Virus record (IMG/VR): IMGVR_UViG_3300044825_001149 | Span: 1-38,047 of that record | Length of the DNA stretch: 38,047 bases | Direction: 5' to 3' (one strand) | Origin: a virus | Shown: positions 1 through 38,047 of the stretch, one piece after another | Layout: every line of letters starts with the position of its first letter | Position numbering within the stretch: position 1 is the stretch's first letter | Translations under genes and position numbers: made by a program | Notes under the pieces: model-generated | What the model saw: the letters and a program-made list of their open reading frames with translations, nothing else | What the model was told of the DNA's origin: nothing | Databases searched by the model: none

Positions 1-127
1 GCTGACGCAACTTGCTCTCCAAAGACGACTGAAGGCCTGCACTCGCGGATGAGGCTAAACCAATGCGGCCATAGGTGGCGCTCATCGCCGTGGCCTTTTT
101 GCTTTCCCGCCGTACTGAATGGTTGGC
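1..127. repeat. Terminal direct repeat, left copy
   Basis: These 127 bases are repeated exactly at 37921-38047. They lie inside the methyltransferase gene and read through in frame, so they mark either a circular (or circularly permuted) genome or a terminally redundant molecule. A length of exactly 127 equals a common maximum assembler k-mer, so the repeat is more likely the overlap of a circular contig than a biological terminal repeat. That preference is inference. Confidence 0.95.
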
Positions 128-247
128 AGGGGCAACTTCCTGTCCAAACAGGTCTACAGTCTGGCCATCCTGCCATTCTGAGGGCAACGCTCCAGCCTCC
201 GATTCCGGCAAAGAAGTGGTACTGCGTAAATCCTTTGATATCGTCAC
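1..247 (-). CDS. Overlapping alternative-frame protein inside dcm, 5' part (WPTP/DLFGQ family)
   Basis: This frame is nested in dcm on the same strand, shifted in phase. It can start at GTG 247-245, preceded 5 nt upstream by a perfect Shine-Dalgarno GGAGGT (258-253) that has no reason to exist inside the methyltransferase gene. The frame is closed above by a stop at 262-260. The N-terminal part begins VTISKDLRSTTS and contains QTVDLFGQEVAP. From memory, phage proteins annotated only as hypothetical or 'DNA methyltransferase' carry the same opening and a DLFGQ block. I could not check this with a search. An internal ATG at 85-83 would give a 246-residue form. Function is unknown. A chance open frame remains possible but less likely given the ribosome site and family motifs. 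Confidence 0.6.
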   Translation of the reverse strand, partial: MTISKDLRSTTSLPESEAGALPSEWQDGQTVDLFGQEVAPANHSVRRESKKATAMSATYGRIGLASSASAGLQSSLESKLRQ

Positions 248-365
248 TTGAAACCTCCGTTATACTGCGCTCATCCACCTCGCCATCCGCAATCAAGCCA
301 TCCTTGATGAGTTGTCGCAGCATGTGGGCTGCTTCGGGCTTGAACTCGTTATAGTAAGCAGCCAC
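1..365 (-). CDS. dcm: DNA (cytosine-5-) methyltransferase, 5' part (continues at 37920)
   Basis: This is the N-terminal part of a 337-residue C5-cytosine methyltransferase whose gene crosses the contig join. Reading leftward from a GTG at 365-363, it shows the SAM-binding motif (HFFAGIGGW) and the catalytic motif IV PCQPFS with its nucleophilic cysteine. Motif VI (FGEQVAS) and the DLEAxGY block lie in the 127-base repeat and the right-hand piece. An upstream stop at 383-381 limits the start. The GTG follows GGGAGGG and lies one base after the TGA of the preceding gene (369-367), so translational coupling is likely. The enzyme transfers a methyl group to C5 of cytosine in DNA. In a phage this would plausibly protect against host restriction, but the target site cannot be read from sequence. 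A second frame starts inside it at 247. Confidence 0.93.
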   Translation of the reverse strand, partial: MAAYYNEFKPEAAHMLRQLIKDGLIADGEVDERSITEVSSDDIKGFTQYHFFAGIGGWSVALRMAGWPDCRPVWTGSCPCQPFSTAGKQKGHGDERHLWPHWFSLIRECRPSVVFGEQVAS

Positions 366-366
366 C

Positions 367-639
367 TCACCCTCCCTTTTTCATGTTTACGATAGGCGCG
401 CTGAGGGCGAGGGTGGCATCAGCCTTAACTATGCTTGCTAAGTCTGCGGACTTTCCACTTTCACCATACCAATACTCAACAAAATCATCGCGTATTACAT
501 CCAAAGCCTCATGCTGCTGTGTCACGATGTCCACTAGCTGGCGGATGATGTCGTCATAACCTTCGACAAATACCTTATGTTTTGCAAACTCCATCACCTG
601 CTTAATCTTCTCGGCCAATGCTTTTGATTCGGTTGTCAT
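367..639 (-). CDS. Small phage protein of unknown function (90 aa)
   Basis: I do not recognise this protein. It is acidic and mostly helical by composition, with no membrane segment or cysteine pair. It starts with ATG overlapping the TGA of the gene upstream (ATGA at 639-636), with GAGG seven bases before the ATG. Its stop lies one base before the GTG of the methyltransferase. It belongs to the coupled leftward operon of small early genes, and its position directly before dcm suggests co-expression with it. Confidence 0.8.
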   Translation of the reverse strand: MTTESKALAEKIKQVMEFAKHKVFVEGYDDIIRQLVDIVTQQHEALDVIRDDFVEYWYGESGKSADLASIVKADATLALSAPIVNMKKGG

Positions 640-938
640 GATAATACCTCGTTGATTTTGGTTAGTGCTTCAAAATGCAGCTTTTGTAGTGTTACCGCGT
701 CCATACCCTTTAGGTGCATTGGCTGGCTACGTTGCAAAGCATCCCGCGCCATGATGAGTGCTGCTTCACGCTCGTAGTAGCTGTTGCAGGCTTTTACGAT
801 AAACTGAGCGCAAGCCAAATCTTCTTTGGTGCAAGAGCTAAAGTTGCATACTTGGCGGTGAGCCGCATAAACTGAAAATGTTGGTGCGGAAAAGTCGTAT
901 CGAATGCGATATGGCAACTGTGTATGCTTACTTTCCAT
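636..938 (-). CDS. Small phage protein of unknown function (100 aa)
   Basis: The middle of the protein reads AQFIVKACNSYYEREAAL. This resembles the FIV-ACN-(H/Y) segment common in small early phage proteins of unknown role, recalled from family knowledge and not searched. The start is well supported by GGAGG six bases before the ATG. It overlaps the upstream gene by 11 bases and the downstream gene by 4, so it is embedded in the coupled operon. The opening (LPYRIRY) resembles that of the gene at 1215-1439 (LPYAIRY), a possible hint of common origin. Confidence 0.8.
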   Translation of the reverse strand: MESKHTQLPYRIRYDFSAPTFSVYAAHRQVCNFSSCTKEDLACAQFIVKACNSYYEREAALIMARDALQRSQPMHLKGMDAVTLQKLHFEALTKINEVLS

Positions 939-1212
939 CGCTGGCCTCCGTGAACTCTGTCATCGCTGTGCTTTGCGCGACAACCTTGTATCGCTTTAAC
1001 TCTTTTGGTTCATCGCGAATCCACTGCTCTCCCCGTAGTAACATGGCAACCTCGGCAGGGCTAACAATAGCCTCCTGATTCTGCAATGCAGTCCAAGACT
1101 CTCCAGCACTAAAGCATGTCGTGCCAAACACTCGCTGCCAGTTGTTATCCGCTAGTTTCTCAATCCAGTAAATCGGTGGCTCGGCGCTGTCTTTTTGGAT
1201 ACGGTATTCCAT
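928..1212 (-). CDS. Small phage protein of unknown function (94 aa)
   Basis: The protein has no recognisable domain. It is rich in aromatic residues in its first half (YWIEKLADNNW) and charged in the second. GGAGAT lies five bases before the ATG, inside the end of the upstream gene, and the 3' end overlaps the next gene by 11 bases. The tight packing supports a real gene of the leftward operon. Function cannot be inferred. Confidence 0.78.
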   Translation of the reverse strand: MEYRIQKDSAEPPIYWIEKLADNNWQRVFGTTCFSAGESWTALQNQEAIVSPAEVAMLLRGEQWIRDEPKELKRYKVVAQSTAMTEFTEASDGK

Positions 1213-1214
1213 GA

Positions 1215-1439
1215 CTAATCTCCCATCGTGTCTACATGGCCATCTAGCCAGTCTTTAATATATTGGCGACGCTTAACTTCAACATCGGCAAACCATGCTT
1301 CGATTATCTTTGCATTGGGGAATTGCTCGCGGAATAAATCAGCGGCGTACTCTTGGCTTTTAGCATCAATAATATGGGTATAGCTTAGACCATCCCTTAG
1401 ACCGTCTATCGTGTATCTAATTGCGTATGGTAATATCAT
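1215..1439 (-). CDS. Small phage protein of unknown function (74 aa)
   Basis: This is the first gene of a sub-operon. It has a strong ribosome site (AGGAGAGAG two bases before ATG) and a leader (1440-1515) nearly duplicated at 2307-2385. The protein is soluble and acidic, opens with LPYAIRYTIDG and has no known domain. The stop lies two bases from the start of the next gene. Function unknown. Confidence 0.78.
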   Translation of the reverse strand: MILPYAIRYTIDGLRDGLSYTHIIDAKSQEYAADLFREQFPNAKIIEAWFADVEVKRRQYIKDWLDGHVDTMGD

Positions 1440-1487
1440 ATCTCTCTCCTGAGTTCCATCAAAGCCCTAATGCTTCGATGTGCGCAT

Positions 1488-1514
1488 GTTATAGTAGTTA
1501 ATCCGTACCGTCAA
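1488..1514 (-). promoter_or_regulatory. Possible leftward sigma-70-type promoter
   Basis: TTGACG (1514-1509) and TATAAC (1493-1488) are separated by 15 bp, shorter than ideal. The region resembles the better promoter at 2355-2383, including the shared words TAACTAC, TATAACA and CTCAGGAGAGAGA in the leader. The -35 box lies inside the 3' end of the HTH gene. It would drive the genes from 1439 leftward, including dcm. Confidence 0.45.
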
Positions 1515-1737
1515 GCACTAATTTGAAAACTTTATACGATATTCCATCAATATCTGGCAATGTCCGCACATAGTCAATATCTGCTAGAATCTGGTGGGCA
1601 TCCGAAATCACTCCCCCAGGCGTGGGTATAATTCCATCCATCATGCGGGTGAATGATTGCTTGCGAATACCCAACGCATAAGCAAAATCACCAATGCTCA
1701 TGCCTGATTCGTGGAATAGTTTGGTTAGCTCGTTCAT
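1498..1737 (-). CDS. Small helix-turn-helix DNA-binding protein (79 aa)
   Basis: Residues about 1-33 read as an XRE/Cro-like helix-turn-helix: MNELTKLFHESG, then MSIGDFAYALGIRKQSFTRMM, where the turn falls at ALGIRKQS. The rest is a short acidic tail. The preferred ATG (1737-1735) overlaps the TGA of the upstream gene as ATGA. A GTG nine codons earlier would also be open but would overlap the neighbour more deeply. The protein could be a Cro-like early regulator. Its targets are unknown, though promoter-like sites lie on both sides of this gene cluster. Confidence 0.7.
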   Translation of the reverse strand: MNELTKLFHESGMSIGDFAYALGIRKQSFTRMMDGIIPTPGGVISDAHQILADIDYVRTLPDIDGISYKVFKLVLDGTD

Positions 1738-1880
1738 ACCGTCCCGACTGATTGGAATTGCCACCCATGCTTGACTGCCATAGCCTGTGCAATGATGGTT
1801 GCTTGTTTATCGTTAATAGCGCTCACCCGTATAGGCTTGGCGTTCCAAAAGCGAGCGATGTATATGCGGCGGCGTTTCAT
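1734..1880 (-). CDS. Small basic protein (48 aa)
   Basis: This 48-residue basic protein opens MKRRRIYIARFWN and contains a predicted helix around INDKQATIIAQAMA. It overlaps both neighbours by four bases (ATGA at 1880-1877 and at 1737-1734), which is the main evidence that it is translated. A G-rich ribosome site (GGGGG) lies five bases upstream of the ATG. Function unknown. Confidence 0.65.
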   Translation of the reverse strand: MKRRRIYIARFWNAKPIRVSAINDKQATIIAQAMAVKHGWQFQSVGTV

Positions 1881-2020
1881 GATTGCCCCCATTCCTTAAT
1901 TCTAAAATGCACGCCCATAGCCTTCTGATACAGCCAGCCAGATGCACAGCTAACCAAATAAGCGCAATGCCCTATGCCATAAAATAGCCATGATAGTAGG
2001 TAGCTTGTGGCTTTTTTCAT
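1877..2020 (-). CDS. Small membrane protein (47 aa)
   Basis: The protein opens MKKATSYLLSWLFYGIGHC and has one hydrophobic span (about residues 6-30, to GWLY). It resembles the style of short phage membrane proteins starting MKK-LSYLL-YGLGH, recalled and not searched. It overlaps its neighbours by four bases at both ends (2020-2017 and 1880-1877). It probably sits in the inner membrane. Function unknown. Confidence 0.65.
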   Translation of the reverse strand: MKKATSYLLSWLFYGIGHCAYLVSCASGWLYQKAMGVHFRIKEWGQS

Positions 2021-2106
2021 TTTATCCCCCACATCCCCAAAAGATTAAAATAAACCTGCCACGCTTGCGTTTGCAGGGCGTAGTATTCGCGTAGGAATTG
2101 TTGCAT
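2017..2106 (-). CDS. Micro-ORF (29 aa)
   Basis: A 29-codon frame opening MQQFLREYYALQ. Its ATG shares one base with the TGA of the upstream gene (TGATG), and its own TGA overlaps the next ATG (ATGA). GGAGGG lies 4 bases upstream of the ATG. The exact fit between two overlapping neighbours is the case for translation. It has no recognisable motif and may serve mainly as a coupling bridge. Confidence 0.5.
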   Translation of the reverse strand: MQQFLREYYALQTQAWQVYFNLLGMWGIK

Positions 2107-2306
2107 CACTTCCCTCCCAATGCTTGATGGAAAGTCATCGGCACTTCATACCCTGCCATCGTTGCGCTGAATTCTTGATGCTTGCGCTCATGCTCGATGA
2201 CCATAAGGCGGCAAGTGTCGATGTTGTGTTTGTATATTAGCGCACCAGTGGTCATGCCGCTGGCAATGCCTAGTGTGATGAAGATGTGTTTGATTCGTTT
2301 AAGCAT
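2106..2306 (-). CDS. Small single-span membrane protein (66 aa)
   Basis: An N-terminal hydrophobic segment (about residues 8-26, HIFITLGIASGMTTGALIY) follows three basic residues, giving an inner-membrane anchor with a charged, probably helical tail. The start has AGGAGAG six bases upstream. It is the first gene after the promoter at 2355-2383 and begins a chain of five overlapping small genes ending with the HTH protein. Function unknown. Confidence 0.75.
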   Translation of the reverse strand: MLKRIKHIFITLGIASGMTTGALIYKHNIDTCRLMVIEHERKHQEFSATMAGYEVPMTFHQALGGK

Positions 2307-2354
2307 GTGTCTCTCTCCTGAGCTCTACCGCTGCCTAATTGCTGCGGTATGGGT

Positions 2355-2383
2355 GTTATAGCGTAGTTAGTGCGGGGTGTCAA
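2355..2383 (-). promoter_or_regulatory. Leftward sigma-70-type promoter
   Basis: TTGACA (2383-2378), a 17-bp spacer and TATAAC (2360-2355), followed by a leader of about 45 bases to the ATG at 2306. It lies downstream of the terminator at 2702-2732 and of the structured RNA, so it would start a separate transcript for the small-gene and dcm operon. Confidence 0.75.
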
Positions 2384-2400
2384 TTATTATTTTAGGGGTT

Positions 2401-2594
2401 GGTAGTGGGCAGGATTTGAACCTGCTTGTGGTTGTTTGCGTTGATTTAGTAATTTAGGCGGCATGATTTTCAATCCCCGTCGGTTCTACTGACACGCCAT
2501 AGCCTAAAGTGTTCAATCATTGGGTTAGCCCCAGTCGTCACCGTTCAACCTAACCTTTTGTAACGCTGCGTGTTCTCACCACGCCGCCACTACC
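2401..2594 (-). ncRNA. tRNA-like structured RNA locus, unassigned (about 194 nt)
   Basis: On the minus strand an 8-bp stem GGTAGTGG (2594-2587) pairs exactly with CCACTACC (2408-2401). A canonical T-arm lies just inside the 3' side: stem GCAGG, loop TTCAAAT, stem CCTGC (2425-2409). Further nested pairings are GCGTT (2566-2562) with AACGC, TTTAGGC with GCCTAAA, GGCGUG with CAUGCC (one G-U pair), GGTTAG with CTAACC, and a hairpin GCGTG/CACGC. The ends look like a tRNA acceptor domain, but about 190 nt separate them, far too long for an ordinary tRNA. It could be a tRNA with an insertion in the anticodon loop, a tmRNA-like molecule, or a host tRNA 3' end kept as an attachment relic. No protein frame covers it. 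Confidence 0.45.
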
Positions 2595-2602
2595 ATAAAG
2601 CT

Positions 2603-2636
2603 CCCGATGCCACTGTGAACCCACTGAAGCATCGGG
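2603..2636. other. Perfect 8-bp inverted repeat
   Basis: CCCGATGC (2603-2610) and GCATCGGG (2629-2636) form a hairpin with an 18-nt loop, just upstream of the tRNA-like locus in the leftward sense. No U-tract follows, so it is not an obvious terminator. Apart from this, 2595-2701 shows no gene and no clear promoter. Confidence 0.5.
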
Positions 2637-2701
2637 CTATCGTTTGCCAGTCCGAGTGCACTACTAAGACCTCCGCCCCTTTGCACTAAGGAAGCGGGGA
2701 A

Positions 2702-2732
2702 TTATAAAAGGAGGGCGGCTTTTACCCCGCCC
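2702..2732 (-). terminator. Rho-independent terminator after the nuclease gene
   Basis: Leftward hairpin with stem GGGCGG/CCGCCC (2732-2713) and loop GGTAAAAG, then TCCTTTTAT. The TAA stop of the VRR-NUC gene lies in the loop. The loop is identical to that of the terminator at 21515-21546, so the phage appears to use a preferred terminator form. Confidence 0.7.
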
Positions 2733-3090
2733 CAAGTCGCACAGAAGTCGTCCACTCGATAATTGCTTTCTTTGCCTCACTCAATCCTTTGCTTACTGCG
2801 TAATGCGTATTGCTTGCCTGCAACTTAGGAATATATATGTTCTTGTGCCAATCAACTTGTGATGGGCTTATTTTGCTGTTTTTGTTTTTGGTTTTTAACT
2901 CATGAAAAAACACGTGCAGGATATCATTTTTCCGTGCAAAAATCAACAAATCTGTAATGCCAACAACTACGCCCATTTCTACGTTGTGGCGGCTGTTTTC
3001 GTTTAGTGTCGCAGTCAGCATGTAGTCTTTATAGGTTTTGCAAAACCAATCAACTAATGCTCGCTGGATAGCAGCTTCAACTCTTGTCAT
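2722..3090 (-). CDS. VRR-NUC (PD-(D/E)XK) nuclease
   Basis: A 122-residue stand-alone VRR-NUC-type nuclease. The catalytic pattern is visible as GITDLLIF (the aspartate near residue 47), then HELKTKNKNSKISPSQ, where E-x-K is the metal-dependent active-site pair, and QVDWHKN. Stand-alone VRR-NUC phage proteins are thought to cut branched or flap DNA, such as Holliday junctions, during replication and recombination. The ATG overlaps the helicase stop by four bases, placing it in the Sak4-DUF669-helicase-nuclease module. Its stop codon is inside the terminator hairpin. Confidence 0.85.
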   Translation of the reverse strand: MTRVEAAIQRALVDWFCKTYKDYMLTATLNENSRHNVEMGVVVGITDLLIFARKNDILHVFFHELKTKNKNSKISPSQVDWHKNIYIPKLQASNTHYAVSKGLSEAKKAIIEWTTSVRLGAG

Positions 3091-4679
3091 AGTGGTGCTT
3101 CTCCAAGTAAGTCTTCAAGAGATTGCTGCGGCTCTTTTTGCGCCCAGTGATAGTGAATGATACGCGGGAACTCCTCGCGGTGGTCAACTGTTATTCTTAC
3201 TGGCTGATTTAGTTTTTCGCAATGCCACAACAAATCATCCTCGCTATATTCTTTCGGGTCACCAATTCCATTGCCTCGCTCGGTAAAAAACTTTTTCACT
3301 TTATCACGCAAAAAACTTTGTTCGTGGTAGGGCAACAAAAAATCCGCAACAGTGCCGTATTTGCCAAATCCACAATGATAGCTAACCACAATCATGCGGC
3401 TTCCCTTTTTGCTAGTCTTAAACTTATAATCCACGCTCGTCACGTCATAGTCGCAAATATCGCCGCCAAGCTTATACTCTTTTGTGTCTGCCTGATATTC
3501 GTGCGTTACTTTCGCGGTTTCCGCTTCGGGAAACACATAGCCGCAGTCAGGGCACTCCTTGGCTAGAGGCTTCGTATATTCTTCACACTCAGGGCATATC
3601 TTACCTTTGTTTTGCTTTGATTCCTTGCGTGCTTTCTCTCTGTATGGTTCACCCATGCCGCCATGCTCCGCAAGGTTGCCAGCCATATCAATCAGCAAGC
3701 AATTCGTTTTGCCTTCCGCTTTGCGCACGCCACGCCCCATCATTTGCTCCCATAGAGCTTTGCTCTTAGTTGGGCGCAAGCAAAAAATTGCATCAACGTT
3801 AGGCGCATCAAACCCAACAAGGAAAATCTCGCAGTTAATCAGATAGCGCACGTTGCCATATTCATGCTTAAATTGCGCTACAGCCTCAGCGCGTTCTGTG
3901 TCACTTGATTTGCCGCTAATCATCACTGATTCAATGCCATTAAGTCGCAACGCATCGCGCAGCAATTCGCCGTGTCGCACGCTTACGGTAAAAATTAAAC
4001 AGCTATGCCGATTCGCGCCATAGGCTATAATTGCCTTAATCGCCGCTTCAATAAGCGCAGGGTCTTCCATCACCTCGGCAAGCTGGCTCTCGACGTAATC
4101 ACCCAGCTTTATTTCCACATGGTCAAGATTCGGCACGCAATCCATCAGCAGCTTATTGCTAATCGGTGCGAGATAATCCATCGCCAGCAATGCGGGGTAA
4201 TTAATCTCATAAATAATATCGCCCCAGCCTAGCTTGCCACCTTTGAGACGGTAAGGCGTGGCAGTAAACCCGCATACCTTTGCGGCTGGGTGGTTGTTTA
4301 TCAGTTTCCAATACATTCCGTCATCGGTGTTATTGCTAAGGAATTGGCACTCATCGACAAAAATATAATTCCAATCACTCACCACATCGTAAATCGACTG
4401 AATGCCAGCAACTGTAATCGGCTTGCTTATATCTTTCTCGCCAAGGCTCGCGGAATAAAAACCCACATCACTTGTGATTTTTTCGCCCGTCTGTTGCAGC
4501 AATTCCTTGCGGTGCGCTATAATCAGCACCCGCGCTGATTTCGCGTAATAATCCGCTAGGCTGGCGATAATATGCGACTTGCCGCCACCTGTTGCCACAA
4601 CAACAATCGCAGGAGTGTCATGGTAATTAAACCATGACACCACTGCATTACATGCGTCTTTCTGATATTGTCTAAGCAT
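3087..4679 (-). CDS. Superfamily 2 DEAD/DEAH-type DNA helicase
   Basis: A 530-residue helicase. Visible motifs are Q-motif-like LRQYQKDA, Walker A ATGGGKS (about residues 29-35), Walker B VDECQ, motif III GFTATP, and C-terminal motifs IFTVS, GFDAPNVD and QMMGRGVRK. After the helicase core come a zinc ribbon (CPEC...CPDCGY, about residues 380-400) and a C-terminal extension typical of phage SSL2-type helicases. It acts as an ATP-driven DNA translocase or unwindase in replication or recombination. It overlaps the DUF669 gene (TAATG) and the nuclease gene (ATGA), so the three are translationally coupled. Confidence 0.92.
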   Translation of the reverse strand: MLRQYQKDACNAVVSWFNYHDTPAIVVVATGGGKSHIIASLADYYAKSARVLIIAHRKELLQQTGEKITSDVGFYSASLGEKDISKPITVAGIQSIYDVVSDWNYIFVDECQFLSNNTDDGMYWKLINNHPAAKVCGFTATPYRLKGGKLGWGDIIYEINYPALLAMDYLAPISNKLLMDCVPNLDHVEIKLGDYVESQLAEVMEDPALIEAAIKAIIAYGANRHSCLIFTVSVRHGELLRDALRLNGIESVMISGKSSDTERAEAVAQFKHEYGNVRYLINCEIFLVGFDAPNVDAIFCLRPTKSKALWEQMMGRGVRKAEGKTNCLLIDMAGNLAEHGGMGEPYREKARKESKQNKGKICPECEEYTKPLAKECPDCGYVFPEAETAKVTHEYQADTKEYKLGGDICDYDVTSVDYKFKTSKKGSRMIVVSYHCGFGKYGTVADFLLPYHEQSFLRDKVKKFFTERGNGIGDPKEYSEDDLLWHCEKLNQPVRITVDHREEFPRIIHYHWAQKEPQQSLEDLLGEAPL

Positions 4680-5068
4680 TAAAATGGCGCATCCGAGCTA
4701 TCGGCTGGAAGGTACTTTTTAATCTCAGTACGGTCAGCGTCGTTTTTCTGCACACCGACAACCACACGCAAAACGCGTCCTTTTAGCGGGCTTGTTGCGC
4801 TCACTGCTTTACCAGTTGCGTCAGCAATCCGCTTAATGTTTTGCTTTGCAATGTTTGCAGTAGTTGCATTCTCGTGCTTGGTGAGATACCAAACCTTGCC
4901 AGTCTTGCCCTTGTACTCGCCCTCAACAATTTCAAAATTAGCAACAAGGCCACGGTCTTTTGCGTCCGGTTCCTCGCCAATAATCATCACTTTGTGCGTG
5001 CCTACTGGCAATCCCTGTGCGTCATATTTTACTTCGTCAGTTGTTTCAAATCCATAATCAATAGTCAT
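4679..5068 (-). CDS. DUF669-family protein, probable single-stranded DNA-binding protein
   Basis: A 129-residue protein matching the DUF669 pattern: VGTHKVMIIGEEP, then a β-rich stretch with GEYKGKTGKVWY, NIAKQNIKRIADA and PLKGRVLRVVVG, ending in an acidic-hydrophobic tail (DSSDAPF) like the tip of many ssDNA-binding proteins. In phages this family commonly sits between a Sak4-like ATPase and a helicase, as here, and is taken to be a recombination accessory or SSB. The ATG follows AAAGGATATA. It is separated from the Sak4 gene only by the broken HNH gene and the transposon. Confidence 0.82.
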   Translation of the reverse strand: MTIDYGFETTDEVKYDAQGLPVGTHKVMIIGEEPDAKDRGLVANFEIVEGEYKGKTGKVWYLTKHENATTANIAKQNIKRIADATGKAVSATSPLKGRVLRVVVGVQKNDADRTEIKKYLPADSSDAPF

Positions 5069-5070
5069 AG

Positions 5071-5406
5071 TTATATCCTTTCGTTTCGTTTTCTAACTGG
5101 TTTAATTGCCTCTTGTACGCTGAGGCCGCGATATATACGCCGTAAAAACGTATTATATTTTATTCCAAACAATTTTATAAAATCTATTGCTGCAATTTTT
5201 TCACCATTGACTTCAATAAACCTATTTCTTGACTGGTTTCTCATTTGCTCTTTGTATGTAGCCCATCGACAATTAGACGGTTCGTAATTTCCATTATTGT
5301 CAATTCTATCTATTGAATGTCTGTTTGTTGGGCGCTTGCCCATATCAAGCATAAAATAATCAAAATTATCCGGACTTGTACGGTTTACGGCTTTACTGCT
5401 AGGCAT
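5071..5406 (-). pseudogene. HNH homing-endonuclease-like gene, 3' fragment beyond the transposon
   Basis: Downstream half of an HNH endonuclease split by the transposon (first half at 7240-7377). From the 8-bp duplication onward it reads DNFDYFMLDMGKRPT, RHSIDRIDNNGNYEPSNCRWAT (the HNH core) and a NUMOD-like DNA-binding tail (IEVNGEKIAAIDFIK...YRGLSVQEAI). Deleting the transposon and one target copy joins ...VCERWDNF to DYFMLDMG in frame, giving 134 residues. A new start inside the transposon end (ATG 5406-5404 with GGAAGG six bases upstream) could still express a 111-residue truncated protein. It lacks the conserved N-terminal ERW region. Confidence 0.88.
5371..5391. repeat. Terminal inverted repeat of the transposon (left)
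   Basis: Reads CGGACTTGTACG at its outer end and pairs as an inverted repeat with 7244-7264 at 17 of 21 positions. The target duplication AAATTATC (5363-5370) abuts it. The transposase stop codon (5387-5385) lies within it. Confidence 0.9.
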
Positions 5407-6299
5407 AGTATTCCTTCCAATCCCCAAGGTTTATCTTGATTTCGCTGGTTATAACGGTAGCTGATTTCATTAAGATACAGGTGCATGTACTTTTTGCTGA
5501 CATGGTGAAACTGCCCGTAGATTGAACGCTTGACAATCGCCCAGAATGATTCAATCGTGTTGGTGTGAATCGCGCCAAACTGCCCCGTAAATAGGTCACG
5601 GACAACATAACCGGCTTTGTGATTGCAGCGACGATGCAGGACAATCTTGTTGGCGCTGTTATAGCCGGGGTATTCATCCGTATTTAACACGCTGTTTTTG
5701 GTGTCCATAAATTGCCTGATATAACGCTGCATGTCCTCGCCGGTCATTTCTTCCTTGTCAACCGGCTTGGCTTTTACCCTGCCGCCTCGCTCCACCGCGC
5801 CCACTACTGGCGTTTTCTTCGTGCCTCTGCCGCGAAGGGAAGGCGTATTGTCATCATCATCCTTGTTGGCAAAACGGCGTGGTTTTCCGCCTACATAGGT
5901 TTCATCCATTTCAACGATGCCAGTCAGTAGCTTGCCGTCATCCTTCATAGCGGCGCGTACACGGTGCATCATGCTCCATACCGTAGGACGGCGCATTTCA
6001 AGGTCACGAGCCGCTTGCATGGCTGATAAACCCTTCTTTGCGCTGAACATAAGGGCAATGAGTAGGAACCAGCGTTGCAGGTCAATATGGCTGTTGTGGA
6101 ATATCGTCCCCACGGTCACGCTGAATGATTTTTTGCACAGGTGGCAATTCCAACGCTGGCTGCCGTCATTCTTGCGGCCTACCCGTGGTGACATGCAGTA
6201 TGGGCAAGCAGGGTTGTCACCCCACCTGACCGCCTCCAAGTGTGCTATGCAGCTTTCCGGCGTAGGAAAGCGGCGGTATATGTGGACTATGCTTGTCAT
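5385..6299 (-). CDS. IS1595-family (ISXO2-like) DDE transposase
   Basis: A full-length 304-residue transposase. It has an N-terminal zinc ribbon (C32, C35, C52, C55: CPYC...CHLC), a helical DNA-binding segment (GLSAMQAARDLEMRRPTVWSMM), and a DDE catalytic core with D132 (EMDETYVGG), D198 (NTDEYPGY) and E250 in HTNTIESFW. A basic/acidic linker lies between (DDDDNTPSLRGRGTKK). It would cut and rejoin DNA at the 21-bp inverted repeats. The ATG overlaps the stop of the last passenger gene (ATGA), so the transposase is expressed at the end of the passenger operon. All key residues are present, so it is probably active. Confidence 0.94.
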   Translation of the reverse strand: MTSIVHIYRRFPTPESCIAHLEAVRWGDNPACPYCMSPRVGRKNDGSQRWNCHLCKKSFSVTVGTIFHNSHIDLQRWFLLIALMFSAKKGLSAMQAARDLEMRRPTVWSMMHRVRAAMKDDGKLLTGIVEMDETYVGGKPRRFANKDDDDNTPSLRGRGTKKTPVVGAVERGGRVKAKPVDKEEMTGEDMQRYIRQFMDTKNSVLNTDEYPGYNSANKIVLHRRCNHKAGYVVRDLFTGQFGAIHTNTIESFWAIVKRSIYGQFHHVSKKYMHLYLNEISYRYNQRNQDKPWGLEGILCLAVKP

Positions 6300-6670
6300 C
6301 TTAATTCTCCGTCTTCATCTTTTCGCTTAAATATATCCGGGCGACTGTTTATTTCTAATGCCAGGGCGTAAATTGACCTTTGTTTTCTAATTTCACTAGC
6401 GCATATGTCTGAGCCAATAGCTTTATTTGATAGTGCCATATCAACGGCATGGGACTTTGCCTGACCAGCCTCGAAAAGGAATTTTGCTCCTTTCGCATCA
6501 CATATTTCTTCTGCCTGCCGTAGCGCGTCGTGATAAATTCTAGCGCAAATTACACCAAGTTTATCCCGGACAATATTAACATGGCGGCTATTTCTAGAAT
6601 CATAGCCGGGTAATGCGTCTGTTATTTCATGTTCGTATTCGCTGACAATATCGAATAATAAATCAGTCAT
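6296..6670 (-). CDS. Transposon passenger protein C, unknown (124 aa)
   Basis: This start is chosen because a perfect AAAGGAGG stands six bases before ATG 6670-6668. The upstream in-frame extension to 6745 lacks a ribosome site. The soluble, mostly helical protein opens MTDLLFDIVSEYEHEITD and contains VIRD-like and cysteine-poor helices, with no known domain. It overlaps the preceding gene by eight bases and the transposase by four. It may be a cargo gene or an accessory of transposition. The sequence does not decide. Confidence 0.8.
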   Translation of the reverse strand: MTDLLFDIVSEYEHEITDALPGYDSRNSRHVNIVRDKLGVICARIYHDALRQAEEICDAKGAKFLFEAGQAKSHAVDMALSNKAIGSDICASEIRKQRSIYALALEINSRPDIFKRKDEDGELR

Positions 6671-6995
6671 GGAATTCCTCCTTTGGGAATACTGTTTTGT
6701 AACTAGCAACCCGCCCGTCAGGATGATTGAATACGGTTGCCCCAATATTAAGGTCTATAACCAGTTTCCATAGGCCTATCGGCTCCTCCCATTCGTCTTT
6801 ACCTTTTTTAAGTAGTAAAAATTTCTGGCCATTCTCACTAAACTCTTGCAACACCTCTATTATATCGCTAGATATGCTTTGGTCGCTCTCCATAGAGTCA
6901 CCCAAATAACAGTGATGACAGTATCCTCCGTTAGAAGATGCTTGATATTCAGAGATTTCAGTAGCGCAATGGTCGCAATACACCAGATTATGCAT
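6663..6995 (-). CDS. Transposon passenger protein B, zinc-ribbon protein (110 aa)
   Basis: The N-terminus carries a four-cysteine zinc ribbon (C7, C10, C26, C29: CDHC...CHHC). An acidic helix (SSDIIEVLQEFSENG) and a β-rich C-terminal part (FLLLKKGKDEWEEPIGLW) follow. It is unlike the transposase ribbon in sequence. It overlaps passenger A by eight bases (ATGCATAA) and passenger C by eight. A DNA- or protein-binding adaptor role is possible, but the function is unknown. Confidence 0.78.
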   Translation of the reverse strand: MHNLVYCDHCATEISEYQASSNGGYCHHCYLGDSMESDQSISSDIIEVLQEFSENGQKFLLLKKGKDEWEEPIGLWKLVIDLNIGATVFNHPDGRVASYKTVFPKEEFHD

Positions 6996-7167
6996 AACGC
7001 CCCCGCTTTACTGGTGCGGGGGTAATTTCAAAATCCACGCCTTCAATAGCAAGCCGCGTTCCACCATTATCAATAATGCACCCCGCAAATACAGTGCGTT
7101 TTCCATCTAATTGACCGCGATAATCTTTGCTTATCTTATCAAAGTCAGATTGCTTAATCTGTTTCAT
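6988..7167 (-). CDS. Transposon passenger protein A, unknown (59 aa)
   Basis: First gene after the transposon promoter, with GAGG five bases before ATG 7167-7165. The sequence includes DFDKISKDYRGQLDGKRTVF and LAIEGVDFEIT. This pattern resembles small phage early proteins with DYRG...GRRT followed by EG-HF-I. That likeness is from memory, not a search. If right, the transposon has picked up phage genes. It overlaps passenger B by eight bases. Confidence 0.72.
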   Translation of the reverse strand: MKQIKQSDFDKISKDYRGQLDGKRTVFAGCIIDNGGTRLAIEGVDFEITPAPVKRGRYA

Positions 7168-7214
7168 AAAATCCTCGTTTAATACTTAGACACTTAATTG
7201 CATCTAATGAACTA

Positions 7215-7243
7215 ACCATACTGTATCTAAATATAGTTGTCAA
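7215..7243 (-). promoter_or_regulatory. Promoter of the transposon operon
   Basis: TTGACA (7243-7238), 17-bp spacer, TATGGT (7220-7215). The boxes and spacing are identical to the phage early leftward promoter at 8426-8454. It begins immediately inside the right inverted repeat and drives passengers A-C and the transposase. It may read on into the HNH fragment and the DUF669-helicase genes. Confidence 0.75.
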
Positions 7244-7377
7244 GCCTCAAAGCGTACAATTCCGAAATTATCCCATCTTTCACAAACATGAATGTTTTTG
7301 TAATATGGATTATTTTTGCAACGATTTCTCATCGCTTTCCATATGCTATATTCAGGAATGTTGTTTCTAAGGGTCAT
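7240..7377 (-). pseudogene. HNH homing-endonuclease-like gene, 5' fragment
   Basis: Starts at ATG 7377-7375, directly after the Sak4 stop. It reads MTLRNNIPEYSIWKAMRNRC and YYKNIHVCERWDNF, the typical N-terminal half of phage HNH endonucleases. Seven transposon-encoded residues and a stop then end the frame at 7240. Its natural continuation is at 5071-5362. The truncated 45-residue product is unlikely to be active. Confidence 0.88.
7244..7264. repeat. Terminal inverted repeat of the transposon (right)
   Basis: Reads CGGAATTGTACG inward from its outer end at 7264, next to the second target copy AAATTATC (7265-7272). The -35 box of the internal promoter starts directly inside it at 7243. Confidence 0.9.
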
Positions 7378-8109
7378 TTATTTTGTAATCTCCTTAGTTA
7401 AATGGTCATAAGATAACGGGATTTCCTTACTTAGTAACATGCGACCGCCTCCCGTATATGCGGCCGAGCCACCCGCCAGGAACACCGGCTTAGGTTCCGA
7501 AGTTTTGCCGTCTTTGCTTACGACAAAACTATAATCTGCAAACAGCACAAGGTCAGCCCATTCCGTAGCTTTCGCTGCCGTTGCCTTGCTCATTTTCAAT
7601 TCATATTTACTATAAGGGTCTTTGGTCGGCAGGTCGATTGTTTTGATGACGCTATGCGCAATCAAAAGCGACGGGATGCCCTTCTTCTTGTAGATAGCAT
7701 CCAGCCCACGGAATACGCGCATCACGCAATCATCAACCATTGCTTGCCCTGCACCATATGCATACGCTTTGTGCGCTCGGTCACTTAACGGTGCGCCATG
7801 CTCTTTTTCTATTTTGTCTTTAGCTAGCGATTCCACCCAGTCCAGCGAGTCCACTACTAAGCGCCCAGCCTTAAAAGTTTCGCTGTCGTGAATGTGTTTC
7901 AGCCACCCCACAACCTCATCGAAACTATGCAGCGCAGGCGTTGAGCGCACTTCTTTCCCGATGTACTGCAGCCCATCTTCTACGTTGATAAAAAACGCAT
8001 CGGGGAATTGCGCCGCAAAGCGGCTTTTGCCAATTTTTGGCACGCCGAACACAACAATTTTGCTCGGCATTTCTTTTGATAGTCCTGTTTTGATTTCTTC
8101 AAACTGCAT
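7378..8109 (-). CDS. Sak4-like RecA-fold ATPase (AAA_24), recombinase
   Basis: A 243-residue protein with Walker A GVPKIGKS (residues 22-29), Walker B-like RLVVDSLDW, a sensor-like IPSLLIAHS and late conserved AKATEWADLVLFADY, the pattern of the AAA_24/Sak4 single-strand annealing ATPases of phages. These are reported to promote annealing or recombination with an SSB, here plausibly the DUF669 protein. The start at 8109 has GGAAGG eight bases upstream. The ATG at 8115 is only two bases from that site. It overlaps the preceding 53-residue gene. Confidence 0.88.
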   Translation of the reverse strand: MQFEEIKTGLSKEMPSKIVVFGVPKIGKSRFAAQFPDAFFINVEDGLQYIGKEVRSTPALHSFDEVVGWLKHIHDSETFKAGRLVVDSLDWVESLAKDKIEKEHGAPLSDRAHKAYAYGAGQAMVDDCVMRVFRGLDAIYKKKGIPSLLIAHSVIKTIDLPTKDPYSKYELKMSKATAAKATEWADLVLFADYSFVVSKDGKTSEPKPVFLAGGSAAYTGGGRMLLSKEIPLSYDHLTKEITK

Positions 8110-8260
8110 TGTCATTTCCTTCCATGTGGTCAATAGTTGCTTGTAAAATTTCTTGTGTGTAACAAAACTGGCGCTGTAGTGATTGCATAGCCTCATTCAA
8201 TCTCATGCGACGGTATTGCAGCTCTTGAACTAGCTTTTTGCGTTCTTCATCGTTGGTCAT
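8099..8260 (-). CDS. Small coiled-coil-like protein (53 aa)
   Basis: A charged, helical 53-residue protein (MTNDEERKKLVQELQYRRMR...). Its ATG overlaps the stop of the first operon gene (ATGA) and its own end overlaps the Sak4 start by 11 bases. The heptad-like spacing of L, M and V suggests a short coiled coil. Function unknown, possibly an accessory of the recombination module. Confidence 0.68.
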   Translation of the reverse strand: MTNDEERKKLVQELQYRRMRLNEAMQSLQRQFCYTQEILQATIDHMEGNDNAV

Positions 8261-8403
8261 GATTTTTCCTCTAGCCAAAAAATAAAATCATCTAGCGTGT
8301 CGTGTGGATTGGAAAGATTCCACTTCTTTTCATATTGAGAAAGAAACATAGCAAAAGCCATTCGTACTTTTTTATTTGGCAATTTTGGTTTTCTTGTAGT
8401 CAT
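8257..8403 (-). CDS. First gene of the leftward early operon, unknown (48 aa)
   Basis: A small protein with a basic N-terminus (MTTRKPKLPNKKVR) and an acidic, aromatic C-terminus (LDDFIFWLEEKS). The start at 8403 follows AGGGGG by five bases. The frame is open further but would run into the promoter. It lies about 25 bases after the -10 box and is coupled by ATGA to the next gene. Function unknown. Confidence 0.7.
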   Translation of the reverse strand: MTTRKPKLPNKKVRMAFAMFLSQYEKKWNLSNPHDTLDDFIFWLEEKS

Positions 8404-8413
8404 ACATTCCCCC

Positions 8414-8442
8414 TTGACACCAGTGACCATACAGTGCACACT
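8414..8442 (+). promoter_or_regulatory. Possible rightward promoter, weak -10
   Basis: A perfect -35 TTGACA (8414-8419) is followed after 17 bp by CACACT (8437-8442), a poor -10. It faces the leftward promoter within a wider inverted symmetry (TTGACA(C/G)CA(G/C)TGA on both arms). It would transcribe the ribbon-helix-helix gene and the primase gene. It may need activation, or the symmetry may exist for protein binding. Confidence 0.5.
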
Positions 8443-8447
8443 CAGTG
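8421..8447. promoter_or_regulatory. Three-box operator, CAGTG repeated every 11 bp
   Basis: CAGTG occurs at 8421-8425, 8432-8436 and 8443-8447, so the boxes are exactly 11 bp apart and on one face of the helix. They overlap the spacers and -10 boxes of both divergent promoters. Tandem boxes one helical turn apart are the usual layout for cooperatively bound ribbon-helix-helix dimers, and such a gene starts at 8476. That this protein binds here is inference. Confidence 0.65.
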
Positions 8448-8454
8448 CTGTCAA
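8426..8454 (-). promoter_or_regulatory. Leftward early promoter
   Basis: TTGACA (8454-8449), 17-bp spacer, TATGGT (8431-8426). It drives the recombination/replication operon. It interlocks with the rightward promoter across the three-box operator, so a protein bound there should affect both. Confidence 0.8.
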
Positions 8455-8475
8455 ATATTTTTTTTTGAGGTTTTT

Positions 8476-8616
8476 ATGGATAAGAAAATTCGTCTTGTTT
8501 CCTATGTTTCGGGCGACATAAGAAAATGGATTGAGAGGGAGGCTAAAAAACTTGGTATGAACGAAAGTACATTTGTGCGTTTTGTTCTATTGCAGTTTAT
8601 GAAAAAAGGGAAATAG
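8476..8616 (+). CDS. Ribbon-helix-helix (Arc/CopG-like) regulator (46 aa)
   Basis: A 46-residue basic protein. The N-terminal strand KIRLVSYVS, helix 1 IRKWIEREAKKLGM and helix 2 NESTFVRFVLLQFMKK fit the ribbon-helix-helix fold, in which paired N-terminal strands read the major groove. The ATG has GAGG five bases upstream. It is the first rightward gene and probably autoregulates the divergent promoters through the CAGTG boxes. Length and fold match Arc-type repressors. Binding specificity is untested. Confidence 0.78.
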   Translation: MDKKIRLVSYVSGDIRKWIEREAKKLGMNESTFVRFVLLQFMKKGK

Positions 8617-8618
8617 TT

Positions 8619-10634
8619 ATGTTTCAAGAATTCCTATCACGCGGCCTTTGCGTCATTCCTTTGCGCAAAGGCGTTCCACAGGTCGAGTGGTCACGCTATT
8701 ATGATGCGATGCCTACAGAGGATGAAGCGCGCGGATGGGATGAGGCTGGGCATAAAGAATACGCTCTTTTATGCGGCAAGCAATCTGGCGTAATTGCGCT
8801 TGATATAGATACAAACGACACCGAGACTTTTTACATGCTTGCTGGCGAAACGCCGTTGCGCAAATTGGGCAGCAAAGGTTTCACAGCATTCTATCGCTAT
8901 AATGGCGAGCGTTCGCAAACATGGGGTGGCGTAGTTGAGCTTCTTAGCGATAAGCGCCTCACAACAATCCCGCCAAGTCCGCACCGTAAAACTGGCAAGC
9001 CCTATGTGTGGCTATATGGATGCGATTCATTTGAAAACCTACCAAGCATCAATCCTGATTTTTTTACGTTTATGGATGCGAAATACCCGAAAGCGTCAAA
9101 CCGCGCATGGGTTCCGCCTGTTGAGTATAACGATAAGGTGGAATTGTCCGAAGCGGCAGAAATGCTTGATTACGTTTCAAGTGATTGCCCTCGTGATGAA
9201 TGGGTGCAAATCGGGATGGCGTTGCGCGATGAGTTTGGCGACGCAGCATGTCATTTATGGCACGACTGGAGCGCAAAAGCTGGAAGGCGCTATAATCATA
9301 ATGACGCACAAGCTGCATGGCGTTCATTTGGCGGTCACGGTGTTACGATTGGCACGCTAGTTTATTTTGCGAAGCAAGGTGGATGGCTACCAAAACAGAA
9401 AGAGGATGCGGGGTTCACCGTTGATATTAGTTATATTTTTGAAAAGAAAAAAGCGGATGATAGGCCGCAAGAAATTAAAGTGACTGGCTTAGTTGGTGAA
9501 ATTGCAGATTGGATTACAGCAACAGCCATTAGGCCGCAGCCAGCTTTGTCACTCGCGGCGGCATTGGCGTTTGTTGGTATGCTAAAAGGTCATCGTGTGC
9601 GTAGCCATACAAATTTGCGCACGAACGTTCTCATCATGTCGCTTGCGCCTACATCAGGCGGTAAAGAGCACCCACAGCAAGCGATTGACAGGTTAGCAGA
9701 GGCGTGCGGATTAGGCAAGCATCTTATGGGCAGACCAACTAGCGGCACTGGCTTGCTTACTGGCATTCATAAGTGTGGTAGCGTTGCGCTTTTGTCCGTC
9801 GATGAGCTTGGCCGCTTCATGGGCAATATCAGTTTGAAAAACGCGGGTGGATTCCAGCGCGAGATTACTGATTACATGGTCGAGCTTTTCAGCGCTGCTG
9901 GCCGAACCTTCCGTGGCCGCCAATACGCTAACGAAAAGCAAAATCCACAAATCATTTTGCAACAACCACATTTTTGTTGCCTTGGCTCTACTGTTCAAGA
10001 GCGTCTGCGCGCCTCATTAAACGGGACAGAAATTATTGATGGTTTTCTCAATCGGTGGCTGGTATTTAATGCACCAGATAGGCCAGAAAAAATCAAGGGC
10101 GTAAAATTTAGCCCACCGCCGCAAATGTTGGTGGATAAAATTACTTATTGGATGGCAGAGAACCCGCCAGTTTACGACAACTATGGAACGCCAGAGCCAA
10201 AAGAAATGACGTTTACGCCAGAGGCGTTAGATAAACTTGATATTTATGAAGCTGAGTGCAATGCCAAACTAGATACGCCACTAGGCGACCTTTACGCTAG
10301 AAACTGGGAGCTAGCGCAAAAGGTAGCCATGATTATCACTGACGAAAATTGCGTTGGTACGCCAGAAATTCAATCAGCTATTGCGATTGTCAAACAATCG
10401 AGCTTGCATCTTGAAGCGTTTGCGTCTAAGATAACAGATACGCAGCACGAAGCTGATTTGGTATATGTGGCCGATGTTATTCGCAAGTGGCCCAATATAT
10501 CTCGCAATCAACTGACGCAGCGCACACGGAAACTAACCCAGAAGCAGCGTTCCGACATTATGACGCAGCTTATAGAATCGGGTGAAGTTGAAGTGAAAGA
10601 GGAAGGTAAGAAGCAAACCTTCACGTGTAAGTAG
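8619..10634 (+). CDS. Primase-polymerase / DUF3987 replication protein
   Basis: A 671-residue multidomain replication protein. Residues about 1-140 resemble the bifunctional primase-polymerase (Prim-Pol) domain, with catalytic aspartates in ALDIDTND (D62, D64) and IPPSPHRKTGKPY. Residues about 170-245 resemble a PriCT-2 primase C-terminal domain (DEWVQIGMAL...HLWHDWS). From about 290 a DUF3987-type region follows, with a Walker A-like APTSGGKE and LLSVDELGRF. It would synthesise primers and probably start replication, here beside the iteron block just downstream. It follows the regulator gene by two bases, with a purine-rich AAGGGAAA site. Confidence 0.88.
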   Translation: MFQEFLSRGLCVIPLRKGVPQVEWSRYYDAMPTEDEARGWDEAGHKEYALLCGKQSGVIALDIDTNDTETFYMLAGETPLRKLGSKGFTAFYRYNGERSQTWGGVVELLSDKRLTTIPPSPHRKTGKPYVWLYGCDSFENLPSINPDFFTFMDAKYPKASNRAWVPPVEYNDKVELSEAAEMLDYVSSDCPRDEWVQIGMALRDEFGDAACHLWHDWSAKAGRRYNHNDAQAAWRSFGGHGVTIGTLVYFAKQGGWLPKQKEDAGFTVDISYIFEKKKADDRPQEIKVTGLVGEIADWITATAIRPQPALSLAAALAFVGMLKGHRVRSHTNLRTNVLIMSLAPTSGGKEHPQQAIDRLAEACGLGKHLMGRPTSGTGLLTGIHKCGSVALLSVDELGRFMGNISLKNAGGFQREITDYMVELFSAAGRTFRGRQYANEKQNPQIILQQPHFCCLGSTVQERLRASLNGTEIIDGFLNRWLVFNAPDRPEKIKGVKFSPPPQMLVDKITYWMAENPPVYDNYGTPEPKEMTFTPEALDKLDIYEAECNAKLDTPLGDLYARNWELAQKVAMIITDENCVGTPEIQSAIAIVKQSSLHLEAFASKITDTQHEADLVYVADVIRKWPNISRNQLTQRTRKLTQKQRSDIMTQLIESGEVEVKEEGKKQTFTCK

Positions 10635-10826
10635 CGTGTGCAAATAATTTACACGCATAGAGAACTGAAAATCATATAAAAATGAGAAACGTGTAGCGTG
10701 TACGCGATACACCCCTTATATTTAGCATTTATATTTAAGGGGTATATACTACACATAAGGATTTTTTTGTTTTTATATAATAAATTCAATTATTAATACG
10801 TGTAAATTTTATCTACACGCGTGTAG
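10624..10826. other. Candidate replication origin: AT-rich block with CGTGTA iterons
   Basis: The hexamer CGTGTA or its complement TACACG occurs seven times in about 200 bases: 10624, 10650, 10690, 10697, 10799, 10814 and 10820. The last two form a perfect 14-bp palindrome, CTACACGCGTGTAG (10813-10826). Between them lie very AT-rich DNA and an 8-bp inverted repeat. The block follows the primase-polymerase gene, whose last codons hold the first copy. Iterons plus AT-rich DNA next to an initiator-like gene suggest an origin. A repressor-binding region is the main alternative. No protein gene is seen from 10635 to 10857. Confidence 0.55.
10711..10743. repeat. Inverted repeat in the candidate origin
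   Basis: ACCCCTTA (10711-10718) and TAAGGGGT (10736-10743) are perfect inverted arms around a 17-nt AT-rich loop. It could be an origin hairpin or a terminator for the primase transcript. A T-run (ATTTTTTTG) begins only about 18 bases later, so the origin reading is preferred slightly. Confidence 0.5.
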
Positions 10827-10875
10827 GTGAAAAAACATATTGCACTTATAAATTTATTTGTTTATATATGTATTT

Positions 10876-11094
10876 ATGAAAATAGAAAAACATTATAAAA
10901 TTCCATCGCAAGTTTACCGTGGTAGAAAAATTTATCCATTTTCTACTATGGAAATTGGTGAAAGCTTTTTTATTCCTGAAGAAAAGAAAGTATCTGCTGC
11001 AAATGCGGCATCTGGTCATAAAAAAAGAAATAAAGGATTTGATTATACTATAAGAAAAGTTGAATCAGGTTATCGTTTGTGGAGAATAGCATGA
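10876..11094 (+). CDS. Small phage protein of unknown function (72 aa)
   Basis: Blocks IYPFSTMEIGESFFIP and KGFDYTIRKVESGYRLWRI, with a basic middle (AASGHKKRNKG), follow the pattern of a common small phage protein of unknown role (PF-KME-GDSF...F-VRK--GG-RVWR, recalled). No clear Shine-Dalgarno is visible. The in-frame ATG at 10858 would add six residues. The stop overlaps the next ATG (ATGA). It is more AT-rich than its neighbours. Confidence 0.7.
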   Translation: MKIEKHYKIPSQVYRGRKIYPFSTMEIGESFFIPEEKKVSAANAASGHKKRNKGFDYTIRKVESGYRLWRIA

Positions 11095-11246
11095 CCCCCT
11101 ACATCCTAACAGCCTACAACTCCCGCCTCCCACTCGCTGAAGGCACGTTGCTGGATTGCTGGAAGGTGCTAAGGGAGTTTGCAGATGGTAGTTGTTATGA
11201 GGCAGCTAGCTTTTATCGTATTGACAAAGCCACGCAAAGCAAGTAG
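11091..11246 (+). CDS. Small protein of unknown function (51 aa)
   Basis: A 51-residue frame opening MTPYILTAYNSRLPLAEGTL. Its ATG overlaps the TGA of the preceding gene. It contains two cysteines without a metal-binding pattern. Function unknown. Support comes from coupling and from filling the gap before the gene at 11256. Confidence 0.55.
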   Translation: MTPYILTAYNSRLPLAEGTLLDCWKVLREFADGSCYEAASFYRIDKATQSK

Positions 11247-11255
11247 GATATTCCC

Positions 11256-11438
11256 ATGCCTAAACACCGAACAGCATTTTTAGTGACCATACAGACGAAT
11301 GAGCCTGTGAAGGCTACAGCCCTAGCTAAGACCATCAGGACGGCGCTCGGAGGCATCAAAGTTTGGTACGGGGAGCCATGCGGTCGGCATGGTGTGAGTG
11401 TGGAGAAGGTGACTGTTGTTAATGTGGGCGAGAAATGA
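11256..11438 (+). CDS. Small protein of unknown function (60 aa)
   Basis: A 60-residue β/α-like protein (FLVTIQTNEP...ALAKTIRTALGGIKVW...VSVEKVTVVNV). AGGA stands seven bases before the ATG, and the stop overlaps the next gene (ATGA). No family recognised. Confidence 0.68.
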   Translation: MPKHRTAFLVTIQTNEPVKATALAKTIRTALGGIKVWYGEPCGRHGVSVEKVTVVNVGEK

Positions 11439-11542
11439 AATATTTAATCGCAATCGCCATTATGGCAATGTATAGTCCAGCTAAAGCAGATTGCTGCATT
11501 AGGGATTTCGTAACTGATAAAATTATTCACTGTTGCAAATAA
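11435..11542 (+). CDS. Tiny secreted or periplasmic cysteine-rich peptide (35 aa)
   Basis: A 35-residue peptide with a signal-peptide-like N-terminus (MKYLIAIAIMAMYSPAKA), a likely cleavage site after AKA and a short mature part with four cysteines as two CC pairs. The ATG overlaps the previous TGA. If exported, the mature product would be only about 17 residues. Function unknown. Confidence 0.5.
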   Translation: MKYLIAIAIMAMYSPAKADCCIRDFVTDKIIHCCK

Positions 11543-11565
11543 GTCAAAAGGTTGTTGCCCGAACT

Positions 11566-11850
11566 ATGGTTGATAAATCAAATAACCCAGGCGGAGGTAA
11601 GCCCGACAAGATAATACGCGATGCGCTTCTTGGTGCTATTCGCCAAAGCCCGCAGAAACTAAAAAAAGGCGCTGAGAATCTTATTGATAGGTTCGAGCAA
11701 GGCGAACTTGAGGTGGTTAAGTTTGTAACAGAGCGCGTAGACGGTAAAGCAATACAGCCTATCGCAGGCGCAGAGGGCGAGCCTCCCATTAATTTAGCAT
11801 TGCAGGTGGCTTTTGTCAGTGACAAAAATAGAGATGCCGGAAGCGTTTGA
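11566..11850 (+). CDS. terS: Probable terminase small subunit
   Basis: A 94-residue basic, helical protein opening with NPGGGKPDKIIRDALLGAI, then QSPQKLKKGAENLIDRFEQGE and VTERVDGKAIQPI. This matches the DUF5681-like small-terminase pattern found directly before terL in many phages. It would recognise phage DNA and recruit the large subunit. The start is uncertain: the frame is open to a TTG at 11533, and the ATG at 11566 has only a distant AAAGG. It overlaps terL by about 30 bases. Confidence 0.7.
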   Translation: MVDKSNNPGGGKPDKIIRDALLGAIRQSPQKLKKGAENLIDRFEQGELEVVKFVTERVDGKAIQPIAGAEGEPPINLALQVAFVSDKNRDAGSV

Positions 11851-13081
11851 GCCGCTATTCACTCCCAAGCGCTTTAAGGTTTATTACGGTGGACGCGGCG
11901 GCGCTAAATCGCACAACATAGCGCGTGCTTTGCTGATTCAAGGTATGCAAAGACCCTTGCGAGTCTTGTGCGCTCGTGAGTTGCAGAACTCCATAGGCGA
12001 TTCGGTGCATAAGCTGCTTTCGGATTTAATAGCAGAATATGGGCTATCCGCTTTCTATGAAGTTCAGAAGGCTGTCATCCGTGGCAAGAACGGGACGGAG
12101 TTCATATTCAAGGGGCTGAAATACAACGCAACCGAGATTAAATCCACCGAGGGCGTTGATGTGGCGTGGATTGAGGAAGCTGAGAAAGTTTCTGATGCCT
12201 CATGGGAAATGCTTATACCCACAATCCGTAAGCCTGATTCAGAAATATGGATTAGCTTCAACACGAAGAACCTAACTGACCCAACTTACCAGCGGTTTGT
12301 AGTAAACGCTGATAGTGATATGCTAGTGCGTAAAGTGAGCTGGCGGGATAACCCATTTTTCCCTGCGGTGCTAGAGTTAGAGCGCAGGCGATTAGAAACC
12401 AGCGACCCAGAGGCATATGCCCACGTTTGGGATGGTGAGCCTGATACAAGGCGCAACGGTGCTATCTATGCAAGGCTGATTGAGCGAGCACGCACTGAGG
12501 GCCGCATATGCCCTGTTGCATTCAAGTCAGGCGTGCCTGTAATTACTGCTTGGGATTTAGGAAAGCGCCACGGCACTTGCATATGGTTCGCTCAGACAGT
12601 TGGGCGCGAAGTGCGGGTGATTGATTACCATGAAGCATTTGGCGGTGATGCGGATATTGACAAGCTGGCTGCGGTCATAAAGTCCAAGCCATACCTGTAT
12701 GACATGCACTATCTACCACATGACGGTAAGCATGAGCGCTTAGGTATGAAAGGAAGCATTAGCGACCAGCTTAAACAGGCCGGCATTCAAAACCGAATCT
12801 TGCCAAATGTTAGTGTTGACGCTGGTATAGAGAAGGGCAAGGCATTGCTCAAAGAAGCATACATCGACGCGGTTAAAACAAAAAATGGCATCCATGCGAT
12901 GAATCACTATCATTACGAATATGACGAAGCTAGGCAGTGTTTTAAGGCAAATCCTTATGATGATTGGTCTGCGGATGCCTCGGATGCGTGGCGCTATCTA
13001 GCCGTTGCCCTGGACCAGCGACCAGCGGGCGTGCAATCCTATCAGCCAGTAACTAAACCTATGACGTGGAATGTTATCTAA
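11819..13081 (+). CDS. terL: Terminase large subunit
   Basis: About 420 residues of a PBSX/Terminase_3-type large terminase. An N-terminal ATPase has Walker A GGRGGAKS (residues 24-31) and Walker B VAWIEEAEK, with the coupling motif in WISFNTKN. The C-terminal RNase H-like nuclease has acidic residues in ITAWDLGKRHG and ASDAWRYLAVA. It pumps DNA into the prohead and cuts it. A GTG start at 11819 is preferred (AGGTGG ten bases upstream). TTG 11813 and ATG 11834 are alternatives. The stop overlaps the next ATG (TAATG). Confidence 0.95.
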   Translation: MTKIEMPEAFEPLFTPKRFKVYYGGRGGAKSHNIARALLIQGMQRPLRVLCARELQNSIGDSVHKLLSDLIAEYGLSAFYEVQKAVIRGKNGTEFIFKGLKYNATEIKSTEGVDVAWIEEAEKVSDASWEMLIPTIRKPDSEIWISFNTKNLTDPTYQRFVVNADSDMLVRKVSWRDNPFFPAVLELERRRLETSDPEAYAHVWDGEPDTRRNGAIYARLIERARTEGRICPVAFKSGVPVITAWDLGKRHGTCIWFAQTVGREVRVIDYHEAFGGDADIDKLAAVIKSKPYLYDMHYLPHDGKHERLGMKGSISDQLKQAGIQNRILPNVSVDAGIEKGKALLKEAYIDAVKTKNGIHAMNHYHYEYDEARQCFKANPYDDWSADASDAWRYLAVALDQRPAGVQSYQPVTKPMTWNVI

Positions 13082-13485
13082 TGGAGCGCTTCACCGAATC
13101 TCAAACATGGTTCGTAGTGTTCGATGGTTCAACCGAGCGCAGATGGTGGAATCTATTTCTAGCAAAGGACTGGCGGCACGTCCTGCTATGGCGGCAAGCT
13201 GAAGAGGGCGTTATCTGCATCAATCCCCTATCGCATGTAATGGCCGTTAGATGGATGCAGGGAAAAGTAGAGCACTATATCAAACAAGAAATAGAGCAGA
13301 AATGCAGTGCTGTGCTATCACTTACCGTCCATTATAGCATGGTTTACGAGAAACAACTGCTTGATTGGGTTAGCTGCGTGTCCATAGCCAAGCGCATTTT
13401 GGGTATTCGCAAGCGTGTGGTTACTCCCTATGGGCTCTACAAAGCCATGCTCAAGGCTGGGGCAAACAGAATTTACCGCTTTTAA
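13081..13485 (+). CDS. Conserved phage protein downstream of terL, unknown (134 aa)
   Basis: The pattern WRHVLLWRQAEEG-ICINPLSHVMAV and the C-terminal CVSIAKRILGIRKRVVTPYGLYKAMLKAG resemble a protein often found between terminase and portal genes of podoviruses, with C-E-VKR-LGIRA--V-TPYQLYR-L. This likeness is recalled. Function unknown. A packaging or host-interaction role is guessed only from position. The ATG overlaps the terL stop. Confidence 0.72.
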   Translation: MERFTESQTWFVVFDGSTERRWWNLFLAKDWRHVLLWRQAEEGVICINPLSHVMAVRWMQGKVEHYIKQEIEQKCSAVLSLTVHYSMVYEKQLLDWVSCVSIAKRILGIRKRVVTPYGLYKAMLKAGANRIYRF

Positions 13486-13513
13486 TTGTAGAATTGCCAT
13501 GCTATAACATAGC
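13480..13513 (+). promoter_or_regulatory. Weak possible promoter with inverted repeat
   Basis: TTTTAA (13480-13485), 17-bp spacer, TATAAC (13503-13508). The -10 lies inside the inverted repeat GCTATAACATAGC (13501-13513). It would serve the portal region. The -35 is poor. Confidence 0.3.
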
Positions 13514-13529
13514 AAACAGGGAGATTACT

Positions 13530-13739
13530 ATGGGCGGCATCCTATCCAAGCCAAAGGCACCAGATAATTCTGCACAAATTAAAGCACAAGCAGAGCAGGA
13601 GAAACGCATCGTGGCCGAAGAAGAGGCAGCAAAGAAAAAAGAAGCCGCCACCTTACAAGCTAGGCGCGCTCGCGCTAGTGGCAAAGCGTCATTGATTACA
13701 GGTGAAGAAACAGGCGTAACCCGCACCACGTTGGGCTAG
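13530..13739 (+). CDS. Small virion-associated protein preceding the portal (69 aa)
   Basis: Begins MGGILSKPKAPDN and continues with a highly charged, alanine/glutamate-rich helix (QAEQEKRIVAEEEAAKKKEAA), ending in a flexible tail. Proteins opening MGG-FS-PK-P are common next to podovirus portals and have no known function. This start has GGGAGA upstream. An ATG at 13494 lies in a promoter-like stretch. The stop directly abuts the portal ATG. Confidence 0.7.
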   Translation: MGGILSKPKAPDNSAQIKAQAEQEKRIVAEEEAAKKKEAATLQARRARASGKASLITGEETGVTRTTLG

Positions 13740-15266
13740 ATGTATCAAATCGACCAGCTACTCAAGAAAGCGGATAAAGCATTCAGTGACCGCGATGCTA
13801 ACCGCAATTTATACGATGATTGCTATGAGTTGCTTTCGCCTTATCGCAACACATTGAGCAAGGTAGGCGGCTCCTTCAATACACCCACGCGGCAATATGA
13901 CTCCACTGGACAGATAAGTGCGGCTAACTTTGTTAATACCTTGCAGCGTGAGTTTACTCCGCCATTCACCCGCTGGGCGATGTTGCAAGCTGGCTCAGGC
14001 GTGCCAGAGGAGCAACGCAAGGGCCTTAACGAGCAATTAGAGAAAATCACCGAACAAGTGTTTAGCTACATTAACGCCAGCAATTTCAGCACTGCAAGCG
14101 CTGAGATGTACTGGGAATTAGGTGTAGGCACTGGTGCGCTGTGGTTGCACGAGGGCGACCAAGAAAACCCACTTAACTTCATCGCAACGCCTATCAGCCA
14201 GATGGGGTTGAGCGAGGGCAAGTTCGGGATTATCGACGCACGCTTTCGTAGGCAAATGATTAAAGGCAACCTAATTAAGCAGACATGGCCTAATGCAAAG
14301 CTATCGGCTGAAACTGAGCAGCTTATTAAGCAGTCACCGGATACCGAGTTATGTGTAACGGAGTGTTTTTATTACGATTATGAGAATCTGATTTATTGTT
14401 ACGATGTGATTATCGATGTTAAGAAAGACAAAATCCTTGAAGTGAAGCACACTGAAGAAATTGTTTTTACGCCGCGTTGGATGAAAATACCCGGCTTTGC
14501 ATGGGGCATTGGGCCATTCATTCAGGGATTGGCAGATATTAAGACGCTAAACGTGCTTAAAGAGTTCTTGCTGCGTGGGGCGGCACTGGACATTGCGGGC
14601 GTTTATACGATTGCCAGCGATGGCGGGTTGAACCCTAATACCTTGAGCATTGCGCCGAATACGTTTATTCCTGTTGAGCGTAACGGTGGGGAGAACGGGC
14701 CTACATTGCAGCGGCTTGATACTGGTGGGAACTTTCAGCTTCAGGAATATCTAGCTACCAGCCTGCAAGACCAGATTAGAAAAACGTTGCTCGATAACCG
14801 TTTGCCTGCCGAAACCCCGCAGCCTAAAACAGCGTTTGAAATTGCGCAGCGCATGAAGGAGTTTCAAGTCGATATTGGCTCAGCTTATGGCCGTGTTATG
14901 CTTGAGTATATTGTGCCCATGTGGAAGCGTGTGCTTGCGATTCTAAGCCGTAAAGGACTTATCGACCTGCCAGAAGGTTTCACGATTGACAATCTGTTTA
15001 TTCAGGTGGTCGTGACTTCGCCTATCGCTCAAGTTCAGAACATGGAAGATTTGAATAAATTTATGCAGGGCTTTGGCATGGCAATGGAGGTAAACCCTGA
15101 GATTGCAATGCTTGGCTATGAGGTGGAGAAATTCCCGCAATGGATTAATGAAATGGTTGGCGGGCCTTCTAAGCTGGTAAGGGATGAGGCTACAAGAGAA
15201 CAAATGCAACAAGCTATTGCACAGCTATTAGCACAACAACAAATGGCGGCGCAACAGCCCGCTTGA
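13740..15266 (+). CDS. Portal (head-to-tail connector) protein, podovirus type
   Basis: A 508-residue portal of the T7-like head-tail connector family. Recognisable stretches are LLSPYRN, QISAANFVNTLQREFTPPF, MYWELGVGTGALWL, RWMKIPGFAWGIGP and KTAFEIAQRMKEFQ. The Q/A-rich C-terminus (LAQQQMAAQQPA) is typical. Twelve copies form the ring at the capsid vertex through which DNA passes. It starts right after the stop of the preceding gene, without its own clear ribosome site, suggesting coupling. Confidence 0.93.
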   Translation: MYQIDQLLKKADKAFSDRDANRNLYDDCYELLSPYRNTLSKVGGSFNTPTRQYDSTGQISAANFVNTLQREFTPPFTRWAMLQAGSGVPEEQRKGLNEQLEKITEQVFSYINASNFSTASAEMYWELGVGTGALWLHEGDQENPLNFIATPISQMGLSEGKFGIIDARFRRQMIKGNLIKQTWPNAKLSAETEQLIKQSPDTELCVTECFYYDYENLIYCYDVIIDVKKDKILEVKHTEEIVFTPRWMKIPGFAWGIGPFIQGLADIKTLNVLKEFLLRGAALDIAGVYTIASDGGLNPNTLSIAPNTFIPVERNGGENGPTLQRLDTGGNFQLQEYLATSLQDQIRKTLLDNRLPAETPQPKTAFEIAQRMKEFQVDIGSAYGRVMLEYIVPMWKRVLAILSRKGLIDLPEGFTIDNLFIQVVVTSPIAQVQNMEDLNKFMQGFGMAMEVNPEIAMLGYEVEKFPQWINEMVGGPSKLVRDEATREQMQQAIAQLLAQQQMAAQQPA

Positions 15267-15291
15267 CGATTATTATGAATTAAGGCATAAT
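15263..15291 (+). promoter_or_regulatory. Probable promoter between portal and following structural genes
   Basis: TTGACG (15263-15268), 17-bp spacer, CATAAT (15286-15291), starting in the last codons of the portal gene. An inverted repeat GAATTA/TAATTC overlaps the -10. Confidence 0.55.
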
Positions 15292-15313
15292 TCACAAAAT
15301 AATGGAGTAGAAT

Positions 15314-15679
15314 ATGGCAGTAGTACCAGTAACATCATTTGAAACTGGCCTTGCAGGGGTTCGTGCATACCAATGGGTGTTAGCTAACGGCGACCAAGGC
15401 GAGCCTATTCTCACCGCAAAACTATCGGATAAATCGGTGCAAATGCTTGGCACGCTGGGTGCCTCTGGTTCGGTGACGGTACGCGGCTCAAACAAGCAAG
15501 CGCCAGTTGCTTCAACGTCTACGGATTGGCAGCCATTAACTGACCCACAAGGCAACGCAATTACGAAAACGGCGTTATTCATGGAGCAGTTGCTGGAGAA
15601 TCCGCTTTATATTAGCCCAGCTTGCACTGCTGGCGATGGCACCACGGCCCTCACTGTTATCATTGTAGCGAAAGGTTAA
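15314..15679 (+). CDS. Conserved small structural protein (121 aa)
   Basis: β-rich protein with FETGLAGVRAYQWVLANGDQG, SVQMLGTLGASGSVTVRGSNKQAP and LTDPQGNAI, then PLYISPACTAGDGTTALTV. This matches a frequent phage head protein pattern (G---W-LANGD-G--, V--GSNDG--W--LTDPQGN, IRP---AGDGTT). It is probably a decoration or head protein. The ATG follows GGAG by about nine bases. It lies downstream of the promoter at 15263. Confidence 0.72.
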   Translation: MAVVPVTSFETGLAGVRAYQWVLANGDQGEPILTAKLSDKSVQMLGTLGASGSVTVRGSNKQAPVASTSTDWQPLTDPQGNAITKTALFMEQLLENPLYISPACTAGDGTTALTVIIVAKG

Positions 15680-15683
15680 GGCC

Positions 15684-16136
15684 ATGGATTTATCAGTTGT
15701 TAAGCAGGAAATTCAAAAAGGCTTGAAGCTTTACAAAGCTTTTGAGTATGGTGAACAAGTGCTTGCGGTGCTTGAGGGCTTAGACGCAAACAGCAAGGAA
15801 TTGAAAGCGGCTAACGCAAAGCTTGTGGAAGAAAACGCAAAGTTGGCCAATCAAGTAGCTGATGCAGAGTCGATGCTCAATGAAGCGAATGCAGAAGCCA
15901 AGCTTATCAAAGCACAAGCGTCAGAATCGGCGGCGGCTATTGTAGCTAAGGCTAAGGTTGAAGCTGGCGTTATTGTTAATTTAGCAAATGATGAAGCTGC
16001 ATCAATCCGCGCAGAATCTTATAAAGTTGAATCTAGCGTTAAAGAAGCCACGGCGGAACTCAAAGAACTTGAAGCGCGCGCCAAGAAAATTAACGATGTT
16101 ATTGAAAAGCAGAAGGCAGCTTTAGCCAAGCTGTAG
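15684..16136 (+). CDS. Long coiled-coil protein (150 aa)
   Basis: Almost entirely an A/E/K-rich heptad coiled coil (KELKAANAKLVEENAKLANQVADAES..., ELEARAKKINDVIEKQKAALAKL). No membrane segment. The position among head genes suggests an assembly or virion helper, but a separate scaffold-like protein is encoded at 19408, so this one's role is unclear. AAGG lies about eight bases before the ATG. Confidence 0.75.
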   Translation: MDLSVVKQEIQKGLKLYKAFEYGEQVLAVLEGLDANSKELKAANAKLVEENAKLANQVADAESMLNEANAEAKLIKAQASESAAAIVAKAKVEAGVIVNLANDEAASIRAESYKVESSVKEATAELKELEARAKKINDVIEKQKAALAKL

Positions 16137-16140
16137 GAGC

Positions 16141-16278
16141 ATGACCTGCGGCACATGGGAAACAATAACAGACCAATGGGAAACCATAACTGATAATTGG
16201 GAAGATATAGAGTTGTGCGTTATTTCTGCTGATACTGGCGGGGAATATATCGTTATAATCAGGCGGAGGCGTAGGTGA
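16141..16278 (+). CDS. Small tryptophan-repeat protein (45 aa)
   Basis: The first half is a tandem repeat, WETITDQ-WETITDN-WEDI, followed by a β-like stretch and five arginines at the C-terminus. Similar WD-ITD-W repeats occur in small podovirus proteins (recalled). It begins 5 bases after the previous stop (GGAG before ATG) and overlaps the next gene by four bases (GTGA). Function unknown. Confidence 0.65.
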   Translation: MTCGTWETITDQWETITDNWEDIELCVISADTGGEYIVIIRRRRR

Positions 16279-17498
16279 CAGATTTAACGGGACTTACGCC
16301 GCAAAATACATACAAAGACCTGTTGCAGATATCCAATAGCAATTCGGGGCTTGACTCTACGCTTCGTTCAGTTGAAAGCGGGGCTGGCACAAACAGCGCG
16401 CTATCTTTAAGCACCGGCCAAGCGGTTATCACTTCGGCAAACGCAGCGGCCTTTGCGGTTGGCCCGAATGGCGCAACCAATCCTAGCTTGTTAATCGATT
16501 CGAGCGCGGCTTCTGCGGCGACTGGTATCAGCATTACTTCTGCTGGTGCTGGCGGCGGGGTGACTCTTAGCGCGATATCTTCAGGGACTGACGAATTTTT
16601 ATCTATATCTAGCAAAGGGTCTTCTGAGCTTATTTTGAACTCGGGAACTACTGGCTCTAACTCAATGCGGTTGCGTTCAGGTGGCACAAACCGTATCATA
16701 TTGAATAGCTCTTCATTTACTTTTGCGAATACGCAGCAATATGTATTTACACCTACATCATCTTCAACCGCTGCTACTGTAAGATACAGCTATACCTCTG
16801 TTACGGAAACCAATTTAACAGCTGGGGTTGAGGCTCCTAATATCGTTTATAACCTTGCCAATAGCCGCAGTCACGCCAGTAACACCGCCATTGCTTTGCA
16901 GCGTGATTTTCGCATTGCCGGCACTAGCCATGCCTTCGCCTCGGCTGGCGGTACGATAACAGACCTTGCGGCGCTGGCGGTAACTCCTAGCACGGCCAGC
17001 ACAAACGCAACGGCTACTAATAATAGTGCAATCTTAGTTCAATCGGCGGCAGTTGGTAACGCCACCAATTCCTACGGGCTGAATGTGTCTGCGCTCACGG
17101 GCGCTACGAATAACTGGGCTGCAAGGTTTGTCGGAGATGTTCGGGTAGATAGCGGGGCAATTAAGGAAACGCGAATCAATCGCCGCGTGGTATCTCTTAC
17201 AGATGCAGCTACGGTAACACCCAACTCAGATACTACGGATGTTGGAATCCTCACCAGCCTGTCTCAAGATAGCACGATTGCTAACCCCACTGGAACCCCT
17301 GTAGATGGGCAGCAACTTATGCTGCGTATTAAATCAACCGTAGCACGCAACCTTACCTTCGGCGCTCAGTATCGCGGGAGCGCCGACCTTGCGTTGCCTA
17401 CTGCTACCAGCGGGGGCAGCCTGACGGATTATCTCGGATTTATTTGGAACGCAGCGGATAGCAAGTGGGACTACTTTGCGAAGAACAGCGGATTTTAG
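16275..17498 (+). CDS. Fibre-like structural protein (407 aa)
   Basis: Starts with GTG overlapping the previous stop, with GGCGGAGG upstream. The protein is low-complexity and β-rich (S, T, A, G, N), with a C-terminal module (VVSLTDAATVTPNSDTTDVG ... DGQQLMLRIKSTVARNLTF ... YLGFIWNAADSKWDYFAKNSGF) seen at the ends of phage fibre and appendage proteins. It is probably a head or neck fibre, since it lies between portal and capsid genes, not with the tail fibres. A trimeric fold is inferred from composition. Confidence 0.75.
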   Translation: MTDLTGLTPQNTYKDLLQISNSNSGLDSTLRSVESGAGTNSALSLSTGQAVITSANAAAFAVGPNGATNPSLLIDSSAASAATGISITSAGAGGGVTLSAISSGTDEFLSISSKGSSELILNSGTTGSNSMRLRSGGTNRIILNSSSFTFANTQQYVFTPTSSSTAATVRYSYTSVTETNLTAGVEAPNIVYNLANSRSHASNTAIALQRDFRIAGTSHAFASAGGTITDLAALAVTPSTASTNATATNNSAILVQSAAVGNATNSYGLNVSALTGATNNWAARFVGDVRVDSGAIKETRINRRVVSLTDAATVTPNSDTTDVGILTSLSQDSTIANPTGTPVDGQQLMLRIKSTVARNLTFGAQYRGSADLALPTATSGGSLTDYLGFIWNAADSKWDYFAKNSGF

Positions 17499-17506
17499 GA
17501 GAAACT

Positions 17507-18343
17507 ATGACGATTTCAACACTTGACGGGCTTGTGAATGCTCTTGGAAACAACAGCAGCCGATTTGTTATAGATAAAGCGTCTATTTCTAACGCTGTTG
17601 CAGGGCAGTTTTACAGCTTGTGGCGTGCTACTGGCCAACCGGGACAGGGGGCTATTCCAACCACGGCGGCTGTGTGCAATAATGCCCTTACCGGGGCGAT
17701 TAACTTTACGCAGCAGACAGACCCCGCCACCTCTTATGGTGCTTGGGCTAACGCGAACTGTAGCAACGCAGCAGTGACCGTAGAGATTCATGATAGACTT
17801 GCGCATATGGGGGGATTAAACGGAACATTAACCACTGCCCAGACGGTTGACCTTGATTTGAACGCACTAAGCGCGGATAACATTGTGGCAAGGCGTGGAG
17901 ACTCCAACTATTCTGATGTGCAATGGTGGCTTGAGTGGTACACCGATACAGGCGCTACTGCATCCAACGCAACGGTAAACGTTACTTATAATGATGCGTC
18001 CAGCGCTAACCTTACCGTAGTAGCAGTAGGCGGCACGCTCCGGGCTGGTAGGCTTATTTCGCTAAACGGCCTGATTCCTGCTGCTGATTCTGGTAAATAT
18101 ATTCGTGATGTAAACACGGTTACTCTGTCTGCATCCACTGGTACGGCAGGTAACTTTGGGGTTACGGCAAGCCGCCCTCGCTTGACCCTACCATTAAACG
18201 TGGCGAATAAAACCGAATATTTCGATTGGGCAGCACTAGGCCTGCCGGAGATTAAAAACTCTGCTTGTCTTTATCCTATTCAGCTTTGCAGCACTACCAC
18301 AACTGGAACGGTGCGCGGCGGTGGTAAAATAGCCCATGGATAA
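17507..18343 (+). CDS. Conserved virion protein of unknown role (278 aa)
   Basis: Contains QFYSLWRATGQPGQGAIPTT, IHDRLAHMGGLNGTLTTAQT, GDSNYSDVQWWLEWYTDTG and LSASTGTAGNFGVT, a pattern I recall from a conserved protein in phage head gene clusters with no assigned function. AGGAGAAACT precedes ATG 17507. An upstream in-frame extension overlaps the previous gene and lacks a ribosome site. It overlaps the next small gene by eight bases. Confidence 0.75.
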   Translation: MTISTLDGLVNALGNNSSRFVIDKASISNAVAGQFYSLWRATGQPGQGAIPTTAAVCNNALTGAINFTQQTDPATSYGAWANANCSNAAVTVEIHDRLAHMGGLNGTLTTAQTVDLDLNALSADNIVARRGDSNYSDVQWWLEWYTDTGATASNATVNVTYNDASSANLTVVAVGGTLRAGRLISLNGLIPAADSGKYIRDVNTVTLSASTGTAGNFGVTASRPRLTLPLNVANKTEYFDWAALGLPEIKNSACLYPIQLCSTTTTGTVRGGGKIAHG

Positions 18344-18497
18344 ACAACTTCGGAATGCTTATACGAATAAACCACGGGGCGGTTCTATCCAGTGGCAGAC
18401 AGACAACGCTGGAGAACTTCTGCGCGATTCGTTTTTTGACGATGTTCCTGCCCCTCCGGTTTCAGGCGGACAAGCAGCAATGTTTTTTATGATGTGA
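18336..18497 (+). CDS. Small protein of unknown function (53 aa)
   Basis: A 53-residue frame (MDKQLRNAYTNKPRGGSIQW ... DDVPAPPVSGGQAAMFFMM) whose ATG lies inside the end of the preceding gene. It fills the gap to 18505 and looks like a flexible, proline/glycine-rich virion peptide. Function unknown. Confidence 0.6.
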   Translation: MDKQLRNAYTNKPRGGSIQWQTDNAGELLRDSFFDDVPAPPVSGGQAAMFFMM

Positions 18498-18504
18498 GGA
18501 TAAT

Positions 18505-18795
18505 ATGAGCAAGCTAGAAGAACACGCAGCGTATCTGACACAAGACCCAGAGAATGAGGGCTTAGTGATATTCAATATCCCCATCCGCATTAATAAATCG
18601 ACCGTTGATCTAGGCGCGATTGAAATGGTCGCGGCAGTTGACGGCTGGACTCCTAACCATCCTCTAAGTGCGCCAGAGTTCTGCATTGAGATTGTAAAAT
18701 GTTTATCTCGCCAGAAAATTGACGAGGCGATTCGTCTGCCTGCATTGGCAGAAAAGAACGCGGAAATTGACGCAATTATTGCAAGCATTGTCTAA
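18505..18795 (+). CDS. Small protein of unknown function (96 aa)
   Basis: A 96-residue acidic protein (MSKLEEHAAYLTQDPENEG ... IEIVKCLSRQKIDEAIRLPALAEKN). GAGGATA precedes the ATG and the stop overlaps the next start (TAATG). No family recognised. It lies in the head gene cluster. Confidence 0.72.
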   Translation: MSKLEEHAAYLTQDPENEGLVIFNIPIRINKSTVDLGAIEMVAAVDGWTPNHPLSAPEFCIEIVKCLSRQKIDEAIRLPALAEKNAEIDAIIASIV

Positions 18796-19046
18796 TGGCC
18801 TGCTCCGTACCTTGGCCGCTTGGTAAGTGGATGGATAAAAACCACGCGGATATATGCGCTGAGCACGACAAGGCCTACATAACGCGCGTATGGTGCGAGA
18901 AAGTGCGAAGCGACTTCGTGGTTGCTCAGCGGTTCTCGGAGCGTGGCTACTATCTTCTGGCCTACCTGTCTGTGCCGTATCTTGCAGTTTTCGGGACTAT
19001 TTATTGGGTGTGGGGCAAATATAAATCAGATTTTAATTGCTTTTAA
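18795..19046 (+). CDS. Small protein with a CxEHDKxY motif and a C-terminal membrane span (83 aa)
   Basis: Residues about 20-28 read DICAEHDKAY, resembling the catalytic C-x-x-HD-x-x-Y of phospholipase A2-like folds and the HD-x-(L/A)Y of related small phage proteins. A C-terminal hydrophobic segment follows (YLLAYLSVPYLAVFGTIYWVW). It might be a membrane-acting entry or lysis helper. Enzymatic activity is speculation, as the second PLA2 aspartate cannot be placed. Confidence 0.65.
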   Translation: MACSVPWPLGKWMDKNHADICAEHDKAYITRVWCEKVRSDFVVAQRFSERGYYLLAYLSVPYLAVFGTIYWVWGKYKSDFNCF

Positions 19047-19071
19047 CATAATTAGAATGTAGATAATATTT

Positions 19072-19398
19072 ATGCAGCATTTACAAAACCCGCTAGCTTG
19101 GAATATTTCTACAGACACCAAGCAAGACCCAAAGCTGGCAATCGAAGCCAAGCGCAAACAATATGATATAGACTTGCTTTATTACACGGTATTTACCACG
19201 GAATCAGGTCAGGCGCTGCTTGATTTCTTGCGCAAGAACACACTAGAAGCAGCAACGTGGATGCCTTCATTGGCTTATGAAAAGGCTATTGCGCATGGGT
19301 TTGCTCGTGAGGGGCAGAACGCATTAGTCCGCGCTATGGTGGATGGAATTGAAAAGATTAAGAAAGCGTCAACATTAGAAGAATATGCCAAACTTTAA
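19072..19398 (+). CDS. Bbp19-like small phage protein (108 aa)
   Basis: The central stretch LLYYTVFTTESGQALLDFLRKNT, with later FAREGQNALVRAMVDGIEKI, matches the Bbp19-like domain (Y--VF-T--G--VL-DL----, EG-R-V---I). It is common in podoviruses just before the scaffold gene, as here. Function unknown. No convincing Shine-Dalgarno is visible before the ATG. Confidence 0.75.
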   Translation: MQHLQNPLAWNISTDTKQDPKLAIEAKRKQYDIDLLYYTVFTTESGQALLDFLRKNTLEAATWMPSLAYEKAIAHGFAREGQNALVRAMVDGIEKIKKASTLEEYAKL

Positions 19399-19407
19399 GG
19401 GGGACTT

Positions 19408-20190
19408 ATGACCGAAGAAGCAACAACTGAAGCAACCGAACCCACGCAACAAAGCGAATCATTGTTGGACGCGGTGCAGGATGTTGGGACTTTTGCCAAC
19501 GGTAAGCCTGAAAATATGCCCGCTGAGTTTTGGGATGAAGAAAAGAAAGCTCCTGTAGCTGAAAAGATTTTCGAGGCATATACCCAAGCACAGGCGCGTG
19601 CGGACGGGCTGCGCAAGAAACTAAGCAAGGGCGAGTTTGAGGGCGGAGCGCCTGAAGATATTAACGAATATGTCGTGGAATTGGCAGAGGAGCATAAGGC
19701 TATTGTTCCTGAAGGCGACCCGTTATTTGATGCGGCGCGTCAAGCAGCTAAAGATGCTGGAGTGCCTAAAGAAGTATTTGCCAAGTTTATGCAGCCAATC
19801 ATTGCTAAGATTGCTGAAATGCAGCCTTCTGAGCCTACCGCTGAGGATATCGCCGCATACCGCGCTGCGGAGCTAGAAAAAATTGGCCCCGCAGGCCTGC
19901 GTGTGGCCGCGAATGTTAAGGCGTTTGTAGCCGAATTAGAAACGAAGGGCGTGCTTTTGCCAGAGGACGTAAAGGCGGTGCAGGGCATGATTACCAATGC
20001 CGACCAGTTGCGGGCGTGGAATCGCATCCGGGCCTATATGGGCAACACGCAAGATGTGCCGACAGGTGAGGATTTTGTAAACAATCAAGCTTCTAAGGCT
20101 GAATTGGAGCGCCAGTTGATTGTTGCCGCTGAAGCCCGCGACGAAGCAAAATACAATCAGATTAGTATGCAACTGCGTAAGCTAAATTAG
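19408..20190 (+). CDS. Capsid scaffold protein
   Basis: A 260-residue strongly acidic protein, disordered at the N-terminus (TEEATTEATEPTQQSE). The conserved PAEFWDEE...AEKIFEAYTQAQARADGLRKKLS block and GDPLFDAARQAAKDAGVPKEVF, then a charged C-terminal helix (KAELERQLIVAAEARDEAKYNQI), are the usual form of podovirus scaffolds located directly before the capsid gene. GGGGG precedes the ATG. It shapes the prohead and is later removed. Confidence 0.86.
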   Translation: MTEEATTEATEPTQQSESLLDAVQDVGTFANGKPENMPAEFWDEEKKAPVAEKIFEAYTQAQARADGLRKKLSKGEFEGGAPEDINEYVVELAEEHKAIVPEGDPLFDAARQAAKDAGVPKEVFAKFMQPIIAKIAEMQPSEPTAEDIAAYRAAELEKIGPAGLRVAANVKAFVAELETKGVLLPEDVKAVQGMITNADQLRAWNRIRAYMGNTQDVPTGEDFVNNQASKAELERQLIVAAEARDEAKYNQISMQLRKLN

Positions 20191-20193
20191 CAC

Positions 20194-20222
20194 TTGCAAT
20201 CTACAATTTGATTATGTATATT
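20194..20222 (+). promoter_or_regulatory. Promoter for the capsid transcript
   Basis: TTGCAA (20194-20199), 17-bp spacer, TATATT (20217-20222), immediately after the scaffold gene and about 108 bases before the capsid ATG. With the terminator after the next gene (21515-21546) it forms a separate high-level capsid unit. Confidence 0.65.
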
Positions 20223-20329
20223 GTAACCATAACGACCCGCAGATATGCAGCCTTCCTAGGTTTCTAGCCTGTCATGAAGTGGCCTCCTCGTTGATGTAAA
20301 GTTAAACCTCAACCTTTATTGGAGTCTTT

Positions 20330-21172
20330 ATGACCACTTCTGCTTCAGTGCAATTCCGCACAGAATTTGAGCCATTGGTTAAGCACGCTTACCAAGGCAA
20401 CACTAAACTTCTGGGTACGGTTCGCACCCGCATGAACGCTAACGCTAAGACTGTATCTTTCCCTAAATTGGGCAAGGGTCTAGCTTCGCTTCGCATTCCT
20501 GGTGCCAACGTCACCCCAATGAACACCCTGCATACTGCGGTGACCGCGACGATTCTTGATTACGATGCTTCGGATTACAGCTACGTCGAGGACTTGGATA
20601 AAATCAGCTTCGACGAGAAAATGGAGCTTGTGAAAGTTTCTGGCGCTGCAACTGGCCGTGGTCTCGACCAAGTTATCATCGACGCGATGATTGCATCGAG
20701 CTTTGGCACTGCTGTTGCTATCTCCGAGGGTGGCGCTAACACCAGCTTGAATATCGAGAAGTTCACCAAGGCTTCGGCTTTGATGAATGCTAACGGTGTG
20801 CCAATGGATAACCGCTATATGGCGGTTACTGCTGATGCGCTGATGGCGGCACTTCGTGAGACCGAAGTAGGTTCGGCAGACTTTAACCAGATTAAAGCGC
20901 TGGTTCAAGGTCAGCTTGATACTTACTGTGGCTTCAAAATCATCATGATTGAAACCCGCGCAGAGGGTGGTTTGCCACTTGCTACCGCTAACCAGCGTAA
21001 CTGCCTCGCATGGCACAAAGACGCTGTTGGCCTTGCAATGAACGGCGGCGTTAAATCTTCGGTTGATTGGATTCCAGAGAAGAAGTCGTGGCTTATCTCG
21101 TCCAGCTTTGGCGCGGGCGCGGTTACGATTGACACCGATGGCGTTATCGACGTTCTGTGCTACGAAGCTTAA
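20330..21172 (+). CDS. Major capsid protein
   Basis: A 280-residue HK97-fold major capsid protein of the P22/T7-like Phage_capsid_2 type. Recognisable parts are FRTEFEPLVKHAYQG, TVSFPKLGKGLA, DYSYVEDLDKISFDEKMELVKVSG and MDNRYMAVTADALMAAL, and a β-rich C-terminus. GGAG precedes the ATG by five bases. It forms the icosahedral shell with the scaffold protein. Its own promoter, leader and downstream terminator agree with the need for high expression. Confidence 0.93.
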   Translation: MTTSASVQFRTEFEPLVKHAYQGNTKLLGTVRTRMNANAKTVSFPKLGKGLASLRIPGANVTPMNTLHTAVTATILDYDASDYSYVEDLDKISFDEKMELVKVSGAATGRGLDQVIIDAMIASSFGTAVAISEGGANTSLNIEKFTKASALMNANGVPMDNRYMAVTADALMAALRETEVGSADFNQIKALVQGQLDTYCGFKIIMIETRAEGGLPLATANQRNCLAWHKDAVGLAMNGGVKSSVDWIPEKKSWLISSSFGAGAVTIDTDGVIDVLCYEA

Positions 21173-21190
21173 TCATAAGGAGAATAGAAA

Positions 21191-21490
21191 ATGGCTTTTG
21201 ATATTAACTATCTTGTTCCAATCACCGACCAAGCCAAAAAAGGTGTTGCGTCGACCCGTTGGAGCTACTGGACGCTTGACGCTACCACCGTTGTGGATGG
21301 CGCTGGTTATTTTAATGGAGCGGCGAAACTGCTGCAAGTTGGCGATATCATTGACCGCGTAACGTGGTCGACTGCTATCGGCACTGGTGGTACGATTTCG
21401 ACATACGGCACTCACATTGTGAATAGCAATGCAAGTGGCGTTGTAGATACCAGCGATACTACCGCTGGCACTGTAACTGATTCTGACTAA
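21191..21490 (+). CDS. Head decoration or fibre-like small protein (99 aa)
   Basis: A small β-rich protein (YWTLDATTVVDGAGYFNGAAKLLQVGDIIDRVTW ... TSDTTAGTVTDSD). The word GYFN-AA-LL-VGD is common in proteins encoded directly after podovirus capsid genes. It probably coats the head. AAGGAGAA precedes the ATG. It is the last gene before the terminator. Confidence 0.8.
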   Translation: MAFDINYLVPITDQAKKGVASTRWSYWTLDATTVVDGAGYFNGAAKLLQVGDIIDRVTWSTAIGTGGTISTYGTHIVNSNASGVVDTSDTTAGTVTDSD

Positions 21491-21514
21491 GTCCCTCTTT
21501 GGTTGGTTAAACTT

Positions 21515-21546
21515 GGGCGAGGGGTAAAAGCCTCGCCCATTTTATA
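21515..21546 (+). terminator. Rho-independent terminator after the capsid unit
   Basis: Stem GGGCGAGG/CCTCGCCC (21515-21538) with loop GGTAAAAG, then ATTTTAT. The loop is the same as that of the terminator at 2702-2732. Confidence 0.88.
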
Positions 21547-21554
21547 GGTAGGTC

Positions 21555-22169
21555 ATGGCAAGCAGCGATATTAATATTTGTTCTCAAGCCTTAACCTTGC
21601 TGCGTGCGGAGCCTATCAGCAGCTTTTCTGATGGCACGAATGAATCAGATATATGCGCGCAGCTTTATCCTGATTTTATTAAAAGCTTGTTTGCCAATTA
21701 TCCGTGGACATTTGCCACAAAAAAGGCGCGGCTTAATCAAGAGACCGTAACCCCTGTGAACGAATATCAATACGTCCACATTATCCCAGCCGAGGCATTG
21801 CTGGTTTGGGCAGTATTTAATAGCGGAGAATTGAACGTAACCCCTGTCAAGGATTACGACATTTACGCATCGGATGGCGCGCGGCGCATTTATAGCAATC
21901 ACTCCACGCTTTACGCGGATTACACGGTTTACATGGCTGAGGGGAATTGGCCTCCGTATTTCACGCAATTTGCGATTTATGCTTTTGCGGCGCATATTGC
22001 TGTTGCATTAACCCATAATGAGGGTTTGGCGGCGTATTACACTGGCAAGGCGTATGGTGGTGGGAATATGAAAGGCGGTCTATTTGGCCTCGCCGCTGCT
22101 ACGGATAGCAAGCAGAAACGAAATGAATATATTTTTGATGCACCATTTATCGCCGCAAGGTTCTCGTGA
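21555..22169 (+). CDS. Tail tubular protein A-like adaptor (T7 gp11-like)
   Basis: A 204-residue protein. Blocks ICSQALTLLRAEPISSFSDGTNES, LYPDFIKSLFANYPWTFATKKARL and FTQFAIYAFAAHIAVALT are typical of the gp11/tail tube A family that joins portal to nozzle. AGGTAGG lies just before the ATG. The stop overlaps the GTG of the nozzle gene (GTGA). Confidence 0.88.
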   Translation: MASSDINICSQALTLLRAEPISSFSDGTNESDICAQLYPDFIKSLFANYPWTFATKKARLNQETVTPVNEYQYVHIIPAEALLVWAVFNSGELNVTPVKDYDIYASDGARRIYSNHSTLYADYTVYMAEGNWPPYFTQFAIYAFAAHIAVALTHNEGLAAYYTGKAYGGGNMKGGLFGLAAATDSKQKRNEYIFDAPFIAARFS

Positions 22170-24559
22170 CCACAGCACGCTTATTGCAACAGCGCTTTAC
22201 GCAAGGGGAGCTAGACCCTAAGATGTTAGGGCGCAGTGACCTTGAGCAATACTTTGGCGCTGCTGAAACAATGGAGAACGTGGTTACTATCCCACAAGGC
22301 GGATTTAAGCGCCGTGGCGGGCTAGAGAATATCCAAAAGAATTTGCGCATTTTAACGCTAGCAGCCCCTACTGCAACCGCGCCTAATGGTGGCACTGCAT
22401 CTAACGCGACTGACCAGAACGCCGCGACATCGCTTTTAACCACGACGAATATCTCAACAACTAATCCTTATGTGGTGGTTCAGTACGATATCACAACCTC
22501 GCAAAGCATGGCTGTGGTTTATCTGTATGGGCTTGCTCTCACAGTTGCAGGTACGAGTAGCGAGTTTTTCTTGCAAGGTTCCAATGATGGCTCGTCATGG
22601 ACTACCATTGGAAGCGCTTTAAGCCTTACCACGACAGCTAAGAACTACTCCCGCAGGGTGGACAATTCTTATCGCTATATTCGGCTTGCGCGCATTGGCT
22701 CGACTGATTTAAGCACAGCTAGGGTTACGCTGACGGGGATGGATTTGTATCTTTCTGGCGCGTTATCCAATGCCCGCCACCTGACGTTTGAGTTTAGTAG
22801 CGACCAATCCTATCAGTTGGTGGCTACTGATAAGAATCTGGCTGTGTATCGTGACGGAGTATTGCAGGTAGATTTGTATCTTGCCGAACTTACTAGCGCG
22901 CGTCTATCTGATATTAGCTACACGCAGTCGGCTGATACATTAATTATCTTCCACGAAGATTTCGCACCTTACCTTGTGCAACGCAATGGCGCTGATGATG
23001 TATGGACAACAGGGTTAGTCCCGCTTGAGAATATCCCTACGCATGCTTTTACGGAAGTAGTGCAAACTGGCGCGGCGGCAGGGTTTGGAAACATTACCCC
23101 ATCGGCCACTACGGGAACGATAAAAATAACAGCGGTTTCTGGCACTTTCAATAGCACGCATATCGACCAGTACATTGAGGGCAACGGTGGACGGGCAAAG
23201 ATTCTTAGCCTTGTGAGTGGGCTTATTGTCAATGCGTTTGTAGAGATTCCATTTTACAACACAGATGCAATACCCGCCGCGTCTTGGGAGTTACTGACTG
23301 GTTATGAACCAACTTGGAGTGTGTCGCGAGGCTGGCCTATTTGTGGAACATTCCACGAGGGAAGGTTGTGGATTGGTGGCAGCAAATCCCGCCCCACAAC
23401 TGCATGGGGTTCGAGAGTCGGTATTTACTACGATTTCGACCAAGGAACTGCGCTAGACGATGAAGGAATCAGCGCGACACTTGATACAGACCAGCTTAAC
23501 CGAATCACCAATATCTATTCAGGCCGCAGCTTGATGATATTCACCACGGGCGCAGAGTTCATTATCCCGCAAAGTCTGAATGAGCCTATCACGCCTAGCA
23601 ATATCTCGACAGTCCGGCAATCCCGCGTAGGTTCGACTCGTGGGCTTGGGGTATTTGAGGTAGAAGGTGGCGTGTTCTATTGCCAAAACGGCGGGCAATC
23701 GGTTCAGGAATTTATCTTTGATGACACGCAACAGGCCTTTACTAATAATATATTGTCTTTGCTTTCGGGGCATATTGTTAAAAACCCGGTAGATTTTTCA
23801 TTACGGCGTGCCACATCGTTAGATGATGGCGCATTGTTAATCATGGTTAGAGGCAATGGCGAAGCAACTATTGCCACCATACAACGGTCACAGAATATCG
23901 GTGCTTTCTGTAGGCAGACAACGGACGGTTTATTTAAGGCGTGCGGGGTGGATTATAATGACATTTATTTTACAGTTGAACGCGAAGTGGAAGGTGTTAC
24001 CGAGAGATACTTAGAGCGTTATAACGAGGAATTTTTGCTTGATGCTTCCACCAAGTTTACCACAGGCTTACCAACTGATACGTTCACAGGGCTGTTTCAT
24101 TTGAACGGCGAGGAATGCCGAGTGGTAGCTGATGGCTCGGTAATGGAGCGAAGAACGCCCGCAGGCGGCACAGTAACGCTTGAACGTGATGTGGAAACCG
24201 TGGTAGAAATAGGTAGGTGGTTCCAGCCTATATCTAAAGATTTGCCTAGCGCTTTATCGGCGACGAATAGCGGCAACGGAAGTGCTAATGTTATGGGGAA
24301 ATTGATTTCTATCAGCGAGGTGATTATTCGCTTATATGAAACAGTGGCTTGCAAGATTAACGGGAAAAACCTTAATTTCCGCAGGTTCGGGCCTGATGCG
24401 ATTTCACCACTAGATGAAGCGCCTCCAGAGTTTACTGGTGTTAAGCGGCTTTATGGATGGAGAGGGTACACCGACACTGGACAAGTGACAATCACGCAGG
24501 ACGAACCAGCACCATTAACGGTACTGGCTCTATCTAAGCGCATTACGTTTGAGGGTTAA
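22166..24559 (+). CDS. Tail nozzle protein (tail tubular protein B-like)
   Basis: A 797-residue nozzle protein. It begins RLLQQRFTQGELDPKMLGRSDLEQYF and has PQGGFKRRGGLE, the hallmark N-terminus of T7 gp12-like proteins. Residues about 70-195 form a discoidin-like inserted domain (VVVQYDITTSQSM ... FFLQGSNDGSSWTTIG ... YRYIRLARIG). The β-propeller-like core includes GRLWIGGSKSRP and SRVGSTRGLGVFEVEGGVFY. It forms the tail tip through which DNA exits, and the discoidin insert may bind sugars. It starts with GTG coupled to the previous stop. Confidence 0.9.
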   Translation: MTTARLLQQRFTQGELDPKMLGRSDLEQYFGAAETMENVVTIPQGGFKRRGGLENIQKNLRILTLAAPTATAPNGGTASNATDQNAATSLLTTTNISTTNPYVVVQYDITTSQSMAVVYLYGLALTVAGTSSEFFLQGSNDGSSWTTIGSALSLTTTAKNYSRRVDNSYRYIRLARIGSTDLSTARVTLTGMDLYLSGALSNARHLTFEFSSDQSYQLVATDKNLAVYRDGVLQVDLYLAELTSARLSDISYTQSADTLIIFHEDFAPYLVQRNGADDVWTTGLVPLENIPTHAFTEVVQTGAAAGFGNITPSATTGTIKITAVSGTFNSTHIDQYIEGNGGRAKILSLVSGLIVNAFVEIPFYNTDAIPAASWELLTGYEPTWSVSRGWPICGTFHEGRLWIGGSKSRPTTAWGSRVGIYYDFDQGTALDDEGISATLDTDQLNRITNIYSGRSLMIFTTGAEFIIPQSLNEPITPSNISTVRQSRVGSTRGLGVFEVEGGVFYCQNGGQSVQEFIFDDTQQAFTNNILSLLSGHIVKNPVDFSLRRATSLDDGALLIMVRGNGEATIATIQRSQNIGAFCRQTTDGLFKACGVDYNDIYFTVEREVEGVTERYLERYNEEFLLDASTKFTTGLPTDTFTGLFHLNGEECRVVADGSVMERRTPAGGTVTLERDVETVVEIGRWFQPISKDLPSALSATNSGNGSANVMGKLISISEVIIRLYETVACKINGKNLNFRRFGPDAISPLDEAPPEFTGVKRLYGWRGYTDTGQVTITQDEPAPLTVLALSKRITFEG

Positions 24560-24560
24560 G

Positions 24561-25034
24561 ATGGCTGAAACATTATTATTGGCAGCGGGGGCAAGTGCTG
24601 GCACGGCATCAACCGTAGGCACCATTATATCTGTCGGAGGCTCGTTATTATCAGGCGTAAGCAGTATTGCCGGAGGCATTCAAGGCGCAGGCGTAAGTAA
24701 AATCCAAGCCCGTCAAGCTGAATTGGCCGCAAGACAGGAAGAACTAAAAGGCCGCGAAACTGCTGCACAAATACGCCGTGGCCTTAGTGCTTCGCTTGCT
24801 TCGCAGAATGCAATCTTTGCGGCTAGAGGCATTAGTCCTGTAGGCACACCACAAACCATCGCAGGGCAATCTACAAGCCAAGCGGCAAGGGATATAGACA
24901 TTGCACGTTTTGGCGCTACACAATCGGCGGGTGCTTTACACAGTCAGGCGCAGCAATATGAAATTGAAGGCAAAGCTAAGAAGATTGAAGGCTTCACGGG
25001 CGCGGCAAAATCCATTTATAGTTTGGTGAAATAA
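24561..25034 (+). CDS. Ejection (internal virion) protein 1
   Basis: A 157-residue protein rich in A, G, S and Q. A hydrophobic N-terminal part (LLLAAGASAGTASTVGTIISVGGSLLSG) is followed by a polar helix (QAELAARQEELKGRETAAQIRRGL) and AARGISPVGTPQTIAGQS. This is the usual form of the first, T7 gp14-like internal virion protein that makes an outer-membrane pore. GAGGGT precedes ATG 24561. The stop overlaps the next start. Confidence 0.82.
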   Translation: MAETLLLAAGASAGTASTVGTIISVGGSLLSGVSSIAGGIQGAGVSKIQARQAELAARQEELKGRETAAQIRRGLSASLASQNAIFAARGISPVGTPQTIAGQSTSQAARDIDIARFGATQSAGALHSQAQQYEIEGKAKKIEGFTGAAKSIYSLVK

Positions 25035-27160
25035 TGGCTAGAGAAATCCCGCAGTATGTATCCCAGTTGGCTATGGGCAGTATGCCTCAGGTCAACTACA
25101 CCAACGCAGGTGCAAATTCTCTTCGCAATGTGTCGGCAGAGCTTGGCACGATGGCCGAAGATATGCGGCGTAAGAGTACAGAGATAACTGACCTTGAGAT
25201 TGAAACCAGCTATAAAGAAAACTTGCACCGCATTTATAATGAAAACCGCAGCAATCCAGCGGGGTTTGATGCCGCCTATGGTGAATTTTACAAAAAGTTC
25301 AGCGCCGAGGCACCTGCGACGGATTACAAGCAAAAACTAGACATCCAGCATAATTTATACGCTCAGTCATACCGAGACCGCGTGATGCAGGATTACGACA
25401 GCAACTTAGAAGATGATTACAAAACCAAGCAACTAAAAACGCTGACCGTCAATAAGACTTTACTATCAGATGCGTTTAAGCAATTAGAATCCGCTGAAAC
25501 GCCTGAAGCCCGCCAATCTGCAATGGCGATGATTCAAGATTTGAACGAGCGTGATGCTGCTATTTTGTCATCCAAGGACAAATATGGACGCAACCGTTAC
25601 AGCCCCGAAGCGCAGGTGCGTGATTTGCAGGAACGTGGCAAAATGGCGTTTGAGGCTTTGCCAGCAGCTAAACGGTTAGAAGTGCTGGGTGAAGGGCTGG
25701 GCGGTTGGGAAGCTGCACAACAAGCAGTTAGAAAGCATGAGGGGGGATATAACCCTGTAGATGGCAACACTGGCGAGCCTGCTTTATTCGGGATTAACCG
25801 CAAATGGCATCCTGAGGGCTATGCAAAGGTTGAAGCTATTTACAAAGCGCAAGGCCAACAAGCTGGGCAACAGGCGGCTGACGCTTATCTAAAGGCGACT
25901 TATTGGGATAAATATGGTCTTGATTCGCTAGACGCTAGGCAACAAGGGATTGTTTATGATGGTGCGGTAAATCATCGCACTGAGTTCGTGAATGAGTTAG
26001 TGGCGGCGGCTAAATCAGGGGCATCGACTAGCGAGCTTCTTAATATGCGGCAACAGGAGTATGACCGTCTTGCGGCAAGTGGGAAGTATGCTAAATCCGA
26101 TGTGGCAAGTTGGAATAACCGCTTAAAGACATTCCAGCATTTAGCTATCACAGACTACGAGCAATATGTAGACCCCGATACTAAAGACGCACTATTGAAA
26201 GATGCCCGCAATGAGGTTATTGCAGAAATCAAAATGAAGCGGGAAGACCCTGTTAAGGCTTCGCTTTTGTTGGGTGCTAGAACAATAGATGATATTGTCG
26301 CCAGCCAGCTTGTCCCTAAACAATTTGCTCGTGTGATGGATAATGAAACCGCCCTGACGACTGCGGCAGATATTGAGAAAGCGAGCACCGCTGACGATAT
26401 TCTGGCCGTTGCTGGCAATATACAGCAAACTTATGGGGAATACGCCGACAACGCTATTTATGACCTTAAAACTCAAGGCAAGATGCGCACCGAATTAGAG
26501 GGAGCGATTACCTTGGCAACCGAGGGGCGGCCTGAGTACAAGGAGCATATTGACTTACTGGTAAGAACTGCCAAGGCAGGAGATAAAGCGCTAGACGCGG
26601 AATATAAAGCAGCGGGGTATGACCCTAAAATGCTTGCTTTGAAATTGCCGTCTGATTATCAAGATATGAAGCGCGCGCTTTACAATGAGGGGCTGGACTT
26701 CGAGCAAATTAACGAAAAAGAACGTGTTGCCTTAAACCTTGCCAAAGCTAAGATGATTGCAGGGAACGCTAGTTATTCAGAATCGCTTGAGTTTGCCTTA
26801 AAGCCATTTAAGGACAAATACGTTGTTGGTGAAGTAAACGGCGAGTTTTTTCGCGTGCCTGCAAAATACGATGCGGATATTATCCAGGATGCGGTGGACG
26901 AATTAATCGAAAGCAAAATCCCAGCCGATGTAACGGTAACGGCGGATAAGAATTACGTTTACAACAGCAAGAATGTTTATGCTGTGTTGAATCGTGACGA
27001 AGATAGCATTTCATTCAAAACGCCCCTAGCTGGTTATCTTGCAGACAAAAACGGCCAAGTATTGCGTTATAAATTAAGTGACTTGCAGGGTGAGAAGAAA
27101 ACAAGACCGCGCTACAGTGATTACAAGCAAGGCGTTCGCTCAGTTCGTGAGGGCTTCTAA
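25034..27160 (+). CDS. Ejection protein 2 with GH108-like muramidase domain
   Basis: A 708-residue internal virion protein. Residues about 230-355 resemble the GH108/zliS lysozyme family: RKHEGGYN with candidate catalytic E236, then LFGINRKWHPEGY, YLKATYWDKYGLDSLDARQQGIVYDGAVNH and a C-terminal peptidoglycan-binding-like portion (WNNRLKTF). The flanks are long helical regions. It would open the cell wall while being ejected ahead of DNA, as transglycosylase domains do in T7. It overlaps both neighbours by single bases (TAATG). Confidence 0.82.
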   Translation: MAREIPQYVSQLAMGSMPQVNYTNAGANSLRNVSAELGTMAEDMRRKSTEITDLEIETSYKENLHRIYNENRSNPAGFDAAYGEFYKKFSAEAPATDYKQKLDIQHNLYAQSYRDRVMQDYDSNLEDDYKTKQLKTLTVNKTLLSDAFKQLESAETPEARQSAMAMIQDLNERDAAILSSKDKYGRNRYSPEAQVRDLQERGKMAFEALPAAKRLEVLGEGLGGWEAAQQAVRKHEGGYNPVDGNTGEPALFGINRKWHPEGYAKVEAIYKAQGQQAGQQAADAYLKATYWDKYGLDSLDARQQGIVYDGAVNHRTEFVNELVAAAKSGASTSELLNMRQQEYDRLAASGKYAKSDVASWNNRLKTFQHLAITDYEQYVDPDTKDALLKDARNEVIAEIKMKREDPVKASLLLGARTIDDIVASQLVPKQFARVMDNETALTTAADIEKASTADDILAVAGNIQQTYGEYADNAIYDLKTQGKMRTELEGAITLATEGRPEYKEHIDLLVRTAKAGDKALDAEYKAAGYDPKMLALKLPSDYQDMKRALYNEGLDFEQINEKERVALNLAKAKMIAGNASYSESLEFALKPFKDKYVVGEVNGEFFRVPAKYDADIIQDAVDELIESKIPADVTVTADKNYVYNSKNVYAVLNRDEDSISFKTPLAGYLADKNGQVLRYKLSDLQGEKKTRPRYSDYKQGVRSVREGF

Positions 27161-28761
27161 TGTATGGCGTATGGCGTAGACCAGATGAGGCGGCGGACGC
27201 ACTAGGTCAGGCGAACCAACGCACGCAGTTATTCAGCCCAAAAACTTCCGTAGTCGTCGAGGCTGGGGTTGAGGATGCTTTTCAAGGCGCGACTACTCTT
27301 TATGCTGATGTGAAAGCGCAGGAAGTTTTGGCTGCTGAAAGAAACGGCATCAAAATAACCGAAGAAGATTATAAGAATGACCCTGAATTATATAGTGAGG
27401 GGGTTAGCTGGGTAGAGGGAATGACGCGAGAAAGTGCGCTAATTTCCAAACAGGTGAATGATGCGGCACGCTACCGTCAACAGCTATTTGCAGATGCTTC
27501 AACTAGACAAGCGGCTTTAGGTATAGCCGCAGGGTTCGGTGCAGGAATAGTAGAGCCTAAAAACCTTGCGGTTGGGGTTGCTGTATCGGCAGCCGCGCCT
27601 GTGTTGGGAACGGCTGGCTTCCTTGGCAACACCATGCGCCGCGCTTATCAATTACGCAAAACAGCCACACTAGGTCAACGGGTAGCTATTGGCGCTGGTG
27701 AGGGTGTGGTAGCGGGTGTGCTAGTAGAGCCAAGCGGGCGCTATTCCGCTAAGATATTGCAGCAAGATTACACCATGATGGACAGTTTGTTTAACGTGGC
27801 GACCTCGACTGCGCTTGGTGGGTTGCTTCCTGTTGCTGGCGCTGGCGTTGGTAAGGCTAAAACTTTCTTAGATGCCAAGGTGGAAAAATTTAGAGGCCGC
27901 GCGGGCGATGTTATTGCCCATGAGATTGACCTTGCCACACAGCAGCTAGAAGCTGGCCAGCGGGTTGATGTGAGTGCGGTTGAGGCTGCGGAGATTGGGA
28001 AGATTGCGGATGCGCCTATCGCAAAGCAGCTTGAGGCCATAAGAGCAATCAGCCCTGAAAGACTACCGCAACCTAAAACTTTTGACATACCGCAGCCGCC
28101 CACAAAAGAAATAATGGACTCAAGGGCAAGAGTAGAGCCCGTGCCTATGGATAGAATTGAATCTAGCCAAGGTGTGAGAGAATGGGACAAATTTAACAAA
28201 GGCGAGTTTGCTGCACCTCTGATTGACGGGTATGCTGACAAGCCTGTCTTAGCTAAATACAAAAACGGCGATTATATTTTATTTGACGGCAACCACCGCA
28301 CTGAATTGGCACGCAGTTCGGGCGCAAGTAGCATAGAAGCGTATGTTGTGGATGTAGCCGATTATGCGCCCGCTAGGGACAGGAAGCAGCCCAAACAGGA
28401 ATCAATGAGCGACGACCAACTGTTGCGAGAATTAGGCGTTGCAGTAGAAGAATTTGACACCGCCAATGCCAAAACCCTAGCCAAATCCCAAGCCGACGCG
28501 CTAGACCCTAAGAACGACACGCTAATAGACTACAGCGCCATCGACGCAGCCGACGAGCGTAGGGCTATTATGGGGGTGGAGAATGAAGCGGATGCAGAGG
28601 CATACTTTCAAGATGCAGAAGCAGAAATAAAGCAGATGCTTGAGCAAGATATTCTAAATGAGGCTGACTTAGACGAATATCGCGCCGCACTAGAAGAATT
28701 AAACAGCCGCGCACCAATAGATGCGCTGGAAACCCTGAAACTGTGCTTCACGAGGGGCTAA
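27160..28761 (+). CDS. Ejection protein 3 with ParB-like domain
   Basis: A 533-residue protein in the ejection-protein position. Residues about 119-230 are glycine/alanine-rich and hydrophobic (possible membrane insertion). Residues about 326-400 form a ParB/Srx-like module: VPMDRIESSQGV, then PVLAKYKNGDYILFDGNHRTELARSSG, with the DGNHR signature at 376-380. An acidic helical C-terminus follows. ParB-like domains are known in phage 'polyvalent' proteins delivered into the host. Whether this one binds nucleotide or cuts DNA cannot be read. It is coupled on both sides (TAATG). Confidence 0.75.
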   Translation: MYGVWRRPDEAADALGQANQRTQLFSPKTSVVVEAGVEDAFQGATTLYADVKAQEVLAAERNGIKITEEDYKNDPELYSEGVSWVEGMTRESALISKQVNDAARYRQQLFADASTRQAALGIAAGFGAGIVEPKNLAVGVAVSAAAPVLGTAGFLGNTMRRAYQLRKTATLGQRVAIGAGEGVVAGVLVEPSGRYSAKILQQDYTMMDSLFNVATSTALGGLLPVAGAGVGKAKTFLDAKVEKFRGRAGDVIAHEIDLATQQLEAGQRVDVSAVEAAEIGKIADAPIAKQLEAIRAISPERLPQPKTFDIPQPPTKEIMDSRARVEPVPMDRIESSQGVREWDKFNKGEFAAPLIDGYADKPVLAKYKNGDYILFDGNHRTELARSSGASSIEAYVVDVADYAPARDRKQPKQESMSDDQLLRELGVAVEEFDTANAKTLAKSQADALDPKNDTLIDYSAIDAADERRAIMGVENEADAEAYFQDAEAEIKQMLEQDILNEADLDEYRAALEELNSRAPIDALETLKLCFTRG

Positions 28762-31121
28762 TGAGAGATTGTGTTAAACGGCTTGTAGCCAAAGGAATTA
28801 AAGAAGACGAAGCCCGCAAGATGGTGAAGGATGCTGATGCGCAAGCCAAACGCCGCGCTAACGAGCAAGGCATGGATTATGATGATGCGGTGGATGAAGT
28901 AATCAAGGAGCGTATTGCTAACGTCGAGGCGAATATTAAAAAGCAGAAAGCCAACCTTGCGCGTAATATCATCATCAAAAAGCAAACCGAAAACACCCTG
29001 CAAGGATTTATCGACGCTGGCTTGAGCGTGCAGGATTCGGTACGGGCGATGCTTGAGGGGGTAGAACGCCCCATTGAAGGCGCACGCAATAGCATAGAAG
29101 CACAAAAAAATGCTGTGAAATCTATTCAGCTATCCGAGTTCGTCGGGAAGATGACACGCGAAAACCTGATGACCATTTTTGCGGATGGCAAGCTATCGGA
29201 TGAAATCGGCGAAGCATTGTGGGAATTATCCAACAAGCGCAAGCCAAACAGCGCAAGCAAAGAAGCTAACCGCATTGCTGAAATTATCCACGAAGTGCGT
29301 GATGGCCAACGGGTGCGCATGAATAAAGCGGGCGCGGATATTGCAGAGGTATCTGGTTATATCATACCGCAGCGCCATGATATTGTTGGCATGTTAAAAG
29401 CTGGCAAAGAGAAGTGGGTTGCCGATATGATGGGGCTGGTAGATACCGCCCGCACGTTTGGCGGTGACTACGATGATTTAGGCGATGCCCTGCGTTCTGC
29501 TTACGATGCGATGGTGACGGGTGTTAGGCTGACAGACCCACTAGAGAAAGATGCCAAGCTATTCCAATTTAGCGGCCCTGCCAACCTAGCCAAAAAGCTA
29601 TCCCGTAGCCGTGAGTTGCATTTCAAAGATTATGCCTCATGGAAGCAGTGGAATGAAGCCTATGGTATGAAGTCCCTGCATGAGGGCGTGATTGAAGCTA
29701 TTGCAAGGGATGCTGAAAATACGGCTATGTTAGAGCGTTTCGGCACTAACCCTGAAGCTATGGTGAAAGCTGCGACGGAGGCCGCTATCAAAGCTAACCG
29801 CACCAAGCTAAAAGCTGGCGATGGCACGCAAGCCAAAATTCAAGCTATGATTGACGGAATGATGGAAAAGCAAAAAATCCCCGCATCGGCTACACTAGCC
29901 AACATCGGCTCTAATATCCGCGCTTATAACGGTGTGACTAAGTTAGGTGGCGCGTTGCTTTCTAGCGTGACGGATATTTTGCCCAAAAGCCTTGAATACC
30001 AATTCCAAGGAAAAAATTGGTTAAAAGCATGGACTCAATCTTTTATGGACACGGCCTATGGGTTCAAATCCAAAAAAGAGCGCGTAGAATTTGCTTCTAT
30101 GCTTGGTGTCTACATGGAATCAGTTATTGGTGATGTGGGCGCAAGATTTAGTGCTTTTGATGATTTGCAAGGCAAAGCTGCCAAAGTTACCCGTTTGTTT
30201 TTTCGTCTAAACGGCTTGACGTGGTGGACGGATAATCACAAGGCAGCTTTTTCTCGCACCATGGCGCATGACCTAGGGCTTAAAGCAGGCAAGGGGTTTG
30301 ATGAACTAGATGTAGATACTAAACGCTTGTTCGGTAACTATGACATTAAGCCCGCCGATTGGGATAAAATGCGCGCAGGAGTTACCACGTTAGAAGATGG
30401 CCGCGCATACGTTTTGGCTGAAACTATTAAGGATAAAAAGGTAGCGCAAAAGCTAGTTACTTACATTCTTGATAGGCAGGAATCGGCGGTTATAACACCG
30501 GGCGCTAGGGAACAACGCCTAGCTACGTTTGGCAATACGCAGCGGGGAACCCCTTCTGGCGAGTTCTTTAGGCTTGTCATGCAGTTCAAAAATTACCCAT
30601 TAACGATAGGAACAAAAGTAATAGAAAGGGCAGCCATTGGCAAGGGCAAGCCAGATTATAGCGCTATGGTGCAACTAATGCTTGGAAGTATGGCTTTTGG
30701 TTATTTGGCAATGTCAATGAAGGATATTGTCAAAAACAAAACGCCAAAAGACCCAATGAAAGGAGAAACTATTTTTGCTTCCTTGGCGCAGGGTGGTGGG
30801 CTTGGCATTATGGGTGATTTGTTGCTGCAAGACACATCAGGCTTTGGGCGCTCCGCATCTTCTATATTGGCTGGCCCAACCTTGGGTAAAGTTGACGAGA
30901 TATTTAAGATTTATTCGGCAGGCATTCGTGGCGGAGGTTCTAAACGCCAAGCGGCCATGTTTGCAGTTAATTCCATTCCGTTCAACAACCTATTCTACAC
31001 TAGGGCAGCTTTAGATCAGCTAATCCTGCTTCAAATGCAGGAAGAATTAAACCCCGGATATTTGCGCCGGATGGACACAAATATGCGCAAGACTTATGGG
31101 CAAGAGCGACTTTTCAAATAG
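28761..31121 (+). CDS. Large ejection (internal virion) protein, T7 gp16-like position
   Basis: A 786-residue, mostly helical protein. The charged coiled N-terminus (VAKGIKEDEARKMVKDADAQ...) is followed by a conserved C-terminal half with LGGALLSSVTDI, RLNGLTWWTDNHKAAF, FFRLVMQFKNYPLTIG and hydrophobic segments near the end (GSMAFGYLAMSM). The latter blocks are typical of the large ejected proteins of short-tailed phages that span the envelope during DNA entry. ATG 28761 (GAGGGG just upstream, TAATG overlap) is preferred to the GTG at 28743. Confidence 0.82.
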   Translation: MRDCVKRLVAKGIKEDEARKMVKDADAQAKRRANEQGMDYDDAVDEVIKERIANVEANIKKQKANLARNIIIKKQTENTLQGFIDAGLSVQDSVRAMLEGVERPIEGARNSIEAQKNAVKSIQLSEFVGKMTRENLMTIFADGKLSDEIGEALWELSNKRKPNSASKEANRIAEIIHEVRDGQRVRMNKAGADIAEVSGYIIPQRHDIVGMLKAGKEKWVADMMGLVDTARTFGGDYDDLGDALRSAYDAMVTGVRLTDPLEKDAKLFQFSGPANLAKKLSRSRELHFKDYASWKQWNEAYGMKSLHEGVIEAIARDAENTAMLERFGTNPEAMVKAATEAAIKANRTKLKAGDGTQAKIQAMIDGMMEKQKIPASATLANIGSNIRAYNGVTKLGGALLSSVTDILPKSLEYQFQGKNWLKAWTQSFMDTAYGFKSKKERVEFASMLGVYMESVIGDVGARFSAFDDLQGKAAKVTRLFFRLNGLTWWTDNHKAAFSRTMAHDLGLKAGKGFDELDVDTKRLFGNYDIKPADWDKMRAGVTTLEDGRAYVLAETIKDKKVAQKLVTYILDRQESAVITPGAREQRLATFGNTQRGTPSGEFFRLVMQFKNYPLTIGTKVIERAAIGKGKPDYSAMVQLMLGSMAFGYLAMSMKDIVKNKTPKDPMKGETIFASLAQGGGLGIMGDLLLQDTSGFGRSASSILAGPTLGKVDEIFKIYSAGIRGGGSKRQAAMFAVNSIPFNNLFYTRAALDQLILLQMQEELNPGYLRRMDTNMRKTYGQERLFK

Positions 31122-31154
31122 ATTCCACACTAAAATTATGGTATAGGAGATAGT

Positions 31155-32645
31155 ATGACAGTTGGCGTTAAAGTATTTAGCAATGATGGGCGGGTGCAGA
31201 TTAACGCAACTGGTGGCGAAACTACGCTTGCGTTTGATTTTCCTATATTTGAAGAATCGCATATACGCATTATTCGTACACGCGCTGGTGTAGATACTAC
31301 GCTGACGCTGACCACGGATTACACTGTGCCATTGGCCAGTATCGCAGACGAAGATGGTGGGCAGATTAACCTTGTTTCTCCGGCATTGAACGGCGACAGA
31401 TACACCTTGCTCCTTGATGTGCCATATGAGCGCGTGACGGATTTTAACCCATCAGGTGATTTTTTATCTGAAACGCTTAACTTGCAACTTGATTTGCTAA
31501 CACAACAAAACCAGCAAATTGTGCGTGATGTGGGGCGTGCGGCTAAGTTGCCGGAATCCTCGACAGTGGCAAATTTGCAGTTTCCTGCCCCTGCCGCTAA
31601 TCAACTGCTTGGTTGGAATGCGACGGCGGATGGATTAAAAAATTTTATAGCTGCTGATTTAGGTGAGGCGACAATAATCACGCCTTATGCTGAAACATTG
31701 TTGCAAGCAGATAACGCTTCAGAAGCTGGCATCGCCCCATACACCGCCCCCACCACCACCGTCGGCGCAAGCATTGCCCTTGCTGAGGGCACGACGAACG
31801 GCACCAATACCGCTTCGATTAAGGCGGCGGATAGTTTGGGTTCAGATATCACGGCAACAGTGCGCACTGGTGGCGATATTGTCACGGTGACGACTGGGGT
31901 GATAACATCTTCAAACCTTAGCGGCATGCTTACGGATGAGACAGGAACTGGCTCAGCTGTATTCGCCGCAGCTCCTTTGATGTCTTCGATTACACTGGCG
32001 GCCGGCACTGCTACTGCTGGCACCGCCCCTTTATACCTGACCTCCGGCACTAACTTAACCACCGCAACGGCTGGTGCTACGGAGTATGACGGGAAGGTTG
32101 AATACTTCACGCCACAAGGCACGCAGCGGGGGGTAGTGCCTGCATCGCAGTTTTTTGCTTTAGATTCTGCTTTAGCAGGGGCTAACGGCACAAGTGCTCA
32201 AAATATCCTTGGTGTTGGCTGTACGGTATCGGCATCAACCTATTACGAATTTGAGGGCGTGTTCAACTTTAGCAAAGCGGCGGGCACTACTTCGCATACG
32301 TTTGGCTTGTTGTTTGGTGGTACGGCTACACTTAACAAAATCGGCTATCAAATCACTGGTGACAGCAGCACGGTTTCATTTACAAGCGGGTTTGGCACTA
32401 GGTTCGGCGTTGCCCCTCAGGTAGCTACAGCAATCACTGCTTACAGTGGTTTAACTTCAGCGGCTCAATTTCTTATCTTCTATGTGCGAGGGATTGTTTC
32501 GATTAACGCTGGCGGCACGTTTACCCCTCAATATATTTTAGGCACGGCTCCAGGTGGTGCGTATAGCACGGCAGCAGGTTCATTCTTCCGTATTGCTCCA
32601 ATCGGTGCAAGCGGTGCTAACGTTAGTGTGGGAACATGGGCGTAG
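31155..32645 (+). CDS. Tail fibre protein
   Basis: A 496-residue fibre. The N-terminal ~160 residues resemble the T7 fibre attachment domain (VQINATGGETTLAFDFPIFEESHIRI, TLTTDYTV, SETLNLQLDLLTQQNQQIVRDVGRA). A repetitive S/T/A-rich shaft follows, then a β-rich C-terminal receptor-binding domain (STYYEFEGVFNFSKAAGTTSHTFGLLFGG ... SFFRIAPIGASG) seen in varied phage fibres. AGGAGATAG precedes the ATG. It overlaps the next gene by ten bases. Confidence 0.88.
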   Translation: MTVGVKVFSNDGRVQINATGGETTLAFDFPIFEESHIRIIRTRAGVDTTLTLTTDYTVPLASIADEDGGQINLVSPALNGDRYTLLLDVPYERVTDFNPSGDFLSETLNLQLDLLTQQNQQIVRDVGRAAKLPESSTVANLQFPAPAANQLLGWNATADGLKNFIAADLGEATIITPYAETLLQADNASEAGIAPYTAPTTTVGASIALAEGTTNGTNTASIKAADSLGSDITATVRTGGDIVTVTTGVITSSNLSGMLTDETGTGSAVFAAAPLMSSITLAAGTATAGTAPLYLTSGTNLTTATAGATEYDGKVEYFTPQGTQRGVVPASQFFALDSALAGANGTSAQNILGVGCTVSASTYYEFEGVFNFSKAAGTTSHTFGLLFGGTATLNKIGYQITGDSSTVSFTSGFGTRFGVAPQVATAITAYSGLTSAAQFLIFYVRGIVSINAGGTFTPQYILGTAPGGAYSTAAGSFFRIAPIGASGANVSVGTWA

Positions 32646-33784
32646 AAACCGACGCAATTCGTGCAGCAGTAGCGGCTATCTTGGCGCAGTGCGACGCATT
32701 GGACGGGTTCCCGCAACCCGATTACTCAGCGGATTACGTTGCTGGTAATTATATAAACCCTAACGCTTTCACGGGGCCGAAGGTTGTCACCAGTCTTGGT
32801 TTGTCTATGTTGGCTGATAGGACTAACAAGCTATATCCTAGCAATGATTTCACCTCATGGGCGAAGTCTGGCCTAACGGTAGCAGAAGAGAATGGCTGGC
32901 AGAAGCTAACCGAAAGCGCAGTGAATAGCTCGCATGAGTGCTACAGACCTATTCCAGCAAACACTGGCAAGCACACGTTAAGCCTTCTCGCTAAAGCTGG
33001 GACGTGCACCAAATTCCGCTTGTGGCTGACCCAAGCCGCTAACGGGTATTATGCAGAAGTTGACCTCGCTGCGGGGACTATTACCCCTGCATTAGCTTGG
33101 GGGTCTGGTGTGCCTTTGGGCTCAAGCATTGCGCCTTTGGGGGGTGGGGAATATCGGGTTACTCTTTCGGGCGCGCACGGTGGTGGCTACTACGACATAG
33201 CGATGATGAATGGCAGCGCGTGGCAATACACAGGAACGGGCCGGACGCTATACATCAAAGAATGCCAGTTCGAGGCTGGGGAGGCTACGGCTTACATCCC
33301 TACTACCGCCATGCCCGTTACGATCCAAGGGACGCGGTTGCAGCGCACCATAACCCCGCCTACAAGCGTAACTAAGAAAATGGTCATCTGCACTGCGGCG
33401 GAATCGGCTAGTGACTACGAGGTATTCTACCACCTAGACAATAACCAGAATAACGCGAATTACGCTGATACTGAGCTATTCCGCTACATGGGTAGCCTAT
33501 ACGTTAGAACCACGCACCAAAACACGGTTTATCGCGAAACCTCGATACCTGTAGCGAATGATACGGTCTACACGGTGGCATGGACTACCTCGGCTAATGG
33601 ACTAAAGGTATCATTTAACGGTAGTGAAGTCATCGAACTAGCAGGCGATACCTATAACAGCGGCCTTACGCATGAGCGCATCAATGGCAATCTGACGGGC
33701 GATAGGGTGGCGAAAGGCTACATCCTGAGCGATGCAACATGGTTTAATCTTTCCCCTACTAACGCGCAACTGATGAGCTTGTGA
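32636..33784 (+). CDS. Second tail fibre/appendage protein with lectin-like domains
   Basis: A 382-residue protein. Residues about 50-225 contain KLYPSNDFTSWAKSGLTVAEENGWQKL and TLYIKECQFEAGEATAYIPT, a jelly-roll module common in phage appendages. Residues about 240-380 resemble a concanavalin A-like laminin-G fold (VYTVAWTTSANGLKVSFNG). It probably attaches to the first fibre and binds host surface sugar. The ten-base overlap (ATGGGCGTAG) means it is a separate protein unless frameshifting occurs. Confidence 0.8.
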   Translation: MGVETDAIRAAVAAILAQCDALDGFPQPDYSADYVAGNYINPNAFTGPKVVTSLGLSMLADRTNKLYPSNDFTSWAKSGLTVAEENGWQKLTESAVNSSHECYRPIPANTGKHTLSLLAKAGTCTKFRLWLTQAANGYYAEVDLAAGTITPALAWGSGVPLGSSIAPLGGGEYRVTLSGAHGGGYYDIAMMNGSAWQYTGTGRTLYIKECQFEAGEATAYIPTTAMPVTIQGTRLQRTITPPTSVTKKMVICTAAESASDYEVFYHLDNNQNNANYADTELFRYMGSLYVRTTHQNTVYRETSIPVANDTVYTVAWTTSANGLKVSFNGSEVIELAGDTYNSGLTHERINGNLTGDRVAKGYILSDATWFNLSPTNAQLMSL

Positions 33785-33785
33785 G

Positions 33786-34040
33786 ATGGATGCTAACATG
33801 GAGAACACCGTGAAAATCGCAGTTCTAGAGGAACAGGTGAAAGGCATCCGCGAGCAACAAGCTGCACACGCAAAGGATACCCGTGAGCGTTTTGATGATG
33901 TAAGCCACAAGCTAGATGAATTGCTTGCCATGCTCAATAAGGGAAAAGGCGCGTATGCTGTGCTATTCCTGTTGTCTGGTGCGTTAGGTGCAGCAGTTAT
34001 TAAGGTTGGTGGGTTAATGCTTAACTGGATGAAACAATGA
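33786..34040 (+). CDS. XhlA-like membrane protein (holin accessory) (84 aa)
   Basis: An N-terminal coiled coil (KIAVLEEQVKGIREQQAAHAK ... FDDVSHKLDELLAML) is followed by one transmembrane span (YAVLFLLSGALGAAVIKVGG), the layout of the haemolysin XhlA family. It lies directly before the endolysin gene and overlaps it by four bases (ATGA), so it belongs to the lysis cassette as a pinholin-like or holin-helper protein. Confidence 0.78.
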   Translation: MDANMENTVKIAVLEEQVKGIREQQAAHAKDTRERFDDVSHKLDELLAMLNKGKGAYAVLFLLSGALGAAVIKVGGLMLNWMKQ

Positions 34041-34480
34041 AACTAACGGCTAACTTTACCCTTGCCGAGATGTGCAAAACAAATAGCGGGCTTCCTAACA
34101 TCCCGAACACTGACCAGATTATGAACCTCAAGGTTCTATGCGAGCAGGTATTGCAGCCGCTTCGTGATTACTATGGGGCAGTAACTATCAATTCAGGATT
34201 CCGCTCGTTTGAAGTAAATAAAGCCGTGGGTGGGGCTAGCACCTCTCAGCATCTTAGAGGCGAGGCTGCGGATATCGTCATTAAGGGGGTAGATAATGAT
34301 GAAATCTGGCAATACATCAAAGAGAACCTGCCGTTCGACCAGCTAATCCTTGAGTATGTGCCACAAAATAACCCAGAAAATGGGTGGATTCACGTTTCTT
34401 ACGCCATGCGGAATCGTAGGCAAGCCCTTTCGTGTGTGGCGAAGGGTAAATACGTGCAAGGGTTAGTTTATAAAAAATAA
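34037..34480 (+). CDS. Endolysin, M15-type L-alanyl-D-glutamate / D-Ala-D-Ala peptidase
   Basis: A 147-residue peptidase M15_3-type endolysin. GFRS at about 54-57, then SQHLRGEAADI with zinc ligands H72 and D79, catalytic E106 in QLILEY, and the third ligand H119 in GWIHVSY. All active-site residues are present and there is no signal peptide, so it needs a holin. It cuts peptide cross-links of the cell wall at the end of infection. Confidence 0.92.
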   Translation: MKLTANFTLAEMCKTNSGLPNIPNTDQIMNLKVLCEQVLQPLRDYYGAVTINSGFRSFEVNKAVGGASTSQHLRGEAADIVIKGVDNDEIWQYIKENLPFDQLILEYVPQNNPENGWIHVSYAMRNRRQALSCVAKGKYVQGLVYKK

Positions 34481-34542
34481 GCATTGCTATTCTAAAACGC
34501 ATCCTTTAATGTGTATTAGGTAAAATATACAAAAGGATTTAT

Positions 34543-35364
34543 ATGACTTGCCTGCAAAGTATCGCATTAAAAGAATCGTGGAAAAAAAGAGCTGCTTTTA
34601 CGAATGGGATGGCCGGTACAAAATTACATAACATATGGAGGTCATTCAGATTCACAGTAAAAGGTAAAAAATGGGGATGTTCAAAGGAATGGGAAGATTT
34701 TAATACCTTTGTTAGGGATATGGGCGGTTCTTATTATGATGGCGCTACTTTATGTAGAAAAGACAAAACTAAGCCATTTAGTGTAACTAATTGCTTTTGG
34801 ACGGATAAAAGTAACGCAATTAGAAAGCCAGTAAGGGTTTTGACTTATAATGGCGAAACAAGACCATTGTTGGAATGGTGCTACAAATTAGAATTAAACG
34901 TGCAAGGAGTTGTCCAGCGTTATCATAGAAAACAATATAAAACTCCTGAAGAAATTTTATTCGGCAAAAGAGCACAAGCAGCGAAACAAGTTCTTAATCA
35001 AAATGAACTTGATGCCGATAGAAAAAAGAAAAGAGCCATTTCTATGGTTGCATCGTATAAGGCTCGTGACGCAAAAAAATGCCATGAATTATGTGATTTT
35101 GATTATAAATACATGTTAAATAATATCTACAATTCTGCATGCGTTTATTGCTCATCTAAAGAAAAGTTGGGAGCTGATAGGATTGATAATTCGCGTGGCC
35201 ACACAAAGGACAACATAGTCCCAGCATGCTATAGATGTAATACAATGAGGCAAAACCATTTTACTTATGAAGAAATGCTTAAAATTGGACAATTTATTAA
35301 AGAAAATATAGACCAAGAAAGGGCTATCGAGCGTGGGGAAGTCGTCACCATCGAGATTCGCTGA
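34543..35364 (+). CDS. HNH homing endonuclease with an extra degenerate HNH-like N-terminal domain
   Basis: A 273-residue protein. Residues about 195-240 form an HNH nuclease (CVYCSSKEKLGADRIDNSRGH ... NIVPACYRCN) with zinc cysteine pairs. Residues about 45-145 resemble the HNH/NUMOD architecture of the broken gene at 5071-7377 (FNTFVRDMG, NCFWTDK, then VLTYNGETRPLLEWC and PEEILFG) but lack the catalytic histidine. The gene is clearly more AT-rich than its neighbours and separates the endolysin from the remaining lysis genes, signs of a selfish insertion. AAAGGA precedes the ATG. It overlaps the next gene by 32 bases. Confidence 0.85.
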   Translation: MTCLQSIALKESWKKRAAFTNGMAGTKLHNIWRSFRFTVKGKKWGCSKEWEDFNTFVRDMGGSYYDGATLCRKDKTKPFSVTNCFWTDKSNAIRKPVRVLTYNGETRPLLEWCYKLELNVQGVVQRYHRKQYKTPEEILFGKRAQAAKQVLNQNELDADRKKKRAISMVASYKARDAKKCHELCDFDYKYMLNNIYNSACVYCSSKEKLGADRIDNSRGHTKDNIVPACYRCNTMRQNHFTYEEMLKIGQFIKENIDQERAIERGEVVTIEIR

Positions 35365-35644
35365 ATTTTTAGAGGCCGAAGATGGCCGCCTAAGTATGAC
35401 GCGCTTTATTGTGCTTTTAACTTGGCCTCCGGCGACTTGGGTGTTACTATATAATCCTGACCAGCTTGCTAATTATTTAGGCTTTTATGTTGGAGGGTAT
35501 GCGGCTGGCAAAGCCTCTGACGCATTTTTTGGGGGAAGGAATGTTTCTACTTCTTCAATTCTGGAAACCGATAGCAATAGCATTTCTAGTGATAACGATG
35601 CTTACAACGGCGTATCTAAAAGGAAAAGGCGCGTGCGAAGCTAG
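35333..35644 (+). CDS. Holin-like protein with two membrane segments (103 aa)
   Basis: N-terminal cytoplasmic part with SRFAEFLEAEDGRLSMTR, then two hydrophobic stretches (FIVLLTWPPATWVLLY and LANYLGFYVGGYAAG) and a polar, basic tail (SKRKRRVR). The layout and the position before the spanins suggest a holin that releases the endolysin. The GTG start lies in the end of the HNH gene and has only a distant GAAAGGG. Its 3' end overlaps the i-spanin gene by about 100 bases in another frame. Confidence 0.68.
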   Translation: MGKSSPSRFAEFLEAEDGRLSMTRFIVLLTWPPATWVLLYNPDQLANYLGFYVGGYAAGKASDAFFGGRNVSTSSILETDSNSISSDNDAYNGVSKRKRRVRS

Positions 35645-35759
35645 AATCATTCAAGAGAAGGTTGTGGTATATGAAAAAGCACAAGGCGTTAAAAATGGCG
35701 TTTCTAAGCTGCCTGATGGCGATGCTCTTAAGCGGCTGCGGGCCGAGTGGCAACGATAG
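35541..35759 (+). CDS. Inner-membrane spanin (Rz-like) (72 aa)
   Basis: An N-terminal signal-anchor (about residues 7-26, FWKPIAIAFLVITMLTTAYL) is followed by a charged periplasmic helix (EARIIQEKVVVYEKAQGVKNG ... ALKRLRAEW), the i-spanin form, though short. ATG 35541 has GGAAGGA directly upstream. It overlaps the holin-like gene at its 5' end and the lipoprotein gene at its 3' end. With the o-spanin it would fuse the inner and outer membranes in the last lysis step. Confidence 0.78.
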   Translation: MFLLLQFWKPIAIAFLVITMLTTAYLKGKGACEARIIQEKVVVYEKAQGVKNGVSKLPDGDALKRLRAEWQR

Positions 35760-35865
35760 TCCTTTTGAGCCTATCTACATTGCTAAAGATGACCAGCTAA
35801 CGGATTCAACCGCGCGGCAAATATTGCTGCATAATGAGCTTGGGCGCAAACTTCACCAGTGGTAA
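35671..35865 (+). CDS. Outer-membrane lipoprotein spanin (Rz1-like) (64 aa)
   Basis: A lipoprotein signal with lipobox LLSGC (lipidated C23) follows a basic, hydrophobic N-terminus (MKKHKALKMAFLSCLMAM). The mature part is about 42 residues. The start lies inside the i-spanin gene in a different frame, the classic overlapped Rz/Rz1 arrangement. It implies a host with an outer membrane. The stop is directly followed by the stop of the converging leftward gene. Confidence 0.82.
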   Translation: MKKHKALKMAFLSCLMAMLLSGCGPSGNDSPFEPIYIAKDDQLTDSTARQILLHNELGRKLHQW

Positions 35866-36030
35866 CTATCGCCCACACTTTGGGCATTCTTTATGCGTCA
35901 TGACATGCCCTACCGTGGTTTTGTATTGGTAGTTACAGGTTTTGCGTGGGCACTTATAGAAGTATTCGCTTTTCATTAGCTCGTGAAGTTCTATGCCTTC
36001 GGCTGAGTTTGCTACGACTAATTCCAGCAT
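35866..36030 (-). CDS. Zinc-ribbon protein, last gene of the leftward operon (54 aa)
   Basis: The C-terminus holds a zinc ribbon (YKCPRKTCNY ... HKECPKCGR, cysteines spaced C-x4-C and C-x2-C). The N-terminus is acidic. ATG 36030 has GGAGGG seven bases upstream and lies inside the preceding gene in another frame (77-base overlap). The stop abuts the o-spanin stop, so the two operons converge with zero spacing. A short hairpin GCCCA/TGGGC (35871-35885) in its end may help stop transcription. Confidence 0.68.
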   Translation of the reverse strand: MLELVVANSAEGIELHELMKSEYFYKCPRKTCNYQYKTTVGHVMTHKECPKCGR

Positions 36031-36205
36031 TTTCCACCCTCCATAGTACAGGCTTACTTTCAAAACACAGCATAACATAATGCCCGCAATTATCGCAACG
36101 GCTATGACGCTTGATTGCTTCTTTGATGGATTCTGCTGTGTCGGTCTCGATTAGAGGTGTGTGGGTTAGGCATCTGGCGCATTGCAGGATGGTTTGTTCG
36201 TTCAT
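35954..36205 (-). CDS. Second small zinc-ribbon protein (83 aa)
   Basis: CARC near residues 9-12 and CDNC near 37-40 make a zinc ribbon separated by an acidic helix (TAESIKEAIKRH). The C-terminal ~40 residues are basic and coded in the overlap with the next gene, so they may be under dual constraint. The ATG overlaps the stop of the preceding gene (ATGA). A nucleic-acid-binding or adaptor role is possible. Confidence 0.65.
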   Translation of the reverse strand: MNEQTILQCARCLTHTPLIETDTAESIKEAIKRHSRCDNCGHYVMLCFESKPVLWRVENAGISRSKLSRRHRTSRANEKRILL

Positions 36206-36378
36206 TTATGCTTCTCGATAAACTCAGCTATTTGCTTCTGAGTCTTTAGCTGGTCGTCCATGCGGTAGCAGACGCGGTTGCGCTGTAAGTCCATCAGGCG
36301 CACGGCTTCCATCACTTTGAGCCGCTGCCACAAGTAAATCAGTGTAGCTGCTAACAATGCGCTGATTACCATTTCCAT
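36202..36378 (-). CDS. Small membrane protein (58 aa)
   Basis: N-terminal membrane span (MVISALLAATLIYLW) and a charged helical tail (LKVMEAVRLMDLQRNRVCYRM ... IAEFIEKHK). The TGA overlaps the next ATG (ATGA). A competing 74-codon frame from GTG 36448 covers the same DNA, but this frame has the clearer protein features. Function unknown. Confidence 0.65.
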   Translation of the reverse strand: MEMVISALLAATLIYLWQRLKVMEAVRLMDLQRNRVCYRMDDQLKTQKQIAEFIEKHK

Positions 36379-36440
36379 TCTTATGCCCCCAATGCTTCCA
36401 ATCTACGGTTGGTATTTTATGATGCGGTTTGTGTAGCTTC

Positions 36441-36518
36441 TTAGCCACGAATCATCCAGCCTAAAAATAAACACAGAGGGATTGCAACCAGAAGATAAAT
36501 TATAAGAAGTTCAAGCAT
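36441..36518 (-). CDS. Single-span membrane micropeptide (25 aa)
   Basis: Almost the whole frame is one hydrophobic span (MLELLIIYLLVAIPLCLFLG, then WMIRG). It begins three bases after the stop of the preceding gene, with GGGGGTGAG upstream of the ATG. Short membrane peptides of this kind are easily missed. Translation is plausible but unproven. Confidence 0.5.
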   Translation of the reverse strand: MLELLIIYLLVAIPLCLFLGWMIRG

Positions 36519-36521
36519 CAC

Positions 36522-36962
36522 TCACCCCCGCTTCTTGAGCCACTTCTCGGCTTTGGTTCCTATCAGCCAGTCTTTCGCCACATTATAACAAGCAACAGCC
36601 GCCTCTTCTAAAAGCCATTGGTGAAGGGGTGACATGGCTTCTTTTCTATGCTCCCAAGTCCTGGCAATAGCTGCCTCCATATCCATCAAAACTTCATGCT
36701 CACTCACCAAATCAACGGCGCTGGTGTCCCATTCACGCGAAGGGCTACCGTCCTCATACGGCACGTTGCTCATGGAGATGTAGCTGGTGTCGGAGGCGCA
36801 ACCCATGCGGATTAGTTTTTCTTGATAAAGACGCGAAGATTGCTCTTCGTCTAAAACATAAACCCCGCGCTCTTCCTCGCACTCAAACGAATAACCGTCA
36901 TCTTCCATGCCATACCATTTTCCTATAATAAATGGGTTCTCTACTTTGAACTCACTTGTCAT
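36522..36962 (-). CDS. Acidic phage protein of unknown function (146 aa)
   Basis: A soluble acidic protein (NPFIIGKWYGMEDDGYSFECEEERG ... EAMSPLHQWLLEEAAVACYNVAKDWLIG). GGAGG stands five bases before the ATG, which overlaps the preceding stop region by 11 bases. No family recognised. It is part of the coupled operon downstream of dcm. Confidence 0.75.
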   Translation of the reverse strand: MTSEFKVENPFIIGKWYGMEDDGYSFECEEERGVYVLDEEQSSRLYQEKLIRMGCASDTSYISMSNVPYEDGSPSREWDTSAVDLVSEHEVLMDMEAAIARTWEHRKEAMSPLHQWLLEEAAVACYNVAKDWLIGTKAEKWLKKRG

Positions 36963-37275
36963 CGGTTCCTCCGTTGGTGGCTGCTAGGGCATCCTTAGCT
37001 ATACCATGAATAACTTTCAGCGGCTGCGCTATAGTGCCTTCATTTGTGTTTTTGATTTGTATCAGCGCCCGCTTCAATCGCTCTATCTCCGCATCTTTCT
37101 GCGCTGCGTGAGCGAGGGCGGCTTTTGCAATGGCGCGAACCAAATGTTCTGCATCTTCTCTGTCGCCATCTATACAGACGAACCCACCATCATATTTGAT
37201 ACATGCGTTTTCATCTTCCGAGTAATGCTTCACGGCTATTCCGTAAGGCAACGCCTCTCTACCCTTATCGCTCAT
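36952..37275 (-). CDS. Phage protein of unknown function downstream of dcm (107 aa)
   Basis: The N-terminal half is globular (LPYGIAVKHYSEDENACIKYDGGFVCIDGDREDAEHLVRAIA). A helical stretch follows (ALAHAAQKDAEIERLKRALIQI). The ATG overlaps the methyltransferase TGA by four bases, so it is translated together with dcm. The LPY opening echoes the small genes on the other side of dcm. Function unknown. Confidence 0.75.
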   Translation of the reverse strand: MSDKGREALPYGIAVKHYSEDENACIKYDGGFVCIDGDREDAEHLVRAIAKAALAHAAQKDAEIERLKRALIQIKNTNEGTIAQPLKVIHGIAKDALAATNGGTDDK

Positions 37276-38047
37276 TTGGGGACTCCTTCAGTTGCTTGGA
37301 TGAACTCGGCCGCGACTTGCGGAACGATTGCATTGCCGTAAGCATGGAGGAGTGATGCTCGGTGCTGTACCCCATGAGCCAGCAAACGAATTGAGGGTTC
37401 AACTGGCCTTGTTTTTCCGTCGGGGCATTCGAGCCATTCGACCCCTGCGCTATCATCGAAAGATTGACCTGTTTGCCCATCAAAACGCGCCGCTGAATAC
37501 TGGGATTTTCCCAGCGTCCCCTGTCCCTGTCGTCTGATGCATTCGGCGTTGGCCACATCGCCTGCGCCATATGCGCCAACTGGCTTCCGTGGTTCGGCCT
37601 CGACATCCAGCGAGCTGAATACTCCTGGGGGTTGCTGCTCCTGCTGGCGTTCACATCCCCGCAGTTCGGTGTTGGCCACATCGCTGTGTTGACTTGCTCC
37701 GCCAAGCTGCATGCTGTTACTTCCCGCCTGTCTCCCAACCGTTTCGCTGCTTGTCCTGCTGGTTCCGCCACTTCCCTCGCTCTCGGAGTTAGCCACAAAC
37801 CATAATCTGTTGCGTTTGTGCGGCCTGCCAACACTGCAAGCTGGCAATACTGCCGCAGCGCAGGCGTAACCTTTCGCTTCCAAGTCTGTGGCCACATCAT
37901 CCCACCAGCCGTAGGTAATTGCTGACGCAACTTGCTCTCCAAAGACGACTGAAGGCCTGCACTCGCGGATGAGGCTAAACCAATGCGGCCATAGGTGGCG
38001 CTCATCGCCGTGGCCTTTTTGCTTTCCCGCCGTACTGAATGGTTGGC
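37265..38047 (-). CDS. Overlapping alternative-frame protein inside dcm, 3' part
   Basis: This is the remainder of the 300-residue frame. It shows the block SSASAGLQSSLESKLRQQL, then TWKRKVTP, two copies of an MWPTPN motif (MWPTPNCGD and MWPTPNASD) and a C-terminal LNPQFVCWLMGY followed by AMQSFRKSR. These are recognisable features of a widespread phage protein family of unknown function. The MWPTPN motifs are the same bases that encode the VAN repeats of the methyltransferase. It ends with TAA at 37267-37265, seven bases past the dcm stop, overlapping the start of the next gene. No catalytic residues can be assigned. Confidence 0.6.
   Translation of the reverse strand, partial: ANHSVRRESKKATAMSATYGRIGLASSASAGLQSSLESKLRQQLPTAGGMMWPQTWKRKVTPALRQYCQLAVLAGRTNATDYGLWLTPRAREVAEPAGQAAKRLGDRREVTACSLAEQVNTAMWPTPNCGDVNASRSSNPQEYSARWMSRPNHGSQLAHMAQAMWPTPNASDDRDRGRWENPSIQRRVLMGKQVNLSMIAQGSNGSNAPTEKQGQLNPQFVCWLMGYSTEHHSSMLTAMQSFRKSRPSSSKQLKESPNER
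37272..38047 (-). CDS. dcm: DNA (cytosine-5-) methyltransferase, 3' part
   Basis: This is the C-terminal part of the same methyltransferase (bases 37921-38047 duplicate 1-127). Visible blocks are ACSVGRPHKRNRLWFVAN (motif VIII region), a divergent middle with three VAN repeats (VANSESEG, DVANTELRG, DVANAECIR), and a C-terminal motif X-like GNAIVPQVAAEFI. The TGA at 37274-37272 overlaps the ATG of the next gene (ATGA), so the genes are coupled. The VAN repeats are unusual: in the other frame of the same bases they read MWPTPN. Family assignment is certain. Recognition site and biological role are inference. Confidence 0.93.
   Translation of the reverse strand, partial: QPFSTAGKQKGHGDERHLWPHWFSLIRECRPSVVFGEQVASAITYGWWDDVATDLEAKGYACAAAVLPACSVGRPHKRNRLWFVANSESEGSGGTSRTSSETVGRQAGSNSMQLGGASQHSDVANTELRGCERQQEQQPPGVFSSLDVEAEPRKPVGAYGAGDVANAECIRRQGQGTLGKSQYSAARFDGQTGQSFDDSAGVEWLECPDGKTRPVEPSIRLLAHGVQHRASLLHAYGNAIVPQVAAEFIQATEGVPK
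37921..38047. repeat. Terminal direct repeat, right copy
   Basis: Exact second copy of bases 1-127. Joining 37920 to position 1 keeps both overlapping leftward reading frames of this locus open, which supports a circular map of 37,920 bp. Confidence 0.95.

Follow-up and report, generated by a model that had tools for sequence, protein, structure and literature searches.

C5-cytosine methyltransferases that are split over two polypeptides are already known. In M.EcoHK31I (YGGCCR), the large subunit holds motifs I to VIII, motif X, and the predicted recognition domain, and motif IX is on the smaller polypeptide (PMC3404938); the gene for the small subunit is reported to be nested within that for the large one, in a different reading frame (Lee et al. 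1995). The beta polypeptide of EcoHK31I is about 176 amino acids long. In M.AquI, an alpha/beta C5 methyltransferase, motifs IX and X are both found in the small subunit (PMC3404938). Multispecific C5 methyltransferases like those of phages SPbeta and phi3T carry variable, exchangeable recognition modules, in one chain.

The window analyzed here is a stretch of 38,047 nucleotides, the IMG/VR virus record IMGVR_UViG_3300044825_001149. In it, a methyltransferase frame (A) and a second frame (B) overlap on the same strand. The pair has the motif distribution of M.EcoHK31I, with motifs I to VIII and X on the larger polypeptide and motif IX on the smaller. It differs in that the recognition-like modules are in B, which rests on module homology and no biochemical data, and in that B is longer, at 300 amino acids. 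By analogy, from motif distribution and without a sequence comparison, we take M.EcoHK31I to be the nearest precedent and suggest that the pair may work like it; membership is not claimed. As in M.AquI, the catalytic part and the presumed recognition part of the window pair are on two different polypeptides, and some actinophage relatives (ArV1, L300-L329) hold modules, IX, and X together on a second open reading frame (ORF). However, motif X of the window is in A and not with IX in the small subunit, and an M.AquI-type assignment therefore fails. Single chains of actinophages, of the ShiLan gp70 type, share with the window pair its catalytic motifs, its (L/W)PTP modules, the IX block, and motif X, but all in one frame, and their second, +1 ORF, with an N-terminal extension and one or two modules, ends early. 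The SPbeta/phi3T enzymes offer a likeness by analogy, without a comparison of module homology, in that their modules are variable and exchangeable; there they are in one chain, unlike in the window. The two-subunit split itself has precedents; the pair described here is unusually widespread.

Layout of the overlapping frames

The genome resembles that of a podovirus and encodes a head-tail connector, a terminase, and a Prim-Pol primase. The two ends of the window share 127 identical bases (1-127 and 37921-38047), and the window therefore forms a 37,920-bp circle. The terminal repeat fits an assembly that is either circularly closed or circularly permuted, and the A/B pair spans the join. Both frames run leftward across the join from GTG starts, A from 365 to 37272 (337 amino acids) and B from 247 to 37265, with B in +1 relative to A and about 890 bases in common (Table 1).

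The sequence-only reading had described a dcm frame that almost completely contains a 300-codon frame across the join, and its coordinates, phases, and GTG were confirmed. Its range of 37265-38047 covers only the part to the right of the join; the pair also includes 1-365. The GGAGGT that it placed five bases before the GTG of B is there, and the blocks that it listed for B are all present, namely DLFGQ, SSASAGLQSSLESKLRQ, TWKRKVTP, two copies of MWPTPN, and LNPQFVCWLMGY. It was also correct that the bases of the two MWPTPN motifs are those that A reads as DVANTE and DVANAE.

Table 1. Positions of the features of the overlapping pair in the window
Feature	Position	Strand	Basis
Frame A (alpha, dcm-like C5 methyltransferase), right of join: end of catalytic region, VAN-repeat spacer, motif X, stop	37272..38047	-	ORF, profile matches
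Frame A, left of join: GTG start at 365	1..365	-	ORF
A, motif I FFAGIGG	195-215	-	Sequence
A, motif IV PCQPFS	114-131	-	Sequence
A, GEQV	3-20	-	Sequence
A, motif VIII-like region GRPHKRNRLWFVA	37791..37829	-	Sequence
A, motif X GNAIVPQ	37317..37337	-	Sequence; alignment to single-chain motif X
Frame B (beta, WPTP protein, phrog_1008), right of join: modules and motif IX-like block	37265..38047	-	ORF, profile match
Frame B, left of join: GTG start 245-247	1..247	-	ORF
B, DLFGQ	140-154	-	Sequence
B, SSASA..LRQ block	2-52	-	Sequence
Shine-Dalgarno-like GGAGGT 5' of B start	253..258	-	Sequence; start and Shine-Dalgarno survey in relatives
B, start of module 1, LWLTPR	37781..37798	-	Sequence
B, start of module 2, MWPTPNC; A reads DVANTE at 37665-37682	37661..37681	-	Sequence
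B, start of module 3, MWPTPNA; A reads DVANAE at 37542-37559	37538..37558	-	Sequence
B, motif IX-like block LNPQFVCWLMGY	37367..37402	-	Sequence, comparisons with relatives

Family assignment

Frame A matched phrog_363 (6.8e-76) in a profile search and PF00145 (1.2e-18) over profile positions 66-166. It carries C5-methyltransferase motifs I to VIII and X: motifs I, IV (PCQ), VI, and VIII are ordered in A as FFAGIGG, PCQPFS, GEQV, and HKRNRLWFVA, and its motif X (GNxxxP) aligns to that of the single chains. Motif IX is absent from A, and an IX-like block is present only in B. Because the A chain lacks this motif, we regard A as a catalytic subunit and not as a complete enzyme. Frame B matched phrog_1008 (9.6e-30, residues 13-293 on profile positions 20-298 of 329), and it matched no Pfam family and no PDB sequence. 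Both PHROG families are called DNA methyltransferase and are matched by A and B over most of their lengths, with no sign in the PHROG library that they are two frames of the same DNA.

Coupling of the two frames in relatives

At all 169 loci found with the B profile, drawn from viral contigs and bacterial genomes, an A ORF lay in relative frame +1, with a median overlap of 915 nt. No stand-alone WPTP family was found among these loci. At 162 of 167 loci B has an upstream start codon, and its Shine-Dalgarno matches are better than those at control positions. Conservation of the pair extends to phages that infect many hosts and to prophage-bearing bacteria, the bacterial genomes ranging from Proteobacteria to Planctomycetes; Acinetobacter ABMM1 and a Paenibacillus polymyxa plasmid have an arrangement like that of the window. 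In actinophage and Streptomyces relatives, the modules, IX, and X are on a separate ORF.

Both frames are open and under selection

In the window, as long an open +1 frame was obtained in only 4 of 2,000 shuffles of the synonymous codons of A, and the +2 frame was ordinary. Loci selected by A alone provide a fair test of the openness of B, and in 52 of 63 such loci a +1 frame this long arose in 5% or fewer of the codon-shuffled versions. The other 11 fail; some are truncated, some are G+C rich, where chance opening is common, and one (L051) is interrupted. The +1 frame is also open at low G+C, for example at 45% (L004). Across the region of motifs IV to VIII, a single stop was found in +1 versus 162 expected (minimum of 100 shuffles, 138; 144 dereplicated loci), and 3' of motif VIII there were no stops versus 207 expected (129 loci). 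The loci in these counts are phylogenetically nonindependent, and many were found through B.

Selection was assessed with 70 independent pairs. The N half of B gave a dNN/dNS of 0.67 (bootstrap interval, 0.62-0.73) and a dSN/dSS of 0.43 (0.37-0.50), and the C half gave 0.48 (0.41-0.56) and 0.35 (0.30-0.42), versus 0.84 and 0.79 in a control stretch before the B start. The ratios for A in the C half were 0.51 and 0.38. Relative to the stretch before the B start, there is purifying selection on both frames, each in both halves. Eleven Guernseyvirinae, compared with their own helicase gene, gave the same picture; the codon position that varies most in the C half is the first of A, which is the third of B, and in the helicase control it is the third.

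Frames A and B are thus two real genes on one stretch of DNA. Stop counts and selection ratios reject a chance opening of B, and they likewise reject a B family that is purely an annotation artifact. The sequence-only reading had left a choice between a long same-strand overlapping gene and a family created by misannotation. The first option held, with both frames conserved, open beyond expectation, and under purifying selection, and the second failed as an origin, although misannotation of individual records does occur in addition. Neither observation that would have refuted the overlap was made: WPTP proteins without a methyltransferase in the other frame are not usual, there being none among the 169 loci at which shared DNA was counted, and the second frame of homologous dcm genes is not full of stops but mostly open, as the 52 of 63 loci show. 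A third, constraint in one frame only, was excluded by the selection test. The proposed mutual explanation of the VAN repeats and the WPTP family was borne out as well, the repeats being the reading in frame A of the WPTP modules; the overlap explains both the orphan phage family phrog_1008 and the unusual VAN repeats found in this Dcm subfamily.

Modules and motif IX in single-chain relatives

Near its end, B has a motif IX-like block, with a variable array of (W/L)PTP modules in front of it. The same elements occur in one frame in Mycobacterium phage ShiLan gp70, which has PCQPFS, three LPTP modules, LAPAFSEWMMGWPAGW, and GNGVVPQQ. The modules, IX, and X are on a second ORF in Arthrobacter ArV1 and Streptomyces Samy. 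The IMG/VR set includes 16 single-chain loci and roughly two dozen in which +1 carries both IX and X. Profile comparisons divided the single chain between the two frames: the first part of A corresponds to the single-chain N half, the end of A to motif X, and B to the modules and IX. Specifically, A matched the N half of the single chains at 99.6% and only motif X in their C half, and the B HMM matched single chains down to 2.7e-14, confined to their C half (hhalign of B versus that half, 96.6%, 6.9e-10). The C half of B is homologous to this part of the single-chain enzymes, the modules and block IX.

Single chains, in frame 0, and split genes, in +1, contain similar modules, with 51 matches at E<=1e-6. 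This number is for the p1-p0 class only; the b2-p0 count was set aside as inflated, a single-chain locus (L315) having been labeled b2. Module 2 of the window is 82% identical to a module in another locus (L151). Twelve canonical C5 methyltransferases from host genomes had no IX-like block and almost no WPTP in +1, and that frame was ordinary and not open beyond expectation. In the same scan, two split genes had LNPxxxxWLMGxP (LNPQFVCWLMGFP and LNPAHSRWLMGLP), in +1 only.

In IMG/VR actinophage loci L284-L302, we observed a B-type N-terminal extension (SW+M.P.TGLWGSI..S.TWP..G......YELP) in +1 of single-chain methyltransferase genes. This extension, with one or two LPTP modules, stops before the remaining modules, which sit in frame 0. 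The N half of the +1 frame in six of these single-chain genes has 2 stops versus 12.6 expected. A simple split does not explain the extension and modules in +1 of these genes, and because they are retained there, neither the direction of evolution nor the question of frameshifting is settled.

Structure models and weak comparisons

The predicted model of a single chain matched M.HhaI along its whole length (residues 1-344; Z 21.8). In its module region (158-246), the pLDDT was below 50, and the fold of the modules is therefore unproven. A model built for B by itself (residues 41-300 of the window protein, 44 sequences) had a pLDDT of 60 and a pTM of 0.29, with nothing above Z 2.4 among PDB structures, and it was dropped for poor confidence and lack of a PDB match. 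An hhalign comparison of B with the 12 canonical host methyltransferases was not significant. The strongest hhalign match covered only 19 columns, which we count against the two-subunit reading. When B proteins were scored with a motif IX PSSM built on canonical enzymes, the top window was the LNP..WLMG site in 112 of 161, and the median score was near zero. The resemblance of B to motif IX of canonical enzymes is short and weak in score and is supportive only.

A split C5 methyltransferase is the likely reading

We consider it likely that A and B together form a two-subunit C5-cytosine methyltransferase in which B holds the recognition modules and motif IX. That B supplies these parts is the most likely role because actinophage relatives hold the catalytic domain, PTP modules, IX, and X in one M.HhaI-like chain. 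Assembly, activity, and specificity are inferred, and there are no expression, interaction, or methylation data. The sequence-only reading had given no function for B; the recognition and motif IX role is proposed here.

In this view, A would be the catalytic subunit, with motifs I to VIII, then a spacer, and then motif X, and the spacer with its VAN repeats would merely be an out-of-frame reading of the recognition modules of B. From its own GTG, B would be made as the partner, or specificity, subunit. Its N-terminal extension would overprint the catalytic motifs (IV to VIII) of A, and its variable (W/L)PTP array would provide target-recognition modules, followed by the motif IX-like block. 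The two are inferred to assemble into one active enzyme, which may protect phage DNA from host restriction. That the constrained N-terminal half of B binds A is possible but a guess.

A bolder reading could as easily be wrong as right. It holds that this is a large, overlooked class of methyltransferases whose modules are swapped between phages, in either frame, and that the N domain of the specificity subunit was born by overprinting its partner's catalytic core. If it were true, a same-strand overlap of about 900 bases would have been maintained across many bacterial phyla.

Alternative explanations

Programmed frameshifting could yield one composite chain, with the catalytic half of A, a +1 shift into the modules and IX, and a -1 shift back to X. 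The order of these parts in the DNA (catalytic domain, modules, IX, X) is that of single-chain relatives, and the frame of the late modules differs among relatives. However, two opposite shifts would be needed, the N half of B is stop-free and constrained although it lies 5' of any useful shift site, and B has the upstream start codons and Shine-Dalgarno matches given above. We judge this very unlikely, without an analysis of slippery sites, and leave it as a possibility.

It is also very unlikely that B is a genuine overprinted protein with another job, for example, anti-restriction or regulatory, outside the methyltransferase. The N-terminal half of B has no known homolog, and the B-only model had no fold match, but the C half of B corresponds to a segment of single-chain methyltransferases, including the motif IX block that A is missing.

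Finally, B might be no gene at all, its open frame and motifs passively echoing the conserved protein and GC-rich codon use of A, and N-half conservation may partly reflect the catalytic motifs of A, the N-half profile of B also matching +1 frames of six single-chain genes, but this is very unlikely given the near absence of stops in both halves, the open frame at low G+C, selection ratios well under the controls with bootstrap intervals, the lack of such a frame in canonical methyltransferases of host genomes, and the modules found in-frame in other enzymes.

Annotation and implications of a probable split enzyme

Few prokaryotic genes overlap on the same strand by some 900 bases, and standard annotation is inclined to drop one of the two. 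A tblastn search of phage records found B in 143 and A in 422. In 12 phage records that were fetched, the B frame was inside or almost inside A; some annotate A alone, some B alone, and K1ind2 both. Where B was annotated in the inspected records, it was called a hypothetical protein, DNA methyltransferase, or Mte8-like protein; PMC5582158 gives Mte8 as a bare name. Misannotation thus exists on top of a genuine overlap. We found no description of the A/B overlap in the open-access literature searched.

Under the two-subunit reading, many phage methyltransferases may be annotated as half an enzyme, and expressing the annotated ORF alone could therefore wrongly suggest an inactive gene. The pair offers a natural system to study selection on dual-coding DNA and, if confirmed, a system for interchangeable recognition modules.

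Rearranged loci and HNH-like stretches

In two loci (L048 and L067), the modules and the LNP..WLM block are now in frame A, and motif X stays behind in a different one. These are rearranged, damaged, or misassembled copies. In two others (L033 and L065), an HNH-endonuclease-like stretch (CEACGG..HHVDG..ENN..LCKHCHGFWH) lies in +1 between motifs IX and X, and A reads through it; the out-of-frame HNH insertion of PMC11855218 provides a comparison.
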